Source: Aquisphaera giovannonii (lineage in GTDB: Bacteria > Planctomycetota > Planctomycetia > Isosphaerales > Isosphaeraceae). Taken from it: DNA of 64,000 nucleotides. Below, piece by piece: positions 1 through 64,000 of the stretch (the first letter of the stretch is position 1; each line of letters opens with the position of its first letter). The position numbers and the translations under genes were made by a program. The stretch is from the NCBI RefSeq assembly GCF_008087625.1, contig NZ_CP042997.1:3100001-3164000 (forward strand), read 5' to 3'. The notes under the pieces were generated by a model that had not been told where the DNA came from, searched no databases, and was given only the letters and a program-made list of their open reading frames with translations.

Positions 1-513
1 CAATTCGCCGACGAGGTGCGGACCGACGCGGAGGGACGCTTCGTGCTCGATGGCCTGGACGAGGGAGCGGTGAACGTGTACGTCCACGGCGCAGGGGAGA
101 ACGAGACCTGGACCTATCGCGCGGCGAAGGAAGTCCGCCTGACTCCCGGATCGACGTCGGAGGTCAAGCTCGAGCTCATCCGAGGCGTCGAGGTGGAGGG
201 CATGGTGGTCGAGCAGGGGACCGGCAGGCCGATCGACAAGGTCGAGGTCGGAGTCATCGGGCCCCACCGCCCCCGCTCGGGCTCGGCGGTGATGTCGGCG
301 ACCACGGATGGCCGGGGCCGGTATCGATATCGCCAGCCAGCCGGCGAGACGTATCTTTATGTAATGGGGCACCCAGACGGTTACGACTCGCTGCCCGACG
401 GGAGGTCCACCCGCACCCTGGTCGTCCCCGAGGGGGCGCCGCAGTTCAAGGCCCCGTCGATCGAGCTGATCCCGCCCGCCCGGGGAACCGGTCAGGAGGA
501 GGCGGCCGAATAG
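1..513 (+). CDS. carboxypeptidase-regulatory-like (beta-sandwich) protein, C-terminal part
   Basis: The frame is open from the first base, so this is the 3' end of a longer gene. The 170 visible residues hold two repeats of the type seen in carboxypeptidase-regulatory-like and CNA-B-like domains. Each has a segment such as TDAEGRFVLDGL or TDGRGRYRYRQP, followed by beta-strand-rich sequence, and the second repeat opens with a typical GVEVEGMVVEQGTGRPI strand. In planctomycetes these domains sit in large secreted or membrane-anchored proteins and serve as structural or binding modules. There is no catalytic motif in this fragment. It ends 33 bases before the convergent gene at 547. Confidence 0.7.
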   Translation, partial: QFADEVRTDAEGRFVLDGLDEGAVNVYVHGAGENETWTYRAAKEVRLTPGSTSEVKLELIRGVEVEGMVVEQGTGRPIDKVEVGVIGPHRPRSGSAVMSATTDGRGRYRYRQPAGETYLYVMGHPDGYDSLPDGRSTRTLVVPEGAPQFKAPSIELIPPARGTGQEEAAE

Positions 514-546
514 CCGTGGCCCCGGTTCCCCGGGCGGAATGCATCT

Positions 547-3528
547 CTAATTCAGCGGCTGCGAACTCCGCAGGTAGGAGAGCAGGTCGCGGATCTGGGC
601 ATCATCCAGGGGCTTCAGGATCCCTTCCGGCATCAGGGAGTGCCGCGAGCCCCGGATCTCCTCCACGTCCTCGCGGCGGACGGCGATGTCGCGGCCGTCG
701 GCGCCGCGGAGGACGAGGGATTGCGGGTCCTGCTCGGTCAGCAACCCGGAGAGGATCCGCCCGTCCTTCGTCGCGACCTGGACGGTCTGGTAGCCCTCGC
801 GGATCTCGGCGTCGGGATCGACGATGTTCCGGAGCAGGTTGGGCAAGTCGTTCCGGCCGTAGCTGGTCAGGTCGGGGCCCACGTGGCCCCCCTCGCCGAA
901 GAGCACGTGGCACTTCCCGCAGAGGCCCAGGTAGACGGCCTTGCCCTTCGCGCGGTCTGCGGCGCCCGAGCGGGCCAGCGCGTCGAGCCGCTCGACCTCG
1001 CGCCGGAGCTGCTCGGTCGCGGCCCCTTGGGCGTTCGGCCAGAGCCTGGCAACGAGTGCCACGATGCGGGGATCGCGGTGGACCGACAGGGTGCGGACCG
1101 TCTCCGGGGTGATCGCGGCCCGGTCAATCCTCCCGGCGTTGATCGCCTCGAGGAGGGCCAGCGCCGAGGCCTTCCGCGCGGCCAGCAGCGTCTCGGCGGC
1201 GACCCGTGCGTCGTCCGGCATGGTGGGATAGCACGCGAGGATGGCGGGGGCGATCGACGGATCGTCGAACGAGAGCAGGGCGTTGAGCGCGGCGAGCCGC
1301 ACGTCCCCGCCGTCGCGCTCCGCCAGGTCCTTCAGGCTGGCCACCACCTGCGGCCGTCGCGTCTCCCCGAGCGCCTCGACCATGGCGATCCTGCGACGCG
1401 GGTCGGCAGACGGATCCGCCGCCACCTTGAGGGCCTCCTCGATCGCGCCGGGCCGGCCCCGCCTGAGGTCGAGCAGCAGGGAGCCGCCGCCCGACTTCGC
1501 GAGTGCGGCGGTCAACTCGTCCGGCATGGTGGCGAGGGATCGCCCTTTGGTCGCGATCTCGAACCCCTGCAAGAGCAGGGTGCGACTCCCCTGGTCCGGG
1601 GCCGCCTCCAGCAACTGGGCGCACGTCCGAAGATCCTTCTGGGATCCGGCCGCGGCGAAACGCTGCATCAGGCGGACGAGGATCTGCTTCCGGACGATGG
1701 GCCGGGACCACAGCTCAGGGCCGCGGAAGAGAGCGAGCACGGCCTCGCGATCGGCGCCGCAGCGGGCCTCGATGGCCCACCAGAGGAGCAGCGGGATCTG
1801 CACGTCGTTCGCGTCCTCATCGCGTGCCAGGAGGTTGGCGACGACGGGGAGCCCCTGGGCCGCCGGGAGCCTCCGCGACGTGCACGCGAGCTGGCTTCGC
1901 ACCTCGGCGTTCGGCTCTCCCCGCGCCATCGTCGCGAGCCGGGCCGCGACGTCGGGGCCGACCCGATTCGCGTCCCCGAGGAGCCGGACGGCCCAGAGTC
2001 GGACGTAGGGATCGGCGTGGTCGAGCGCGCGGGCCGACTCGGCCGGGTCCAGCCCGCCGCAGAGGTACAGGCCCCAGAGCGCCTCGAGCGCGGCCTGGCC
2101 CGTGGCGGAGTGCAAGGCCTCGCGGAGGGGCGGGATCGCGGCCGGATCCCGGCGGTCCGCCAGCAGCCGCAGCGAGGTGTTGCGTGCCCAGCGATTCCCG
2201 GTCATCAACACGGAGACCAGTTCCGCCGTCGGCTTCTTCCGCAGGTCGGGGGTCGGGCGATGCGGCGCGTTCGCGGCGGAGAGCCGGTAGACGCGGCCGT
2301 TCGACGGGTCGATCGTCCCCTCGTGGTGGCGGAGGTGGGCGATCTGCCCCTCGTAGAAATCGCAGACGTAGATCGCCCCGTCCGGCCCAGCCTTGATGTC
2401 CACGGGGCGGAACCACGGGTCGGTGGAGCGGACGGCGTAGCCGATGTCGCGGGTCTGGAACGTCGAGCCGTCCGGGAAGATTTCGGCCTCCACGACGCGG
2501 CCCTGGAGCGGCTCGACGCCGAAGAGCCTGCCCCGGTCCTGGGGCCGGAGGGCGTCGTCCTCGTTGATGACGAAGTTGTGCGTGAACCGCTCGACGCGCG
2601 CGTGCTTCATGGCCGGGAAGTAGCCGAAGGCGTACGGGTTCGAGAGCGGCCCGTGCTTCTGGAAGCCCTTCAGCGAGTAACCGCCCTGCACGTAATGGAA
2701 TCCGCGCGTGTCGCCGCCGTTGTGGCCGGAGAAGATACGCCCCTTGCCGTCGATCTCGACGCCGAACGCGTTGCCGCCCCCCTCGGCGAAGATCTCATAC
2801 CGGCGCGTCTCGGGGTGGTACCTCCAGATCAGCTGGCCCAGCGAGTGGACCGGGACCTTGTCCAGGCCGGGCCGGATGACGTCGCCGCTCACCGTGCTCC
2901 CCTGCGCCGCGTACAGCCAGCCGTCGGGGCCCCACCTCAGGCTGTTGACGACCGAATGCGTGTCCTCCAGGCCGAACCCCTGCAGGTGCACCACAGGATC
3001 CCCGTCCGGCACGTCGTCATCGTCCCGGTCGGGATAGAAGAGGAGGTAGGGCGGATTGAGGACCCAGACCCCTCCGCGCCCCTTCACGCAGGCCGTCGCG
3101 ATGTTCAGGCCGTCCACGAACGTTTTGTGACGCTCGTAGGTCCCGTCGCCGTCGGCGTCCTCGTGGATCGTGATCCGGTCGAGGCCCTTGTCGCCGAGCG
3201 GCGGCGGGGCGGGTACCTTGTCGTAGACGGCCCGCCAGAACTTATCCCGGCTCAGCTCCACGAGGCCGGCGGGGTTGGGATACTGGCGATACTCGACCAG
3301 CCAGAGACGCCCCCGCTCGTCGAAGTTGAGGAAGACCGGCTGGGCGATCGTCGGCTCCGCCAGGACTTGCTCGATCTTGAGGCCCTCCGCGACCACGAGT
3401 TTTCGCGCCGCTTCGGCCGGCGACAGGGGCTGCGGCTTCGGGTCGGCCGCGCGGGCGGGCGTGGCGAGGGCCGTCAGGAGGCCAAGCCCGGGCAGGAGGC
3501 GGAAGAATCGTCGGCTGCGGGTACTCAC
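547..3528 (-). CDS. PVC-type heme-binding CxxCH dehydrogenase-like protein
   Basis: A secreted protein of about 993 residues. The GTG start at 3528 has GGAGG a few bases upstream and gives a clean signal peptide ending in TPARA; an earlier in-frame start would overlap the upstream gene by about 50 bases. The N-terminal half is a beta-propeller of the membrane-bound dehydrogenase type (motifs LNFDERGRLWLVEYRQYP, GPDGAIYVCDFYEGQI). The middle is HEAT-like alpha repeats. The C-terminal end is a small c-type cytochrome with CGKCH as heme site and a downstream Met-containing segment. It closes a five-gene operon and is probably the electron-accepting oxidoreductase of that pathway. The substrate is unknown. 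Confidence 0.85.
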   Translation of the reverse strand: MSTRSRRFFRLLPGLGLLTALATPARAADPKPQPLSPAEAARKLVVAEGLKIEQVLAEPTIAQPVFLNFDERGRLWLVEYRQYPNPAGLVELSRDKFWRAVYDKVPAPPPLGDKGLDRITIHEDADGDGTYERHKTFVDGLNIATACVKGRGGVWVLNPPYLLFYPDRDDDDVPDGDPVVHLQGFGLEDTHSVVNSLRWGPDGWLYAAQGSTVSGDVIRPGLDKVPVHSLGQLIWRYHPETRRYEIFAEGGGNAFGVEIDGKGRIFSGHNGGDTRGFHYVQGGYSLKGFQKHGPLSNPYAFGYFPAMKHARVERFTHNFVINEDDALRPQDRGRLFGVEPLQGRVVEAEIFPDGSTFQTRDIGYAVRSTDPWFRPVDIKAGPDGAIYVCDFYEGQIAHLRHHEGTIDPSNGRVYRLSAANAPHRPTPDLRKKPTAELVSVLMTGNRWARNTSLRLLADRRDPAAIPPLREALHSATGQAALEALWGLYLCGGLDPAESARALDHADPYVRLWAVRLLGDANRVGPDVAARLATMARGEPNAEVRSQLACTSRRLPAAQGLPVVANLLARDEDANDVQIPLLLWWAIEARCGADREAVLALFRGPELWSRPIVRKQILVRLMQRFAAAGSQKDLRTCAQLLEAAPDQGSRTLLLQGFEIATKGRSLATMPDELTAALAKSGGGSLLLDLRRGRPGAIEEALKVAADPSADPRRRIAMVEALGETRRPQVVASLKDLAERDGGDVRLAALNALLSFDDPSIAPAILACYPTMPDDARVAAETLLAARKASALALLEAINAGRIDRAAITPETVRTLSVHRDPRIVALVARLWPNAQGAATEQLRREVERLDALARSGAADRAKGKAVYLGLCGKCHVLFGEGGHVGPDLTSYGRNDLPNLLRNIVDPDAEIREGYQTVQVATKDGRILSGLLTEQDPQSLVLRGADGRDIAVRREDVEEIRGSRHSLMPEGILKPLDDAQIRDLLSYLRSSQPLN

Positions 3529-3544
3529 CTCGGGATCCTCCGGA

Positions 3545-4957
3545 CTATCGGGCAACGTGCACGGCGGGCTCGGGCAGGGTCCTCGCGATCTCATCCTGGC
3601 GGTATCCGAAGCCGGGACCGCGGATCGTGGAGAGGTCGATCCGGCCGTCGCGGCGGGTGTAGAGGCCGGGATGGACCGCGGCCTCGGGGAGCGAGGCCTG
3701 CGGATAGAACTGCATTCCGTTGGTCTCGACGCCCATGATCGTCCCCGCGTGCGCAGCGAGCAGGGCGTGGGACACCTGGGCGAGCATGGGGTTCGTCAGG
3801 TCCTGGACCATCAGGGTCATGCCGTGCGCCCGGGCCCAGCAGAGCGAGAGGATCGCGCCGGTCTGGGTCTTGCAGGTCTTGAGGGCCACGCCCGACCAGC
3901 CGAGCTCGCGCCCGAGGCGGATCATCCGCCAGTCGTGGGCACTCTCGTCGAGGAAGAGCGGCTTCCGGGCCGAGACCGGGCGTACGTCGATCCGATGGTC
4001 CTCCAGCTCGTAAGGGAACGGCTGCTCGACGTAGAGGGTCATCGCGTAGATGCGCGGCCGCTCGCGGAGCAGCCGGTCGAGGATCGCGACGACGTATTCG
4101 GGGTCCTGCACGGTGCAGTTGAAGTCCGCGGACAGCCACTCGACCCTCTCCTCGATGGCCATCTCGCCGACGGAGACCAGGCGGTCGAAGTCCCAGGCCG
4201 CATCATCGCCCCGGAGCTTCACCTTCAGGCACTTCAGGCCGTCCCTGCGGATCCAGTCGCGGAGCAGGACGGGATAGCCGTCGTCCGGCTCCTGCCCGGT
4301 CGTTTCGCTTTCGTCGACCGGGTCCTTGCCCCCGACGAGGTGCCAGGCCGGGAGGCGGTCGGGGCGCGGCAGGACGAGGTAATCCGCGGGGTAACGGCCG
4401 CGAAAATCGGCCGCACTCCCCGCGACCGGCTCCAGGAAAGCCGCCAGGTCGGAGCTCATGAACCGGTCGTCGTACGTCTGATAAGTCGGGATCTCGTGGA
4501 GGTTGCCGAAGGCGTCGTGGACCGCCAGGTCGAAGGCCGAGGCACAGACGAGGGCCGCGAGCCACGGGACCGGCTCGGCCTCAGGCCTCTCGCGGAGGTT
4601 GAACTCGCGGAGGAGCCCCGGCAGTTCATGCTCGACGAACGACTGGCCGACCTCGATGGGGTGGCCGGGATCCGCGTCCGACGCCACCCACGCGGCCGCG
4701 ATGCGGCGGCAGAGCGACTGGAGCGCCTCGTGCCGCTCCGCATAGCTGAGGCTGCCGGGCCAGACCCACGCGACGCTCAGGGGGGTCTCGCCCCATCCCT
4801 CGGCCCTGCGGCCGCTACGGTCCTCCGCGGTCACGCAGACGCGGGCGCAGGTGACCTCGGTGGTGGTCTCCGCGCCGAACTTCAGCGGGACCCGATTGCG
4901 GATGCGCAGGAAGTACAGGCTCGCGGCGACGGGGCGGATGTCGGTTGACCTGGGCAT
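3545..4957 (-). CDS. mandelate racemase/muconate lactonizing-like (enolase superfamily) protein
   Basis: About 470 residues, starting at the ATG at 4957 (MPRSTDIRP). The enolase-superfamily barrel is recognisable from its catalytic residues in order: a KVKL lysine segment, ADFN, YVEQP and FLDES for the three metal ligands, and ALKTCKTQ for the second lysine. This lysine/lysine pattern is that of the muconate lactonizing subgroup, not the His-Asp pair of mandelate racemase proper. The N-terminal capping domain is longer than usual. It lies 16 bases upstream of the CxxCH gene and 25 bases downstream of the MFS gene, so it is co-transcribed. It probably dehydrates, racemises or isomerises a carboxylic acid brought in by the transporter; the reaction cannot be named. 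Confidence 0.75.
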   Translation of the reverse strand: MPRSTDIRPVAASLYFLRIRNRVPLKFGAETTTEVTCARVCVTAEDRSGRRAEGWGETPLSVAWVWPGSLSYAERHEALQSLCRRIAAAWVASDADPGHPIEVGQSFVEHELPGLLREFNLRERPEAEPVPWLAALVCASAFDLAVHDAFGNLHEIPTYQTYDDRFMSSDLAAFLEPVAGSAADFRGRYPADYLVLPRPDRLPAWHLVGGKDPVDESETTGQEPDDGYPVLLRDWIRRDGLKCLKVKLRGDDAAWDFDRLVSVGEMAIEERVEWLSADFNCTVQDPEYVVAILDRLLRERPRIYAMTLYVEQPFPYELEDHRIDVRPVSARKPLFLDESAHDWRMIRLGRELGWSGVALKTCKTQTGAILSLCWARAHGMTLMVQDLTNPMLAQVSHALLAAHAGTIMGVETNGMQFYPQASLPEAAVHPGLYTRRDGRIDLSTIRGPGFGYRQDEIARTLPEPAVHVAR

Positions 4958-4982
4958 GGGACGATGCGACCTCGCGACGAAT

Positions 4983-6434
4983 TCAGGCGGACTCCGGGGA
5001 CTCGGGCGAATCCTTCCCCCAGCCCCAGGCCATGGCCGCCAGCCCGACGAAGGGCAGCAGCCCGGCGGCGACGAAGACGGGGCTGAACCCTCCGGTCGCG
5101 TCCTTGATACGCCCGGCAACCGGGAGGAAGCCGGCGACGAACAGGTTCCCGAGGCCGCCGAGGACCCCGACGACAAGCCCCGTATGCTCCGCCGAGACCT
5201 CCTGGCACGCGGAGAAGTAGTTCGCCATGTATGCCGCCGTCCCCAGGGCCATGATCATCAGGAGGGCCACCACGACGGCATCGTTGTCCACCCATCCCAC
5301 CCAGGCCCCGAAGCTGGCCAGCACCGACGAGGCGGCCATCACGGCCAGTCGGGCCCGCCTCGTACCCGGCCCGCGGCGGGCGAGGCCGCGCGTCGCACCG
5401 CCGCCGAGCAGGTTGCCGGCGTCGGCCGCGAGGTAGGGCAGGGCACTGACCAGGCCTCCCTTGAGGAACGCCATCTTGCGGTCATCTTGCAGGTATGACG
5501 GCAGCCAGTTGACCAGGAAGTGCCAGCAGAGGTTGATCGAGACGCCGACCGCCACGAGCACCCAGAAGCGTCGCAGGCGGACGATGCGGGACAGGCTGCT
5601 CGCCCACGCCGGCCCCGCGTCCTGGGGCGGCAGGGCCCGGGCGACGGCGAGCCCGCCCACCATGAGCGTGGCGACGGCCCACCAGATCGCGGGCAGGCCG
5701 AACAGGGAGGCCGAGCACGCCACCAGGGCGGAGGCGATCGCGAGCAAGGCGTAAGCAAGGCGTGCCGGGCTATCCAGCCTCCCGCCATCGGCCGGAACCG
5801 CACCGCGAGCTTCAGTCGCGGCCGGGGACGGCAACCGGCGAGACAGCCGCAGCCACGGGACGATCCAGAGGAAGCCGATCGAGCCGACCGCCACGAACGC
5901 GGCCCGCCAGCCGTACCGGGCCGCGAGCGGCGTCACGACCAGCGGGGTGAGCACGGCCCCCACGGCGGCCCCGGAGTTGAAGATTCCGCTCCCCAGGCCT
6001 CGATCGGCCGGCGGCAAGATCCGCGACGTGACTCGCAGCGCACACGGCCAGTTGAACGACTCGCCGACGCCGAGCAGGGCCCGACACGCCAGCAAGATGC
6101 CCAGGCCTGGCGCGAACGCCGCGGCCAGCCCCGCCGCGGACCACCAGCCGACGGCCGAGGCGTACACCGCACGCACGTCGCGACGATCCGCGATCTGCCC
6201 CGCCGGCACCTGGAACGCCGCGTAGGTCAGCGAAAAGGCCGCCAGGACCCACCCATACGATTCGTTGGTCAGGCCGTATTCGGCGCGGATCAACGGCCCG
6301 ACGAGGGCCATCGCCTGCCTGTCCATGTAGCAGAGCACCGTCGAGGCGAACATCAGCCAGCAGAGTCCCCAGGCCCAGCGCGGGGCCCGCGGGGCGACGA
6401 TCTCGGACTCGACCTCCGCGGCCCCCGCGCTCAT
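4983..6434 (-). CDS. MFS transporter, anion:cation symporter (hexuronate-type) family
   Basis: About 483 residues with roughly 12 hydrophobic segments. The start at 6434 overlaps the stop of the upstream gene by four bases (ATGA), which implies translational coupling. Segments such as LCYMDRQAMALVGPLI near the N-terminus and LLGVGESFNWPCALR with RGLGSGIFNSGAAVGA in the first half are typical of the ACS family, which imports hexuronates, glucarate and related organic anions. The operon context, with an enolase-superfamily enzyme next door, fits uptake of an acid sugar. Substrate specificity is inferred from family only. Confidence 0.8.
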   Translation of the reverse strand: MSAGAAEVESEIVAPRAPRWAWGLCWLMFASTVLCYMDRQAMALVGPLIRAEYGLTNESYGWVLAAFSLTYAAFQVPAGQIADRRDVRAVYASAVGWWSAAGLAAAFAPGLGILLACRALLGVGESFNWPCALRVTSRILPPADRGLGSGIFNSGAAVGAVLTPLVVTPLAARYGWRAAFVAVGSIGFLWIVPWLRLSRRLPSPAATEARGAVPADGGRLDSPARLAYALLAIASALVACSASLFGLPAIWWAVATLMVGGLAVARALPPQDAGPAWASSLSRIVRLRRFWVLVAVGVSINLCWHFLVNWLPSYLQDDRKMAFLKGGLVSALPYLAADAGNLLGGGATRGLARRGPGTRRARLAVMAASSVLASFGAWVGWVDNDAVVVALLMIMALGTAAYMANYFSACQEVSAEHTGLVVGVLGGLGNLFVAGFLPVAGRIKDATGGFSPVFVAAGLLPFVGLAAMAWGWGKDSPESPESA

Positions 6435-8080
6435 GGGCGGGCCCCGGAGGATGGCCCGCCGCGTCCGAGGGCCCATCCAATGGCGTCGGCCAGGAGCCGA
6501 TTGAAGTCGTCGCTCGCGAAGTCGTCGATCTGACCGAGCGAGGTGTAGAAGACCCGGTTCCCCGTGGCCGGCGCGTTCGTCCACGCGACCGGCTCCGGCT
6601 CCTGCCCGGGAATCGACCCGATCAAGAGGCCGGTGGCCGACGGGCCGAGCGGGCGGACTTTGTAGAGCGACCCGTGTCCCTTGATCCTCGCCGAATCCAC
6701 GCCCGCGAGGATCGGATGGGCCTCGGCCCCCGGGACCGCTCGGACCTCCACGGCGGGGCTCGCGTCGTGATGGTTGTGGTAGTTCCCGCCGAGGACGTCG
6801 GCGTCGAAGCTCGCCCATGCCCGACGGCCCTCCGGCACGGCCTTGCCCGCCCTAGGGGCGAAGGCGTGGCTGGCCGTACGGATCCCGATCACCGGCTTGC
6901 CGGACGCCACGAACCGGCGGAGCGCCTCGACCTGGGATTCCGGGAGGACACGCCGCCGGGCGCTCACGAAAAGGAGGTCCGCCCCGTCCAGCTCGCCGAT
7001 CGCCGAGAGCCTGTCCGGATCCGCGGGGCTGCCGAGAAGGTAGGAGACCCGATAGTCCTTCGTGAGGTGCGCGGCGGCGAACGCCGGCAGGGAGACGTGG
7101 GTCTGATACTCGTCCTCATCGATGAGGAAGGCGATGCGAGGCCGGGCGTCCGACGCGTACCGGAACGGCGCACCGCCGAGCACCTGCTCGCTGCTGACGG
7201 TCGGGCAGACGTATTTCTCGACGTGCTCGACCATCAGGTCCGTGCCGGCGAAATGCCCCACGAAGGGGGCCCTCGCCGGGTTGTACATCGTGTCCGTTAG
7301 GTCGCGCATCAGGGCGACGTTCTTGCCGTTCTTCGAGAGCTGCCTCAGGCCGAAGGGCCTGCCGAGCACGCACATGTTGAGGTGGACGCCCATCAGGACG
7401 ACGTTCCTGATGCCGCGGGCTTCGAGGATGCTCCAGATTTCCTCGCCGTCCGCGCTGATGAAGTCCGCGGCCTCGTCAATCGTCAGGAGATCGGTCTGGG
7501 ACTTCCAAGGCGCCTTGGGATTACGGCCCATGCCGGCCAGCTTCGCAGCCCACGCCGAGTGCTCGGCCGGGTCGTCATCCTCGCCGCCGTCGGACTGGTC
7601 GATCGGGTACCTGCCGCGTTCCTCGGCGGGGATGCGATCGCACCAGGAACCGATGCCGGCCGGGATGTTGGCGGAGCGTGGCGTCTCGAGGGCCCGCCGC
7701 CGGGCGGCGTGGCCCTTGTACGCGTCCATGCAGTCGCTCGGGGCGTGGATGATCGTCACGCCCCGGCCCCGCATCTCCTTGAGGACCCTGTCCATCGTCG
7801 GCGCCATCTCCGATCCGCGGCGGACGGCGTTGAGGCAATGGTGGAAGTCCCACATGTCGCAGACGATGACCGCGGTCTCCGCCGGGACCCACGATTCGAC
7901 CCTCTCGACGAGGGCGAAGCGTCCCGGGTGGCCCCGGTCTTCGACCCGGGAACGGAGCGTCACATCCAGTCGAGAGCCCCTCTCCGGGCCTCCCGCCGTG
8001 GCGCCGGTGTGTCCCAGCGCCAGCGTCGCGATCGCGGCGAGCAGCCAGCCCGGCCGCAGGTGTTTGGCGGAGTGTCGCAT
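6431..8080 (-). CDS. isochorismatase-like hydrolase fused to a ThuA-like domain, secreted
   Basis: About 549 residues from the ATG at 8080, which gives a signal peptide (MRHSAKHLRPGWLLAAIATL, cleavage near ATA). A GTG at 8113 is the other possible start. Residues about 60-290 form a cysteine-hydrolase (isochorismatase-like) fold with VIVCDMWDFHH carrying the aspartate and GVHLNMCVLGR carrying the nucleophilic cysteine. Residues about 310-549 form a ThuA-like glutamine-amidotransferase-type domain (RIAFLIDEDEY, GADLLFVSARRR, HHDASPAVEV). It lies 49 bases downstream of the hydrolase gene and overlaps the transporter gene. The two-domain chain suggests an extracytoplasmic hydrolase acting on an amide or sugar conjugate. 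Confidence 0.75.
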   Translation of the reverse strand: MRHSAKHLRPGWLLAAIATLALGHTGATAGGPERGSRLDVTLRSRVEDRGHPGRFALVERVESWVPAETAVIVCDMWDFHHCLNAVRRGSEMAPTMDRVLKEMRGRGVTIIHAPSDCMDAYKGHAARRRALETPRSANIPAGIGSWCDRIPAEERGRYPIDQSDGGEDDDPAEHSAWAAKLAGMGRNPKAPWKSQTDLLTIDEAADFISADGEEIWSILEARGIRNVVLMGVHLNMCVLGRPFGLRQLSKNGKNVALMRDLTDTMYNPARAPFVGHFAGTDLMVEHVEKYVCPTVSSEQVLGGAPFRYASDARPRIAFLIDEDEYQTHVSLPAFAAAHLTKDYRVSYLLGSPADPDRLSAIGELDGADLLFVSARRRVLPESQVEALRRFVASGKPVIGIRTASHAFAPRAGKAVPEGRRAWASFDADVLGGNYHNHHDASPAVEVRAVPGAEAHPILAGVDSARIKGHGSLYKVRPLGPSATGLLIGSIPGQEPEPVAWTNAPATGNRVFYTSLGQIDDFASDDFNRLLADAIGWALGRGGPSSGARP

Positions 8081-8129
8081 GACGGGCCCGGGTGTTCGAG
8101 GAATGTTGAACACGAGGAGAGAGCCAATA

Positions 8130-10415
8130 CTACGGCCGCGGTTCGGGCCAGTTCAAGTGCCTGTGCAGGAACCGGAAAGTGCCGACCCCGTGGATCGTGT
8201 GCGGGCCGACGAAGAACTCGATCTCGGTGCGGTCGGGGATGCCGAGCCTCGCCGCGTAGAGGCGGCGGACCTTCGCGTACTCGAAGGCGACCTGCTCATC
8301 CGGGGCCACCGTGTCGAAGTGCCCGCGCTCGACCATGAACGGCCTCGGTGCGATCAGGGCGGCCAGCTCGGCGTAGTTGAACGTGCTGCCGAGGTCGAAC
8401 TCGAAGATCTCGTACTCGCCCGTCCAGACGTAGCTGTATCGGGACTTCGTCGAGGCGTTCTTCCAGACCCATTCGTTGAAGTCGGCCGAGCAGATCGAGA
8501 GGCAGTAGTCCGGCACGGCGGCCGGGATCCGCATCGCCGACTTCCCGCCGTAGCTCAGACCGTAGAACCCGATCCGCGTGGGGTCGACGAAATCGAGCGA
8601 TTTCAGCCAGCCGACGATCTGCCGGTGCTGGGGGATGATGACGGAGAAGAGCGTCTTCCCCAGCGGGTTGGCCTTGCGCTGGAGCGTCCGGAAGCGATCG
8701 TGGAATATATACGGATTCTGGGGTGAAAACGTGATGAATCCGCGTTCCGCCAGGCGGATCGCGAACTGGTTGTACGCCGGGTTGTTCACCCTGGGATCGG
8801 CCACGTCGCTCGGCCGCCCCTCGAGCCCGTGCTGGCAGACGACAACCGGCCGCCGCTCCCCGGGACGGATGCCCTTCGGCACGAGGAGGATCCCGTAGGC
8901 GAAGACGTCCGGGAAGACGTCGAGCATCACCTCGTAGCCCGCGTATCTCGCCTCGTCGAAGACCTTGCGCGACCGTGGAGAGGGCGACAGAGGGACGTCA
9001 TCGAATCGGCCGATGACGTCATCCTCGAACGTCCTGCGATACGGCTCGATCGTCCTCCGGAACGACTCCAGGGACGAGGCGTCCACGCCCTTGAAGAACT
9101 GCTCGCGCACTCCGGCCGACTCCTCGAGCACCTCCGCATTGAGGCGATCCAGCTCTCGAAGGGCCCTCGATGCCCTCGCGTCGCGGTCGGGGAGGGCCCC
9201 GACGGGCGGCGGCAGCGGGGTCGCCTCGCGCACCTCGAGTTCTGGCCGCAGGGCCTTCAGGAACAGGCCCAGTGCTTCGCGTGAACCGAAGGGCGTTGCT
9301 CCGTCGCCGACGACGGCGATGGCGCCGGCCCCGGGGAGCCCCGCCACCATCCGATCGGCCCGCTTCGCCTCCGCCCTGACGGTGGGCCCGCCCTGGCCCG
9401 CGAGCGAGCCGGGTGCGGCCCTCCCGCCGGGCGGGACCTTCACGTCGGGCACCCTGGAGGCCTCGACGATCAGGGCCCTCGGGGCGATCATCGCGGCCAC
9501 CTCGGCATCCCCGAAACGCTCCAGGAGGCCGAAGACGTTACGGTCCACGGGCTCGGTCCAGATTCTGGATCGATCCCCGAAGTAGCCGCTCACGCAGGTC
9601 GCCCGGGCGCTCGCCTGGATGGCCGATGTGTAGAGGGCGAGCATCCCGCCGTCGCCGTAGCCGATCACGCCGATCGGCCTGCGGTCGCCGTCCCGATCCC
9701 GGTCGGCGTGGAGCCACATGAGCGCCGAGAGGACCTTGTTGGCCTCGTAGCCGATGAGGTGACGCCCCAGCTCGAACGCCGATCGGTAGACGTGCTCCCG
9801 ATGGGGGATGCCTTCGTTCGTGGCCCCGCGGTCGACGAGGACGGGGACGATGACGCGGCAGCCGCTCCTCGCAAGCCGCAAGGGGAAGCGAGATTCCTCG
9901 GCGACGCCCGGCTCCAGGCCGCAGAGCGCCTCGGGAGTCTGCGTGGAGTCCGGGATCGCGACCACGTCGGCGAGGTGCCTATTGTCGCCCTTCGGGATGA
10001 GCATCAGGCCCTCGCCGTGCACGTCGCGATAGGCCTCCCAGCGGACGGCGACGACCCGGACCGTCGCGTCCTCGGCGATCGTCGGCCCGTTCCGCGTGTC
10101 CGACAGCACTTCCATGGCATCGAGGGGAATCCCGGATGTCCGGATCGGCCCGCCGCGCAGACCCAGGATCTTGTGCAATCGGAGCCGGTTCGGCTCGTTC
10201 GCGGCGACGAAGGCCTGCTCGTCCCCCAGGCGGCGATCCCAGAAGGCCCCTCGCCTCCCCGCCGAATCGTCGATCTTTCGGAGTAGGAAGCGGTCGATGC
10301 CGTCCACCATCGCCGAGGCCAGATCGCCGGACTGACGCAGCGGCCGCGTCCCCGGCAGCGGATCAGGCACCTCGGCAAGCATGAGCGCGACGATCGCGAC
10401 CAGGGCGCATGGCAT
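8130..10415 (-). CDS. tandem alpha/beta-hydrolase (dienelactone hydrolase/acetyl esterase-like), N-terminal domain lacking the nucleophile
   Basis: About 761 residues from the ATG at 10415, preceded by GGAG nine bases upstream and followed by a signal peptide (MPCALVAIVALMLAEV). There are two alpha/beta-hydrolase domains. The C-terminal one has an intact nucleophile elbow GLSYGG, an acid region and the late histidine in GPHTIHG, so it should be active. The N-terminal one has GYGDGG at the matching place, with glycine where the serine should be, so it is probably non-catalytic. It is the first gene of the leftward five-gene operon. The likely role is extracytoplasmic ester cleavage, for example deacetylating a carbohydrate, before uptake. 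Confidence 0.75.
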   Translation of the reverse strand: MPCALVAIVALMLAEVPDPLPGTRPLRQSGDLASAMVDGIDRFLLRKIDDSAGRRGAFWDRRLGDEQAFVAANEPNRLRLHKILGLRGGPIRTSGIPLDAMEVLSDTRNGPTIAEDATVRVVAVRWEAYRDVHGEGLMLIPKGDNRHLADVVAIPDSTQTPEALCGLEPGVAEESRFPLRLARSGCRVIVPVLVDRGATNEGIPHREHVYRSAFELGRHLIGYEANKVLSALMWLHADRDRDGDRRPIGVIGYGDGGMLALYTSAIQASARATCVSGYFGDRSRIWTEPVDRNVFGLLERFGDAEVAAMIAPRALIVEASRVPDVKVPPGGRAAPGSLAGQGGPTVRAEAKRADRMVAGLPGAGAIAVVGDGATPFGSREALGLFLKALRPELEVREATPLPPPVGALPDRDARASRALRELDRLNAEVLEESAGVREQFFKGVDASSLESFRRTIEPYRRTFEDDVIGRFDDVPLSPSPRSRKVFDEARYAGYEVMLDVFPDVFAYGILLVPKGIRPGERRPVVVCQHGLEGRPSDVADPRVNNPAYNQFAIRLAERGFITFSPQNPYIFHDRFRTLQRKANPLGKTLFSVIIPQHRQIVGWLKSLDFVDPTRIGFYGLSYGGKSAMRIPAAVPDYCLSICSADFNEWVWKNASTKSRYSYVWTGEYEIFEFDLGSTFNYAELAALIAPRPFMVERGHFDTVAPDEQVAFEYAKVRRLYAARLGIPDRTEIEFFVGPHTIHGVGTFRFLHRHLNWPEPRP

Positions 10416-10589
10416 GTCGTTTGGCTCCATTCGGCATCGAACGGCCTCGGGCTGCGCCCCGTGCCGCTCATGGGGTACCCTCTGGCTTGTTCCGGCGACC
10501 CGGGCCCGCATCGGTCCCGACATAGTAGCCGCAGTTCCGCCCGGGCCGCATCACGGCGGTCCCTCCACCGCATCGAAGGAGTCTCGCTC

Positions 10590-11193
10590 ATGCATCCCGT
10601 CGCCAGCACTCTCGCCGTCGCCGCCAACTTGCTCTGCCTGGGCGCATCGCGGATCGAAGCGAGCACGATCTACGTGGCCCGGCTTATCGGCGCCTCGGAA
10701 TCCCCCCCAACGCCACCGCCGGGACGGGGTTCGCCAGGGTGGAGCTCGACACGGTGGGCCACACGTTGCACGTCGAGGTCACCTTCAGCGGGCTGCTCGG
10801 CGCGACGACCGCGGCGCACATCCATGCCGCGACGGACGAACCTTCACCGGCACGGCCGGGGTCGCGACCACGACGCCGACCTTCCCGAGTTTCCTGCTGG
10901 GCGTCACGAGCGGGACCTACGATGAGCTGTTCGACACGATCAAGGCCTCGACCTGGTACCCCGCCTATGTCGCGGGTCATGGCGGCACCGCGCTCGGCGC
11001 GGAGGCGGCGCTGGCGGAGGCACTGGCGGCCGGCAAGGCCTACCTGAACGTCCACACGTCGCAATTCCCGTCGCGCGAAATCCGCGGTTTCTTCTTCACG
11101 GTCCCCGAGCGTTCGTCCGCCGTGCTCGGGTGGACTGCCGCGCTCTGCGTCCTCGGCATCGCATCGCTGCGCCGAGTTCGGACGGAAGCCTGA
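10590..11193 (+). pseudogene. CHRD-domain protein with PEP-CTERM anchor, disrupted by two frameshifts
   Basis: The ATG at 10590 opens a signal peptide (MHPVASTLAVAANLLCLGAS) and the first CHRD strand. The reading then continues in a second frame after a run of seven C at 10702-10708 (ARVELDTVGHTLHVEVTFSG, AHIHAAT), and in a third frame after the CC at 10841 (FTGTAGVATTTPTFPSF, then AYLNVHTSQFPSREIRG). Each shift is explained by one missing base, and together the three pieces make a normal full-length CHRD domain. The end VPERSSAVLGW, a hydrophobic stretch and RRVRTEA is a PEP-CTERM sorting signal. It is either a young pseudogene or two sequencing errors in C runs. Intact relatives are secreted, cell-surface proteins. 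Confidence 0.7.
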
Positions 11194-11207
11194 GGCCGAC
11201 GAGGCCG

Positions 11208-11226
11208 GGGGCGAGCGCCTCGCCCC
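11208..11226 (+). terminator. GC-rich hairpin after the CHRD gene (weak candidate)
   Basis: A perfect 8-bp stem (GGGGCGAG / CTCGCCCC) with a 3-base loop begins 15 bases after the CHRD stop, in the gap between two convergent genes. No T run follows on either side, so termination is only a guess. Confidence 0.35.
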
Positions 11227-11352
11227 GCCAATGCCTCGCCGGCCACCGATGCCGCGTCATCCCGCGGCACGATTCGTTCCGGGACTCGTCGATCCGAGCC
11301 CGCGGCCACTCCGGCGCCGTCGTCGCGCTGGGTCGAGGCTCGCCGCGAAGGC

Positions 11353-14300
11353 TCAAGGCTTGGGTGCCTTGTCCTCGCGGTGCCTGAGGAGGAAGTCGAG
11401 CAGGTCCCGGAAGTCGTCCTCGGGTATCTGCTCCGCCATGTTGGCGGGCATCGGGGAGATCTGGGCGGTGGAGCGTTCCTCGACGTTCGACCTCGGGACG
11501 CGGACCTCCTTGCCCTGCGCGTCGGCCAGGATCAGGATCTCGCCCTCCTCGCGGAGGAGGAGGCCGGAGACGACCCGGCCATTCTCGAGGGCCAGGTTGG
11601 TGACCCGGAAGCTCTGGTCGACGTTGCGATTCGGGTCGAGGATGTCCTCCATGAGCCGATCCAGGCCGCGGCTGCCGATTCCGTCGAGCTGGGGGCCTAC
11701 ACGAGCCCCCTTGCCCTCGATCTGGTGGCAGATTCCGCAGTTCTTCTCGAAGACCCTCGCGCCGCGCGAGGCGTCGTGGGGCTTGGAGGCATACGCGGAG
11801 CGGCGGCGATCGAAGAGGTCCTTGAGCTTCTGGTCGGCGGGGGGCAGCCCCTTCAGCAGGGTCGCGATCCGCTTGCCCAGCTCGGGGATTCCCGCGTTCT
11901 CCAGGCCGATCACGACCCGCCGCTCCTGGAGGATCCGGGGCGAGGCCTTGCCCGACTCGATGGTCTGGAGGAGCGACGCGGCCCCTTCGGACCGCCGGGC
12001 CAGGGCCGCGGCGATCGTGGATTGGAGCTGCTCCGGCGCCGTGGCCAGCGCGTCGAGGACGGCCTTCTGCGCCTCGGGCCGGTCGAGGTTCGCGAGGGCG
12101 ACCGCCGCGGCCTCGCGGACGGCGATCGGCGACCCGCTGCCGACGGTCAGGTCGCGGAGCAGCGGGAGCGCCATCCGCGGGTCGATCGCCGCGATGGCGT
12201 GCAGTGCCTCGGACCGGACCGCCTCGGCCGTCTCTCCGGCCGCCAGCCTGCTCAGGTCCGGGATGAGTTCCGGCAGCGGGAAATCGCGGGCCGCCTGGAC
12301 GGCCAGGCCGATCTGGTCGTCACGCTTCGAGTCGAGCCAACCCCGGCAGACCGCGGCGGCGAGGCCGCGGACGCCGGGATCGATCGGGGTGGTACGCTCG
12401 TCGGCGCCCTGCTGGATCTCCTGGAACAGTTCCAGGCGTTCCTTCGGCGGACCCTTGAGCTCCTTCGCGAAGGCCGCGATCGAGGCGACCGCATCGGCGT
12501 CGCCGTAGCGGGCGATGTGGTGCCCGAATCGCCGGAGGTCGGCCGAGTCGACGGGATTGTTGCGAACGTACGACATCAGGAAGGTCGCCGCCTCTTCCGC
12601 GTGGACGCCGACGGACACGTCCGCCAGGCACCGCCGGTCGCGATCGGTCAGCCGCGTGCTCGCCAGCGCCTTCCACGAGTCCCGTTCCTTGAGCTGGTCT
12701 CGGAGTGCCATCCGGACGACGTGCAGCAGGTGCGAATCCTCGCGCGTCGTGGCCTGGAGGAGATCCAGAAGCGGCCGGATCTGCGCGGGGTCGGGATGCG
12801 AGCCCAGGGCCTCGGCCGCCGCCCGCCGGACGAACGCATCGGAGTCTTTCAGGCGAGCGACCACTTGTCCGCGGAGCTTGGCCGAAAGTTCCGGGCGCTC
12901 GGCGGAGACCTTCATCGTGTGGACGCGGAGGTCGCGGTCGCGCTCGTCGCGGCAGGTCCGCGAGAGTTGCTCGTCGTCGAGCCGGCCCAGCCTCTGGAGC
13001 GCCCACAAGGCATGGGATCGGACGGGACCGGCCGCGGAGCCCGTGAGGACGCCGGCCAGGACGGAGGCCGCCTCGTCCCCGCCGCGCTCGACGAGCTGAT
13101 TCGTCGCCGAGACGCGGACGGCCAGATTAGGGTCCTTCAGGGCGGAGACCAACTCGGCGACGGCAGCCTTCGTCCAGTCCTTCCAGGCCGACGCGGCGGG
13201 CTGGCCCCCGCCCTTGTAGACGATCCGCCAGACCCGGCCGCTCGTCCGGTCGCGTCCGGGATGGGTGAGCGGGACCTCGTAGTGGCCGATGATGCGGTTG
13301 TAGAAATCGGCGACGTAGAGTGCGCCGTCGGGGCCGAGCTCGATATCCACGGGGCGGAACCAGTTGTCCTCGCTCCAGACGAAGTCGGGCTGCTCGATGC
13401 CCTTCGGCGTCGAGCCGTGCCACTCGATGCGGTCGTGGTTGATCCGGTTGGTGACGACATTGCCGACGAAGACGGTGCCGCGATAGGCCTCCGGGAACTG
13501 CTCGGCGGCGTAGTAGGAGATGCCGCCGATCCCGGTGGACCCGTGGTCGTAATCCACCATCTCCGGGCCGAAGCCGAGGCCGTCGTGCGGCTTGCCGAAG
13601 CTGGGATACCAGGCGCCGCGGAGGAGCTGGTACACGGGCCGGCTGTGGCAGTCCGCGGAGTAGAGGTTGCCGAGCGGGTCGAAGGCGAGGCCGAACGGAT
13701 TGACCTGGCCGTGCGTGACGTACTCGGCGTGCGAGCCGTCGGGACGCATCCGGTAGGTATTCCCGGAATTCATGGCGATAGGCTTACGGTCCTTGCCCTG
13801 CACCCGCGAATCGTTGGCGTAGCCGTGGCAGGCGTAGACCCAGCCGTCGATGCCCCAGGTGAAGGCATTGGTCATGCCGTGGGTGTCGCGGTGGCCGAAG
13901 ATTCCATAGAGGACGTCACGCGAGTCGGCCCGCCCGTCGCCGTCCGTGTCGCGCATCAGGTAGATGTCGGGGATATTGTGGACGAGGGCGGCCGTCGTCG
14001 AGGGGAGCGGGAGGAGGCCGATCGGGATATTCAGCCCGTCGGCGAACGTGGAGATCGACCGGGCCCGGCCGTCGGGGCCGAAGTCCGAGAGGATCTTCAC
14101 CGTGTCGCGGCCCTTCGCGCCGGGTTTCACGGGGTACGGGTACTCGACCGTATCGGTGATCCAGAGCCGGCCGCGGTCGTCGAAGGCGAGGTTCAGCGGC
14201 TTGTGGATGTCGGGCTCGGCGGCGACGAGCTGGACTTCGAAGCCGGGCGGGACGTGGAGGGCCTTCCGCTCCTCGTCCGGGCTGCGGTGGGGGAAGGAGG

Positions 14301-14406
14301 AGACGTCCTCGACGGGCGCGGGCTTCTGGGCGAGCGCCGTGGCCGTCGTCCATGCCGCGGCGAGGGAGAGGACGGCCGCCCGCGCGGGCGAGTGCCAGCT
14401 TCGCAT
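11353..14406 (-). CDS. PVC-type heme-binding CxxCH dehydrogenase-like protein (second copy)
   Basis: About 1017 residues. The ATG at 14406 is preceded by GGAGG and begins a signal peptide (MRSWHSPARAAVLSLAAAWT, ending near ALAQ). The order is the same as in the protein at 547-3528: N-terminal six-bladed propeller of the membrane-bound dehydrogenase type (LAFDDRGRLWITDTVEYPYP, GPDGALYVADFYNRIIGHYE), HEAT-like repeats in the middle, and a C-terminal cytochrome c domain with CGICH. The sequences are clearly divergent, so this is an old paralogue. It is monocistronic as far as can be seen. Proteins of this architecture are found almost only in the PVC superphylum, and their substrates are mostly unknown. 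Confidence 0.85.
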   Translation of the reverse strand: MRSWHSPARAAVLSLAAAWTTATALAQKPAPVEDVSSFPHRSPDEERKALHVPPGFEVQLVAAEPDIHKPLNLAFDDRGRLWITDTVEYPYPVKPGAKGRDTVKILSDFGPDGRARSISTFADGLNIPIGLLPLPSTTAALVHNIPDIYLMRDTDGDGRADSRDVLYGIFGHRDTHGMTNAFTWGIDGWVYACHGYANDSRVQGKDRKPIAMNSGNTYRMRPDGSHAEYVTHGQVNPFGLAFDPLGNLYSADCHSRPVYQLLRGAWYPSFGKPHDGLGFGPEMVDYDHGSTGIGGISYYAAEQFPEAYRGTVFVGNVVTNRINHDRIEWHGSTPKGIEQPDFVWSEDNWFRPVDIELGPDGALYVADFYNRIIGHYEVPLTHPGRDRTSGRVWRIVYKGGGQPAASAWKDWTKAAVAELVSALKDPNLAVRVSATNQLVERGGDEAASVLAGVLTGSAAGPVRSHALWALQRLGRLDDEQLSRTCRDERDRDLRVHTMKVSAERPELSAKLRGQVVARLKDSDAFVRRAAAEALGSHPDPAQIRPLLDLLQATTREDSHLLHVVRMALRDQLKERDSWKALASTRLTDRDRRCLADVSVGVHAEEAATFLMSYVRNNPVDSADLRRFGHHIARYGDADAVASIAAFAKELKGPPKERLELFQEIQQGADERTTPIDPGVRGLAAAVCRGWLDSKRDDQIGLAVQAARDFPLPELIPDLSRLAAGETAEAVRSEALHAIAAIDPRMALPLLRDLTVGSGSPIAVREAAAVALANLDRPEAQKAVLDALATAPEQLQSTIAAALARRSEGAASLLQTIESGKASPRILQERRVVIGLENAGIPELGKRIATLLKGLPPADQKLKDLFDRRRSAYASKPHDASRGARVFEKNCGICHQIEGKGARVGPQLDGIGSRGLDRLMEDILDPNRNVDQSFRVTNLALENGRVVSGLLLREEGEILILADAQGKEVRVPRSNVEERSTAQISPMPANMAEQIPEDDFRDLLDFLLRHREDKAPKP

Positions 14407-14458
14407 CAATTCCTCCGTTGTGGCTCGAAGAGTCCTGGGGGGTCCGTTCGGGCGGAGT

Positions 14459-14899
14459 TCAGTCCCCGGGCCGGGCGGTGGGATCGGCGTCGGGCGAGGT
14501 CCAGGAGAAGAGGCTCAGGGGGATGCCGTCCGGGTCGTGCAGCCGGATCTCGAGATAGCTCTCCCGCGTGTTCTCGGCCGGGGGGGTGACCGAGACCCCT
14601 CTCGCGGCGAGCCGACGATATTCGGCATCCGCGTCCGGGACCAGGAAGACCAGCCGAGGGAGGTCGCACGCCCTCGCATTTGGTTCCCCGGCCCGCCTCG
14701 ACTGGAGGGCCAGCCGTCCCGTCCCCGCCGCGAGCAGCGCGAAGCCGCGTGTCGGGTCGGTCCGGATCGGGAGCAGGCCGAGGACGTCGGCGTACCACCG
14801 CAGGCTCGCCTGCCAGTCCGCGACCCTGATCACCGTCATGAACAGGTCGGGGCCGGGGATATCCGTCGTCGGCGCGGGGGTCGTCTCTGGGTGGATCAC
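14459..14899 (-). CDS. VOC-family (glyoxalase/bleomycin-resistance-like) protein
   Basis: About 146 residues from a GTG at 14899; no strong ribosome binding site is visible and the start is uncertain. The sequence has the paired beta-alpha-beta-beta-beta pattern of the vicinal oxygen chelate fold: LFMTVIRVADWQASLRWYADVLGL at the N-terminus and LEIRLHDPDGIPLSLFSW at the C-terminus, with DPDG and a C-terminal beta strand typical of the family. Members include glyoxalase I, ring-cleavage dioxygenases and antibiotic-binding proteins. The sequence does not say which activity applies. It follows the divergent promoter side of the antiporter gene at 15197. Confidence 0.65.
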   Translation of the reverse strand: MIHPETTPAPTTDIPGPDLFMTVIRVADWQASLRWYADVLGLLPIRTDPTRGFALLAAGTGRLALQSRRAGEPNARACDLPRLVFLVPDADAEYRRLAARGVSVTPPAENTRESYLEIRLHDPDGIPLSLFSWTSPDADPTARPGD

Positions 14900-15196
14900 G
14901 GCTGCTTCGGCGGGAGTGATTCGTCGGACGTCATGACGGGCTATTCTGCCACGCCGGGGATGAGGAAGCGAAGGGGGATCATCGAGTTTGACCCGCGGAG
15001 CGACGCCTGCCATCGCGGGCCAGGGGTCGCGAAGCACCTCGCCTCCGGGTCGGCACCGGCGTCCCCCCCTGCGTATCGCGGATCTTCGGCCCGCCGATCC
15101 GGCGAGTCACGCGCCCCCATACCTGGTATCATCGCCGAGCGGCGGGCTCCCGGCTCGATGCCGGCCGGGCCCGCAGTGCCTCCAGCGGGAGACGTC

Positions 15197-16426
15197 GTGG
15201 CACACGAGGAAGATTCGCTCATTTCCACCGTGGCCGTCGGCCTGTCGTACGCCTTCGGCGGCGGGCTGCTGGCGGCGAAGATCGGGCTGCCGCCGCTGGT
15301 CGGATACCTCGTGGCCGGGATCGCCGTCGGGCCATTCACCCCGGGTTTCGTGGCGGACACGGCCCTGGCGCCGCAGCTCGCGGAGATCGGCGTCATCCTG
15401 CTCATGTTCGGCGTCGGGATGCACTTCTCGATCGGGGACCTCCTGGCCGTCCGAAGGATCGCGGTGCCCGGCGCCGCGGCACAGATCACGGTGGCGACCG
15501 CGATGGGCGCCGGCATGGCCGCCTCCTGGGGCTGGCCGCTCATGGCGGGGCTCATCTTCGGCCTGGCGCTCTCGGTGGCGAGCACGGTCGTGCTGCTGCG
15601 GGCCCTCGAGGACCGCCGCCTGCTGCACTCCAGGGACGGGCGGGTCGCGGTCGGCTGGCTCGTCGTCGAGGACCTCGCGATGGTCCTGGCCCTGGTGCTC
15701 CTGCCGGCCCTGGCCGGCGGGCCGCCCGAAGGCGGAGGCCCCGACGCATGGGAGCTCTTCCAGGCCGTCGCCTTGACGCTCGCCAAGGTGGCCGCGTTCG
15801 TGGCCGTCATGCTCGTGGTCGGCGTCCGGATCTTCCCGTGGATACTGGCCCGGGTGGAGGGCCTGAGATCGCGGGAGCTGTTCACGCTGGCGGTGATCGC
15901 ACTGTCGCTGGGTGTGGCCTTCGTCGCGGCGAGGGTCTTCGGCGTCTCCTTCGCGCTCGGGGCCTTCTTCGCCGGGGTGGTCATCAATGAGTCGGAGTTG
16001 AGCCGCCGGGCGGCGAGGGACCTCCAGCCGCTCCAGGATGCATTCGCCGCGCTCTTCTTCGTCTCCGTGGGCATGCTGTTCGACCCATCGGTCCTGACCC
16101 AGCACCCGCTTTCCTTGCTGGCGGTCGTGGCGATCATCACCGTGGGCAAGTCCCTGGCCGCCATGGGCATCGTCCTGGCCCTGGGCGAACCGCTCAGCAC
16201 GGCGATGACGGTCTCCGCCTCGCTGGCCCAGATCGGCGAGTTCTCATTCATCCTGGCGAGCCTGGGTCTGTCCCTGAAGATCGTCCCCCCGGAGGGCCAG
16301 AGCCTCATCGTGGCCGGAGCGTTGGTCTCGATCGTCCTCAACCCCCTGGCATTCGCCGCGGTCCGGCCCTGGATGCAGGCACAACCTCAGGACCCCGAAC
16401 CGCCGCCGGCGGCCCAGGGTCATTGA
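15197..16426 (+). CDS. CPA2-type cation:proton antiporter (KefB-like membrane domain)
   Basis: About 409 residues with 12-13 hydrophobic segments. The GTG at 15197 has GGGAG just upstream; an in-frame ATG at 15158 lacks one. Motifs of the Na+/H+ exchanger domain of the CPA2 family are clear: LPPLVGYLVAGIAVGPFTPG early, LLMFGVGMHFSIGDLL, FALGAFFAGVVINESELS and LAQIGEFSFILASLGL late. The usual C-terminal TrkA-N nucleotide-binding domain of KefB/KefC is absent, so the protein is a bare exchanger. It probably moves K+ or Na+ against protons at the inner membrane. It is read away from the VOC gene and stands alone before lysS. Confidence 0.8.
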   Translation: MAHEEDSLISTVAVGLSYAFGGGLLAAKIGLPPLVGYLVAGIAVGPFTPGFVADTALAPQLAEIGVILLMFGVGMHFSIGDLLAVRRIAVPGAAAQITVATAMGAGMAASWGWPLMAGLIFGLALSVASTVVLLRALEDRRLLHSRDGRVAVGWLVVEDLAMVLALVLLPALAGGPPEGGGPDAWELFQAVALTLAKVAAFVAVMLVVGVRIFPWILARVEGLRSRELFTLAVIALSLGVAFVAARVFGVSFALGAFFAGVVINESELSRRAARDLQPLQDAFAALFFVSVGMLFDPSVLTQHPLSLLAVVAIITVGKSLAAMGIVLALGEPLSTAMTVSASLAQIGEFSFILASLGLSLKIVPPEGQSLIVAGALVSIVLNPLAFAAVRPWMQAQPQDPEPPPAAQGH

Positions 16427-16478
16427 TCGAGGAGGACGGCGGCCGCAAGGTCCCTCCCCGCCGTGCCATGGGTTGGAA

Positions 16479-16506
16479 TTGACCGCATCGGGCGGATCCA
16501 TACAAT
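16479..16506 (+). promoter_or_regulatory. sigma-70-like promoter of lysS
   Basis: TTGACC at 16479-16484 and TACAAT at 16501-16506 are separated by 16 bases, each one base off the consensus. A start about seven bases downstream would leave a 5' leader of roughly 43 bases before the lysS ATG. Confidence 0.6.
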
Positions 16507-16555
16507 TGGCTCCGCATTCCCCAGATTTCCCATCGTGCAAGACCAAGGCGGAGTG

Positions 16556-18076
16556 ATGGCGGAAGAGTCGCGAGAGAGCCTGGAAGCCGTCCGGCTGGAG
16601 AAGTTGCGTCGAATCGCGGCGCTCGGGATCGATCCCTGGGGCCAGCGTTTCGACGACCACCAGGCCATCGCCGCGGTGCGCGCATTGCCGCTGCCGGAGG
16701 TCGTAGAGGGGGCCGAGCCGGAGGCCGGGCCCAAGGTCCGGATCGCCGGCCGGATCATGCTCCGCCGGGGACAGGGGAAGGTCGTCTTCCTGGACGTCCG
16801 CGACTGGACCGAGCGGATCCAGGTGTTCGTCGGCAAGAAGCAGGTGGGCGACGCCGCATGGGCGCTCGTGGACCTGCTGGACCTGGGCGACATCGTCGGC
16901 GTGGACGGCCACCTCGGGCGGACAAAGACGGGCGAGCTGACCGTCTTCGCGGAGGGGCTGACGTTCCTGTCCAAGAGCCTCCTGCCGCCGCCGGAGAAGT
17001 GGCACGGGCTCACCGACCTGGAGCAGCGCTACCGCCGGCGCTACGTGGACCTGTTCACGAATCCGGAATCGCTCCAGACCTTCCTGGGCCGCTCCAAGAT
17101 CATCTCGGCCTTCCGACGGATCATGGGTGAGAAGGGCTTCGCCGAGGTCGAGACGCCCACGATGCAGGCCATCGCCGGCGGTGCGGCGGCCCGCCCGTTC
17201 GTGACCCATCACAACGCGCTCGACATCGACCTGTTCCTGCGGATCGCCCCCGAACTGTACCTGAAGCGGCTGCTGGTCGGCGGCATGGAGCGGGTCTTCG
17301 AGATCGGCCGCGTCTACCGGAACGAGGGCATCAGCCCTAAGCATAATCCCGAATTCACGATGCTGGAGGCCTACCAGGCCTACGGCGACTACCACTCCAT
17401 GATGGACCTCACCGAGTCCTTGATCTGCGGCTCGATCGAGGCCATCGGCGGCGGATACCGGCGCCCATGGGGCGAGACCACCATCGACTTCACGCCCCCC
17501 TGGCCGAGGCGGACGTATGCCGAATTGCTGGCCGAGCACGCGGGCGTGGACCCGGCGGACTTCGCCACGATCAAGGCGAAGGCCGAGGAGGTCGGGCTGT
17601 CGACCGCCGGCAAGGACCCGGATGTCGTCACGAGCGAGTTGTTCGAGGAGGTCGTCGAGGACCGCCTGAAGGGCCCGGTCTTCGTCATCGACTACCCGGC
17701 GGCGATCTGCCCGCTGACGAAGCGGAAGGCGTCCAATCCGGCCGTGGCCGAGCGATTCGAGCTGTTCGTCGAGGGCATGGAGCTGGCGAACGCCTACACC
17801 GAGCTGAACGACCCGATGCTCCAGGAGGAGCTCTTCAAGAGCCAGCTCGCGGGCCTGCCGGCGGAGGAGTCCATGGCCAAGATGGACGACGACTTCGTCC
17901 GGGCCCTCAAGCACGCCATGCCCCCGGCCGGCGGCCTCGGCATCGGCATCGACCGGCTCTGCATGATCCTGATGAACCGCCAGAGCATCCGCGACGTGAT
18001 CCTGTTCCCGCTCATGCGTCCCGCAGCCTCCGGCGGACCGGCGCCGGGCGAGGCCGGCGCGGCGCCGCCGGCCTGA
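16556..18076 (+). CDS. lysS: lysyl-tRNA synthetase, class II
   Basis: About 506 residues, ATG at 16556 with a GGCGGAG site upstream. It charges tRNA-Lys with lysine. The N-terminal OB-fold anticodon-binding domain covers roughly residues 60-150 (VRIAGRIMLRRGQGK, DLLDLGDIVGVDG). The class II catalytic core follows, with the motif 2 region VYRNEGISPKHNPEFTMLEA and the motif 3 region GLGIGIDRLCMILM near the end. The length matches bacterial LysS. The C-terminus carries a short Gly/Ala/Pro tail. It heads a rightward group with the ABC exporter genes that start 59 bases downstream. Confidence 0.95.
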   Translation: MAEESRESLEAVRLEKLRRIAALGIDPWGQRFDDHQAIAAVRALPLPEVVEGAEPEAGPKVRIAGRIMLRRGQGKVVFLDVRDWTERIQVFVGKKQVGDAAWALVDLLDLGDIVGVDGHLGRTKTGELTVFAEGLTFLSKSLLPPPEKWHGLTDLEQRYRRRYVDLFTNPESLQTFLGRSKIISAFRRIMGEKGFAEVETPTMQAIAGGAAARPFVTHHNALDIDLFLRIAPELYLKRLLVGGMERVFEIGRVYRNEGISPKHNPEFTMLEAYQAYGDYHSMMDLTESLICGSIEAIGGGYRRPWGETTIDFTPPWPRRTYAELLAEHAGVDPADFATIKAKAEEVGLSTAGKDPDVVTSELFEEVVEDRLKGPVFVIDYPAAICPLTKRKASNPAVAERFELFVEGMELANAYTELNDPMLQEELFKSQLAGLPAEESMAKMDDDFVRALKHAMPPAGGLGIGIDRLCMILMNRQSIRDVILFPLMRPAASGGPAPGEAGAAPPA

Positions 18077-18135
18077 TCCCGGAACAAACCGCGGGCGAAG
18101 GATCGCCCGATGGCCCCACGGAAGGAGTCGCCGAG

Positions 18136-19560
18136 GTGTACAAGTACCTGCTCTGCTGGCGGTATCTCCGCACGCGATACATCGCCCTGGCCAGCATCAT
18201 CAGCGTCATGCTGGGCGTGGCCACGATGATCGTCGTCAACTCGGTGATGGCCGGGTTCGCGGACAAGATGCGCGACCGCCTCCACGGCGTGCTCGCGGAC
18301 ATCGTGGTCGAGTCCAACTCGATCAATGACGGCTTCGACCGCTACGAGGACGTGATGGCCCGTCTCGAGGAGGTCGCCGGCGGGGACATCGTCGCCATGG
18401 CCGCCACGATGGAGACCCCCGGCATCCTCCGCTATCGCGTCGGCTCCGTCCACAATGAGCGCCCGGTGCAGATCCACGGTGTCCGCCCCCTCGAGCGGGC
18501 CAAGACGGGGGATTTCGCGGAGTTCCTGTTCGATGAGAAGGGCAACCGGGTGCCCCCCTCGTTCGACGTCCCCGAGAAGTATCGGGAGAATTCGCCCGCG
18601 GGGGCCCAGCTCAAGGAGATGGAGGGGGACGAGGACGACGAGCTTTCTCGGGCCGTCCGCGAGACGCTCCGCCAGCACGCCCTGGAGCAGGTCCCCGAGC
18701 ACGGGGCGATCATCGGCTATGCCCTGGCGACCTACCACCCCGGCAACGGCCAGCCCGACATCTTCATGGCCCGCCAGGGCTCGAAGGTGAGCCTGGCCTT
18801 CCCCAAGGCCGGCACCAAGCCCGAGGCGGGGCTCGACGAGTTCACGGTCGTCGGCTACTTCAAGAGCGGCATGAGCGAGTACGACTCCACGCACGTCTAC
18901 GTGCCGCTGGAGCGGCTCCAGTACCTGCGGCTCCTCAGCGGCGGGCCCGACGACAAGGGGAAGGTCAACCAGATCCAGCTCAAGGTCCGCCCCGGCGTGA
19001 ACCTGGACGCGCTGGCCGAGCGGCTCCAGCTCTCCCTGGAGAAGATCCACCCGATGTACTTCCACGTCTGGACCTGGGAGCAGAAGCAGGGGCCTCTCCT
19101 GGGCGCCGTGGCGATCGAGCAGAGCATCCTCAACATCCTCCTGTTCATGATCATCGCCGTGGCCGGCTTCGGCATCCTGGCGATCTTCTCGATGATCGTG
19201 GTGGAGAAGACGCGGGACATCGGCGTGATGAAGGCGCTGGGCGCCTCGACGGCCGGCATCCGCGGCATCTTCCTGGGCTACGGACTGCTGCTCGGCGCGG
19301 TCGGGAGCGGCGTCGGAATGGTCGGGGGGCTACTCTTCGTCCGCTACATCAACGAGATCGAGAAGGTCCTCAGCCGGATCCTCCAGCACAAGGTCTTCGA
19401 CGACACGATCTACTACTTCGACAAGATCCCGACCCTCGTCGATCCGCACACGGTGATCGCCATCGTGGTCGGGGCGCTCTCCATCGCCGTCCTGGCCAGC
19501 ATCTGGCCCGCCCAGCGGGCGGCGAAGCTGCACCCGGTCAAGGCCCTGCGGTTCGAGTGA
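18136..19560 (+). CDS. ABC transporter permease, LolC/LolE-like
   Basis: About 474 residues, with a GTG start at 18136 and GGAG upstream. There is one membrane segment near the N-terminus (LASIISVMLGVATMIVVNSV), a large periplasmic MacB-type domain of about 280 residues, and three membrane segments at the C-terminus in an FtsX-type domain (VVEKTRDIGVMKALGAS, FLGYGLLLGAVGSGVGMVGG). This is the layout of LolC/LolE, which extract lipoproteins from the inner membrane for delivery to the outer membrane. The next gene encodes the matching ATPase. A single permease gene suggests a homodimer. A MacB-like export role cannot be excluded. Confidence 0.8.
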   Translation: MYKYLLCWRYLRTRYIALASIISVMLGVATMIVVNSVMAGFADKMRDRLHGVLADIVVESNSINDGFDRYEDVMARLEEVAGGDIVAMAATMETPGILRYRVGSVHNERPVQIHGVRPLERAKTGDFAEFLFDEKGNRVPPSFDVPEKYRENSPAGAQLKEMEGDEDDELSRAVRETLRQHALEQVPEHGAIIGYALATYHPGNGQPDIFMARQGSKVSLAFPKAGTKPEAGLDEFTVVGYFKSGMSEYDSTHVYVPLERLQYLRLLSGGPDDKGKVNQIQLKVRPGVNLDALAERLQLSLEKIHPMYFHVWTWEQKQGPLLGAVAIEQSILNILLFMIIAVAGFGILAIFSMIVVEKTRDIGVMKALGASTAGIRGIFLGYGLLLGAVGSGVGMVGGLLFVRYINEIEKVLSRILQHKVFDDTIYYFDKIPTLVDPHTVIAIVVGALSIAVLASIWPAQRAAKLHPVKALRFE

Positions 19561-19621
19561 GCGGCGCACGTCGAAGGCGGTTCTCCCTCAGGCTTCGTTT
19601 CTCCCAAGGAAGGTGCGGACG

Positions 19622-20338
19622 ATGTCGACGACAACTCATATCGCGGCGACCGGGATCCGCAAGAGTTACCGCAAGGGCCGGATCGAGGTCCCGGTGCTCC
19701 GGGGCGTGGACGCGGAGGTCGAGCACGGCGAGCTTGTGGCCGTGGTGGGCGCCAGCGGCTCCGGCAAGTCCACCCTGCTGCACATCCTCGGCCTGCTGGA
19801 CGCGCCGGACGCCGGACGGATCGAGGTGGACGGCCGGCGGATCGACGACCGGCCTGAGAAGCACCGCGACGCGATGCGCAACCGGCTGTTCGGCTTCATC
19901 TTCCAGTTCTACCACCTGCTCCCGGAGCTCACGGCTCAGGAGAACGTGATGATGCCGGGCCTGATCCGCCACGGGCTCTGGTCCTACTGGAAGGAGAGGG
20001 CGCGTATCCGTCGGGAGGCGGGCGAATTGCTGGAGCGTGTCGGCCTGGGCCACCGCCTGACGCACCGGCCGTCCGAGCTGTCCGGCGGCGAGATGCAGCG
20101 CGCGGCCATCGCCCGTGCCCTGCTGGGGAAGCCGGCGATCCTCCTGGCCGACGAGCCCACCGGGAACCTGGACGCAGCGAGCGGGCAGGGGGTGCTGGAG
20201 CTCCTGCGCACCTTGAACCGCGAGGAGGGGCTCACTATGATGTTAGTCACGCATGATCAGCAGATCGCCCAGCAGGCCGACCGGGTCGTCCGCCTCGCGG
20301 AGGGGCGGATCGAGGAATGGGTGCCCGCCCTGGCTTGA
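19622..20338 (+). CDS. lolD: ABC transporter ATP-binding protein, LolD/MacB-like
   Basis: About 238 residues, ATG at 19622 with AAGGAAGG upstream. It carries Walker A GASGSGKST, Q-loop FIFQFYHLLPELTAQEN, signature LSGGEMQRAAIARAL, Walker B ILLADEPTGNLD and the switch histidine in MLVTHD. The phrase FYHLLPELTAQENV is typical of the LolD branch. It powers the permease encoded 61 bases upstream and sits on the cytoplasmic side of the inner membrane. The LolD name rests on motif and neighbour; the macrolide-exporter-like branch is the alternative. Confidence 0.8.
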   Translation: MSTTTHIAATGIRKSYRKGRIEVPVLRGVDAEVEHGELVAVVGASGSGKSTLLHILGLLDAPDAGRIEVDGRRIDDRPEKHRDAMRNRLFGFIFQFYHLLPELTAQENVMMPGLIRHGLWSYWKERARIRREAGELLERVGLGHRLTHRPSELSGGEMQRAAIARALLGKPAILLADEPTGNLDAASGQGVLELLRTLNREEGLTMMLVTHDQQIAQQADRVVRLAEGRIEEWVPALA

Positions 20339-20400
20339 CGGAACGGCCGCGATCTCGGGCTCGCGACGTCGGCTGAGCGACACGACGAGGATGGCCGCGA

Positions 20401-21264
20401 ATGAGCCCGAAGGTCTACATCGGCGGGAAGCTCTACGACAAGGCGGACGCGAAGATCAGCGTCTTCGACCACGGCCTGCTCTACGGCGACGGCGTCTTCG
20501 AGGGCATCCGCTCCTATTCGGGCAAGGTGTTCCGGCTCGCCCAGCACGTCGATCGACTGTTCGACTCCGCGCGGGCCATCCACCTGGAGATCCCGCTCTC
20601 CCGCGAGCAGATGGCCCGGGCGATCGAGGACACGCTGGCGGCCAACAAGCTCACCGACGCCTACATCCGGGTCGTCGTCACGAGGGGCGCCGGGAGCCTG
20701 GGCCTCGACCCCCGGCGGACGACCGACCCGCAGGTGATCATCATCACCGACCAGATCAGCCTCTACCCGGAGGAGCTCTACGAGCACGGGCTGAAGATCA
20801 TCACCGCGGGGACGACGCGGAACCACCCGAACGCCCTCAACCCGCGGATCAAGTCGCTCAACTACCTGAACAACATCCTGGCCAAGATCGAGGGCACCAA
20901 CGCCGGCTGCCTCGAGGCCCTGATGCTGAACCACAAGGGCGAGGTCGCCGAGTGCACCGGCGACAACATCTTCCTCGTCTCCCGGGGCGTCGTCCACACG
21001 CCGTCGAAGGATTCGGGCATCCTCGAGGGGATCACGCGGGACGCGGTGATCGAGCTCGCCCGCGCGGCGAATTATGCGGTCGTCGAGCGGACGATGGACC
21101 GCTACGACGTGTACACGGCCGACGAGTGCTTCCTGACGGGGACGGCGGCGGAGCTGATTCCGGTCGTCGAGTGCGACGGGCGGACCATCGGCTCGGGCCG
21201 GCCGGGCCCGGTCACCAAGGACCTGCACAAGCGCTTCCACGGGCTCGTCCGCGGCGACCGCTAG
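20401..21264 (+). CDS. ilvE: branched-chain amino acid aminotransferase-like, class IV PLP enzyme
   Basis: 287 residues, ATG at 20401. Class IV fold: KISVFDHGLLYGDGVFEGIRSYSG at the N-terminus, the PLP-binding lysine in KSLNYLNNILAKIE, and EVAECTGDNIFLV plus DECFLTGTAAELIPV later. It swaps the amino group between branched-chain amino acids and 2-oxoglutarate with pyridoxal phosphate. The short length without a mitochondrial-type extension fits bacterial IlvE. D-amino acid aminotransferase and aminodeoxychorismate lyase share the fold, but the N-terminal YGDGVFEGIRSY motif favours IlvE. It follows lolD by 62 bases and precedes the stress-protein gene by 30. Confidence 0.8.
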   Translation: MSPKVYIGGKLYDKADAKISVFDHGLLYGDGVFEGIRSYSGKVFRLAQHVDRLFDSARAIHLEIPLSREQMARAIEDTLAANKLTDAYIRVVVTRGAGSLGLDPRRTTDPQVIIITDQISLYPEELYEHGLKIITAGTTRNHPNALNPRIKSLNYLNNILAKIEGTNAGCLEALMLNHKGEVAECTGDNIFLVSRGVVHTPSKDSGILEGITRDAVIELARAANYAVVERTMDRYDVYTADECFLTGTAAELIPVVECDGRTIGSGRPGPVTKDLHKRFHGLVRGDR

Positions 21265-21294
21265 CGGCGGGCCGATCGGCGAAGGAGCCAGGCC

Positions 21295-21774
21295 ATGATC
21301 GAGATCCGCCGCATCCTCGTCCCGACCGACTTCAGCGAGCATTCCCGGCACGCCCTGGAATACGCCTGCTCGCTCGCCGAGAGATTCGAGGCGGAGCTGA
21401 TCCTCCTGCACGTCCTCTCGGAGATCGTCCCCGCCGGGCCCGAGCCGCTGCTCATGCCCGTCATGCCGCCCGAGTTCTACGAGGAGAGCGAGGCCCGCGC
21501 CCGCGAGTCGCTCGCCGGATCGCTCCGGCCGGAATGGGGTAGGCCGGCGGGCGTGAAGTCCGCCGTCTGCTGGGGCTCGCCCGTCGAGAGCATCGTCGAG
21601 TATGCGGCGGAGCATGCCGCCAACCTGATCGTCATCGCGACCCACGGCCGGACCGGCCTCTCGCACGTGCTGCTGGGCTCGGTCGCCGAGCGGATCGTGC
21701 GCGAGGCGTGCTGCCCCGTCTTAACGATCCGCGACCGCCGCGAGAAGCCCGCCCGGGCGTCCATCCCGAATTGA
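21295..21774 (+). CDS. universal stress protein, UspA family
   Basis: 159 residues. It begins IRRILVPTDFSEHSRHALEYA, the first strand and helix of the Usp fold, and ends with GRTGLSHVLLGSVAERIVREACCPVLTI. The last segment carries the G-2X-G-9X-G(S/T)-type loop that binds ATP in the UspFG-like subgroup. It is a cytoplasmic single-domain protein. Usp proteins respond to starvation and other stress, and the direct partner is unknown here. It is followed eight bases later by the Nudix gene and likely shares its mRNA. Confidence 0.9.
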   Translation: MIEIRRILVPTDFSEHSRHALEYACSLAERFEAELILLHVLSEIVPAGPEPLLMPVMPPEFYEESEARARESLAGSLRPEWGRPAGVKSAVCWGSPVESIVEYAAEHAANLIVIATHGRTGLSHVLLGSVAERIVREACCPVLTIRDRREKPARASIPN

Positions 21775-21782
21775 GGCGTGCC

Positions 21783-22325
21783 TTGGCCGAACCGGATCCT
21801 CCGGCTTCCCGCCGGATCATCTACGAAGGTCGCAAGATCGACCTGGCCCTGCAGCAGGTGACCCTCGCCGACGGCTCGGTCGCGGAGCGTGAGGTCGTGC
21901 TCCACCGCGGGGCCGTGGCCTTGCTGCCCATGGTGGACGACGGCCACGTCTGCCTGATCCGCAACACGCGATACGCCGTGGGGAAGACGCTCATCGAGGT
22001 CCCCGCCGGGACGATCGACGAAGGCGAGACGCCCGAGGAGACGGCCGCCCGCGAGCTCGTGGAGGAGACCGGCTACCAGGCCCGCCGGATCACCCGGCTG
22101 CGCGACTGGTACGTCAGCCCGGGCGTCATGAGCGAGCGGATGTACCTCTTCCTGTGCGAGGACCTCGTCCCGGGCCCTTCCGATCATCAGCCGGACGAGA
22201 ATCTCGAATCTCTGATCGTTTCCTGCGAAGATGCTCTCGCCATGGTGCGGGACGGCCGGATCGAGGACGCCAAGACGATGCTCGCGATCCTCCTCGGCCT
22301 CGCCCCCCGGGCTCGTCGCGCCTGA
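21783..22325 (+). CDS. Nudix hydrolase, ADP-ribose pyrophosphatase-like
   Basis: About 180 residues from a TTG at 21783; no ATG is available near the N-terminus, and an upstream start would run into the preceding gene. The full Nudix box is present as GTIDEGETPEETAARELVEE followed by TGY, matching G-5X-E-7X-REU-XEE-X-GU, which binds the divalent metal. The surrounding sequence (YEGRKIDLALQQVTLADG, EVVLHRGAVALLPM, YVSPGVMSERMYLFLCEDL) is that of the ADP-ribose pyrophosphatase branch, which cleaves ADP-ribose to AMP and ribose 5-phosphate. Confidence 0.85.
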   Translation: MAEPDPPASRRIIYEGRKIDLALQQVTLADGSVAEREVVLHRGAVALLPMVDDGHVCLIRNTRYAVGKTLIEVPAGTIDEGETPEETAARELVEETGYQARRITRLRDWYVSPGVMSERMYLFLCEDLVPGPSDHQPDENLESLIVSCEDALAMVRDGRIEDAKTMLAILLGLAPRARRA

Positions 22326-22408
22326 CCCGCCCCGCGTTTCTACGTCGCGGGCCGCGAGCCTGTCGGGCCGAATCACCGATCGTGGGGCACTTCCAGAAAG
22401 GCGATCCG

Positions 22409-23164
22409 ATGTTGCGACTCTCCGGCACGGCATTCCTCGCGGCGGGCCTCGTGCTCGCGGCCTCGACCACAAGGGGCGACGACGCCCAGGTCAACCAGGT
22501 CCTGGACAAGGCCATCAAGGCGCTCGGCGGCGAGGAGAAGCTCTCCAAGGCCCACGCGATCTGCGTCAAGGGCAAGGGGAAGCTGATCATCGACGGGAAC
22601 GAGAACGACATCAAGAGCGAGGCGACCGTCCAGGGGCTCGACCATTATGCGACGAAGTTCGAGGGCGACTTCGGCGGGAACCACATCGAGGGGCGTTCGG
22701 TCCTCAGCGAGAAGAAGGGCTGGCGGAAGTTCGGCGACAACGTCATGGAGATGGACGACGACGCCGTCAAGAACGAGAAGCGGACGATCTACCTCATGCT
22801 GACCCCGACCACGATCCTCCCGCTGAAGTCCAAGGACTTCAAGGTGGAGTCCGCGGCAGACGAGACCGTCGACGGCAAGCCGGCCGCCACCCTGAAGGTG
22901 ACGGGCCCCGACGGCAAGGACTTCAAGATCAGCTTCGACAAGGAGAGCGGCCTCCCCGTCCGCACGGTCGCCAAGGTCCTCGGCTTCCAGGGCGACGAGT
23001 ACACGCAGGAGACCCTCTACAAGGAATACAAGGACTTCGACGGCATCAAGAAGGCGACCAAGATGACCGTCAAGCGCGACGGCGAGGACTTCGTCCTCCA
23101 GGAGGTCACCGAGTTCAAGGCCATCGAGAAGGCCCCCGAGGGGACCTTCGACGAGCTGAAGTGA
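22409..23164 (+). CDS. secreted protein of the LolA/outer-membrane-lipoprotein-sorting-like fold
   Basis: About 251 residues, ATG at 22409 with AAAGG upstream. The signal peptide (MLRLSGTAFLAAGLVLAAS) ends near TRGDD. The mature part starts with an amphipathic helix of the type VLDKAIKALGGEEKLSKAHA, followed by alternating beta strands rich in lysine and aspartate (KGKGKLIIDGNENDIKSEAT, GLPVRTVAKVLGFQGDEYTQ). Such proteins are common in planctomycetes with repeated 'kaleidoscope' strands and resemble the LolA half-barrel. It may bind lipid or a hydrophobic ligand in the periplasm. It is 83 bases downstream of the Nudix gene and converges on the DUF1501 gene. Confidence 0.6.
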   Translation: MLRLSGTAFLAAGLVLAASTTRGDDAQVNQVLDKAIKALGGEEKLSKAHAICVKGKGKLIIDGNENDIKSEATVQGLDHYATKFEGDFGGNHIEGRSVLSEKKGWRKFGDNVMEMDDDAVKNEKRTIYLMLTPTTILPLKSKDFKVESAADETVDGKPAATLKVTGPDGKDFKISFDKESGLPVRTVAKVLGFQGDEYTQETLYKEYKDFDGIKKATKMTVKRDGEDFVLQEVTEFKAIEKAPEGTFDELK

Positions 23165-23186
23165 CCGCCCGGCACCCGGCCCGCCG

Positions 23187-24698
23187 TCACGCGAGCAGGC
23201 CCTCCAGGACCCGCCCGGCGACGTCCGTCAGGCGCTCGTCGCGGCCGCCGTGGAGGAACGTTAGCCGGGTGTGATCCAGCCCCATCAGGTGCAGGATCGT
23301 GGCGTGGATGTCGTTCACGTGGGCGCGGTCGGAGACGGCATTCATGCCGATCTCGTCGGTCGCGCCCACGATCGTGCCCCCCCTGACGCCGCCGCCGGCC
23401 ATCCACATCGTGAAGCCGGTGGCGTTGTGATCCCGGCCGCGGCCCCCCTTCTGACGGACGGGCGTGCGGCCGAACTCCCCGCCCCACACTACGAGCGTCT
23501 CGTCGAGCAGGCCCGTTCGTTTCAGGTCGGCCAGCAGGGCGCCGACGGGCCGGTCGGTCAGGCCGCACATCTTCTCGTGGTTGGCGTCGATGTCGTCGTG
23601 GGCGTCCCACTGCCAGGCCACCGGCCCGCCCCCTGAGTAGAGCTGGACGAACCGGACGCCGCGCTCCACGAGCCGGCGGGCGAGCAGGCACCGCATGCCG
23701 AACTCGGCCGTGTTGGGGTCGTCCAGGCCGTACATCGACCGGGTCAGCGTGGACTCGGCCGAGATGTCCACGGCCTCCGGCGCGGCGCTCTGCATGCGGT
23801 AGGCCAGCTCGTAGGTCGCGATCCGGGCCGAGAGCTCCGTATCGGCCGGGTCGAGGTCCTGCTCGTTCATCGACCGCAGCAGGTCCAGCAGCTTGCGCTG
23901 GCCGGCCGGCGACATGCCCGCGGCGGGCCTCAGGTTGACGATGGGCGCGGGGCCGCTGCGGAACAGAGTTCCCTGGTAGTGGGCGGGCAGGTAGCCGGCG
24001 CCCCAGCACGGCGCCCCGCCCTCCGGCGTCCCCTGCGGCTGGGTCATCACCACGTAGGCGGGCAGCTCCTGGCTCTCCGAGCCCAGGCCGTAGACGGCCC
24101 AGCTCCCGAGGCTCGGGTGTCCCATGAAGATCCGGCCCGTCGTCATCTGGTACATGGCCGGCGCGTGGATCACGCTGTCGGCGACGCACGAGCGGACGAG
24201 CGCGATCTCGTCCGCGTGCCCGTGCATGTGCGGCACGAGGTCCGACATGTCCATGCCGCACTCGCCGTATTTCCCCCACCGCCGATGCGAGCCCATGCAG
24301 AGCGGGTTGCTCTCCAGGAACTGGCTGTGGATCTTGCCGAAGCTCGGCGGGAGCGGCTCGCCGTCCAGCCGGTTGAGCACCGGCTTCGGGTCGTACATGT
24401 CGATGTGGCTCGGCCCTCCCGTCATGAACAGGAAGATGCACCGCTTCGCCTTCGGGGCGAAGTGTGGCGCCTTGGGAGCCAGCGGGCTCGCCTCCGCCGG
24501 ACCTTTCCGCGCGGGGGGCCCGCCCCGTGCCTCGCCCTCCAGGAGCGACGCCAGAGCGAGCAGGCCGAAGCCGTTGCCCGTCCTCGCGAGGAACTGCCGG
24601 CGGTTGAACGGATTCGCCGACGGCGGGGAGGAGCAGGGGCCCGGGCACCCGGCGCCCGCGGTGCCGGCGGGCGAGGTCTCGTCGGCTCGCATCGTCAT
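23187..24698 (-). CDS. DUF1501 (sulfatase-like) protein with Tat-type leader
   Basis: 503 residues. GGAGGAGGA lies directly upstream, and ATGs at 24698 and 24692 are both possible; the first overlaps the stop of the Uma2 gene by four bases. The leader [20 protein letters not shown] has a twin-arginine pair. DUF1501 signature stretches include [58 protein letters not shown] and [17 protein letters not shown]. The fold is alkaline-phosphatase/sulfatase-like. The gene is usually the partner of a DUF1549/DUF1553 gene in planctomycetes, and that partner is present 1.5 kb upstream. The substrate is unknown, although a carbohydrate or sulfated polymer role is often supposed. Confidence 0.85.
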
Positions 24699-25387
24699 TC
24701 CTCCTCCTGTGCCTTCTGGTCGAGGGGACCGAACAGCTCGCGGACCGAGAGAGAAAAGCCCGGCAGGAAGTCGATGCCCTCGATGATCGCGTCCTCGCCG
24801 TACGTCGAGGGTCCGTCATCGTCCCTCTTGTAGGAGACGATACGTCGTTCCTTCGGGTCGACCAGCCACACGAGCCTCACACCGGCGTCGAAGTACTCTC
24901 GCCGCTTCCGTTCCATCTCGCCCTTCGTATTGCCCTTGCTGAGGACCTCGACGGCGAGCGCGGGCGCCACCTCGGGCAGCCTCGCGGCGGGAATTCGCCG
25001 GCCGGGCAAGCCCTCCCAGACGAAGAACGCGACGTCGGGCACTCGGACCAGCCCCGGGCCCAGTTTCATCGCCGCGTCGGGGCCGGTGACCAGGCCGATG
25101 TCGTTGGGTATGACGTAATTCAGTAGCAAGTGCCCGAGCATCATCGCCAGGAGCGACTCCGCGAAGCCCATGGTTTTCGCCACGAGCGTGCCGTCGACGA
25201 GCTCGCAGATGCGGCTCCTGCTCTCGTTGACGTCGAGCAGATCGTCTTCGGTCGCCCGCCCGGGGGCGGGCCTGGCGAGGATCCGCGAGAGCGGGATCCC
25301 GCCCAGCCCCCCGACCACATCCTGGAGCGACGGCGCCCGGTCGATCCCCGGCGAGGCGGGCGCGGGCTCGGCGGCCGCGGTGCTCAT
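24695..25387 (-). CDS. Uma2-family (PD-(D/E)XK-like, DUF820) protein, copy B
   Basis: 230 residues. Uma2 signature residues are visible: [17 protein letters not shown] near the N-terminus, [13 protein letters not shown] with the catalytic aspartate, and [12 protein letters not shown] with the EVLS motif of the restriction-endonuclease-like core, then [18 protein letters not shown]. The family is widespread in cyanobacteria and planctomycetes, and its real function is unproven. It starts with the same 13 residues as copy A ([13 protein letters not shown]), has GGAGG in its leader, and its stop overlaps the DUF1501 start. A tandem duplicate of copy A. Confidence 0.8.
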
Positions 25388-25402
25388 GAGGTCTCCTCCG
25401 CG

Positions 25403-25432
25403 TCATGGAACGAGCACGATGTCATTGCAGTC
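25403..25432 (-). pseudogene. relic of the 3' end of the DUF1553 gene between the two Uma2 copies
   Basis: Reading leftward, these bases encode DCNDIVLVP and a stop, matching the true end of the DUF1553 gene (NCNEFLYVP and stop at 26180). Both stops lie exactly 15 bases before the ATG of the following Uma2 gene, and the 51-base stretch from the Uma2 start region through the TGCAAT codons aligns without a gap. This implies that a block carrying the end of the DUF1553 gene plus Uma2 was duplicated. Homology beyond about 25432 is not visible. Confidence 0.55.
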
Positions 25433-25483
25433 CCGGCGGGAAGTCGACTCGGAGGATAGGCTTCCACATCGCCTCCGCGGTAC

Positions 25484-26164
25484 CTAGAACGTCTGATCCA
25501 ACTCGGCGAAGAGATCGGCCAGGAGGAGTCGGAATCCGAGCAGCGTGCCCCGGCCCTCGATGGTTTCGTCCTGCTGATGGACCTGCACGGGATGGTCCGC
25601 CTGTTCGTAGACGGCCACGGTCCGCGTCCGAGGATCGACCTCCCAGACGGAATTCACCCCGGAACGGAAGTAATCTTGGCGCTTGCGACGCATCTCCGCC
25701 CTGGTGTTCGACTCGCTCAGGACCTCGATCGCTAGCTCCGGTACGACGGAGGGGATCGGCTCCGAGGGGACTCGTCCCCCGGGCAGGCGTTCCCCGGGGA
25801 GGAAGGCTACGTCCGGGACGCGGATCAGCCCGGGGAACAACTTCATGGTCCCCGCTTCGCCGGTGACCAGTCCAAGTTTCCGGGGCACGACGTAAGCTCG
25901 CAGCAGCGCGATGATCGCGGACGCGAGCAGCGACTCCCGAATGCCCATGCCCTTCTCCACGAGCACCCCGTCGACCAGCTCGCAGATCCGGGTCTTGCCC
26001 TGGTTCGCCGCGAGGAGGTCCGCCTCGGTGGCCGTTCCGGGGGCGGGTCGGGCGAGGATGCGCGACAGGGGGATGTCGCCCAGCCCCCCGATCACCTCTT
26101 GGAGCGACGGCGTCCGCTCGATCTCCGGCGAGGCGGGCGCGGGCTCGGCGGCCGCGGTGCTCAT
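25484..26164 (-). CDS. Uma2-family (PD-(D/E)XK-like, DUF820) protein, copy A
   Basis: 226 residues and a paralogue of the adjacent gene. It has the same architecture: [36 protein letters not shown] with the catalytic-site aspartate, PELAIEVLSESNTRAEMRRK and RQDYFRSGVNSVWEVDP. It starts 15 bases after the DUF1553 stop and has a GGAGG in that gap. The N-terminal 60 residues are nearly identical between copies apart from scattered changes, while the C-terminal third has diverged, so the duplication is not recent. The function is not established: nuclease-like by fold, possibly linked to a transposon or stress in other species. Confidence 0.8.
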   Translation of the reverse strand: MSTAAAEPAPASPEIERTPSLQEVIGGLGDIPLSRILARPAPGTATEADLLAANQGKTRICELVDGVLVEKGMGIRESLLASAIIALLRAYVVPRKLGLVTGEAGTMKLFPGLIRVPDVAFLPGERLPGGRVPSEPIPSVVPELAIEVLSESNTRAEMRRKRQDYFRSGVNSVWEVDPRTRTVAVYEQADHPVQVHQQDETIEGRGTLLGFRLLLADLFAELDQTF

Positions 26165-26179
26165 TCCGTTACCTCCGCG

Positions 26180-28459
26180 TCACGGGACGTACAGGAACTC
26201 ATTGCAGTTTAGCATCGCCAGGGCCAGACGGGCCCATCGCGCCTCGACCGATTCGCCGTCGGTCGCATCGTCCAGGAAGGCGGCGGCGCGGACCTCCTCG
26301 GCGGCCGTCGGCGGGCGGCAGAGGGCGAGGCGATAGATCCGGTCGATGCGGGCGTGTTCCCCCGGGCCGGCCTCGCGGAAGACGCGGGCGGCCAGGGCCG
26401 TGGCGCGATTCATGGCGAACTCGCCGTTGAGGAGGTTCAGGGCCTGGAGGGCATGGGTGCTGTTCTCGCGGCGGGGGCAGGGGAACTGGGCGTCGGGCGA
26501 GTCGAACGACTCCAGGAGCGGGTAGCGGACGTTCCGCTTGCGGAAGAGGTAGAGCGACCGGCGGGCGTGCTCGCGAGTGTCGCGGTCCACCGGCCAGAGG
26601 TCGACCTCCTCGCTCTCGGTGAAGATCAGGTCCTTCACCTCCTTCTCGATGGGAGCCAGGACGCCGGGGCCGCCCATCCGCGGATTCAGCTCGCCCGAGG
26701 CCGCGAGCATGGCGTCGCGGACGCCCTCGGCGTCGAGGCGACGGCGGTTCATGCGGCCGTAGAGCGTGTTGTCCGGGTCGGCCCCCGCGCCCTTTCCGCC
26801 CGGCCGGCTGGACTGGCGATAGGTCGCCGAGGACACGATGAGCCGATGCAGCGGCTTGAGCCGCCAGCCCCCCGCCACGAGCTCGGAGGCCAGCCAGTCC
26901 AGCAACTCCGGATGCGAGGGCGGCTCTCCGCGGACGCCGAAGTCGCTCGAGGTCGGGACGATTCCTCGAGTCATGTGGTACTGCCACACGCGGTTCGCGA
27001 TCACGCGGGCCGGCAGCGGATTGTCGGGGGAGGCGAGCCACGCCGCGAGGGCCGAGCGGCGGCCGGTCGTCGCCTTGCCGGGCCGGATCGAGTCGGGCGT
27101 GAAGACCGTCTTCTTCTGCGAGGCCAGGATGATGCCGGGCGGACGCGGGCCGACCTTCGGGCCCCGGTTGCGATAGTCGCCCCGGCGGAAGACGTGGGTC
27201 TCCGGCGCGGTCGGCTTGGGATCGACGATCGACATCGCGTGCGCGGGGGGGCGGGGCTTCGTCCGCTCGATCTCGTAGATGGCCCGCTTGAGGGACTCCC
27301 GCCTCGCGTGGTCCGCGGGGTTGGCGGCGACGGCCGCCGCGACCTCCTCCCAGGTGATCCGGAGCGAGCTCTGGAGGCCTTCCAGGATCGTCTTCTGCTC
27401 CGGAGTCCGCTTCTCCGCCGGGATGGCCATCAGCCCGCGCTCGGCCGGCGTCAGCATCGCGTTCTTCGATTCGGCGATCGACTTGCGATAGGGCTTCTCG
27501 AGCTCGGCCATCCGGGCCCGCAGCGGCGCGGCCTTCGCCTCGATGGCCTTGAGCGCCGCCTCGTAGGCCACGATCTCGGCCTTGCTCGCGATCGGCAGCT
27601 CGACGAGGTCGGAGCCGGCGAAGAAGGACTGGAGGCGATAGTAGTCGGTGGCGGGGATGGCGTCGAACTTGTGGTCGTGGCAGCGGGCGCAGGCGACGGT
27701 CAGTCCCAGGAAGACGGAGCCCACCGTGCCCGTGATCTCCGTCAGCTCGTTCTGCCGCTTCACCTCGGGGATCACGTTGCCGCCGACCAGCTCTCGAGGG
27801 CCGCAGCGGAGGAAGCCCGTCGCGATGAGCGCCTCGGAATCGCCGGGCCTCCGCTCATCGCCGGCGACCTGGTCGGCGACGAACCGATCATAGGGCATGT
27901 CCGCGTTGAGGGCGCGGACCACCCAGTCCCGATAACGCCAGGCGTCCGGCCGCTCGGCGTCGAGCTCGAAGCCGTTCGAATCGGCATAATGCGCCAGGTC
28001 GAGCCAGTGCTGGGCCCACCGCTCGCCGTAGTGGGGACTCTCCAGGAGGCGATCGACGAGCCGCTCGTACGCATCCGGGCGGCGATCGGCGAGGAACTCG
28101 GACACTTCCTCGGGACGCGGTGGCAGGCCGGTCAGGTCGTAGGTCAGGCGGCGCATCAGCGCCACGCGATCCGCCTCCGCGGACGGCGTCAGGTCGGCGG
28201 CCTCCAGCTCCGCGAGGATGAAGCGATCGATGGGATTGCGGACCCAGCGGGCAAGCCGGACGGGGGGAGGCTCGGGCTTCACGATGGGCTGGTAAGCCCA
28301 GTGACTCTTCTGCTCGTCGGTGAACCGTTCGGGCGGGGCCTCGGACGCGTTCGCGTGGGCCTGATCCGGCGTCTCGCCGGCCGTCGTCCTCGAGGCCGCG
28401 ATCACGAGGATCAGCGCCGGGGCGAGGTGCAGGATACGTGGCCGGCGTGGCGAGCGCAT
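26180..28459 (-). CDS. DUF1549/DUF1553 (PSCyt2-PSD1) domain protein
   Basis: About 759 residues from the ATG at 28459; a GTG six bases earlier sits too close to the GGAGAGA site. There is a signal peptide (PRILHLAPALILVIAAS). The DUF1549 half has WVRNPIDRFILAELEAADL, RRLTYDLTGLPPRPEEV and the CARCHDHKFD heme-like site, a CxxCH type seen in the PSCyt2 domain. The C-terminal DUF1553 half includes RRSALAAWLASPDNPL, ANRVWQYHMTRGIVPTSSDF and a closing LNCNEFLYVP. An N-terminal PSCyt1 cytochrome domain is missing. Partner of the DUF1501 protein, and probably a periplasmic redox or polymer-degrading module. Confidence 0.85.
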   Translation of the reverse strand: MRSPRRPRILHLAPALILVIAASRTTAGETPDQAHANASEAPPERFTDEQKSHWAYQPIVKPEPPPVRLARWVRNPIDRFILAELEAADLTPSAEADRVALMRRLTYDLTGLPPRPEEVSEFLADRRPDAYERLVDRLLESPHYGERWAQHWLDLAHYADSNGFELDAERPDAWRYRDWVVRALNADMPYDRFVADQVAGDERRPGDSEALIATGFLRCGPRELVGGNVIPEVKRQNELTEITGTVGSVFLGLTVACARCHDHKFDAIPATDYYRLQSFFAGSDLVELPIASKAEIVAYEAALKAIEAKAAPLRARMAELEKPYRKSIAESKNAMLTPAERGLMAIPAEKRTPEQKTILEGLQSSLRITWEEVAAAVAANPADHARRESLKRAIYEIERTKPRPPAHAMSIVDPKPTAPETHVFRRGDYRNRGPKVGPRPPGIILASQKKTVFTPDSIRPGKATTGRRSALAAWLASPDNPLPARVIANRVWQYHMTRGIVPTSSDFGVRGEPPSHPELLDWLASELVAGGWRLKPLHRLIVSSATYRQSSRPGGKGAGADPDNTLYGRMNRRRLDAEGVRDAMLAASGELNPRMGGPGVLAPIEKEVKDLIFTESEEVDLWPVDRDTREHARRSLYLFRKRNVRYPLLESFDSPDAQFPCPRRENSTHALQALNLLNGEFAMNRATALAARVFREAGPGEHARIDRIYRLALCRPPTAAEEVRAAAFLDDATDGESVEARWARLALAMLNCNEFLYVP

Positions 28460-28759
28460 GGACACTCTCTCCGGGGTGGCGCGGGACGCGGGCGGGCCGG
28501 GTCGGACTCGTCAATTGTCTCCGAAGCCGGCATGTTCAACAAGTGCGGCACCCAGCCCGGGGCGATGGTAGGCTTGGGGCGGCCGGATCGGGAGCCTGTC
28601 GGCCCTGAGCAGCATCCCCGGTGACGGGCCCTCACGCGCCACCGAGGCGGCCGGGCAGGAGCGCACATCGCGAAACGACCGGTGCGGGGCGGCCCCCCGC
28701 GCACGGGGGCGGTTGTAGAATGGTCCCGGGCCGCAACACCAAACTCCCGCGAGGCTCGC
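28460..28759. other. divergent intergenic region between DUF1553 and PolX genes
   Basis: About 300 bases of GC-rich DNA. A TAGAAT sequence lies at 28716-28721, 38 bases before the PolX start, with no matching -35 (the window there is all C). I see no open frame with a plausible product, no RNA gene and no strong hairpin with a T run. Confidence 0.4.
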
Positions 28760-30508
28760 ATGGAAACCTCTCGCATCGCCCGATTGCTGGACGAGATGGG
28801 CACGATCCTCGAGATCCAGGGCGAGAACCCGTTCCGGTGCCGGGCCTATCACAACGCGGCCCAGGCGCTCGGGAACCTGCCGGAAGACCTCTCCGAGATG
28901 ATCGCCGACGGCAGCCTGGCAGAGGTCCCCGGGATCGGCGAGACCATGCACGCCAAGATCGTGCAACTCGCGACGACCGGCCGCCTCCCGGCCTACGACA
29001 AGCTGAGGAAGTCGGTGCCGTCGGGGATCCTCGCCCTGCTGCGCGTGCCCGGCCTGGGACCCAAGAAGATCAAGGCGCTGAAGGACTCGCTCGACGTGGA
29101 CAGCCTGGCCGACCTCCGCGCCGCCGCCGAGGCGGGCCAGATCGCCAGGATCAAGGGCTTCGGGGCCAAGACCGAGGCCAACATCCTGGAGGGGATCTCG
29201 TTCCTGGAGAAGTCCGGCGGCCGCATCCTCCAGCACGAGGCCCTCGCGCTCGTCTCGCCGATCTTCGAGCTCGTCCGCAACCACCCGAAGGTGAAGCGGG
29301 CCGAGATCTGCGGAAGCCTGCGGCGGAGGGCCGAGACGATCGGCGACCTGGACATCCTCTTCAGCGCCGACGACCCGGCGCCCGTGCTCAAGGAGTTCGT
29401 CGGGCTCCCCCAGGTGATGAAGGTGCTCGGGCACGGGACGACCAAGGCCAGCGTGATGCTCCACTCGCTCACGCGGCCGGATCAACTGGTCCAGTGCGAC
29501 CTGCGAGGCGTCGAGGACCGGCAGTTCCCGTTCGCCCTCCACTACTTCACCGGCTCGAAGGCGCACAACATCGCCATGCGGAAGAGGGCGCTGGCGCGGG
29601 GGCTGAGCCTCAACGAGTACGCGCTCTCCGGCGAGGCGAAGGACGTGCCCTGCGAGACCGAGGAGGACCTCTTCCGGGCGCTCGGCCTGGCCTACATCCC
29701 GCCGGAGCTGCGCGAGGACGCCGGCGAGTTCGCCGCCGCGGAGGAGGGGGCTCTTCCCGACCTGATCGCCCTGGAGGATCTCACGGGTACCTTCCACTGC
29801 CACACGAACTGGAGCGACGGCGAGGCGACGCTCGAGGAGATGGCGGAGGCCGCGAGGTCCATGGGCCTCTCCTACCTGGGCATCGCCGACCATTCCCGAT
29901 CGCTTCGCATGGCAGGCGGCCTGACGGTCGAGCGGGTGCGGGACCAGTGGGCGAAGATCGACGCCCTGAACGAGAAGCTGGGCCCGAAATTCCGGGTGTT
30001 CAAGGGGACGGAATGCGACATCCTGGCCGACGGCTCGCTGGACTTCCCCGATGAGGTGCTCGACGGCTTCGACTACGTCGTCGCCAGCGTGCACTCACGC
30101 TTCGGGATGCCGCGAGGCGAGATGACCGCGAGGATCATCCGGGCCGTCTCGAACCCGAGGGTGACCATGCTCGGACATCCGACCGGCCGGCTCCTGCTCT
30201 CTCGCGATAGCTACGCGGTCGATCTCGACGCGGTCATCGCCGCCGCCGCCGAAGCGGGCACGATGATCGAGATCAACGCAAATCCGCACCGCCTCGACAT
30301 CGACGCCGCGCACTGCCGGCGGGCGAGGAAGGCGGGCGTCGGCATCGTCATCAATCCCGATGCGCATTCGACGGCTGGCCTGGCGGACCTGGCCTTCGGC
30401 GTCGGCGTCGCCCGGCGGGGGTGGCTGTCCGCGGACGATGTGTTCAACGCCGCATCGCCTTCCGCCGTGGTGAAGGACCTGGATCGAAGGCGGAAAAGTC
30501 TCCCATGA
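28760..30508 (+). CDS. polX: PolX-type DNA polymerase with PHP phosphoesterase domain
   Basis: About 582 residues, ATG at 28760. The N-terminal polymerase-beta-like part has an 8-kDa helical region (RCRAYHNAAQALGNL), two helix-hairpin-helix motifs (EVPGIGETMHAKI, VPGLGPKKIKAL), the palm with GSLRRRAETIGDLDILF carrying two catalytic aspartates near residue 194, and QCDLRGV as the third. The C-terminal PHP domain starts near residue 340 with FHCHTNWSDG, then GIADHSRSL, GTECDIL, ASVHSRFG, MLGHPTGRL and NPDAHSTAGL, which give the metal ligands. It should fill short gaps during base excision repair and carry metal-dependent 3'-5' exonuclease or phosphatase activity. The length is normal for PolX. 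Confidence 0.9.
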   Translation: METSRIARLLDEMGTILEIQGENPFRCRAYHNAAQALGNLPEDLSEMIADGSLAEVPGIGETMHAKIVQLATTGRLPAYDKLRKSVPSGILALLRVPGLGPKKIKALKDSLDVDSLADLRAAAEAGQIARIKGFGAKTEANILEGISFLEKSGGRILQHEALALVSPIFELVRNHPKVKRAEICGSLRRRAETIGDLDILFSADDPAPVLKEFVGLPQVMKVLGHGTTKASVMLHSLTRPDQLVQCDLRGVEDRQFPFALHYFTGSKAHNIAMRKRALARGLSLNEYALSGEAKDVPCETEEDLFRALGLAYIPPELREDAGEFAAAEEGALPDLIALEDLTGTFHCHTNWSDGEATLEEMAEAARSMGLSYLGIADHSRSLRMAGGLTVERVRDQWAKIDALNEKLGPKFRVFKGTECDILADGSLDFPDEVLDGFDYVVASVHSRFGMPRGEMTARIIRAVSNPRVTMLGHPTGRLLLSRDSYAVDLDAVIAAAAEAGTMIEINANPHRLDIDAAHCRRARKAGVGIVINPDAHSTAGLADLAFGVGVARRGWLSADDVFNAASPSAVVKDLDRRRKSLP

Positions 30509-30592
30509 TCCGACGCGGGACGTCGGATTGGATCAACGCTCGGGACGATCGCTCCACCGGTTCGTGCGAATCCGGCACACGACTCGCTTATG

Positions 30593-30609
30593 CGACCCTT
30601 GCTGGGTCG
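30593..30609. repeat. inverted repeat CGACCC-N5-GGGTCG over the -35 box
   Basis: A perfect 6-bp inverted repeat, arms at 30593-30598 and 30604-30609. The five-base centre is TTGCT, which is most of the -35 element of the promoter at 30599-30626. A repressor bound there would block the promoter. Confidence 0.4.
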
Positions 30610-30626
30610 ACGAGGGGCCTTATAAT
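30599..30626 (+). promoter_or_regulatory. sigma-70-like promoter upstream of the DUF2203 gene
   Basis: TTGCTG at 30599-30604, a 16-base spacer, and a perfect TATAAT at 30621-30626. It points at the DUF2203 gene, whose ATG is 222 bases further on. The -10 box is unusually good for this GC-rich genome. Confidence 0.45.
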
Positions 30627-30848
30627 AAGGTTGAGGAATCAGAGATGCGTGCTTGGATCCGCCGATCCCGATATGCCCTGACGCCTCGAGCCTTCGGGCC
30701 CATCTGCGGCCCGGGCGTCGAGCGGGATGCTCCCGAGGGTCGCGACCGCTCCGCCTCTCCCCGGTCGCCTCTCGCATGACGGCAGGTACGCCTCTCATTC
30801 GCCGGATCATTCTCCGTCATCATTGATTCCAATCCCGAGGAACTGCCC

Positions 30849-31313
30849 ATGGCCACGGCCCGACCGATCGCCGAAAAAGACCGCAAGTACTTCAGCGTCG
30901 AGGAGGCCAACCGGACCCTCCCCCTGGTCAAGGCCATCGTCCAGGACATCGTCCACCAGTCGCGGCTGGTGGAGTCGCTCCAGCAGAGGCTGGAGCGCGT
31001 CCTCCGCGAACGTCGTCGCCCCTCGGAGGACATGTACTCCGAGGAGCTGGAGCAGACCCAGCTCGAGTTGGAGACCCAGGAAGAGAAGCTACGGAGCTAC
31101 GTCGAGGAGTTGAAGAGCCTGGGCATCGAGCTGAAGAGCGACGAGATCGGCCTCTGCGACTTCCGGACCCTGATGAACGGCCGCGAGGTCTACCTCTGCT
31201 GGAGGCTCGGCGAGCCCGAGGTGTCGTTCTGGCACGAGCTCGATGCCGGCTTCGCGGGCCGGCAGTCGCTGAAGTCGCATGCCGGCACCAAGCTCGGCGA
31301 GGGCCGGCTCTGA
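30849..31313 (+). CDS. DUF2203 protein
   Basis: 154 residues, ATG at 30849. The start matches DUF2203 members: [20 protein letters not shown], then a long charged coiled-coil of about 60 residues ([16 protein letters not shown] to [16 protein letters not shown]). The end carries the conserved segment [20 protein letters not shown] followed by [18 protein letters not shown]. The family is small, cytoplasmic and uncharacterised, found in Actinobacteria, Deinococcus and Planctomycetes. A terminator hairpin follows about 50 bases after the stop, so the gene is a separate transcription unit. Confidence 0.8.
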
Positions 31314-31364
31314 GCCGGGGCTCGCGCAAAGCTCATCTCGGGGAAAGATCAATCGGTCATCCGG

Positions 31365-31400
31365 CCCGGCGCAGCTCGACGGGGAGGCGCCGGGCGTTTT
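31365..31400 (+). terminator. rho-independent terminator after the DUF2203 gene
   Basis: Perfect 8-bp inverted repeat CCCGGCGC (31365-31372) and GCGCCGGG (31387-31394) with a 14-base loop, followed by CG and four T. It begins 52 bases after the DUF2203 stop and ends before the cytidylate kinase gene. Confidence 0.55.
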
Positions 31401-31448
31401 GCTTGGCGGCTCGCCCTCGGCAGCGGGGCAGACAAACGGGGCGGGCCC

Positions 31449-32099
31449 ATGGCGAAGGTCGTGACGATCGATGGGCCGGCGGGGGCCGGCAAGAGCACCG
31501 TGGCCCGTCGGCTCGCCGGGCGCCTCGGGTGGCAGTTCCTGGACACCGGCGCCATGTACCGGGCCGTGACGCTGGCCGCCCTGCTACGCAGGATCGACCT
31601 CTCGAGCGAGGCCGCACTTGACGCCCTCGCCTCGTGCGTCAACGTGGACGTGTCGGGGGGCCGCGTGATCTTGGACGGCGAGGACGTGACGCTGGAGGTC
31701 CGCCGGAGCGAGATCACCCGGCAATCGGCGAAGATCGCCGACAGCGCGTCGGTCCGCGGGCATCTCGTGCGCTGGCAGCGCGAATTCGCGACACGCTCGG
31801 ACACGGTGACCGAGGGCCGGGACCAGGGTACCATCGTCTTCCCCGATGCCTTCCGCAAATTCTTCCTCACCGCCGACGAGGTCGAGCGGGCCCGCCGACG
31901 GCTCGGAGACCTCCTGGCCAAGGGGGAGCGGACGACACTGGAGACGGTCCTCGCCGATCAGCTCGCCCGCGACGCTCGCGACGCCGCCCGGTCGATCGCC
32001 CCGATGAAGCCCGCCCCGGACGCCCTCCACGTGGACACCAGCGGGAAGTCCGTGGACGAGGTCGTCGAGGAACTGGCGGGGCACATCCTCATCCCCTAA
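31449..32099 (+). CDS. cmk: cytidylate kinase
   Basis: 216 residues. It phosphorylates CMP and dCMP with ATP. The P-loop GPAGAGKST is at residues 9-17, followed by the NMP-binding stretch FLDTGAMYRAVTLAAL. Later segments TEGRDQGTIVFPDAFRKFFL and ARDAARSIAPMKPAPDALHV match the Cmk core and the lid region; the lid's usual RDR is seen as ARDARDAARS. The length is normal for the short bacterial form. Downstream are plsC and an isomerase-like gene in the same direction, with gaps of 63 bases and a 4-base overlap. A cmk-plsC order is common in bacteria. Confidence 0.93.
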   Translation: MAKVVTIDGPAGAGKSTVARRLAGRLGWQFLDTGAMYRAVTLAALLRRIDLSSEAALDALASCVNVDVSGGRVILDGEDVTLEVRRSEITRQSAKIADSASVRGHLVRWQREFATRSDTVTEGRDQGTIVFPDAFRKFFLTADEVERARRRLGDLLAKGERTTLETVLADQLARDARDAARSIAPMKPAPDALHVDTSGKSVDEVVEELAGHILIP

Positions 32100-32162
32100 G
32101 ATGGGCTGCGGAGCAGGTCGCGGCGCGCAACGGTTTGCGCGGGCCCGCACCGTTTCCCGAGG

Positions 32163-32975
32163 GTGCCCGACGTGTCCGACCCGGTGCCGCACGCCTCGAC
32201 GCCAACGCCCCTACCGGCTTCGCGCCCGATCGCGGATGCCCCGGCCGCGACGCCCGGCGCCCCGGCCCGTGCCTCGGCCGATCGATCGCCGATCGCCATG
32301 ATCTGGTATCGCGTGGCAAGCCGTACCATGAGCATCGTGACGAACCTCTACTTCGGCTGGCGGGCGACCGGCCAGGAGAACATGCCCGCGACCGGGCCCG
32401 TGCTCCTCGTCAGCAACCACACCAGCTTCCTGGACACCATCCTCCAGGGGCTCCCTCTCCGCAGGCCCCTGAACTGGATGGCCCGCTCCACCCTCTTCCG
32501 CGGAATCCTCGGCCTCTGCATTCGCACCCTGGGCGGCTTCCCCATCCAGCGCGAGGGCCTGGGCGTTTCCGGCCTGAAGGAGACGCTCCGGCGCCTCCGC
32601 AACGGCGGGATCGTCACGCTCTTCCCCGAGGGGACCCGCAGCCCCGACGGGCGGCTGGGCGCGTTCAAGCCCGGCATCGCCTCGATCGTCCAGCGGGCCG
32701 GCGTGCCAGTCGTGCCCGCAGGCATCGCCGGGGCGTTCGAAGCCTGGCCTCGATCCCGGAAGTTCCCGCGACCCCATCCCGTCGCGATCCACTTCGGGAA
32801 GCCCATCCGGCCCGAGGAATTCGACGGCCTCGACTCCGGGGCCATCACGGACCTGATCCACTCCCGACTCGCCGAGGCGATCGCCGAGGCCGAGGCCGAG
32901 CTCTGGCGAGGCCGCCGCAAGCCGCCGGCCCTCACCCCGACCCCAGAACCTTCGCGTCCAGGACCGCCCGCATGA
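32163..32975 (+). CDS. plsC: 1-acyl-sn-glycerol-3-phosphate acyltransferase (PlsC family)
   Basis: 270 residues from the GTG at 32163. An internal ATG at 32298 would remove a Pro/Ala-rich leader of 45 residues, so the start is uncertain. The four blocks of the glycerol-phosphate acyltransferase family are visible: LLVSNHTSFLDT with the HX4D catalytic pair, the GFPIQREG block, LFPEGTRSPDGRLGAFKPGI, and VPVVPAGIAG. It adds the second acyl chain to lysophosphatidic acid during phospholipid synthesis, at the inner membrane. It overlaps the next gene start by four bases. Confidence 0.85.
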   Translation: MPDVSDPVPHASTPTPLPASRPIADAPAATPGAPARASADRSPIAMIWYRVASRTMSIVTNLYFGWRATGQENMPATGPVLLVSNHTSFLDTILQGLPLRRPLNWMARSTLFRGILGLCIRTLGGFPIQREGLGVSGLKETLRRLRNGGIVTLFPEGTRSPDGRLGAFKPGIASIVQRAGVPVVPAGIAGAFEAWPRSRKFPRPHPVAIHFGKPIRPEEFDGLDSGAITDLIHSRLAEAIAEAEAELWRGRRKPPALTPTPEPSRPGPPA

Positions 32976-33949
32976 CTCCCCCGGAACCATTCCCGTCCGC
33001 CCCGATCTCACGCCGGGCCGCCCTGGCCGGCGGACTCGCCGCGGGCGCCTGCACCATGGGCCCGACCCTTCGGGCCGCAGCGGGCAACTCGGCCGCGCAG
33101 TCTCCGAAGGCCGAATCCCCCTTCGTGATCGGCCTGAACACGAGCACGATCCGGGGGCAGAAGCTGGGGATCGTCAAGGAGATCGAGATCGCCGCCGAGG
33201 CCGGATTCCAGGGGATGGAGCCCTGGATGGACGAGCTGAAGCGGTACGAGTCCGAAGGGGGCTCGCTCGCCGACCTGGGCAAGCGATTCCGCGACGCCGG
33301 CATCCGGGTCGAGAGTGCCATCGACTTCTTCGAGTGGGTCGTTGACGACGACGCCCGCCGCAGGAAGGGGCTGGAGGATGCCCGGCGGAGCATGGACATC
33401 CTCCGCAAGGTAGGCGGCACGCGGATCGCCTCGCCGCCGTCCGGGGCCACCGATGCGGCATTGCCGCCGCTCAAGGTCGCCGAGCGATACCGGGCGCTGC
33501 TGGAGATCGGCGACCAGTTCGGCGTCGTCCCCCAGGCCGAAGTCTGGGGCTTCTCCAAGACCCTCAGCCGGCTCGGCGAGGCGGCGGAGGTGGCGATCGA
33601 AGCCGGCCACCCGAAGGCCTGCATCCTGCCCGACGTCTTCCACCTCTTCAAGGGCGGCTCCTCCCTCGCCGGGATTCGCCTCCTGTCGCCCGAGTCCATC
33701 CACGTTTTCCATGTCAACGACTACCCGGCGAGCCCCCCAAGGCAGAAGCTGAATGACGGGGATCGAATCTTCCCCGGCGACGGCGTCGCCCCTTATGGAA
33801 CGCTCCTGCGCGACCTCCGAGCCGGAGGATTTCGCGTCATGCTCTCGCTGGAGCTTTTCAATCGCGAGCTGTGGAAGCAGGATCCGCACGTCGTGGCACG
33901 CACGGGCGTGCAGAAGCTCAAGGAGCTGATTCGCGCCAGCGAATCGTGA
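32972..33949 (+). CDS. sugar phosphate isomerase/epimerase-like TIM-barrel protein, exported
   Basis: 325 residues, the ATG at 32972 overlapping the plsC stop. The leader SRRAALAGGLAAGACTMGP has a twin-arginine motif and a hydrophobic stretch, so export by Tat is likely. The barrel belongs to the xylose-isomerase-like/AP-endonuclease 2 family: IGLNTSTIRG opens strand 1, GFQGMEPWMDEL follows, and metal-binding residues appear in PQAEVWGF, ACILPDVFHL, IHVFHVNDYP and VMLSLELFNRELW. Relatives include hydroxypyruvate isomerase and sugar epimerases; no specific reaction can be assigned. Confidence 0.75.
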   Translation: MTPPEPFPSAPISRRAALAGGLAAGACTMGPTLRAAAGNSAAQSPKAESPFVIGLNTSTIRGQKLGIVKEIEIAAEAGFQGMEPWMDELKRYESEGGSLADLGKRFRDAGIRVESAIDFFEWVVDDDARRRKGLEDARRSMDILRKVGGTRIASPPSGATDAALPPLKVAERYRALLEIGDQFGVVPQAEVWGFSKTLSRLGEAAEVAIEAGHPKACILPDVFHLFKGGSSLAGIRLLSPESIHVFHVNDYPASPPRQKLNDGDRIFPGDGVAPYGTLLRDLRAGGFRVMLSLELFNRELWKQDPHVVARTGVQKLKELIRASES

Positions 33950-33976
33950 GGGAGGCGGTCCTCCCGGGGAATCCCC

Positions 33977-36900
33977 GTGTCATCGAGAACCACCAGGCCG
34001 CCCCGGGCCGACCAGCCCTCGCCCCGGCATCGCCGCCCCGTCCGCCTGATTGCCCTGGCCCTCGCGGGCATCTCGGCCCTGGGCGTCTCCATCGCCATCG
34101 CCGTCCGCTCGCTCTCGACGCAGCCCACCTGGGCCGAGATCCAGGCGGCCGTCGGTTCCGGGCAGACGGAACGGTCGGGGCGGTTGCTGGAGCGATGGCT
34201 CCTGCTCCATCCGGATGACGGCGAGGCGACCCTATCCCTGGCGAACCTCCGCCTGTCCGCAGGGCGGCGCGAAGGCGTCGAAGGCCTGCTGGCCGGCGTC
34301 CGGGAGTCGAGCCCCGCGTGGGGTCCGGCCCAGCTTCGACTCGGCGAACTGGCGATCGAGCGTCGTAGGGCGGCCGATGCGGAGGCCATCTTCCGGAGGC
34401 TGGCGGCACGCGACCCGCAGGCCGTCGCCCCGAGGCAACGGCTCATCTACCTGCTCAGCCTCCAGCAGCGGACCGCCGAGGCTCGCGAGAGGCTCTGGGA
34501 GTTGAGGCGGATCCTCAGGGATCCGCGCGTCCTGGTCGACCTCGTGCTCCAGGCGCTCGTCGACCCGCAGGACGTCCGGAGCCTGCCACCCGAGCTCGAG
34601 GAGTACATCCGCGAAACCCCGGATGATCCGTTCCTGCGGCGGGCATGGGGGATGGCGCTGCTCTACAAGGGGAAACCCGACGAGGCCATCCCGCACCTAC
34701 GCGCGGCGGCCGAGGGGCTCGACAACGACCCGCTGGGCCGCCTGGCGCTCGTCGAATGCCTGATCGCGTTGGGCAACCGTGACGTCGACGAGACGTTGCT
34801 CGGCGACCGTCCGGAGAGCCCCGCGGACGCCGCGATCTGGTGGATCAATCGGGGCAGGCTGGCGGAGGCGGCCGGCAAGATGGATCGGGCGGTCGAGTCC
34901 TTCCAGAGGGCGTCGGAGCTGCTGCCCGACAGCCGAGAAGCCCATACGCGGCTGGCCAACGCCCTCGAGCGGACGGGCTCCAGGGACCGGGCGGAGAAGG
35001 AACGCGAGCGGGTGCGGCTCATCGGGGAGCGTATCCGGCTCGTCTTCGCCGAGCACAAGGCGCTCAAGAGGAGCGGCGTGCCCCGCGACCCGGCCCTCTG
35101 CGAGCGGCTTGGGAAGCTCTGCGTGGACGCGGGGCTCAGCCGCGAGGGACGGGCCTGGCTGGAGGAGGCCATCTCGATCGATCCGCTGCGGGAGTCTGCC
35201 CACGCGGCCCTGTCGAGCCTGTCAGGCGTCGGAGACACACCGCCGTTCCTCCTCGCGCGGCCGATCCTCAAACATCTAGCGTCGTCCGAACACGGCCGTC
35301 CCCTCGAGGACGCGGCCGCTTCGACGGCGGCACGCCGCCACGATCGGGGGACGCCTCGCGAACCGATCTCCGGCCCTGGCGGGATGGGGCCGGTCTTCGA
35401 AGATCGAGCGGAGGACGCCGGCGTGGTCTACCGCTATGACTCCGGCGCGAGCGATCGTCTCCACATCGCGGAGATTATGGGGGGCGGAGTCGGCCTGATC
35501 GACTACGACGGCGACGGATACCTGGACATCTATTTCGTCAACGGCTGCTCGTTCCCCTTCGATCCATCCCATCCGCCGAGCCCCAATCGGCTCTACAGGA
35601 ACCTGCGGGACGGTCATTTTCGCGATGTGACGGCCGCCGCCGGGGTCGGCGGGTCGGGATTCGGCATGGGATGCGCGGTGGGTGACTACGATCGAGACGG
35701 GCGCCCGGATCTCTTCGTGACCGGCCTGGGACGGACGATCCTCTACCGCAACCGAGGCGACGGGACCTTCGAGGACGTCACGCGAGGCGCGGGTGTCTCG
35801 TCCGATCGCTGGACCACGGGCGCCGGGTTCGGCGATCTGGACGGAGACGGCGACCTCGACCTCGTCGTGCTCGCGTACGCGTCGGTCCGACTGGACGAGG
35901 CCCCGGATTGCCGGGACGGCTCCGGACGGAGGATGCACTGCGCCCCCAACCGCTTCCCCCCGCAGGCGGACCTCCTCTTCCGCAACAACGGGGACGGCAC
36001 GTTCACCGAGGCCAGCCGGGGTTCCGGCTTCGAGGAGACCACCGGACGGGGGCTCGGCCTGGCGATCGCGGACTTCAACGACGACGGAAAGCTCGATATC
36101 TTCGTCGCGAACGATGGGTCGGCGAACTTCCTCTATCGAAATGCGGGGGGCCTTCGTTTTGAAGAGGTCGGCTTCGTGTCCGGCGTCGCCACCAAGGGGT
36201 CGGGCCAGACGACGGCCAACATGGGTGTGGTCGCCGACGACCTCGACGGAGACGGCCGGATCGATCTGTTCGTGACCAATCTCGTGAACGAGTCGAGCAC
36301 GCTCTTCAAGAACCTGGGGCACTTCCTGTTCGTCGACGCGACGCTCGCTGCTGGCCTGGAAGGACCGAGCCGCAGCAGGACGGGCTTCGGCGACGCCGCG
36401 TTCGACGCGGACAATGACGGGCTGCTCGACCTATTCGTGGCCAACGGCGACGTGGACGACCGACCCTGGGCGAACAATCCCATGGCTCAGGCTCCGCTCT
36501 TCTTCCGGAACCGGTCCTCGGGACGCTTCGAGGTCACGCGGGGCGGACGCTCCTTCCCCTATCTCGAGCGGCAGGTGGTGGGTCGAGGAGTCGCCGCTGG
36601 CGACCTCGACAACGACGGCCGGGTCGACCTCGTCGTCGTGCATCGCGACGTCCCGGCCTCGGTCCTGATGAATCGGACGCCCGGCGGGCATTGGCTCGGG
36701 GTTCGACTCATCGAGGGCAGGGATGGTGGGCCCATCGTCGGCGCCCGAGTGGCCTGCCAGGCGAGCGGGAAGATGAGCATTCGGTGGGAGACGGGCGGGA
36801 CGGGCTATCTATCGGCCCACGACCAACGGATCTGGTTCGGTCTCGGCGCCCACGAACACGCGGATCGGCTGGAGGTGAGGTGGCCGTCCGGGAAGGAGCA

Positions 36901-37054
36901 ATCATGGGCGGGTGTCGCTGGCGATCGGATCATCGACTTGAAGGAAGGCTCGCCCCATATCCTGGAGGGAATGGCAAATGGCCCCGGGAAAGCTCCCGGG
37001 GCCACCACGAATGGCTCGAAGGGCGTCGCGCCGATCAATACTGATCGGCGCTGA
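33977..37054 (+). CDS. large TPR + FG-GAP (CRTAC1/ASPIC-type) protein
   Basis: 1025 residues, GTG at 33977. One membrane segment (residues about 23-45) anchors it with the rest outside. Residues about 50-440 are TPR-like helices. Residues about 465-900 form a beta-propeller with seven calcium-binding loops of the form DxDxDGxxD (DYDGDGYLDIYF, DYDRDGRPDLFV, DLDGDGDLDLVV, DFNDDGKLDIFV, DLDGDGRIDLFV, DADNDGLLDLFV, DLDNDGRVDLVV). An ASPIC/UnbV domain closes it (GGHWLGVRL, GARVACQASG, EVRWPSGKEQSW). It probably binds a partner or glycan at the surface. The 3' end overlaps the convergent DUF1559 gene by 20 bases. Confidence 0.85.
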   Translation: MSSRTTRPPRADQPSPRHRRPVRLIALALAGISALGVSIAIAVRSLSTQPTWAEIQAAVGSGQTERSGRLLERWLLLHPDDGEATLSLANLRLSAGRREGVEGLLAGVRESSPAWGPAQLRLGELAIERRRAADAEAIFRRLAARDPQAVAPRQRLIYLLSLQQRTAEARERLWELRRILRDPRVLVDLVLQALVDPQDVRSLPPELEEYIRETPDDPFLRRAWGMALLYKGKPDEAIPHLRAAAEGLDNDPLGRLALVECLIALGNRDVDETLLGDRPESPADAAIWWINRGRLAEAAGKMDRAVESFQRASELLPDSREAHTRLANALERTGSRDRAEKERERVRLIGERIRLVFAEHKALKRSGVPRDPALCERLGKLCVDAGLSREGRAWLEEAISIDPLRESAHAALSSLSGVGDTPPFLLARPILKHLASSEHGRPLEDAAASTAARRHDRGTPREPISGPGGMGPVFEDRAEDAGVVYRYDSGASDRLHIAEIMGGGVGLIDYDGDGYLDIYFVNGCSFPFDPSHPPSPNRLYRNLRDGHFRDVTAAAGVGGSGFGMGCAVGDYDRDGRPDLFVTGLGRTILYRNRGDGTFEDVTRGAGVSSDRWTTGAGFGDLDGDGDLDLVVLAYASVRLDEAPDCRDGSGRRMHCAPNRFPPQADLLFRNNGDGTFTEASRGSGFEETTGRGLGLAIADFNDDGKLDIFVANDGSANFLYRNAGGLRFEEVGFVSGVATKGSGQTTANMGVVADDLDGDGRIDLFVTNLVNESSTLFKNLGHFLFVDATLAAGLEGPSRSRTGFGDAAFDADNDGLLDLFVANGDVDDRPWANNPMAQAPLFFRNRSSGRFEVTRGGRSFPYLERQVVGRGVAAGDLDNDGRVDLVVVHRDVPASVLMNRTPGGHWLGVRLIEGRDGGPIVGARVACQASGKMSIRWETGGTGYLSAHDQRIWFGLGAHEHADRLEVRWPSGKEQSWAGVAGDRIIDLKEGSPHILEGMANGPGKAPGATTNGSKGVAPINTDRR
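36980..37003 (-). terminator. hairpin downstream of the DUF1559 gene, inside the FG-GAP coding end
   Basis: Perfect 10-bp stem GGCCCCGGGA / TCCCGGGGCC with loop AAGC. Reading leftward it starts 31 bases after the DUF1559 stop and is followed by ATTTGCC, a weak T run. The same bases encode residues of the C-terminal tail of the FG-GAP protein on the other strand. Confidence 0.5.
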
Positions 37055-38135
37055 TCACCTCACCGCCGTTCCGCGTACCCAGGGACTGGAAGACCCCTTG
37101 GGGCTGATTGACGGTGTAGACCCAATTGTCCTGGCTGCCCGATGCGGTGACCGCATTGGGGCTCCATGAGGAGACGGAATCCTTGATGAACCGGACCGAG
37201 CCATCGCAGAAGGCGAAGTTGCAACCCCCCGGATGGTTGCTCGTCGCCGTCATCGTCCAGTTGTTCCCGTTCGGGAACTTCTGGGGGGGGGCCTGCGGAT
37301 TCGTCGCCTGATTCGCCTGGGCGAACGTCTTGAAGTAGTTGGGCGGGAAGAAGGTCGAGAACGTGGTGTCGCCCCAGTCCCCGGAGCTCCACCAGTTCGG
37401 ACCGTAAATGTCCCCCAGGTCCTGCGATATGATCCGGCTGTGGGCGTGTTCCCCATAGAGGATCGTGTTGCTCGTCCCGTCCGTGATCGCGGAGATTTTG
37501 ATCGGCGTGAAATTCGCGGGTCCGAAGACGTTGCCCGTAGCCGGATCCTTGCCGCCGTGGTGATTGAATATCCCATTCGACTGCGGCAGCTTCGTATCCT
37601 TGTAGTGGTAAGGCAAGGGCCCCATGTTCCCGGCGTAGCTGCTATAGGTCATGGGCTGATAGGCATTGTCCCAGCCCGTCGGGTCCGGGGGATCCGAGTT
37701 CGGGCAGCGCAGCCCTGCCACGTCATCGCTGGGGCACCAGAGGATATTCATTCCAATTGAGTTCACCGTGCTGTTCGCGCCGACGAAGCAGGTGAGGTTG
37801 GTGTTGAGGGCGTTCCAGGTGGCGCCCTGCTCGAAGTACGCCGTGAGGGCCACGAAGTGGCCGAAATCCTGCCTCATGGGCTGGCCGTTGTTGTTCCGGC
37901 CGATGTGGTCGCCCATCGGGAATGAGCCGTTCGAACTCTCGTAGTTGTGGCAGGCCAGGGCCAGTTGTTTCATGTTGTTGGTGCACTGGGCTCGGCGGGC
38001 CGCTTCGCGGGCCGATTGGACCGCCGGCAAGAGCAGGGCGATGAGGACGGCGATGATGGCGATGACGACGAGCAACTCGATGAGCGTGAAACCGCGGCGC
38101 GGATCACGACCGACACTCGAAAAACGGACTCGCAT
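37035..38135 (-). CDS. DUF1559 pilin-like protein (type IV prepilin leader)
   Basis: About 366 residues, the ATG at 38135 with GAGGT upstream. The prepilin leader is RRGFTLIELLVVIAIIAVLI, cleaved before F, followed by ALLLPAVQSAREAARRAQC. The N-terminal helix continues to KQLALACHNYE. The C-terminal end has the signature GGCNFAFCDGSVRFI, the H-X9-DG type block. This family is greatly expanded in planctomycetes and is thought to form pilin-like or pseudopilin surface structures, though the function is not established. The upstream gene encodes a small lipoprotein in the same direction, 96 bases away. Confidence 0.9.
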   Translation of the reverse strand: MRVRFSSVGRDPRRGFTLIELLVVIAIIAVLIALLLPAVQSAREAARRAQCTNNMKQLALACHNYESSNGSFPMGDHIGRNNNGQPMRQDFGHFVALTAYFEQGATWNALNTNLTCFVGANSTVNSIGMNILWCPSDDVAGLRCPNSDPPDPTGWDNAYQPMTYSSYAGNMGPLPYHYKDTKLPQSNGIFNHHGGKDPATGNVFGPANFTPIKISAITDGTSNTILYGEHAHSRIISQDLGDIYGPNWWSSGDWGDTTFSTFFPPNYFKTFAQANQATNPQAPPQKFPNGNNWTMTATSNHPGGCNFAFCDGSVRFIKDSVSSWSPNAVTASGSQDNWVYTVNQPQGVFQSLGTRNGGEVISADQY

Positions 38136-38231
38136 GGGTACCTCGAAATGAGTGCGGACATCGGAGCGATCGCGAGGGCTGACGCAGCCCTCGTCCATGA
38201 TGCTCGACCGAAATGATGCGTGAACTGCGTC

Positions 38232-38492
38232 CTAGAGTGGCTTCCCCTCCTCGCGCATCTTCTTCTTGTAGGCCTTCAGCTCGTCCCGGCTCATCTCGGC
38301 CGTCGGATCGGCGTTCTTGGCCTTGGCGGACTTCGCCTTGGAGGTCGCGGGAGGTGGAGTTGTCGATTCCGCCTTGGCTGTTGCGGAGGGCGTGGATGTC
38401 GCTTCCCCGCACCCGCCGAGGTTCAGGGCGAGAACACCGAACGCAAGGAAGCCCGAGCAAAGGGGGGAAGTGGATGGCTTGAGACTTCTCAT
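38232..38492 (-). CDS. small lipoprotein, 86 residues
   Basis: The lipobox LNLGGC near residue 28 follows a hydrophobic leader. The mature part is low-complexity and rich in Ala, Thr, Pro and Lys, ending in a charged helix (SRDELKAYKKKMREEGKPL). Similar short lipoproteins are often found beside DUF1559 genes, and this one precedes such a gene by 96 bases in the same direction. No recognised domain. It may anchor or chaperone the pilin-like protein in the periplasm. Confidence 0.65.
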   Translation of the reverse strand: MRSLKPSTSPLCSGFLAFGVLALNLGGCGEATSTPSATAKAESTTPPPATSKAKSAKAKNADPTAEMSRDELKAYKKKMREEGKPL

Positions 38493-38983
38493 CGGTGACT
38501 GTCTACTCCCTTGAGGTCGCAGGCGACGCGGCCCGCAGCGTCGTGAGCATGCGGAGGCTGGCGACTCCAGGCACGACTCCGGAAATCGGCCACCCGTCCC
38601 GCCTGGCGCAGGCCGTCTCTTCCCCGAGACGGATGCTCAGTACGCTAAACTTCTATCGGTCGCGCTTTGCTTCACCGCACCTGCGTGACGATCTTTTGCG
38701 TTCCTCTACGGACGATTCGATCGCTCAAGGCGATCTTCTGTGAAAGGCACACTGATCATAACGTGTCCGGGCCGGCAGTGAAATCGATGTTGGATTTTTT
38801 TTCGGACTCTTCATCTTCGGCAACAGGGGCAGGCCGGATCAGTGTAAGAGTCTATACGCGGCCGGTATCGATCGATTCTGCCGGAACCGGCTCGACGAGC
38901 CGCCACCCTTGTGCGACGGTCCCGCGATCCACGCCGAAGCAGATGGCCGCGACGAACTCGTCGCCGAATGCCTCCTCGTCGAT
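38493..38983. other. intergenic region between the lipoprotein and the second FG-GAP gene
   Basis: About 490 bases with a lower GC content than the flanks. It holds an inverted repeat GATCGC-N5-GCGATC at 38719-38735 and a run of eight T at 38795-38802. No promoter pair that I trust and no open frame with a plausible product. Confidence 0.4.
38719..38735. repeat. inverted repeat GATCGC-N5-GCGATC
   Basis: A perfect 6-bp inverted repeat in the AT-richer intergenic stretch upstream of the lipoprotein/DUF1559 genes. It could be a protein-binding site or a small stem-loop; nothing more can be said. Confidence 0.3.
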
Positions 38984-41900
38984 TCAGGGGAAGGTCTGCC
39001 CTCCCTGATCGCCGCGGGATATCGACTCCTCCTCCGGCATCCTCGTAACCGCATAGCCGGGCAGGACGCGAGGTGCAGTGTCTCCCTCGCGGAGCAGGTA
39101 ACCGCGGTCGCCCCGGAGGTTGGAATAGCGGTCAACGTGCCCGGATGGCCAGAGTACTTCCACGGAGTCGGCCGCGACGGCTGGGCCGAGCCCGAAGTGA
39201 AGGCGGGGGTCGCCCGCCGATTGGTAACTTCCTCCCCCGATCCGCTGTTCCGTCAGCAAGCGCGTCCCGCTGCGAATTGACACCCTCGCCCCGACCGCAT
39301 CCCTATTCGAGGCCGCGCCCTCCAGGCCGATGGTCAGGAAGTGGCCGCCAGCAGACCGATTATGGAAGAACACAAGCGGCTCGCCCTGCGAGATGACGAG
39401 GACGTCCATCCGCCCATCGTTGTCCAGGTCGCCGGCGGCGAGGCCCCGCCCCATACGCGGCACCTGGAAGGGCGCCCCGGCCTGACCGGATACGTCTGTC
39501 AGGCGTGGCCTGGGGCCGCCCCCGTTGCGGAGCAACTGGACGGGCATCTTCCAGGGGTACTGGGGGCGGCCGTCGAACACGTGCCCGTTCGCCGTGACCA
39601 GGTCAAGCCAGCCGTCGTTGTCCGCGTCCAGGAAGGAAACCCCGAACCCCAGCCGGTACCGGGTCGGGGTGGACAGGCCGATGACGTCCGACTCGTCGGC
39701 GAAGAAGCCGCCGCCGAGATTGCGGAAGTACGTCGTCGATTCGTTGAAGAAATTCGTCACCACTAGGTCGGCACGGCCGTCGCGATCGAAGTCTCCGCAG
39801 GAGACGCCCATGCCGGCCTGACTCGCGCCCGAGGCGTTGCCGGCCACCCCCGACTCCAGACCGTTCTCCTCGAGGCGGAACCCGGGCCGGGTCCGGAAGA
39901 GATAGTTGGCCGTCATGTCGTTGGCGACGAACAGCTCGACCTTCCCGTCATCGTCCAGGTCCGCCGCGAGCACGCCGAGCCCCCGCCCGTTCTGATCCCG
40001 GAGTCCTGCCTCGCGCGAGACGTCCGCGAAGCGGCCGCCCTCGTTGCGGAAGACGTGATCGGGCAGGGCCTCGAAATCAATCGGGCTGCAGTTATAGACG
40101 GTCGGGTCGTTGGGATCGGCGCAGGTGCGCTTGTCGTTCTCATCCCATTTCAGGTAGTGGCAGACGTACAGGTCGAGGTCGCCGTCGCCGTCGAGGTCGG
40201 CGAACGCGGCCGACGTCGGCCAGTCGCGATCGCCGCCCAATCCGGCCTTCTCGGTCGCGTCCTCGAAGGTCCCGTCGCCGCAGTTACGGTACAGGGCATA
40301 CGAACGCCAACGGGTCACGAACAGGTCGGCATGCCCGTCGTTGTCGTAGTCCGCGACCGCGACGCCGTGCCCGTATCCGCGGGGCATCGCCGCGATGCCA
40401 GAGCGGGCGGATGCGTCCTCGAAGGTCCCATCGCCGCGGTTGCGGAACAGGCGGTCCCCGCCGTGCGGGTCGCCCGGGCGGTACGGGAAATCCCCCCCCT
40501 GGACGACGTACACGTCGAGCCAGCCGTCGCCGTCGTAGTCGATGAGCCCGACGCCGCCGCTCGAGGTCACCGGCGGGATGAGGCGCCCGGCCTGGCCGCC
40601 GTTCGCCTGGATGAAATTCAGCCCGCTGGACGTCGCGTCGTCGGTGAATCGCAGCGACGATTCCGCCGGCGGACTCACCTCGGAGGGCGTGGATTGTCCT
40701 TGTCGCGATACTTCGGGGAGCAGGTCGGCGAGCATCTGTCCCCGGGGGCCCGCCACGTTTGTGATGGCGTCGGCCTGGCGCGGCGTGGGTCCATCATTCG
40801 TCGCTAGGCGCCTCCATCGTTCGGCGTCGAAGCGACGGCCGAGACGCCCGGCCAGGTCGGCAAGCTCGCCCGCCTTCGTTCGTGGGTCCGGGATGACGAG
40901 CAGACGCGCATATTCCCGGCGCAGTTGTTCCAGGTCGTTTCGGCGCTTCCGCAGCTCGGCGGCGGCGGGGCCGTGCCCGTCCTCAAGCTCCAGCTCGGCG
41001 AGGCGATCGAAGGCCCGGGCTGCCGCCCCATCTTTCTCGGTCCAGGCGGCGAGCGCCTTCCTCTCCGCGTCGCGATCCCGCCGCCTGGCCGCGAACCAGG
41101 CCTGAAGAGAGGGCACTCGGGTGTCCGGCTCCTCGGAGGCGGGCAGATGGGCGAGCGCCGAGCGGACCTCGTCCGGGCGGTCCGCGAGCACGGCCCATTG
41201 GAGCCGCATCCGCCAGACGACCGGGTCGTCCGGCCTGCGTGCCAGGCAGCGGTCGAGCCAACCCTCCGCCGCGTGGAGTTGCCCCTGGATGACCGACAGG
41301 TGGGCCCATCCCAGCCACACCCGGTCGTCGTCCGGGGAACGGCGTCCCGCGTTCTCGAGCGCCCGCCGGATCCCCTCGATGGGATACGCGTCATGGTCCA
41401 GGCGGAAGAGGCGTTGGAGCGTCTCCACGGGGTCGCTCATCACTTCGAACCCCTCCTGGAGCCACCGCCGGGCTTCGTCTACTCGGCCTTCCATGCGGAG
41501 GAGGAGCACCAGGCCCCAGCGGGCCTCGGCCTTCTGCGTCCCGGGCCTTTCGGCCGCGGAGCGGAGCAGGCGCTCGCTGGCGTCGAATCGCCCGGCATCC
41601 ATCTCAATCCTCGAGAGCCTGGCCTCGGCCCAGCCCCTGACAGGCGAGCCCTCCGGGACACGTCGCCAGGCCTCCGCCGCCGCTTCGAGGCGACCCCTGG
41701 CCAGCTCGCAGACGCCCATCTCGTAGATGGCCTCATCCCATCCCGGATGGTCCCGGAGAAGGCCGGCCAGGGCCGACCGGGCGACGGCATAATGCCCCTG
41801 GCCCATCGCGTCCCTGGCCTGCTGGAGTAGCGCGCGCGAATGACGGTCCTGATGCCACTTCCAGCCCGACGCGAGCAGGACGAGGGCGACCAGCCCCAGC

Positions 41901-41995
41901 CCGGCGGCCGCGGCCCATCGGCGATGCATGAACGGCCCCCTCCCACGCCCCGGCGCGAAGGCCGGAGACGGATCGCGTCGGGCGTCATCGCCCAC
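38984..41995 (-). CDS. large TPR + FG-GAP (CRTAC1/ASPIC-type) protein, second copy
   Basis: 1003 residues, GTG at 41995 with GGAGG nine bases upstream. A membrane segment (WAAAAGLGLVALVLLASGW) anchors it, and TPR-like repeats (residues about 50-400) follow. The propeller carries seven calcium-type loops: DYDGDGWLDVYV, DYDNDGHADLFV, DLDGDGDLDLYV, DLDDDGKVELFV, DFDRDGRADLVV, DADNDGWLDLVT and DLDNDGRMDVLV. The ASPIC/UnbV end is GGHFLTIGLEG to EVLWPSGHVDRY. It has the same design as the protein at 33977-37054 but with divergent sequence, and the two genes face each other across the DUF1559 module. Confidence 0.85.
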   Translation of the reverse strand: MGDDARRDPSPAFAPGRGRGPFMHRRWAAAAGLGLVALVLLASGWKWHQDRHSRALLQQARDAMGQGHYAVARSALAGLLRDHPGWDEAIYEMGVCELARGRLEAAAEAWRRVPEGSPVRGWAEARLSRIEMDAGRFDASERLLRSAAERPGTQKAEARWGLVLLLRMEGRVDEARRWLQEGFEVMSDPVETLQRLFRLDHDAYPIEGIRRALENAGRRSPDDDRVWLGWAHLSVIQGQLHAAEGWLDRCLARRPDDPVVWRMRLQWAVLADRPDEVRSALAHLPASEEPDTRVPSLQAWFAARRRDRDAERKALAAWTEKDGAAARAFDRLAELELEDGHGPAAAELRKRRNDLEQLRREYARLLVIPDPRTKAGELADLAGRLGRRFDAERWRRLATNDGPTPRQADAITNVAGPRGQMLADLLPEVSRQGQSTPSEVSPPAESSLRFTDDATSSGLNFIQANGGQAGRLIPPVTSSGGVGLIDYDGDGWLDVYVVQGGDFPYRPGDPHGGDRLFRNRGDGTFEDASARSGIAAMPRGYGHGVAVADYDNDGHADLFVTRWRSYALYRNCGDGTFEDATEKAGLGGDRDWPTSAAFADLDGDGDLDLYVCHYLKWDENDKRTCADPNDPTVYNCSPIDFEALPDHVFRNEGGRFADVSREAGLRDQNGRGLGVLAADLDDDGKVELFVANDMTANYLFRTRPGFRLEENGLESGVAGNASGASQAGMGVSCGDFDRDGRADLVVTNFFNESTTYFRNLGGGFFADESDVIGLSTPTRYRLGFGVSFLDADNDGWLDLVTANGHVFDGRPQYPWKMPVQLLRNGGGPRPRLTDVSGQAGAPFQVPRMGRGLAAGDLDNDGRMDVLVISQGEPLVFFHNRSAGGHFLTIGLEGAASNRDAVGARVSIRSGTRLLTEQRIGGGSYQSAGDPRLHFGLGPAVAADSVEVLWPSGHVDRYSNLRGDRGYLLREGDTAPRVLPGYAVTRMPEEESISRGDQGGQTFP

Positions 41996-42039
41996 ACCGG
42001 ACGGCCTCCGCTCCTGCCGCGATCCCTAGCGTCTCCCCT

Positions 42040-42069
42040 AACCTAGTCGCATCCGGCTCGGCGGGTCAA
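42040..42069 (-). promoter_or_regulatory. promoter of the second FG-GAP gene
   Basis: On the minus strand TTGACC (42069-42064) and TAGGTT (42045-42040) are separated by 18 bases, and a start near 42033 would leave a leader of about 38 bases before the GTG at 41995. The -10 box is weak. Confidence 0.4.
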
Positions 42070-42145
42070 CGGACACGGCGCCACCGGCGGCTGGACGGCC
42101 TTCGGCGAAGGGCCCTCCTCGGGTCCGAGGGCTCGGCCCGCGCCA

Positions 42146-43387
42146 TCACAGCCTCAGGTAGAAATTGTGCTTCTCGAGGTAGCGGACGAAGGAGTAGCTG
42201 ATCGCGAAGAAGACGGCCGTGCCCATCAGGCAGTACCAGAGCGGGGAATCCTTCGGAACCACCGCGAGGACCGCCCCTTCGACCGCGTGGTGCAGGATGT
42301 ACGCCGCGAGCGGGTTCTGCCCGAGCGTTCGGAATAGCCCCAGGCGGAAACCGCGAATGTCGCACAGGGGGATGAACAGTGCGTACAGGGCCAGCGAGAA
42401 TCCGGACGAGAAGAGGCTGAACGGTAGGCTCACCACCTTCTTGTTCATCTCCCAGTAGTTGTCGGGCCGGATCTCGCGTGGCGGCGGGGTCATGAACGGG
42501 GGCGTGGCGAGGAGGGACTGGAACGAGCGTCCCTGGAAGTTGCCGAAGGGAGGGATGACGGGGCTCGCCGCGACGTCCTTGCCCAGGACCTCGACCGTCC
42601 CCTTGTCGGTATCGTAGAGCGTCGCGGCGCAGTTGGAGGCGTACCCGACGAGCATGAGCGCCGCACCCAGCCCCACTTGGAGACCGGCTGCCCGGCCCGG
42701 CGACCGGGTCATCATCCAGTCGTAGGACAGGCTCCCGAAGAGCATCGGTACGGCCCACGCCATGATGCCGAAGAAGCCCCCGTCCCATGCCGACTTACCG
42801 GTCAGGCCCAGCAGCTCGTCCAGCCAGTTGGGCTGGCCGTAGACGAAGAAGAAGTTGAACCACTGGGAGATCGCCACGTGGGTCGCCAGGCACGCGGCGA
42901 TCGTCCCGATGCGCACCTTCGTGCCCCTCGCGATGACCGGCATGAGGAACATCTGGGTCACGCCGATGATGGCCAGCGTCTCCCACAGGTTGGCCTTCAG
43001 CGTCTCGGCGAGGGACTTCCAGAGGCCCGTGCCCTCGAGCTCCGCCCAGCGCCTCACCTCGCAGTCCTCGGCGGCGTACATCACCAGGGAGACCAGGACG
43101 AGCATCAGGCTGCGGACGAAGAATTTGCCATAAGCGGCCGCGGGGCCGTCTCGCTCCAGGCGCCGGAGGACGGCCAGCCGATACGAGAAGCCGGCCGCGA
43201 ACATGAAGCCGGGCATGATCGTGTCGGCATAGCTGAAATAGATATTGTGATGCTTCAGCACCGCCGGCATGGCCGTCAGCCCGCCGACGAAGTTGACGAG
43301 GAACATCCCGGCGACCGTGTACCCGCGGAACTGGTCCATCGACGCGATCCGCCCGCTCTTCACCGGGGAGATGGGGACGTCTTCCAT
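42146..43387 (-). CDS. DUF5009-type acyltransferase-like membrane protein
   Basis: About 413 residues from the ATG at 43387, with about 10-11 hydrophobic segments. The N-terminal block [20 protein letters not shown] and a following NFVGG are those of the heparan-alpha-glucosaminide N-acetyltransferase/DUF5009 family, with the later motif [16 protein letters not shown]. Members are inner-membrane enzymes thought to transfer acetyl groups from acetyl-CoA to sugar amines across the membrane. The histidine of the second half fits the family. Its promoter holds a palindrome between -35 and -10. It is read away from the racemase operon. Confidence 0.75.
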
Positions 43388-43461
43388 GGGGAGGCTGCCT
43401 CGATCGGGAGTCGTCGGATCGTCTTCGGCGTCCGGCGGACATCGCCGGGATGGGAACCGAG

Positions 43462-43490
43462 AGGGTAATCGCGACAACTGTCGCGGTCAA
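43462..43490 (-). promoter_or_regulatory. promoter of the DUF5009 gene
   Basis: On the minus strand TTGACC (43490-43485) and TACCCT (43467-43462) are separated by 17 bases. The start codon follows at 43387. The spacer is filled by a palindrome (separate entry). Confidence 0.45.
43470..43485. promoter_or_regulatory. candidate operator CGCGACA-AC-TGTCGCG
   Basis: A perfect 7-bp inverted repeat with a two-base centre. It fills the spacer between the -35 and -10 boxes of the DUF5009 promoter, the classic position for a dimeric repressor. It is also 126 bases upstream of the racemase operon start. Confidence 0.45.
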
Positions 43491-43520
43491 CGAGGGCGAG
43501 CGCGGGAATGCCGCCCGCGC

Positions 43521-43556
43521 CCTTGATGGAGGTGCGCCGCGGGCCTAGCATCAAGG
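43521..43556. promoter_or_regulatory. inverted repeat CCTTGATG-N20-CATCAAGG over the racemase operon promoter
   Basis: A perfect 8-bp inverted repeat. The left arm contains the -35 box and the right arm overlaps the end of the -10 box. A dimeric regulator bound to both arms would cover the promoter. Confidence 0.45.
43523..43551 (+). promoter_or_regulatory. promoter of the racemase/M20/GNAT operon
   Basis: TTGATG at 43523-43528, exactly 17 bases of spacer, TAGCAT at 43546-43551. It predicts a leader of about 53 bases before the ATG at 43611. Confidence 0.5.
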
Positions 43557-43610
43557 CTGCCCGCGGCGAGTCGGCCTCGCCGCCCCTCTCGTAAACGGTG
43601 CGCCCCGTCC

Positions 43611-44735
43611 ATGCAGATTGATCGGATCGAGCTCCGCCTCGCCCGGCTGCCGCTGATCCGGCCCTTCCGGACCAGCTCCAGCCGGAAGGACCACCTCGAC
43701 CACATCCTCGTCCGGGCCATCATGGCGGACGGAGTCGAGGGCTGGGGGGAGTGCGCGAGCCCTTCCGACCCGTTCTACTGCCCCGAGACCGTGGAGACCT
43801 GCTGGCACGTCCTCCACGATTTCCTCGCCCCCATGACCCTCGCGCGGGAGTGGTCCACGATCGAGGAACTGACCGGGTTCTACCGCCTCGTGAAGGGGAA
43901 CGCGTTCGCGAGGTCTGGCCTGGAGATGGCCTGCTGGGACGCCCTCGCCCGGACCCATGGCAGGCCGCTCAGCGAAGTCCTGGGCGGCACGCGGCCCGAG
44001 GTCCTCTCCGGCGTCAGCCTCGGCATCGAGGAGGACGTCGAGGCCCTCTACGACCGCATCGACCAGTTCGTGGCGGAAGGCTACCGCCGGGTGAAGTTGA
44101 AGATCGCCCCCGGCTGGGACGTGGAGGTCGTCCGGAAGGTCCGCGGGCGCTACCCGGACCTGCCGCTCCAGGTGGACGCGAACTCGGCCTACACTCTGGA
44201 CGACCTGCCCACCCTCAAGCAGCTCGACGAGTTCGACCTGCTCCTGATCGAGCAGCCGCTCGCGCACGACGACATCATCGACCACGTGCAGCTCCAGCGG
44301 ACGATCCGGACCCCGGTCTGTTTGGACGAGAGCATCCACTCCGCGGCCGACGCGAGGAAGGCGATCGACATCGGGGCCTGCAAGGTGATCAACATCAAGG
44401 TCAGCCGCGTGGGCGGGCCCCAGGAGGCCAGGCGCGTGCACGACGCCTGCGCGGCGAGGGGCATACCCGTCTGGTGCGGCGGCATGCACGAGTTCGGCAT
44501 CGGCCGGGCGGCGAACCTGGCGGTCGCCAGCCTCCCGGGGTTCAGCCTCCCGGGCGACGTCTCCGGCTCCGACAAGTATTACCGGCACGACCTCGTCGAG
44601 CCGCCCATCCTGGCGACGCGGGGGGCGATCCCCGTCCGGCAGGCGCCCGGGCTGGGGGTCGATCCGGTCATGGAACGCATCGAGAAGGCCACACTCCGGG
44701 CCGCCGTCCTGTCGGCCGGCCCGAGCAGAGGATGA
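43611..44735 (+). CDS. N-succinylamino acid racemase / o-succinylbenzoate synthase family enzyme
   Basis: 374 residues. Enolase-superfamily enzyme of the MLE/OSBS subgroup with all five catalytic residues in place: K162 and K164 (RVKLKI), D189 (QVDAN), E214 (LIEQP), D239 (CLDES) and K263 (INIKVS). The spacing matches the N-succinylamino acid racemase branch, in which the two lysines on opposite faces racemise the alpha carbon of N-acylated amino acids. Most members also have o-succinylbenzoate synthase activity, but no menaquinone gene is nearby. The next two genes encode an M20 peptidase and a GNAT acyltransferase, so the racemase role in D- to L-amino acid conversion is preferred. The reading starts at ATG 43611. 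Confidence 0.8.
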   Translation: MQIDRIELRLARLPLIRPFRTSSSRKDHLDHILVRAIMADGVEGWGECASPSDPFYCPETVETCWHVLHDFLAPMTLAREWSTIEELTGFYRLVKGNAFARSGLEMACWDALARTHGRPLSEVLGGTRPEVLSGVSLGIEEDVEALYDRIDQFVAEGYRRVKLKIAPGWDVEVVRKVRGRYPDLPLQVDANSAYTLDDLPTLKQLDEFDLLLIEQPLAHDDIIDHVQLQRTIRTPVCLDESIHSAADARKAIDIGACKVINIKVSRVGGPQEARRVHDACAARGIPVWCGGMHEFGIGRAANLAVASLPGFSLPGDVSGSDKYYRHDLVEPPILATRGAIPVRQAPGLGVDPVMERIEKATLRAAVLSAGPSRG

Positions 44736-44741
44736 CCCCGC

Positions 44742-45881
44742 ATGGACCTCCCGGCAATCCCCGCCGCGATGCGATCGAAGGAGTCGTCGATCGTGACCGA
44801 ACTGTGCGAGATGGCCGAGGTGGAGACGCCCACCGAAGGCAAGGTCGCCGTCGACCGGCTGGGCGGACGCGTCGCGGCGCGGTGGCGAACCCTCGGCGGC
44901 CGGGTGGAGGTCGTCGCCAACGACCGCGGCGGCGACCACATCCTCGGCCGATTCTTCGAAGGCGTCCCGGGCATGCCGGCCCTGGTGCTCGGGCACATCG
45001 ACACCGTCTGGCCGTTGGGCACGCTCCGCACGATGCCGCTCCGCCGCGAGGGCGGACGCCTCCACGGCCCGGGCGTCTATGACATGAAGGCGGGCCTGGC
45101 CCTGTTCCATGCCGCCCTGGAATGGTTCCGCGAGTCGGGAACCCAGCCGGCGAGGCCGATCCTCGCGCTGTTCACCTCGGATGAGGAGACCGGCAGCCCG
45201 ACATCCCGCGCGCTCATCGAGGAATGCGCAGGCGGAGTCGCGCATGCCCTGGTGCTCGAGCCGCCGCTGGCCGACGGCGGCCTCAAGACGGGTCGGAAAG
45301 GCGTGGGACGGTTCGCGATCGAGGTCCGGGGCAAGGCGGCCCACGCGGGGGTGGCCCCGGAGCAGGGGGCCAGCGCCATCCTCGAGCTCGCGCACCAGGT
45401 CATCCGGGCTCATGGGCTGAACGACCCGGAAGCGGGGACCACCGTGACGGTGGGCCTCGCGAGCGGCGGGACCGCGGTGAACGTGGTCCCCGCGTCCGCG
45501 ACGGCCCGGGTGGACGTGCGAGCGACGACGCTCGCGGCGGCGGCGACTCTCGAACGCACCATCCTCGCCTTCGGGCCGATCACCCCGGGGACGGAGGTCC
45601 GCGTCACGGGGGGCTTCAACCGTCCCCCGATGGAGCGGAGCCCGGCCATCGCGGCGCTCTTCGGCCGGGCGAGGGACATCGCCGGCGAAATCGGGCTGTC
45701 GCTCGGCGAAGGCTCGACCGGCGGAGGCAGCGACGGTAACTTCACGGCCGCGATGGGCGTCCCGACGCTGGACGGCCTGGGAGCCCGGGGCGGGGGCGCG
45801 CACGCCGACCACGAGCACGTCGAGATATCCTCCCTGTCCGAACGCGCCGCGCTGCTGACGGCCCTGCTCCTCAAGCTGTGA
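44742..45881 (+). CDS. M20-family metallopeptidase, probable N-succinyl-L-amino acid desuccinylase
   Basis: 379 residues, six bases after the racemase stop. Two zinc sites are readable: LGHIDTVW (ligand His, catalytic Asp), GPGVYDMKAG (bridging Asp), TSDEETGS (catalytic Glu and ligand Glu), VLEPPL and the final HADHEHVEI. The dimerisation domain runs from about residue 180 to 290 (GRKGVGRFAIEVRGKAAHAG). It resembles carboxypeptidase G2. By context it should hydrolyse N-succinyl- (or other N-acyl-) L-amino acids to give the free amino acid, drawing the racemase equilibrium toward L. A plain glutamate carboxypeptidase is the alternative. Confidence 0.75.
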   Translation: MDLPAIPAAMRSKESSIVTELCEMAEVETPTEGKVAVDRLGGRVAARWRTLGGRVEVVANDRGGDHILGRFFEGVPGMPALVLGHIDTVWPLGTLRTMPLRREGGRLHGPGVYDMKAGLALFHAALEWFRESGTQPARPILALFTSDEETGSPTSRALIEECAGGVAHALVLEPPLADGGLKTGRKGVGRFAIEVRGKAAHAGVAPEQGASAILELAHQVIRAHGLNDPEAGTTVTVGLASGGTAVNVVPASATARVDVRATTLAAAATLERTILAFGPITPGTEVRVTGGFNRPPMERSPAIAALFGRARDIAGEIGLSLGEGSTGGGSDGNFTAAMGVPTLDGLGARGGGAHADHEHVEISSLSERAALLTALLLKL

Positions 45882-45892
45882 GGCCCCCGACC

Positions 45893-46783
45893 ATGACCGC
45901 GACCCGGGCGAGCGTGAACGCGGAAGAGATCGTGCAGCAGATCGAGCTCGAGCCGGACGTCACCATCCGGCGCGCGGCGAGCCCTGCGGATTACCGGGAG
46001 TGCCAGGAGGCCCAGCGTGCGGCCTGGGGGGTCAAGGACAACGGCTACCTCGTGCCCATCGCGACGATGGTGGGAGCCAACCTGCACGGGGGGATCGTCC
46101 TGGGCGCGTTTCTCCCCGACGGCCGGGCTGTCGGCATGTCGTTCGGCTTCCTCGGAGTCGTCGGCGACAGGGTCGCCCTCTACTCCCAGCTCACCGGCGT
46201 CGTCCCCCAGTATCAGTCCAGGGGCGTCGGGTACGCCCTGAAGATGGTCCAGAAATACATCGCGCTGGCGGAGGGGGTGGAGTTGATCGCCTGGGCCTTC
46301 GACCCGCTCCAGGCGGGGAATGCGCACTTCAACCTGGAACGCCTGGGGGCGCGGGTCTGCCGCTACATCGACGACATGTACGGGCCCCGGACGGACGCCC
46401 TCAACGCCGGGGCGCCCACGGACCGGGTGATCGCCGAGTGGGAGATTGGCCCCAAGGCCGCGCCCCGCAGGCCGGTCCCCGTCGGAGTCGCCGCGCACCT
46501 TCCGCGGCTGATCGAGGTCTCGAGGAGGAGGGACGGGCTCCGCGTCCCCGCCTCGTACCGGCCGGCCCCCCACGCGCCGACAGTCCTCCTCGAGCTCCCT
46601 CGGCGAATCGCCGAGCTCCGCCGCGATCAGCCAGATCTCGCCGAAGGCTGGCGCCGGGCCGTCCGCGAGGCGTTCCTGGCCTCGCTCGAGGCCGGCTATG
46701 AGGCCGTCGGCCTCTTCCGCGAGACGGACGGCGCGGAGCGTCACGACTATTACGTCCTCGACCGCAGGAAGCCGGGGGGCTGA
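45893..46783 (+). CDS. GNAT-family acyltransferase, probable D-amino acid N-succinyltransferase
   Basis: About 296 residues from the ATG at 45893, with GAGG nine bases upstream; a GTG overlapping the previous stop is the alternative. The acetyl-CoA site is read in QSRGVGYALKMVQKYIALAE (the Q/R-x-x-G-x-G/A pattern), preceded by the beta strand VALYSQLTGVVPQYQ. This long GNAT form (COG3375-like) is typically found beside N-succinylamino acid racemase genes. By context it would load a succinyl group from succinyl-CoA onto D-amino acids as the first step. The last third is an extra domain without a known role. Confidence 0.7.
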   Translation: MTATRASVNAEEIVQQIELEPDVTIRRAASPADYRECQEAQRAAWGVKDNGYLVPIATMVGANLHGGIVLGAFLPDGRAVGMSFGFLGVVGDRVALYSQLTGVVPQYQSRGVGYALKMVQKYIALAEGVELIAWAFDPLQAGNAHFNLERLGARVCRYIDDMYGPRTDALNAGAPTDRVIAEWEIGPKAAPRRPVPVGVAAHLPRLIEVSRRRDGLRVPASYRPAPHAPTVLLELPRRIAELRRDQPDLAEGWRRAVREAFLASLEAGYEAVGLFRETDGAERHDYYVLDRRKPGG

Positions 46784-46807
46784 CGCGCGAGGCCGCCGCT
46801 GTAGAAT
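46780..46807 (+). promoter_or_regulatory. promoter of the 46856 gene
   Basis: CTGACG at 46780-46785 and TAGAAT at 46802-46807 with a 16-base spacer. The -35 box overlaps the stop codon of the GNAT gene, and the ATG at 46856 is 48 bases downstream. Confidence 0.45.
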
Positions 46808-46855
46808 GGGGCGGAGCTCGATCACGGCCCTCGTCCCGATCCCGAAACGGCGCCC

Positions 46856-47635
46856 ATGCAACATCCGTCGCCCGAGACCGGCCGCTACGCGAACCTCCGC
46901 CGGGGCGGAGCCGGCCTGGGCCGGTTAGCCGCCTGGCTGCCGATCGGGTTCGTGCTGCTGGGCGCGGGGCTCTTCCTGGACCAGGCGCGTGACCTCGTGT
47001 CGGACGGCCAGTTCACCACGGGCGAGCGGAGGGTGATGGGGATCATCGCGCTGGTCACATTCAGCGGTAGCGTCCTCGCCGGCTGGATCCTCAGCCGCCT
47101 CTTCCGGACGCTGGCCGGTGTCCTGGAGGTCCTCGCCGACTCGGCGGAGGCGTCCTGGCGCACGGGCGACTTGATCGAGCAGCACCTGGTGCCCACGCTC
47201 GGCCGCATCGCCCTGGCGGTCGAGGAATCGCACCCCGCGGCCGCGCAGCCGGCCGACGACCGCGCCGAAGTGGCCCGGCGCCCGCAGGCCCTGATCGCCG
47301 AGCTCGACCGTGCGAAGGCGGCCGGGCGGGCGGGGCGGGCCGTCGAGCTGCGCGACGCCCTGACCCGCCACCTCCGCGGCGAGGCCCTACACCGCCTGGA
47401 CCGGGACCTCGCCCTCTGGCTGCTGAGGCTGGTGGAGGCCCGGGTGCAATCGGATGCCGTGGACGTCGAGCTCGCCGACTGGGTCGCCCGGGCGGTCGAC
47501 AGCCTCGGCGACATGCCCGAGGCCGAGCCGCTCCGGCGGGCGCTCCCCGCCCTCCAGCGTCGAGCGGAGCAGAGGGCCGGTCGGCAGGCCGCCGGCCACT
47601 CGCGCAGGACTTCCACGAACCGGGGCCAGCCATGA
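46856..47635 (+). CDS. membrane protein of unknown function, two N-terminal membrane segments
   Basis: 259 residues. Two hydrophobic segments near residues 20-42 (LAAWLPIGFVLLGAGLFLD) and 62-82 (GIIALVTFSGSVLAGWIL) are followed by a soluble part of about 170 residues with helix-forming Arg/Ala/Leu-rich sequence (ALTRHLRGEALHRLDRDLAL). No known domain. It overlaps the start of the next gene by four bases (ATGA), which means the two products are made together. Confidence 0.6.
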   Translation: MQHPSPETGRYANLRRGGAGLGRLAAWLPIGFVLLGAGLFLDQARDLVSDGQFTTGERRVMGIIALVTFSGSVLAGWILSRLFRTLAGVLEVLADSAEASWRTGDLIEQHLVPTLGRIALAVEESHPAAAQPADDRAEVARRPQALIAELDRAKAAGRAGRAVELRDALTRHLRGEALHRLDRDLALWLLRLVEARVQSDAVDVELADWVARAVDSLGDMPEAEPLRRALPALQRRAEQRAGRQAAGHSRRTSTNRGQP

Positions 47636-48836
47636 GCCTTCGCGTCCGCTGCACGTCCTGCCGCACCGCGTTCCTGTCCCCGGACGAGCCACCGGGCGGG
47701 ATCGCGGAATGCCCAAAGTGCGGGGCCCGACATCGCCTGGCGTCGCCGCAGGCCGCTCCCCCGCCGCTCGCGGGAGACGGGCCGGCCGTCCCCGTCCCGC
47801 CGTCGGCGGCCTCCGAGGTCGAGCAGCCCGCCGACGCCGGAGCCCGTACGGTCTTCGTCCCGTCCGCGGAATCGCGCGAGCGGTCCGGCCGCCGGCGATG
47901 GCTAATCCTCCTGGCCATCCCGGCACTCGTCCTGCCCATCGCGGCGGCCGTCCTGGTGGCCTGGCCGCGCCTGGGGCCCCGGCCCGTCGGCGCCGTCGAG
48001 CGGGTCGCGGACCAGTACCTGCACGCCATCGCGAAGGACGAAGAGACCGCTCAGCGGAAGCTGAGCACCGTCGAAGATCCCCCCGCGATCCGCTCGTACC
48101 GGGAGGTCCGCCGGGACAGGAGGGCGGACCGGACCGTCAAGGGATCGTTCGCCCCCATCGGTCGCCTGCACGCGAAGATCGCGGCGAGCTACGCATACGA
48201 CCCGTCGATCGGCCGGTTCACGCCGAAGAATCCGCTCGGCGCGGCGGGCGAGACCCTGGACGCCGTGCAGGCCGCCAGGGAGAACGTGGAGAAGTCCGGC
48301 CTGTACGACAAGATGAAGAGCGGCGACCCCGACGACATCTTCGACGCGGCCGAGGGGCTGGGGCAAGTGTTCAGCCAGCTTGCGCAGGGGGCAGTCTCCC
48401 CGAAGAGGGTCCTCCCCACGTACAAGACGCTCGTGGACGACGCGAAGCCGCCGCTGCCGAAGGATGCGAAAGAGCTCGCGGACGCCGTCGGGGAGGATCC
48501 GAAGTCCTGGGACGCCCTACTGGGCCGTCGCTTCGTTGACCTCAAGGCCGACGGCCCGTTCATCCTCGACCGCGCCGAGGTCGAGGCGCAGGCCGAGGAC
48601 CGGCTCTCGTCCCTGGGCGACCCGCCGACGCCGCTGCGGCTGTCCCTCGTCCGCTTCCGACTCGAAGGCATCGACACAGGCTGGCGCGTCGTGGCGATCC
48701 GCCGCGTCCTGCCGGGCGACGAGTCCGGCATGCAGCCTGGGGCGACCACCGCCTCGCCCGGCGCCGAGCCGGGGGTGCCGCCCGCTGACACGCGTCCCCC
48801 GGCGCGTTACAATCCACCCGGGCAGGACGCCCCATC

Positions 48837-48846
<10 letters not shown>
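47632..48846 (+). CDS. zinc-ribbon membrane protein of unknown function
   Basis: 404 residues. The N-terminus has a zinc ribbon with CTSC and CPKC (about residues 7-35), resembling the MJ0042-type finger. A Pro/Ala linker and a single membrane segment (LILLAIPALVLPIAAAVLVA, near residues 91-110) follow. About 270 residues of extracytoplasmic sequence follow, mostly helix and a Pro-rich tail. The start overlaps the preceding gene. The tRNA-Val promoter lies within the last 60 bases, and the TAG stop at 48844-48846 is inside the tRNA gene itself. Confidence 0.6.
48785..48813 (+). promoter_or_regulatory. promoter of tRNA-Val inside the upstream coding region
   Basis: CTGACA at 48785-48790, a 17-base spacer, TACAAT at 48808-48813, both one base off consensus. 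The start would be near 48820, 17 bases before the tRNA. The bases also encode the C-terminal tail of the zinc-ribbon protein. Confidence 0.6.
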
Positions 48847-49264
<418 letters not shown>

Positions 49265-51328
49265 ATGAGGAGATGGGACCCCTCCGTTCTGGTCCGGCTC
49301 GTGGCGATCCTGTTCCCCGTGGTCCCGCTGATCTCGCCGCTCGCGCGAGGGCAGGCCCCGCCCCCGGCGGCCGCGACGGCCCCGGAGGATCGCCCGCCGA
49401 GCGCGAGGGGCGACGACGAGGCGGCTCCGCACCCGCTCGACCCGCTCACCCCGGACGAGATACGGCTGGCGGTCGCGACGATCCGCAAGGAGAAGTCGCT
49501 GGGCGAAGGCGTCCGGTTCGCGAGCGTCCTGCTGGACGAGCCGGCGAAGGGCCTCCTGGCCGAGGCGGCCCGCGGAAAGGACATCCCGCGGGTGGCGCTG
49601 ATCGTCCTCCTGGACCGGGCCACCGGCAGGGGCTATGAGGCGACGGTGGACCTGACCGCCCGTCGCGTCCGGCGATTCGAGGCGCTGCCGCCCGGCGTGC
49701 AGCCGCCGATCCTGATGGAGGAATTCTCGGAGTGCGAGGAGGCCGCGAAGAAGTCGCCGGCCTTCCGCGAGGCGATGCGGAAACGGGGCATCGATGACGT
49801 CAGCCTGGTCATGGTCGATGCCTGGTCCGCCGGGCATTACGGCAATGAGCCCGAGGAGGACAGGGGGAGGCGCCTCGTCCGCGCCCTGAGCTGGGCACGG
49901 ACAGACGTCCTGGACAACGGCTACGCCCACCCGATCGAGGGCGTGCTCACGGTCATCGACCTGAACCGCAAGGAAGTCGTCCGCGTGGAGGACCACGGCG
50001 TCGTCCCCGTCCCTAAATCAGCCGCGAACTGGACCAGGGCTGCTATCTCCAGCCCGAGGAAGGACGTCAGGCCCCTGGACGTCGTGCAGCCGGACGGGCC
50101 CGGCTTCTCGGTCCGGGGCCGGGAGGTTCGCTGGCAGAAGTGGTCCCTGCGCGTCGGGTTCAGCCCGCGAGAAGGGCTCGTGCTGCACTCCGTCTCCTAC
50201 GACGGCCGGCCGATCCTCCATCGCGGCTCGATCGCGGAGATGGTCGTCCCCTACGGCGACCCGAAGGAGACCGCGTACCGCAAGAACGTCTTCGACATCG
50301 GCGAGTACGGCGTCGGCATGCTGGCGAACTCGCTCGAGCTCGGCTGCGATTGCCTGGGGACGATCCGCTACTTCGACGCCCACCTGGCCGATAACCAGGG
50401 CCGCGTCACGACGATCAAGAACGCCATCTGCGTCCACGAGGAGGACCACGGGCTCCTCTGGAAGCACACCGACTGGCGGACCGCCCAGTCCGAGGTCCGC
50501 CGCTCGCGGCGGCTGGCCGTGTCGCTGATCGCGAATGTCGGCAACTACGACTATGGCTTCTACTGGTACTTCTACCAGGACGGGTCGATCCAGCACGAGG
50601 TGAAGCTGACGGGGATCGTGAATACTCAGGGCCTCAGGCCGGGGGAGTCCAGCCGGTTCGGCACCGAGGTCTCGCCCGGGGTCCTGGCCCCCAATCATCA
50701 GCATTTCTTCCACGCCCGGCTCGACCTGGACGTGGACGGGCCGGCCAACAGCGTCCTGGAAGTGAACACGAAGGCCGCGCCCGCCGGCCCGGAGAACCCG
50801 CACGGCGGGGCTTTCTTCACCGAGGCGATCCCGCTGACGAAGGAATCGGAGGCCCGGCGGAGCACGAGCCCGCAGGAGGCCCGGTTCTGGCGCGTCGTCA
50901 ATCCCGGCCGGAAGAACGCCCTGGGCAGGGCCGTGGGATACCGGCTGATGCCGGGCGAGAACGCCGCCCCGTATGCGGTGCCGGGCTCGCCGCTCCTACG
51001 GCGCGCCGGCTTCCTGGCGAAGAGCCTGTGGGCGACGCCCTATCGGCCGGGGGAGCGTTACCCGGCCGGCGACTATCCGAACCAGAGCCCCGAGGACCGG
51101 GGGCTGGCCCTTTGGACGAAGGCCGATCGCGGCCTCGTCCGGGAAGACCTGGTCCTTTGGTACACCTTCGGCCACACCCACGTGCCTCGCACGGAGGACT
51201 GGCCGGTGATGCCGGTAGCGTCGATCGGCTTCTGGCTCAGGCCGGACGGCTTCTTCGACGGCAACCCCGCGCTGGACGTCCCCGCATCTCCCTCTCCCTC
51301 ATCCACCGCGCATCGGGCCTCGCCCTGA
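49265..51328 (+). CDS. copper-containing primary amine oxidase
   Basis: 687 residues with a signal peptide ending near the ARGQA region. It oxidises primary amines to aldehydes, ammonia and hydrogen peroxide. The topaquinone tyrosine is in IANVGNYDYGFYW, the catalytic aspartate in VFDIGEYGVG, and copper histidines in HQHFFHARLD (two) and FGHTHVPRTEDWPVMP (third). The C-terminal motif GFWLRPDGFFDGNPALDVP is typical. The two N-terminal N2/N3 domains are recognisable but short. It should act in the periplasm or outside. The ATG at 49265 has AAGGGG upstream. Confidence 0.92.
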   Translation: MRRWDPSVLVRLVAILFPVVPLISPLARGQAPPPAAATAPEDRPPSARGDDEAAPHPLDPLTPDEIRLAVATIRKEKSLGEGVRFASVLLDEPAKGLLAEAARGKDIPRVALIVLLDRATGRGYEATVDLTARRVRRFEALPPGVQPPILMEEFSECEEAAKKSPAFREAMRKRGIDDVSLVMVDAWSAGHYGNEPEEDRGRRLVRALSWARTDVLDNGYAHPIEGVLTVIDLNRKEVVRVEDHGVVPVPKSAANWTRAAISSPRKDVRPLDVVQPDGPGFSVRGREVRWQKWSLRVGFSPREGLVLHSVSYDGRPILHRGSIAEMVVPYGDPKETAYRKNVFDIGEYGVGMLANSLELGCDCLGTIRYFDAHLADNQGRVTTIKNAICVHEEDHGLLWKHTDWRTAQSEVRRSRRLAVSLIANVGNYDYGFYWYFYQDGSIQHEVKLTGIVNTQGLRPGESSRFGTEVSPGVLAPNHQHFFHARLDLDVDGPANSVLEVNTKAAPAGPENPHGGAFFTEAIPLTKESEARRSTSPQEARFWRVVNPGRKNALGRAVGYRLMPGENAAPYAVPGSPLLRRAGFLAKSLWATPYRPGERYPAGDYPNQSPEDRGLALWTKADRGLVREDLVLWYTFGHTHVPRTEDWPVMPVASIGFWLRPDGFFDGNPALDVPASPSPSSTAHRASP

Positions 51329-51367
51329 GGCGCGGGTTCGGGTCGCTGGACGGAAGGACCGAAGCCC

Positions 51368-52498
51368 ATGTGCACGACGATCTCGAAGTGCCTCTCCCCG
51401 GCCTTGCTCCTGCCGCTGCTCGTCGCTCCCGCGGCGGCGAGGGCTGCGGAGGAGCCCGGACCGCGCGTCCGCGGCTTCTGCATCGCCGCACCGGGCCCGT
51501 CGCGCATGGACGAGTTCGTCAAGTTCATCGACGAGGAGCTGACGACTCGCGGCGTCAACACCCTGGTGCTGCGCGTGGACTACAACTACCGGTTCACCAG
51601 CCGCCCCGAGCTGGCCGACGCGGACGGGCTGTCGAGGGGTGACGTCGCGAAGATCGTCGCGATCTGCCGGAGGGGCAAGATCCGGGTGATCCCGCAGATC
51701 AACCTGCTCGGCCACCAGTCCTGGGCCAATCACCCGGGCCGGCTCCTCCGGGTCCATCCGGAGCTCGACGAGACGCCGTGGGTGAAGATGCCGGAACATT
51801 ACAAGTGGCCGAATGAGGACCGGCTCTACTGCAAGAGCTACTGCCCGCGGCACCCGCAGGTCCACGAGGTCGTCTTCCCGCTGGTCGACGAGATCTGCGA
51901 CGCCTTTGAGGCGGATGCCTTCCACGCGGGCCTCGACGAGGTCTTCTACATCGGGGAGTCGAAGTGCCCGCGATGCGGCGGGGCGGACGCGGGCGAGCTC
52001 TTCGCCTCCGAGGTGAGGGCCATCCGCGACCACCTCGCCGCCAAGGGACGGAAGCTATGGATCTGGGGCGATCGCCTGCTCGACGGCGAGGCGACGGGGC
52101 TGGGCGAGTGGGAGGCGAGCACGAATCGCACAGCCCGTGCGATCGACCTCATACCCAAGGACATCGTCGTCTGCGATTGGCACTACGAGCGGGCCGTCCC
52201 CACGCCGGCCTACTTCGCCCTGAAGGGCCTGGACGTGGTCGCCTGCCCCTGGCGCAAGGGGGACGTGGCAGTCCGCCAGCTCCGCGACATGCGCGAGCTC
52301 GCGGCGCAGTCGCCCGCGAAGACCGGGCGGCACTTCGCGGGCGTCATCCAGACGGTCTGGTCCGGCTGCGACGGCTTCCTTGACGAGTTCTACGGACGGA
52401 AGCCGCCCCGCAAGGACGGGGCGCAACGGCGTGACGGATCGGAAGTCCAGTGCTTCAAGATGCTCGCGGAGGCATGGGGCGCCGGCGCGAAGCCGTAG
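51368..52498 (+). CDS. GH20-like (beta-N-acetylhexosaminidase-like) secreted enzyme
   Basis: 376 residues with a signal peptide (LSPALLLPLLVAPAAARA). The TIM-barrel catalytic domain of the glycoside hydrolase 20 type is recognisable from FHAGLDEVFYIG, which holds the Asp-Glu pair used in substrate-assisted cleavage, and VIPQINLLGHQSW and WIWGDRLLDGE. The N-terminal beta-domain of classical GH20 enzymes is missing, so it is a bare barrel. The substrate is probably a hexosaminide, but a lectin or other activity cannot be ruled out. It lies 39 bases after the amine oxidase. Confidence 0.7.
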   Translation: MCTTISKCLSPALLLPLLVAPAAARAAEEPGPRVRGFCIAAPGPSRMDEFVKFIDEELTTRGVNTLVLRVDYNYRFTSRPELADADGLSRGDVAKIVAICRRGKIRVIPQINLLGHQSWANHPGRLLRVHPELDETPWVKMPEHYKWPNEDRLYCKSYCPRHPQVHEVVFPLVDEICDAFEADAFHAGLDEVFYIGESKCPRCGGADAGELFASEVRAIRDHLAAKGRKLWIWGDRLLDGEATGLGEWEASTNRTARAIDLIPKDIVVCDWHYERAVPTPAYFALKGLDVVACPWRKGDVAVRQLRDMRELAAQSPAKTGRHFAGVIQTVWSGCDGFLDEFYGRKPPRKDGAQRRDGSEVQCFKMLAEAWGAGAKP

Positions 52499-52524
52499 CG
52501 GCGTCGCACGCCGGGGCGCCTCGA

Positions 52525-52554
52525 TTGTGAAATGCCCTCCCCGCGGCATAGAAT
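52525..52554 (+). promoter_or_regulatory. promoter of the VOC gene at 52634
   Basis: TTGTGA at 52525-52530 and TAGAAT at 52549-52554 with an 18-base spacer. It leaves a leader of about 70 bases before the ATG. Confidence 0.4.
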
Positions 52555-52633
52555 AGCGGCCCGATCGGCGACGGCCGGGCCGGATGTCAGGCGGCGGCGA
52601 CGAAGCGGCCGGTCCAGTGCTCTGGGGGCAAAG

Positions 52634-53038
52634 ATGGCCGGTTTCGCCCAGCTCACGGCGATGCTCCAGACCCGCGACATGGCGGGGACCATCGCGTTCT
52701 ACACGGGGCTCCTCGGCTTCTCCGTGGCGTCCCGTTGGCCGCTCGAGGACCCGGTCTGGTGCCTGCTCGAGCGGGACGGCGCCCGGGTGATGTTCATGAC
52801 GAACGACCACCTGGGCAAGCCGGCCATGACGGGGACGCTGTACATTCAGACGGACGACGTCCTGGAGGTCCACCGCCGGCTCGAGGGCCACGTCCATGTT
52901 CTGTGGGGTCCCGAGGTGTACGAGTACGGGATGCACGAGTTCGCCATCAAGGACTGCAACGGGTACACCATCAGCTTCGGCGAGCCGACCGACCCGGCCG
53001 AACTCCAGACCAGCAAGGAGCCGTCGGGTGTCTCGTGA
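52634..53038 (+). CDS. VOC-family (glyoxalase-like) protein
   Basis: 134 residues. It follows the beta-alpha-beta-beta-beta pattern: LTAMLQTRDMAGTIAFYTGLLGF, LERDGARVMFMTNDHLGKPAMTGTLYIQ, then HEFAIKDCNGYTISFGE. The last strand carries the Glu that would bind metal. No resistance or dioxygenase activity can be assigned. It overlaps the start of the next gene by 11 bases. Confidence 0.75.
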   Translation: MAGFAQLTAMLQTRDMAGTIAFYTGLLGFSVASRWPLEDPVWCLLERDGARVMFMTNDHLGKPAMTGTLYIQTDDVLEVHRRLEGHVHVLWGPEVYEYGMHEFAIKDCNGYTISFGEPTDPAELQTSKEPSGVS

Positions 53039-54122
53039 GCGGTGTGCGAGGCGGGCGATCGTCCTCGGCCTGGGGACACTCGTCCTCTTGCACCTGCAGG
53101 CACGCGTCGCCGTTTCTCAGTGGGAGCCCCAGGCGTCGGGCACGCGAGCCAGGCTCCGAGGCGTAAGCGCGGCGAGCCACGAGGTCGCCTGGGCCAGCGG
53201 CACGAGCGGCACCGTCCTGAGGACCGACGACGGCGGAAAGACCTGGCGATCGGTGAAGGTCCCCGCTACGGAGCAACTCGATTTCCGCGACGTCCATGCG
53301 GTCGACGAGAAGACCGCATTCGTCCTCTCCATAGGGCCAGGGGCCCGGTCGCAGATCCTGAAGACCACCGACGGAGGCGCGACCTGGATCGCTTCCCATT
53401 CGAACCGCGATCCGGATGTGTTCCTGGATGCCATCGCCTTCTGGGATCCGTCGCACGGCATCGCGATGGGCGACCCTGTGCGAGGTCGATTCGACATCCT
53501 CGTGACCGATGACGGCGGGAGGAGTTGGGCCCGTCCTCGGCTCGAGGGGATGCCGGAGGCCCTCCCGGGCGAGGGGGCCTTCGCCGCGAGCGGGACCTGC
53601 CTGGCGACCGGCCCGCGGGGCCTCGCCTGGTTCTGCACCGGCGGGGCGAGCAAGGCCAGGGTCTTCCGCTCCACGGACCGCGGGAGGACCTTCTCCGCGT
53701 CGGACCTCCCTATCGCGGCCGGAGCCGCTTCCTCCGGCGCCTTCTCCGTGGATTTCCGCGACGAACGTCACGGGCTCGCCTGCGGGGGAGATTACCGGGC
53801 GGAGGAGAAGGGGGGCGTCGTCCTCGCGATCACCGAGGATGGCGGCAAGACATGGCGGCTGCCCAAGGGCCCCGCGCCTCGCGCCTTCCGCTCGGCGGTG
53901 GCCTACCTCCCCGGCGAGGGGCCGCCGGCCGCCGTCGCGGTGGGGCCGTCCGGAGTGGACCTGTCCACGGACGGCGGCGAATCGTGGCGACCGCTCGGCG
54001 ACCTGAGGTTCCATGCGGCGAGTTTCGCGGCGGGCGGCGTGGGCAACGCCCGATGCACCGGCTGGGGCGTGGGCGAGGACGGCCGCATCGCCCGAATCCG
54101 CATTTCGAGGCAATCCAGGTGA
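53028..54122 (+). CDS. beta-propeller (Ycf48/BNR-type) secreted protein
   Basis: About 364 residues from the GTG at 53028, which has AAGGAG eight bases upstream. The signal peptide is CARRAIVLGLGTLVLLHLQA. The repeated pattern TDDGGKTWRS, TTDGGATWIA, TDDGGRSWARP, STDRGRTFSAS, TEDGGKTWRLP and STDGGESWRP (DGGxxW, about 45 residues apart) makes a six-bladed propeller of the photosystem-II-stability-factor-like/sialidase-like (BNR) family. Non-photosynthetic members are assumed to be binding or scaffold proteins; the role is unknown. It overlaps the VOC gene. Confidence 0.75.
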   Translation: MSRERCARRAIVLGLGTLVLLHLQARVAVSQWEPQASGTRARLRGVSAASHEVAWASGTSGTVLRTDDGGKTWRSVKVPATEQLDFRDVHAVDEKTAFVLSIGPGARSQILKTTDGGATWIASHSNRDPDVFLDAIAFWDPSHGIAMGDPVRGRFDILVTDDGGRSWARPRLEGMPEALPGEGAFAASGTCLATGPRGLAWFCTGGASKARVFRSTDRGRTFSASDLPIAAGAASSGAFSVDFRDERHGLACGGDYRAEEKGGVVLAITEDGGKTWRLPKGPAPRAFRSAVAYLPGEGPPAAVAVGPSGVDLSTDGGESWRPLGDLRFHAASFAAGGVGNARCTGWGVGEDGRIARIRISRQSR

Positions 54123-54125
54123 TCC

Positions 54126-54821
54126 ATGGACAACTCGCGTTGCGTCGTCCTGGTCCCGGCGGGACGGTCGATCGAGCCGCACTGCGATTTCTCGCTCAGG
54201 CAGCTCGAGGCTGCAGGCTATCCGGTGCGCCGGCTCTACGGATTCGCCCAGGTGGACGTGGCGAGGAACCGACTCGCGTCCGAGGCGCTGGCCGACGGCT
54301 TCGAGGAGATGATGTGGATCGACTCCGACATCGCCTTCGAGCCGGCCGCCGTGGAGCGGCTCCGTTCGCACCGGTTGCCGATCACCTGCGGGCTCTATCC
54401 CAAGAAGATCGAGAAGGCATGGTCCTCGCAGTTCGCCGCGGATCAAGGGACGGTCACGTTCGGGCAGGAGGGCGGGCTGGTCGAGCTCCGCTATGCGGCG
54501 GGCGGCTTCCTTCACGTCCGGCGCCCGGTCTTCGAGGAGATGGACCGGCAACTGGCCCTCCCGCGATGTCTCGGTCCCGGGGGCTTCGCCACGGTGCCCT
54601 ATTTCCTGCCCATGGTTGTCCCGTCCGGCGCGGGGCATGTCTACCTCGGCGAGGACTTCGCCTTCAGCGAGCGTGCGCGACGATGCGGCTTCCGCCTCCT
54701 CGCGGACACGACGATCCGACTCCAGCACATCGGCATCTATGGCTACAGCTGGGAGGACGTCTGCGGGGGACTTCCGCGGCTCCCCTCGCTGAAACTCGAT
54801 CTGGGCGACCTGACGCGCTGA
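54126..54821 (+). CDS. glycosyltransferase-like (GT-A fold) protein
   Basis: 231 residues. It has the central motif of a nucleotide-sugar transferase: VDVARNRLASEALADGFEEMMWIDSDIAFEP, where DSD is a DxD-type metal site. The rest (LPITCGLYPKKIEK, GGFLHVRRPVFEEM, YLGEDFAFSERARRCGF) resembles predicted glycosyltransferases from planctomycetes. Cytoplasmic by lack of a signal. It sits three bases after the propeller gene. The sugar donor and acceptor are unknown. Confidence 0.65.
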   Translation: MDNSRCVVLVPAGRSIEPHCDFSLRQLEAAGYPVRRLYGFAQVDVARNRLASEALADGFEEMMWIDSDIAFEPAAVERLRSHRLPITCGLYPKKIEKAWSSQFAADQGTVTFGQEGGLVELRYAAGGFLHVRRPVFEEMDRQLALPRCLGPGGFATVPYFLPMVVPSGAGHVYLGEDFAFSERARRCGFRLLADTTIRLQHIGIYGYSWEDVCGGLPRLPSLKLDLGDLTR

Positions 54822-54879
54822 ATCGTCGAAGCGAAGCGGACGCATGCCCGGCATCCGCGGCGCTGAATCCGCCCTCGAT

Positions 54880-54907
54880 TTGACTTTAGTCCATCGTCGG
54901 GTAGCCT
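54880..54907 (+). promoter_or_regulatory. weak promoter of the beta-helix gene
   Basis: TTGACT at 54880-54885 is a good -35. TAGCCT at 54902-54907, 16 bases on, is a poor -10. Confidence 0.3.
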
Positions 54908-54977
54908 TTCATGCACCGCTCCAACCTCTCCGCGCGCCGGCACTGCGTCATCACGGATGGTGGGCTTTTCCAGGGGG

Positions 54978-57965
54978 ATGAAGGCCGTGTTCGTAACGAG
55001 ACCTCATTCTCGACGTCGTCCGGGCCACATCTTGCGGCAGGCACGTCCGTGCCTGTTCGGGCTCGAGCCCAGGCAACTCCTCGCCGTCATCCCGGTCATC
55101 TCAACCTCCGATGTCAATGAACCGGGGACGCTCCGCTTCGCCCTGGGCAGCAGCGAGCCCGGCGACCGCATCACCTTCGAGATCTCGACCGAGGACGGCG
55201 GCTACAATCCCGCGACGGGTGCCTGGACGATTACCGTCGATTCCTCGCTCCCATCGGTGCTCAACTCCATCACGATCGACGGACTGACGCAGCAGGCCCA
55301 GCCCGGTGCCTCCACGAGCCATCCGGCCATCGAGATCGTACCTCGCTCCAGCATCTCGGCCTTCTCCGGGAATGGTCTGAATATCATCGGCGGTGAGAAC
55401 ACCGTCCGGGGGCTCGCGATCGACGGCTTCTCCGGCTTCGGGGTTGCGATGAGCGGCTCGGGGGCGGATCGTAACCTGGTCACGGGGAACTTCATCGGCA
55501 CCGACGTCACGGGCTCGACGGCGAGGCCCAACGTCGGGGGAGGGATCCTCGTCGGCTCGTCCGACAACACGATCGGCGGGACCGCGGCCGTGGAGCGGAA
55601 TCTCATCTCCGGCAACGGCAAGGACGGCATCCTGATCGAATCGGGCGAGGTCAATGCGGCGACCGGGAACGTGATCCTCGGGAACCGGATCGGGACCGAC
55701 GCCGCAGGGTCGCTGGCCGTCGGCAACGCCCAGACGGGACTGCGGGTGCGATCCACGGGGAACACCGTGGGCGGCACCTCCTCCGGCGCGGGCAACCTCA
55801 TCGCCGGCAATCTCAAGGAAGGTCTGTTCGTGCAGGGTGGCGGCAACGCCTTCCTCGGCAACTTCATCGGGGTCGATGCGGCCGGCACGGCGGCCCTGGG
55901 GAATGGCCTTTCCGGCCTGACGCTGGAGGGCTCGGGGTCGAATACCGTCCGCGGGAACGTCCTCTCGGGCAATGGCACGGCCTCGTCCGGCGCGGGGGGG
56001 ATCATCCTGAACGGCTCGGGGGCCACCCAGAACCTGGTGCGGGGCAACCTGATCGGCCTGAACAATGCCGGGACCGCGGCCATCCCCAATCGGGCGAATG
56101 GCGTGGTCATCATCGGCGGCGCGACGCAGAACAGCCTCGGCGGCACGGGGACCGGGGATCGCAACGTCATCTCCGGGAACGGCGGATTCGGCGTCCTCGT
56201 GCAGCAATCGTCGAACAATGCGATCGTCGGGAATTCCATCGGCACCGACGCCGCCGGGAACTCCGCCGTGGGCAACGCGACGGGGGGGATCGTCTTCTTC
56301 GACTCCTCGGACATGCAAGTCCTGGGCAATCTCGTTTCCGGGAACGGAGCCCAGCCGGGCTCCGGGCTGGGAATCTGGTTGAACGGATCGGGTTCCACCC
56401 GGAACCTCGTGCAGGGCAATTACGTCGGGACGAATTTGGCGGGGACCGCGGCGATCCCCAACCTGCGCGTGGGGGTCTATCTCCAGTCCGGGGCCGGCGA
56501 CAACAGCGTCTCGGGCAATGTCATCTCCGGGAATCTGCAGCAAGGGATCGAGCTGAACGGCTCGGACGTCTCCGGCAATGCGATCAGCGGCAACAAGATC
56601 GGCCTGAACGTCGGGGGGAACGCGGCGGTCGGCAATCGAATGGATGGCATCCAGCTGGTCGGCGCGTCGAACAATACGATCGGGCCCGGCAACGTCATCT
56701 CGGGCAACGGATTCTCGGACGCGCCCGGGAGCGGCGTGAACATCAACGGCTCCGGCGCCGCCAGCAACTTGGTCCAGGGCAACTTCATCGGCACCGACGC
56801 CGCTGGGCAGTCCGCCGTCCCCAACGCGGGGGACGGCATCATCATCCAGTCCGCGGCCGGCAACAACACGCTCTCCGGGAACGTCGTCTCCGGGAATTCG
56901 CGATCCGGCATCGAGCTGAGCGGCGCCGACGTCGCGGGCAACGCGATTAGCGACAACAAGATCGGCCTCAATGTCGGGGGGAACTCGGCGGTCGGCAACG
57001 GGCTGGATGGCATCCTCGTCTCCGGCGCGAGTCGCAACACGATCGGACCGGGCAACGTCCTCTCGGCCAACGGCACCGGCGGCCAGCAAGGCGCCGGAGT
57101 GAACTTCACCGGCTCCGGCGCGACGGGGAATGTCGTGCAGGGGAATTTCATCGGTACGGACGGTTCCGGCGCGCGTGCCATCGGCAATTCCGCGATCGGC
57201 ATCTTCCTGGGAGACGGCTCCGTCTCCAATACGGTCGGGCCGGGGAACGTGGTGTCCGGCAACGGACCGGGGACCGGGCAGGGGGTCGGTGTCTATGTGT
57301 TCGGGGCGACCTCGACCGGGAACGTCGTCGTCGGCAATCGCGTGGGGACCGACGCGGCGGGGATGGCCCGGCTCGATGGCTCCGAGGTCGGCGTGCTCGT
57401 CTACCTCTCCCCGAATAACCTGGTCCGGGGCAACCAGGTCTCCGGCAATCGGACCATCGGGATCGAGATCGCCGGGACCACGGCGTCGGGTAACCAGCTC
57501 TTCGGCAACATCGTCGGGCTGGACGCGACCGGCGTCGGGGCGCTGGGCAACGGCTTCGACGGCGTCTTCATCAACGACGCCCCCGGGAACCTGATCGGCG
57601 GTCCGAACGTCGGCCAAGGCAACTTCATCTCGGCGAACGGCTCGGTCGGGATCCAGCTCTTCGGCACCGGGGCGACCGGGAACGTCGTCCAGGGGAATGC
57701 CATCGGGACGGACGTCTCCGGACAACGACCCGTGCCGAACCGCACCGCGGGCATCTTCGTGAACACGAGCAACCGCTCGAACGTCATCGGCGGAAACGGC
57801 CCGGGCCAGGCGAACGTGGGCCAGTCGAGGCCGATCTACACCACGGCGGGTGGGCGTCGGACTACGACGGTGGCGGTGTCGGTGACGTCGATCCCGCCCG
57901 CCGCGTCGAAATTCCGCAAGGCGGCCCCCGCGCGGCGGAGGGCCGGCCGGGCCCGCCACGCCTGA
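54978..57965 (+). CDS. parallel beta-helix repeat protein with planctomycete extracellular (LEPRxLL) leader
   Basis: About 995 residues; the start is uncertain. ATGs at 54957 and 54978 have no good ribosome site, and a GTG at 54987 has GGGGG nine bases before it. The leader contains FGLEPRQLLA, the N-terminal motif of many planctomycete extracellular proteins. The body has about 13 repeats with the shape GNxIGTDxxGxxAxxN, alternating with NTIGPGNVISGNG-type turns, the pattern of NosD/pectate-lyase-like beta-helices. There are no obvious catalytic residues. The C-terminus is basic. Most likely an adhesin or surface-layer-associated protein. Confidence 0.8.
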   Translation: MKAVFVTRPHSRRRPGHILRQARPCLFGLEPRQLLAVIPVISTSDVNEPGTLRFALGSSEPGDRITFEISTEDGGYNPATGAWTITVDSSLPSVLNSITIDGLTQQAQPGASTSHPAIEIVPRSSISAFSGNGLNIIGGENTVRGLAIDGFSGFGVAMSGSGADRNLVTGNFIGTDVTGSTARPNVGGGILVGSSDNTIGGTAAVERNLISGNGKDGILIESGEVNAATGNVILGNRIGTDAAGSLAVGNAQTGLRVRSTGNTVGGTSSGAGNLIAGNLKEGLFVQGGGNAFLGNFIGVDAAGTAALGNGLSGLTLEGSGSNTVRGNVLSGNGTASSGAGGIILNGSGATQNLVRGNLIGLNNAGTAAIPNRANGVVIIGGATQNSLGGTGTGDRNVISGNGGFGVLVQQSSNNAIVGNSIGTDAAGNSAVGNATGGIVFFDSSDMQVLGNLVSGNGAQPGSGLGIWLNGSGSTRNLVQGNYVGTNLAGTAAIPNLRVGVYLQSGAGDNSVSGNVISGNLQQGIELNGSDVSGNAISGNKIGLNVGGNAAVGNRMDGIQLVGASNNTIGPGNVISGNGFSDAPGSGVNINGSGAASNLVQGNFIGTDAAGQSAVPNAGDGIIIQSAAGNNTLSGNVVSGNSRSGIELSGADVAGNAISDNKIGLNVGGNSAVGNGLDGILVSGASRNTIGPGNVLSANGTGGQQGAGVNFTGSGATGNVVQGNFIGTDGSGARAIGNSAIGIFLGDGSVSNTVGPGNVVSGNGPGTGQGVGVYVFGATSTGNVVVGNRVGTDAAGMARLDGSEVGVLVYLSPNNLVRGNQVSGNRTIGIEIAGTTASGNQLFGNIVGLDATGVGALGNGFDGVFINDAPGNLIGGPNVGQGNFISANGSVGIQLFGTGATGNVVQGNAIGTDVSGQRPVPNRTAGIFVNTSNRSNVIGGNGPGQANVGQSRPIYTTAGGRRTTTVAVSVTSIPPAASKFRKAAPARRRAGRARHA
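55470..57740 (+). repeat. tandem coding repeat in the beta-helix protein
   Basis: About 13 copies of a GN-I-G-T/L-D/N unit, spaced irregularly at about 50-60 residues. A higher-order unit of about 120 residues is seen from 56500 (GIELNGSDVSGNAISGNKIG) and again from 56870 (GIELSGADVAGNAISDNKIG), which shows recent duplication of a block of about 360 bases. Confidence 0.7.
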
Positions 57966-57967
57966 GC

Positions 57968-59485
57968 TCAGAAGACCGGCGGCGTGACCGGGAGCCCGCG
58001 TCCCCGGGCGCCGAACGGGATGTTCAGCATCAGGGCGAATTCGCCGTTGAAGGGCGTGGGGCCGGTGACCGGGCGGATGTAGGCCGTCGAGAGCACGGCC
58101 CGGTTGGCCAGGCCGATGTTCAGGCCGAACGTGAGGTCCACGACCGTCGGCGTGCTGCCCACGTACTGCGGCTGGAAGCCCGCCCAGTTCAGCGGCTGGT
58201 TGAGGTGGGTCTCGAAGGCCGGCACGATGGCCGAGATCATCGCCCGCGGGTCCCGAGCCCGATAGAGGAAGTAGCCGACCGAGACGTCGAAGTAGTACAT
58301 CGTGGCGAGATTGCGGTCGGTCGGCACCTGGATGGACGTGAAGCCCTGCAGGTACGCCCTGTCCATCATCAGGATGTAGCCGAGGAAGGGCTGGAGTTCG
58401 AAGGCGTTGATCCCCTGGAGCGAAGGATAGCCGCCGAATGACCTGGGCCCCGTGGGGAAGGTCATGTCCAAGCCGGCGGAGAGCAGGTTCCCCTTCTCGT
58501 CGGCGTAGAAGGCGTATTTCAGGTAGGAGCTGAAGTTCCCGACCGACGTGTGCGACCCTCCCAGGTTCTGGAGGCCGCTCTGGATGGTCAGGGTGTTCAC
58601 CGGGATGCGGAACCCGATCGATGCCTGCTGGTCCAGGAAGGTCTTCTCGATGCCGAAGATCTCGTTGTAGACCTGCATGTTCTTGATGGGCGCCTGCAGG
58701 ATGCGGTTCAGCCCGGAGTTGACGCCGTCGAAGTAGTTGAAATTGACCCAGACGCGGTCCACCGGCCGGGGATACTGGTTGTCGGCGACCTTGAAGGCCC
58801 GGACAGCCGGCACGATGGCGGCCACCGAGCGTCCGGCGAGGAAGCCCGCGTTACCCTGTCCGGGCACGCCCGGGGGCAGGGGCGTCGGGATGTTCGGGAA
58901 TCGCAGCGTCGCGGCCGAGAATAGGGGCCCGCGATCGCCGAACATCGGGAACGTGGTCGAGGCCGCCTCGGCCCCGCCGCCGAATCCCGGCCCCGGGGTT
59001 GCGGCCGCCGCGGCGAAGGCCTCCGCGGCTGAGCCTGGCGCAGGGCCGGTGCCTGTCGGCCCTCCCGCCGCACCGCCCGCCGCCGGGGTCCCGGGTGCGC
59101 CGCCCCCCTCGGGGGTCCCGACCGCATAGAGCCCCGGTCCCGCTTCGCCCCCGGGCGTCGAGGATGTCGGGGGCATCCCCGGCTGACTCGGGAGAGCCTG
59201 CGGCGACGGACGTTCGTTCATCCAGCCGATCAGCCCACGTTTCGACAACGGCTCGGTTTCGAACGGGTTCCTGAGCTGGCCGATCGGGACCTGGCGCAGG
59301 CGGGCCTGGGGCACGGCCGGTGCCTGGCCGGTCGGCTGGACCGGCTCGGTCGTCAGGCCGATCACCGGGGATGCCTGGGAGCTTGCGGCCGCCGGCGTCG
59401 CCTCCTGCCCCCGCAAGTCGGCCCCGGCCAAGGCCCCCATCGCCACAAACGTCAGCCGGCCGACGACGATCGAGTTTCGCCCCAT
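57968..59485 (-). CDS. outer-membrane beta-barrel-like protein with Pro/Gly/Ala-rich domain
   Basis: About 505 residues from the ATG at 59485, with GGAGG ten bases upstream. The signal peptide (MGRNSIVVGRLTFVAMGALA) is followed by about 180 residues of Pro/Gly/Ala/Ser low-complexity sequence. The rest has alternating short beta strands with aromatic ends (NFNYFDGVNSGLNRILQA, SSYLKYAFYADEKGNLLSAG, MYYFDVSVGYFLYRARDP, GEFALMLNIPFGA), the pattern of an outer-membrane barrel. No catalytic motif. It converges within two bases of the beta-helix gene. Confidence 0.6.
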   Translation of the reverse strand: MGRNSIVVGRLTFVAMGALAGADLRGQEATPAAASSQASPVIGLTTEPVQPTGQAPAVPQARLRQVPIGQLRNPFETEPLSKRGLIGWMNERPSPQALPSQPGMPPTSSTPGGEAGPGLYAVGTPEGGGAPGTPAAGGAAGGPTGTGPAPGSAAEAFAAAAATPGPGFGGGAEAASTTFPMFGDRGPLFSAATLRFPNIPTPLPPGVPGQGNAGFLAGRSVAAIVPAVRAFKVADNQYPRPVDRVWVNFNYFDGVNSGLNRILQAPIKNMQVYNEIFGIEKTFLDQQASIGFRIPVNTLTIQSGLQNLGGSHTSVGNFSSYLKYAFYADEKGNLLSAGLDMTFPTGPRSFGGYPSLQGINAFELQPFLGYILMMDRAYLQGFTSIQVPTDRNLATMYYFDVSVGYFLYRARDPRAMISAIVPAFETHLNQPLNWAGFQPQYVGSTPTVVDLTFGLNIGLANRAVLSTAYIRPVTGPTPFNGEFALMLNIPFGARGRGLPVTPPVF

Positions 59486-59866
59486 CTCAACTCGTCCTCC
59501 GCTGAGATCCACCGTCTGGCCCAACCGTGCGAGACCGAAATCCCCGTGATGACAAGGACCGGGGGGCTAACCGCCGTGTCCCGACATCCTTGCGCCGGGC
59601 CCTTGCTCGTCCGGGCCGGCTCGACATTAAGTATCGGATCTACATATCGTGCGCATGACTCCGAAAGAACCCTTGTTGCGGATTTGCGGGTTCTTGACGG
59701 CGGAGCTTCTGGTGGCGGTGCTTACGTCGGGCGTTTTTCACCACTCGAGGGCGTTCGGGTGGGCAGAACCCCGGATGCGAGCATGCGTGCGCACCCCATC
59801 GATCCAATGCACGCATCCGAGGCGTGCGCGATCACGATGGGGCCTGTCGACCGGACCCACATCGCA
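59486..59866. other. intergenic region between the outer-membrane protein and clpV genes
   Basis: 381 bases upstream of the outer-membrane protein gene. It contains an 8-bp inverted repeat (separate entry). No promoter pair convinced me; a TATGTA/TACTTAAT stretch near 59635-59660 on the minus strand is AT-rich enough to hold a -10 box. No coding region is seen. Confidence 0.4.
59665..59695. repeat. inverted repeat AAGAACCC-N15-GGGTTCTT
   Basis: Perfect 8-bp arms at 59665-59672 and 59688-59695. It lies about 180 bases upstream of the outer-membrane protein start, so it may be a regulator site or a stem-loop in a long leader. Confidence 0.4.
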
Positions 59867-62566
59867 TCACTCGATTGCGTAGGTGAACGCCCCCTGATCA
59901 TCGACCGAAACGTCCACCCGGGAGATCGAGCGGCCGTCGGCCATCCGACCGAGGATCTCCTGGGAGATCTCCGGCAGGAGCGTCCTCGTCAGGATGTGGT
60001 CCACGTTGCGAGCCCCGGTCTGCACTTCGCGGCAGCGCCCGACGATGCTGTCCACGAGCTTCTCGGAGTAGGAGAATGTGGCCTTATGGTTCTCGGCCAT
60101 CCGCCTCGCGACCCTGTCGAGCTGCAGCTTGATGATCTGCCGCATCACGTGGTCGCCGATCGGATAGAAGGGGATGACGATGAGGCGCCCCAGGAAGGCC
60201 TGCTTGAAGATCTGGACCCCGCGCTCGGACTTCGCGGCGAGCAGGTCCGGGCGGACGGCCTCGGCCAGCACCTCCGGCGTGGGCGTCGTGTCCGGATCCT
60301 TGCAGAGCTTCAGGAGCGTGTCGGTCCCCACGTTGGACGTGAGGAGGATCACGGTGTTCTTGAAGTCGATCTCGCGGCCCTCGCCGTCCTCCAGCGTCCC
60401 CTTGTCGAAGACCTGGAAGAACAGCTCCAGGACGTCCGGGTGGGCCTTCTCCACCTCGTCCAGCAGGACGACGCTGTACGGCCGGCGGCGGACCGCCTCG
60501 GTGAGCACCCCGCCCTCGCCATAGCCGACGTAGCCCGGCGGCGAGCCCTTCAGGCTGGAGACCGTGTGCGCCTCCTGGTACTCGGACATGTTGATCGTGA
60601 TCAGGTTCCGCTCGCCCCCATAGAGTGCGTCGGCCAGCGCCAGGGCGGTTTCGGTCTTGCCGACGCCGCTGGAGCCGACGAAGAGGAAGACGCCGATCGG
60701 GCGGCGGGGGTCGGTGAGGTTGGCCCGGGCGGTCCGGATCCGCTGGGCGATGGCCTCCAGCGCGTGGGACTGCCCAATGACCCGCTCGCCCAGGCGCTTG
60801 CCCAGGTTGAGGACCGTCTGGATCTCGTTGGCGAGCATCTTCCCGACCGGGATGCCGGTCCACCCCGCGATCACCTCCGCGATCGTCTGCGAGTCCACGG
60901 AGACCTGCAGGAGCGGCGTCTCGCCCTGGAGGGTTTTGAGCGCGGCGGTCTTCTCGCGGAGTTCCGCCTGCATGGCGGCCAGCTCGGCCGAGGGGTCGAA
61001 AGGCGTGACGTTGCCGCCGTGCTTCGACCGCTCCTCTTTGTCCCGCTCCTCGACCTTCGCCGCGAGTGCCTGGATCTCCTTGACCTGCGCCTTCTCCGCC
61101 TCCCACCGCTGCTCCAGCGCCCCCAGGCGGCTGTGCTCGTCCTCGAGCGCCTTCTTCAGCTCGTCGATCCGGTCCTTGTTGTCGACGCCCGTGGACCGTT
61201 CACGCTCGAGGATCTCGATCTCCACCCGGAGGTGGTCCATCTGGCGGCGGCTGTCCTCGACGGCCGGCGGGATGGCGTTCTGGCCGATGGCCACGCGGGC
61301 GCAGGCGGTGTCCAGCAGGCTGACGGACTTGTCCGGGAGCTGCCGGGCGGGGATGTACCGGTGCGACAGCCTCACCGCGCTGTCCACGGCCTCGTCCAGG
61401 ATGCGGACCCCGTGGTGCGACTCCAGGATCTTCGTCAGCCCGCGCATCATCCGGACGGCGACGTCCTCGGACGGCTCCTCCACCTTCACGACCTGGAACC
61501 GCCGGGCGAGGGCGGCATCCTTCTCGAAATACTTCTTGTATTCCGCCCAGGTCGTCGCCGCGATCGTCCGCAGCTCGCCACGGGCCAGCGCCGGCTTGAG
61601 GAGGTTGGCGGCGTCGTTCTGGCCGGCCGCCCCGCCGGCGCCAATCATCGTGTGGGCCTCGTCGATGAAGAGGATGATCGGGACCGGGGAGGCCTTCACC
61701 TCCGCGATGACCTCCTTGAGGCGGTTCTCGAATTCACCCTTGACCCCCGCGCCGGCCTGGAGCAACCCGAGGTCGAGCGTCCGGAGCACCACGTTGCGGA
61801 GGGCCGGGGGCACGTCCCCTTCCGCGATCCGCCGAGCGAGGCCCTCCACGACGGCCGTCTTGCCCACGCCCGCCTCGCCGGTGAGGATCGGGTTGTTCTG
61901 GCGGCGACGGATGAGGATGTCCACCATCTGGCGGACCTCCGGCTCGCGGCCGATCACCGGGTCGATCTGCCCCTTCCGGGCCTTCTCCGTCAGGTTCACC
62001 GTGTACTGATCGAGCGACGGGGTCTTCGAGACCGTGGCAGGCTGCTGGCCGGCCGGCGCCCCGACTGCGACGCCGGCCATGCCCGCGTCGTCCTCCGGCG
62101 AACCCTGGACGAGCCGGATCAGGTTCGGCTGGAGCTGCTCCACCTTGATCTTCGCGAGCTCCGGCGCGGAGTCGCGGGCCAGTCGGCCCAGCTCGTCGTC
62201 GTCGAGCAGGGCCAGCAGCAGCACGCCCGATCGGATCTGGCGGGACTGATACTGCACCGACGCCAGCACCCAGGCCGCCCGCAGCCACTGCTCGATCTTG
62301 TAGGAGAGCGAGGGCGTCCTCTGATTGCCGGTCCGCAGCTTGTTCAGCGCGTTCGTGATCTCGGCCGTCAGGCGGGACGGGTCGACCTCGAAATGCTTCA
62401 GGATCCTCGTGACGTCGGTGTCGGGCGGCTCGACGAGCTTGATCAGCCAGTGCTCCGGCTCGACGCTGGGGTTGGTCCTCGACAGGCACAGGCCCGCCGC
62501 GGCCTGGAGTGCGTTGAGGCAGGTCTTGTTCAGGGTCTTCACCAGGGCTGACGATTCGACGCCCAT
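59867..62566 (-). CDS. clpV: type VI secretion AAA+ ATPase ClpV (TssH)
   Basis: About 899 residues from the ATG at 62566. It disassembles the contracted sheath of type VI secretion. The N-terminal domain is of the ClpV1 form (KTCLNALQAAAGLCLSRTN, VEPEHWLIKLVEPPDTDVTRI), with two ClpN-type repeats. The first AAA+ module has GEAGVGKT (near residue 230) and LFIDEAHTMIGAGG. A coiled-coil middle domain follows (EILERERSTGVDNKDRIDEL). The second module has GSSGVGKT (near 630) and VVLLDEVEKAHPDVLELFFQ. Arginine fingers and sensor regions look intact. It is read leftward with no other Tss gene in the window. Confidence 0.9.
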   Translation of the reverse strand: MGVESSALVKTLNKTCLNALQAAAGLCLSRTNPSVEPEHWLIKLVEPPDTDVTRILKHFEVDPSRLTAEITNALNKLRTGNQRTPSLSYKIEQWLRAAWVLASVQYQSRQIRSGVLLLALLDDDELGRLARDSAPELAKIKVEQLQPNLIRLVQGSPEDDAGMAGVAVGAPAGQQPATVSKTPSLDQYTVNLTEKARKGQIDPVIGREPEVRQMVDILIRRRQNNPILTGEAGVGKTAVVEGLARRIAEGDVPPALRNVVLRTLDLGLLQAGAGVKGEFENRLKEVIAEVKASPVPIILFIDEAHTMIGAGGAAGQNDAANLLKPALARGELRTIAATTWAEYKKYFEKDAALARRFQVVKVEEPSEDVAVRMMRGLTKILESHHGVRILDEAVDSAVRLSHRYIPARQLPDKSVSLLDTACARVAIGQNAIPPAVEDSRRQMDHLRVEIEILERERSTGVDNKDRIDELKKALEDEHSRLGALEQRWEAEKAQVKEIQALAAKVEERDKEERSKHGGNVTPFDPSAELAAMQAELREKTAALKTLQGETPLLQVSVDSQTIAEVIAGWTGIPVGKMLANEIQTVLNLGKRLGERVIGQSHALEAIAQRIRTARANLTDPRRPIGVFLFVGSSGVGKTETALALADALYGGERNLITINMSEYQEAHTVSSLKGSPPGYVGYGEGGVLTEAVRRRPYSVVLLDEVEKAHPDVLELFFQVFDKGTLEDGEGREIDFKNTVILLTSNVGTDTLLKLCKDPDTTPTPEVLAEAVRPDLLAAKSERGVQIFKQAFLGRLIVIPFYPIGDHVMRQIIKLQLDRVARRMAENHKATFSYSEKLVDSIVGRCREVQTGARNVDHILTRTLLPEISQEILGRMADGRSISRVDVSVDDQGAFTYAIE

Positions 62567-62734
62567 CTGCAACGCTCCTCGAAGTGCCGGGCCCGCTTCC
62601 GCATCGAAAGGAATGAGGGGATGTTAAACCCGCGCCCGGCGCGACGCAATCATGCAGAACGGATCCGGCACGGCACGCCGAGATGTCTTGGCCGACAGCC
62701 CCTTTCAAGCGATCGCCTATCACCTGACATCCGC

Positions 62735-63370
62735 TTACGCCCCGGTCGGCCCACGCGAACTGCCGAGAATTCCATGGCCCATCGTTCTCGACCTGAAATC
62801 CGCCGCTCGACCCTGCGTCCTCGCGCGGGATCGCCAGACGCGGCAGATCAGAACGATGCCCCCGATGAGCCCGACCAGATAGCTCGCGTCGTGGGCGAAG
62901 CGGTCCGCCAGGAAGCGTGAATGCTTCTCCGGGGCAATCGAGGACGCCAGCGGCTCCGTCACGCGAATCCAGCCCGACCGGCCGAGGAGGTAACCGGTCA
63001 CCCCGGCCGCCAGGGCACAGCAGGACATGGTGACGAGTAGCGCGAGGATCGGGCGGACCAGTGAGGACACGTTACGGGCCGGGCGGCTTCCCCCGCGTGC
63101 GGCGACCGCCAGCGGCACTCCCAGAAGCACGCCGACCCACCAGGTGGCGATGATGCCCCAGCCGATCGCCAGCCAGGTCGGGGACTGGGTGGGGAAGACC
63201 GGCGGATGGGCCACCGTGAAGTACTCGATGCAGACTCTTGCGGTGATCTGGTCGTGAAGGATGCCGTAGGCAACGGCGGAGAGCACGCAGAGGACGAGGA
63301 TGCCGCCTGCCTGCATGATCAACTCCCATAGATCGGTCGGGGCGGCCGCCCTGGCCTCGATTTGGGACAT
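62735..63370 (-). CDS. membrane protein of unknown function, about four membrane segments
   Basis: About 211 residues from the ATG at 63370 (MSQIEARAAAPTDLW). Hydrophobic segments include LIMQAGGILVLCVLSAVAYG, LAIGWGIIATWWVGVLLGVP, LALLVTMSCCALAAGVTGYL and YLVGLIGGIVLICRVW. The block YGILHDQITARVCIEYFTVAHPPVF is shared by unnamed bacterial membrane proteins, so it is a real family, though without an assigned function. Divergent from the lipoprotein gene at 63505. Confidence 0.6.
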   Translation of the reverse strand: MSQIEARAAAPTDLWELIMQAGGILVLCVLSAVAYGILHDQITARVCIEYFTVAHPPVFPTQSPTWLAIGWGIIATWWVGVLLGVPLAVAARGGSRPARNVSSLVRPILALLVTMSCCALAAGVTGYLLGRSGWIRVTEPLASSIAPEKHSRFLADRFAHDASYLVGLIGGIVLICRVWRSRARTQGRAADFRSRTMGHGILGSSRGPTGA

Positions 63371-63504
63371 GGACGCGGTCCAAAGCTGGATGAACCATGC
63401 GGATTGTATCAAGGATGTCGGCTGCGGCGACGATAAGGAGACGGGAGTTTTCGCATTCCAACTGGGCGGTACACGGCCAAGGGCGCCAGGGGCCACGATT
63501 TCGC

Positions 63505-64000
63505 ATGACGGAGCGGCGGGGCGGGCATAGGCCGTCGGGTACGTGGGCTCGCGGGCTGATCGTCCTGCTCGCGGCGTCCGGCGCTTGCGGCTGCCTGGGG
63601 CCCAAGGCGGTGAAGCTGAGCCGCATCCGGTACAACGAGGCCTACCGGGATACGAACGACGAGCAACTCCTGCTCAACATCGTCCGCCTCCGCTACGCCG
63701 ATTCGCCGGTGTTCATCGACCTGCCGAACATCACCAGCCAGTTCGAGGTGGCAGGGAGCGGAAATTATCAGGGCGGCTATGGCTTCCAGTTCCCCGGCCA
63801 CGTCAACCTCGGCACGGGGACGCTGAGCGCCCGGGATACGCCGACGCTCAGCTATCACCCCCGCGAGGGCCGCGAGATCGCCCGCGCCCTGCTGACGCCG
63901 CTCACCGCCGACTTCTTCAGCCTGGTGACGATCGGCGCGAACACCGAGCAGATCCTGATGCTGACGATCAACGACTTCAACGACGTCCGGAACGCCCCCC
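63505..64000 (+). CDS. lipoprotein of unknown function, start only (partial)
   Basis: The ATG at 63505 opens a reading frame that runs off the window after about 165 residues. The N-terminus has basic residues, a hydrophobic stretch (LIVLLAASGACGC) and lipobox cysteine(s) near residue 27. The next part reads RYNEAYRDTNDEQLLLNIVR then LRYADSPVFIDLPNITSQFE, a pattern recalled from uncharacterised bacterial outer-membrane-associated lipoproteins. The role is unknown. Divergent from the membrane-protein gene, 134 bases away. Confidence 0.65.
   Translation, partial: MTERRGGHRPSGTWARGLIVLLAASGACGCLGPKAVKLSRIRYNEAYRDTNDEQLLLNIVRLRYADSPVFIDLPNITSQFEVAGSGNYQGGYGFQFPGHVNLGTGTLSARDTPTLSYHPREGREIARALLTPLTADFFSLVTIGANTEQILMLTINDFNDVRNAP

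Follow-up and report, generated by a model that had tools for sequence, protein, structure and literature searches.

A conserved racemase, M20 hydrolase and GNAT gene trio in the Isosphaeraceae and its probable role in D- to L-amino acid stereoinversion

The Aquisphaera giovannonii trio and its described counterparts

In Geobacillus kaustophilus, a pathway consisting of an N-succinylamino acid racemase (NSAR), an M20 hydrolase, and a GNAT succinyltransferase was reportedly described by Sakai et al. 2006. Free amino acids are, to our knowledge, not substrates for racemases of the NSAR type. NSAR/L-succinylase tandems of G. kaustophilus yield L-amino acids (PMC7431475). The locus considered here lies in a 64,000-nucleotide stretch of Aquisphaera giovannonii DNA (contig NZ_CP042997.1, positions 3,100,001 to 3,164,000; hereafter the window), where positions 43611-46783 hold the same three protein types in a tight cluster, with the racemase followed by the M20 metallohydrolase and the GNAT acyltransferase, all on the + strand (Table 1). 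By inference, they would carry out the same chemistry. The intergenic distances given in the first-pass annotation, 6 and 11 bases, are correct if the GNAT gene starts at its ATG, but not if it starts at the upstream GTG.

Plasmid-borne trios of the Bacillaceae (Lysinibacillus and Priestia) were used as stand-ins for the G. kaustophilus genes. They have the same make-up as the Aquisphaera trio but the order M20-GNAT-racemase, in contrast to the racemase-M20-GNAT order seen here. The M20-GNAT-racemase order also distinguishes a Streptomyces plasmid operon, in which a racemase 96% identical to the characterized Amycolatopsis enzyme directly adjoins a member of the same GNAT family and an M20 protein of the carboxypeptidase G2 (CPG2)-like type, the latter 49% identical to the Aquisphaera M20 protein over 318 aa.

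Table 1. Coordinates of the trio genes and of lineage-specific racemase codons, numbered from the first base of the window
Feature	Position	Strand	Remarks
N-acyl(succinyl)amino acid racemase, NSAR/OSBS subfamily, enolase superfamily	43611..44735	+	374 aa; NCBI label menC via TIGR01928
S23 codon (20s loop)	43677..43679	+	invariant in 34/34 Isosphaeraceae; F in 27/32 other NSAR/OSBS proteins
H31 codon	43701..43703	+	Isosphaeraceae-specific; invariant in 34/34, another residue in the rest
H293-E294-F295 codons, GGMHEF motif	44487..44495	+	H293 and F295 invariant in 34/34 Isosphaeraceae, 0/32 others
M20 metallohydrolase, carboxypeptidase-G2-like branch	44742..45881	+	379 aa; proposed N-acyl-L-amino acid hydrolase
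Long GNAT-type acyltransferase	45893..46783	+	296 aa from ATG 45893; proposed acyl-CoA:D-amino acid N-acyltransferase
Alternative GNAT start	GTG 45878	+	301 aa; 4-base overlap with M20 stop codon

Identity of the racemase and the menaquinone question

The first protein matches Pfam MR_MLE_N/C, and its closest solved relative is the Amycolatopsis N-acylamino acid racemase 1sja (E 2.5e-110, 50.6% identity). A muconate cycloisomerase identity was rejected, as the best E-value was 4.8e-32 compared to 2.5e-110 for 1sja and TIGR02534 failed, and a dipeptide epimerase identity was also rejected, with scores far lower than those for NSAR/OSBS. Alignment to 1sja showed exact conservation of K162, K164, D189, E214, D239, and K263, the catalytic residues listed in the first-pass annotation, and of R266, which we take to be a second-shell residue important for NSAR activity. 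The K-x-K motif, the D-E-D metal ligands, and the opposing lysine that define the NSAR/OSBS subfamily are thus all in their conserved positions. The same residues, R266 included, are carried by the o-succinylbenzoate synthase (OSBS) chains of Enterococcus (1wue) and Listeria (1wuf), so the catalytic residues alone do not separate NSAR from OSBS. The residues on which the earlier NSAR call was based are therefore present, but they are insufficient as an argument for it. R266 does not discriminate as an NSAR marker, since it is found in the OSBS chains and in all other aligned rows. The phylogeny against characterized NSAR and OSBS enzymes that had been proposed as a check grouped the racemase weakly with the Amycolatopsis enzyme, 1sja being a weakly supported sister (86/62) of the Isosphaeraceae clade, and apart from the OSBS chains of Listeria and Enterococcus.

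The racemase passes the curated NCBIfam model TIGR01928 with 346.6 bits (cut-off 200.65). Taken at its word, this call would make the protein the OSBS (MenC) of menaquinone biosynthesis and the M20 and GNAT genes its chance neighbors, and the Listeria and Enterococcus OSBS chains do have the fold, the catalytic residues, and this model in common with it. However, TIGR01928 is also passed by a second protein from Deinococcus radiodurans, by the Streptomyces protein that resembles the Amycolatopsis enzyme, and by a paralogue in the A. giovannonii genome that has R-x-R in place of K-x-K; since the model accepts such non-MenC relatives, the menC label does not discriminate. The OSBS chains are 39-43% identical to the Aquisphaera protein and fall in a separate part of the tree, and the Isosphaeraceae are without the menaquinone partner genes: MenB and MenD each exceeded their curated cut-offs in 0/45 Isosphaeraceae genomes, while 7 of the 14 control genomes had both above cut-off, and MqnC of the futalosine route was above its cut-off in 42 of the 45. 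Only 2 of the 22 genomes with racemase and GNAT in a sample of the phylum contained a MenB match (E<1e-70). A similar pattern was reported by Zhi et al. 2014, with MenC in 4/5 planctomycetes but MenB and MenF in 0/5 (PMC3914697).

Genome content excludes the menaquinone reading, which we consider almost certainly wrong. The first-pass annotation had argued against an OSBS role from the genes nearby, and this holds at the level of whole genomes; it had also named a menaquinone-only MenC as the finding that would overturn its proposal, and both genome content and the weakly supported tree placement point the other way. The absence of MenB and MenD, together with the prevalence of MqnC, indicates that the NCBI menC label is a misannotation. 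This corrects a family-wide error affecting planctomycete proteins named MenC or o-succinylbenzoate synthase in organisms whose menaquinone comes from the futalosine pathway.

Against this conserved catalytic background, four positions set the Isosphaeraceae racemases apart. S23, H31, H293, and F295 are invariant in all 34 Isosphaeraceae sequences and rare or absent among 32 other NSAR/OSBS proteins, in which the segment containing H293 and F295 reads GG[ML][LIVF]E[STA]; 1sja has F23, L31, I293, and T295. Position 293 also differs between 1sja, where it is I, and the engineered chain 5fjp, where it is G, as do positions 291 and 323. These substitutions may have shifted the specificity of the Isosphaeraceae racemase.

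The M20 hydrolase and the GNAT protein

The second protein matches Pfam Peptidase_M20 and M20_dimer and aligns to CPG2 (1cg2) with an E-value of 1.6e-45. All CPG2 zinc ligands and the catalytic glutamate are retained (H85, D87, D114, E148, E149, E173, and H354), in agreement with the earlier description of an M20 peptidase with both zinc sites, and R294 corresponds to R324 of CPG2. The two proteins differ at CPG2 K208, which is presumably a contact to the glutamate substrate and is replaced by G180 here, at a position that is variable in the family. This replacement makes it possible that the Aquisphaera hydrolase tolerates a broader range of side chains than CPG2. The M20 protein matches the CPG2-like copies in actinobacterial trios and not the aminoacylase-like copies of the Bacillaceae, which belong to the TIGR01891 aminoacylase/amidohydrolase branch and are essentially unrelated by BLAST, with identity to the Isosphaeraceae M20 limited to short stretches. 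Because the M20 here is on a different branch from those in the Bacillaceae trios, hydrolysis of L-N-succinyl substrates cannot be transferred to it by orthology.

The third protein had no match of its own in Pfam or NCBIfam profile searches, but several homologues pass the cut-off of Pfam Acetyltransf_1 (PF00583), and homologues are annotated as GNAT and located beside menC. It contains an acyl-CoA-binding-like motif of the Q-x-x-G-x-G/A type (QSRGVG, Q113-G118), and W139-x-F-D-P-L, N148, N152, Y168, and T181-D-R183 are also conserved. The earlier assignment as a long GNAT transferase is upheld by this motif, with the profile match coming through homologues only. A sequence search against solved structures returned nothing meaningful, and an AlphaFold2 model built from only two sequences had a pLDDT of 41.5 and was set aside.

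Conservation of the trio and the proposed pathway

Among 45 Isosphaeraceae genomes, the racemase was found in 39, GNAT in 40, and M20 in 39. Four genomes (G255, G257, G266, and G269) lack all three genes, and the remaining mismatches are fragments or contig-end pieces in incomplete genomes. The NSAR-M20-GNAT order on one strand is kept in 34/34 loci with all three genes, which excludes chance adjacency. The trio is a family-wide core operon of the Isosphaeraceae and not a peculiarity of the Aquisphaera genome. A search for conserved neighbors outside the trio found none, as the two downstream genes (46856-48846) recur in just 11 loci and the group of genes on the upstream side in 16. In a sample of 244 genomes from the phylum, the racemase (E<1e-90) was present in 22, all of which contained GNAT, and one further genome contained GNAT alone (Fisher p 2e-30, uncorrected for relatedness). 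The racemase and GNAT genes are also strongly linked in Deinococcota, Actinomycetota, Bacillota, Pseudomonadota, and planctomycetes outside the family, making GNAT a steadier partner of the racemase across phyla than M20. Where these further planctomycetes carry the GNAT-racemase pair, neither type of M20 hydrolase lies beside it, which speaks against the pathway proposed below.

We propose that the trio is probably an operon for D- to L-amino acid stereoinversion through a short-lived acylated intermediate. GNAT would N-acylate a D-amino acid, most likely with a succinyl group taken from succinyl-CoA. The racemase, judging from its 51%-identical characterized relative and its intact catalytic residues, would then interconvert the N-acyl-D- and N-acyl-L-amino acids, with K164 and K263 facing each other as the acid/base lysines and D189, E214, and D239 coordinating a divalent metal. 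Finally, the zinc-dependent M20 hydrolase would deacylate the L-form only, so that the route would run irreversibly from D to L. The Geobacillus-type pathway suggested at first is supported and withstood the tests applied to it, with the qualification that the M20 branch differs from that of the Bacillaceae trios. The racemase pocket is changed, so for the succinyl group and the amino acid substrate we rely on inference.

The same three steps could operate with another acyl group (acetyl, formyl, or a different dicarboxylic acyl), so that the enzyme would racemize N-acylamino acids with a natural intermediate other than the N-succinyl form. The Isosphaeraceae-specific pocket residues, the alteration of position 293 in 5fjp relative to 1sja, and the CPG2-like rather than aminoacylase-like hydrolase all fit this, and NSARs are promiscuous toward N-acetyl, N-carbamoyl, and N-formyl substrates (PMC7431475, PMC8142540). 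However, position 293 may touch the side chain instead of the acyl group, and N-succinyl substrates are the best ones for many NSARs with other residues at 293, and we regard a different acyl group as rather unlikely. Less probable still is that racemase and deacylase salvage imported racemic N-acylamino acids, with GNAT either a detoxifying acetyltransferase of some other substrate or acting in the reverse role, storing L-amino acids in N-acyl form. The M20 branch does include hydrolases of the N-acyl-L-glutamate type (CPG2) and GNAT is distant from all solved structures, but no other partner, M20 included, accompanies the racemase through the phyla as constantly as GNAT does, which argues that acylation belongs in the pathway.

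On the stereoinversion reading, a known kind of pathway is predicted for a lineage new to it, and its racemase has a variant pocket. Tentatively, and as less likely than not, we suggest that the Isosphaeraceae racemase is a specificity variant. With the aromatic residue of the 20s loop given up for S23, and with H31, H293, and F295 in place, its pocket would be tuned to a particular N-acyl group or to polar or acidic D-amino acids, such as those released from peptidoglycan, and the operon would serve this family as a separate core pathway dedicated to recovering D-amino acids. The four invariant residues are direct targets for mutagenesis. The proposed pathway would place D-amino acid recovery in the core genome of a family whose D-amino acid metabolism has received little study. 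The double NSAR/OSBS function blurs the substrate question in other bacteria; OSBS function is irrelevant in the Isosphaeraceae, so selection would act on the racemase function alone, and the vertical, near-universal conservation makes this a natural system in which to ask for the physiological NSAR substrate.

Elsewhere, the cluster neighbors include amino acid and peptide importers, MurR/RpiR regulators, and penicillin-binding-like serine hydrolases, as expected if such clusters serve the scavenging of peptides containing D-residues. The racemase beside GNAT in D. radiodurans MP1 was considered as the crystallized D. radiodurans racemase (2ggg) and rejected; at only 66% identity, it is a paralogue and another enzyme.

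Organization of the trio in Isosphaeraceae

The source genome (three contigs, 10.5 Mb) encodes the racemase, M20 hydrolase and GNAT as closely packed ORFs on one strand. Across the 45 Isosphaeraceae genomes compared, GNAT was found in 40, the racemase (identity of at least 59%) in 39 and the M20 in 39. All three genes are missing from G255, G257, G266 and G269, the racemase-like match in G255 being only a 38% paralogue, and G278, G286 and G287 contain pieces of trio genes in incomplete assemblies. The order racemase-M20-GNAT on a single strand holds in 34/34 loci with all three genes inside the fetched stretch, with intergenic gaps mostly below about 120 bases. An exception is the near-complete genome G254, whose racemase (G254:C2:1856386-1857504) lies about 0.9 Mb from the M20-GNAT pair (locus L100); the operon can therefore break with its genes retained. 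Flanking genes are not conserved, and the conserved unit in Isosphaeraceae loci is the trio. ORFs akin to the divergent gene upstream, which weakly matches heparan-alpha-glucosaminide N-acetyltransferase (HGSNAT_cat), lie close to the trio in 16 loci. Among the named relatives found, Aquisphaera insulae JC669 of the same genus is the nearest, with a GNAT of 79% identity.

Features of the operon, its neighbors and the racemase paralogue of the same genome (window coordinates unless a genome or locus handle is given)
Feature	Position	Strand	Remark
Racemase, enolase superfamily	43611-44735	+	ORF
M20 metallohydrolase, carboxypeptidase G2 (CPG2) branch	44742-45881	+	ORF
GNAT	45878/45893-46783	+	ORF; alternative starts
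Divergent gene 5' of operon	42146-43477	-	Weak HGSNAT_cat match, barely over cut-off
Two genes immediately 3' of operon	46856-48846	+	Kept with operon in 11 Isosphaeraceae loci only
NSAR/OSBS-like paralogue	G000:C1:2944424-2945530 (L006:742-1995)	-	Own genome, outside window; 37% identity

Conserved residues and the menaquinone question

Among solved structures, the racemase best matches the N-acylamino acid racemase of Amycolatopsis and variants of that enzyme, with the Deinococcus and Thermus racemases next. Alignment with the Amycolatopsis enzyme (1sja) confirmed the catalytic residues named in the first-pass annotation (K162/K164, D189, E214, D239 and K263) and also placed N191 and R266. 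The M20 zinc sites claimed there were likewise borne out against CPG2, with ligands and catalytic Glu kept (H85, D114, E148/E149, E173, H354). CPG2 R324 has a counterpart in R294, whereas the position of CPG2 K208 is occupied by G180. The GNAT protein itself had no match in a Pfam profile search, but members of its family pass Acetyltransf_1, homologs in Deinococcus, Streptomyces, Lysinibacillus and others are annotated as GNAT, and the family conserves W139-x-F-D-P-L, N148, N152, Y168, T181-D182-R183 and a glycine motif. By these criteria, the genes are intact.

A role for the racemase as the OSBS (MenC) of menaquinone synthesis, against which the first reading cited the lack of neighboring men genes, is excluded at the genome level. 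No match to MenB or MenD passed the curated cut-off in any of the 45 Isosphaeraceae genomes, MqnC of the futalosine pathway passed in 42/45, and these distributions are decisive. In a phylum sample of 244 genomes, only 2/22 genomes with racemase and GNAT had a MenB match at E<1e-70. Zhi et al. (PMC3914697) listed MenC in 4/5 planctomycetes, MenB and MenF in none and MqnA/C/D in all, a pattern consistent with misassigned racemases or their relatives. Besides the Aquisphaera racemase itself, a paralogue from Deinococcus MP1, a Streptomyces protein resembling the Amycolatopsis enzyme and the own-genome paralogue all pass the menC "equivalog" model TIGR01928; because it passes such varied relatives, its label is untrustworthy here. 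The own-genome paralogue, with counterparts in about a dozen Isosphaeraceae genomes, has R-x-R aligned to the K-x-K positions and probably does not racemize by the usual mechanism.

Racemase phylogeny and a lineage-specific pocket

In a tree of 74 proteins, the Isosphaeraceae racemases form a single clade (support 100/100). In this comparison of NSAR with OSBS enzymes, proposed in the annotation, their weakly supported sister group (86/62) is the actinobacterial racemases including 1sja, with the Listeria and Enterococcus OSBS placed elsewhere. A Streptomyces plasmid racemase in the actinobacterial group is 96% identical to 1sja, and a CPG2-like M20 accompanies these sister racemases too. NSAR/OSBS-like proteins from another family of the same class (loci L165-L172; 38-42% identity) form a separate clade with D at position 135 and W at 19; they lack an accompanying GNAT, their genomes lack MenB, and the model labels them menC. 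Their neighbors include HSP70-like, DUF1501 and ceramidase-like genes.

S23, H31, H293 and F295 are the sole columns fixed in 34/34 Isosphaeraceae racemases and nearly absent from 32 other members. Within a GGMHEF motif, which reads GG[ML][LIVF]E[STA] in the others, H293 and F295 sit on either side of the conserved E294. Engineered Amycolatopsis chains differ from 1sja at positions 291, 293 and 323 in alignments, and G291D/F323Y is an improved racemase (PMC4823265, PMC7431475). From these residues we infer that the Isosphaeraceae enzyme may have a shifted substrate preference.

Proposed pathway and occurrence beyond the family

The trio quite probably encodes a three-step pathway, in which a D-amino acid would be N-acylated, the N-acyl derivative racemized, and the product hydrolyzed with L-specificity. 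The racemase is the firmest step, and the donor and stereo-preference of GNAT are the weakest. Succinyl is the favored and most likely acyl group by likeness to the Geobacillus pathway, which Sakai and colleagues reportedly described in 2006 (a paper cited in PMC8762209). This kind of pathway is already known; new here are the core status of the operon in Isosphaeraceae, the ruling out of an OSBS role from genome content, the CPG2-type hydrolase common to Isosphaeraceae and actinobacterial copies, and the racemase pocket signature. In agreement with the first reading, no description of the pathway in planctomycetes was found in the open-licence literature covered.

With the racemase counted at E<1e-90, GNAT was present in 22/22 racemase-bearing genomes of the phylum sample and in one more without it (Fisher p 2e-30, n=244, kinship between genomes ignored). 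The two genes adjoin in 9/20 loci examined from other families of the phylum; neither type of M20 was adjacent in these loci, and CPG2-like M20 occurs mostly in genomes without the racemase. In other phyla, the racemase-GNAT pair is found on plasmids of Deinococcus, Lysinibacillus, Priestia, Arthrobacter, Streptomyces, Stenotrophomonas and Sulfitobacter, accompanied by an aminoacylase-type M20 in Lysinibacillus and a CPG2-like M20 in Arthrobacter and Streptomyces. Cytobacillus has M20 and racemase, with no GNAT annotated in a partial gene table. Genes near the non-planctomycete clusters include those for family-3 amino acid binding proteins, MurR/RpiR regulators, beta-lactamase-like serine hydrolases, an ABC importer of peptide type and a POT peptide transporter, suggesting that D-residue-containing material is imported and used. 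On Deinococcus radiodurans MP1 (locus L134), the racemase adjoining GNAT is a paralogue, at 66% identity, of a crystallized racemase from that species; the gene after it encodes an amino acid binding protein annotated as two overlapping pieces.
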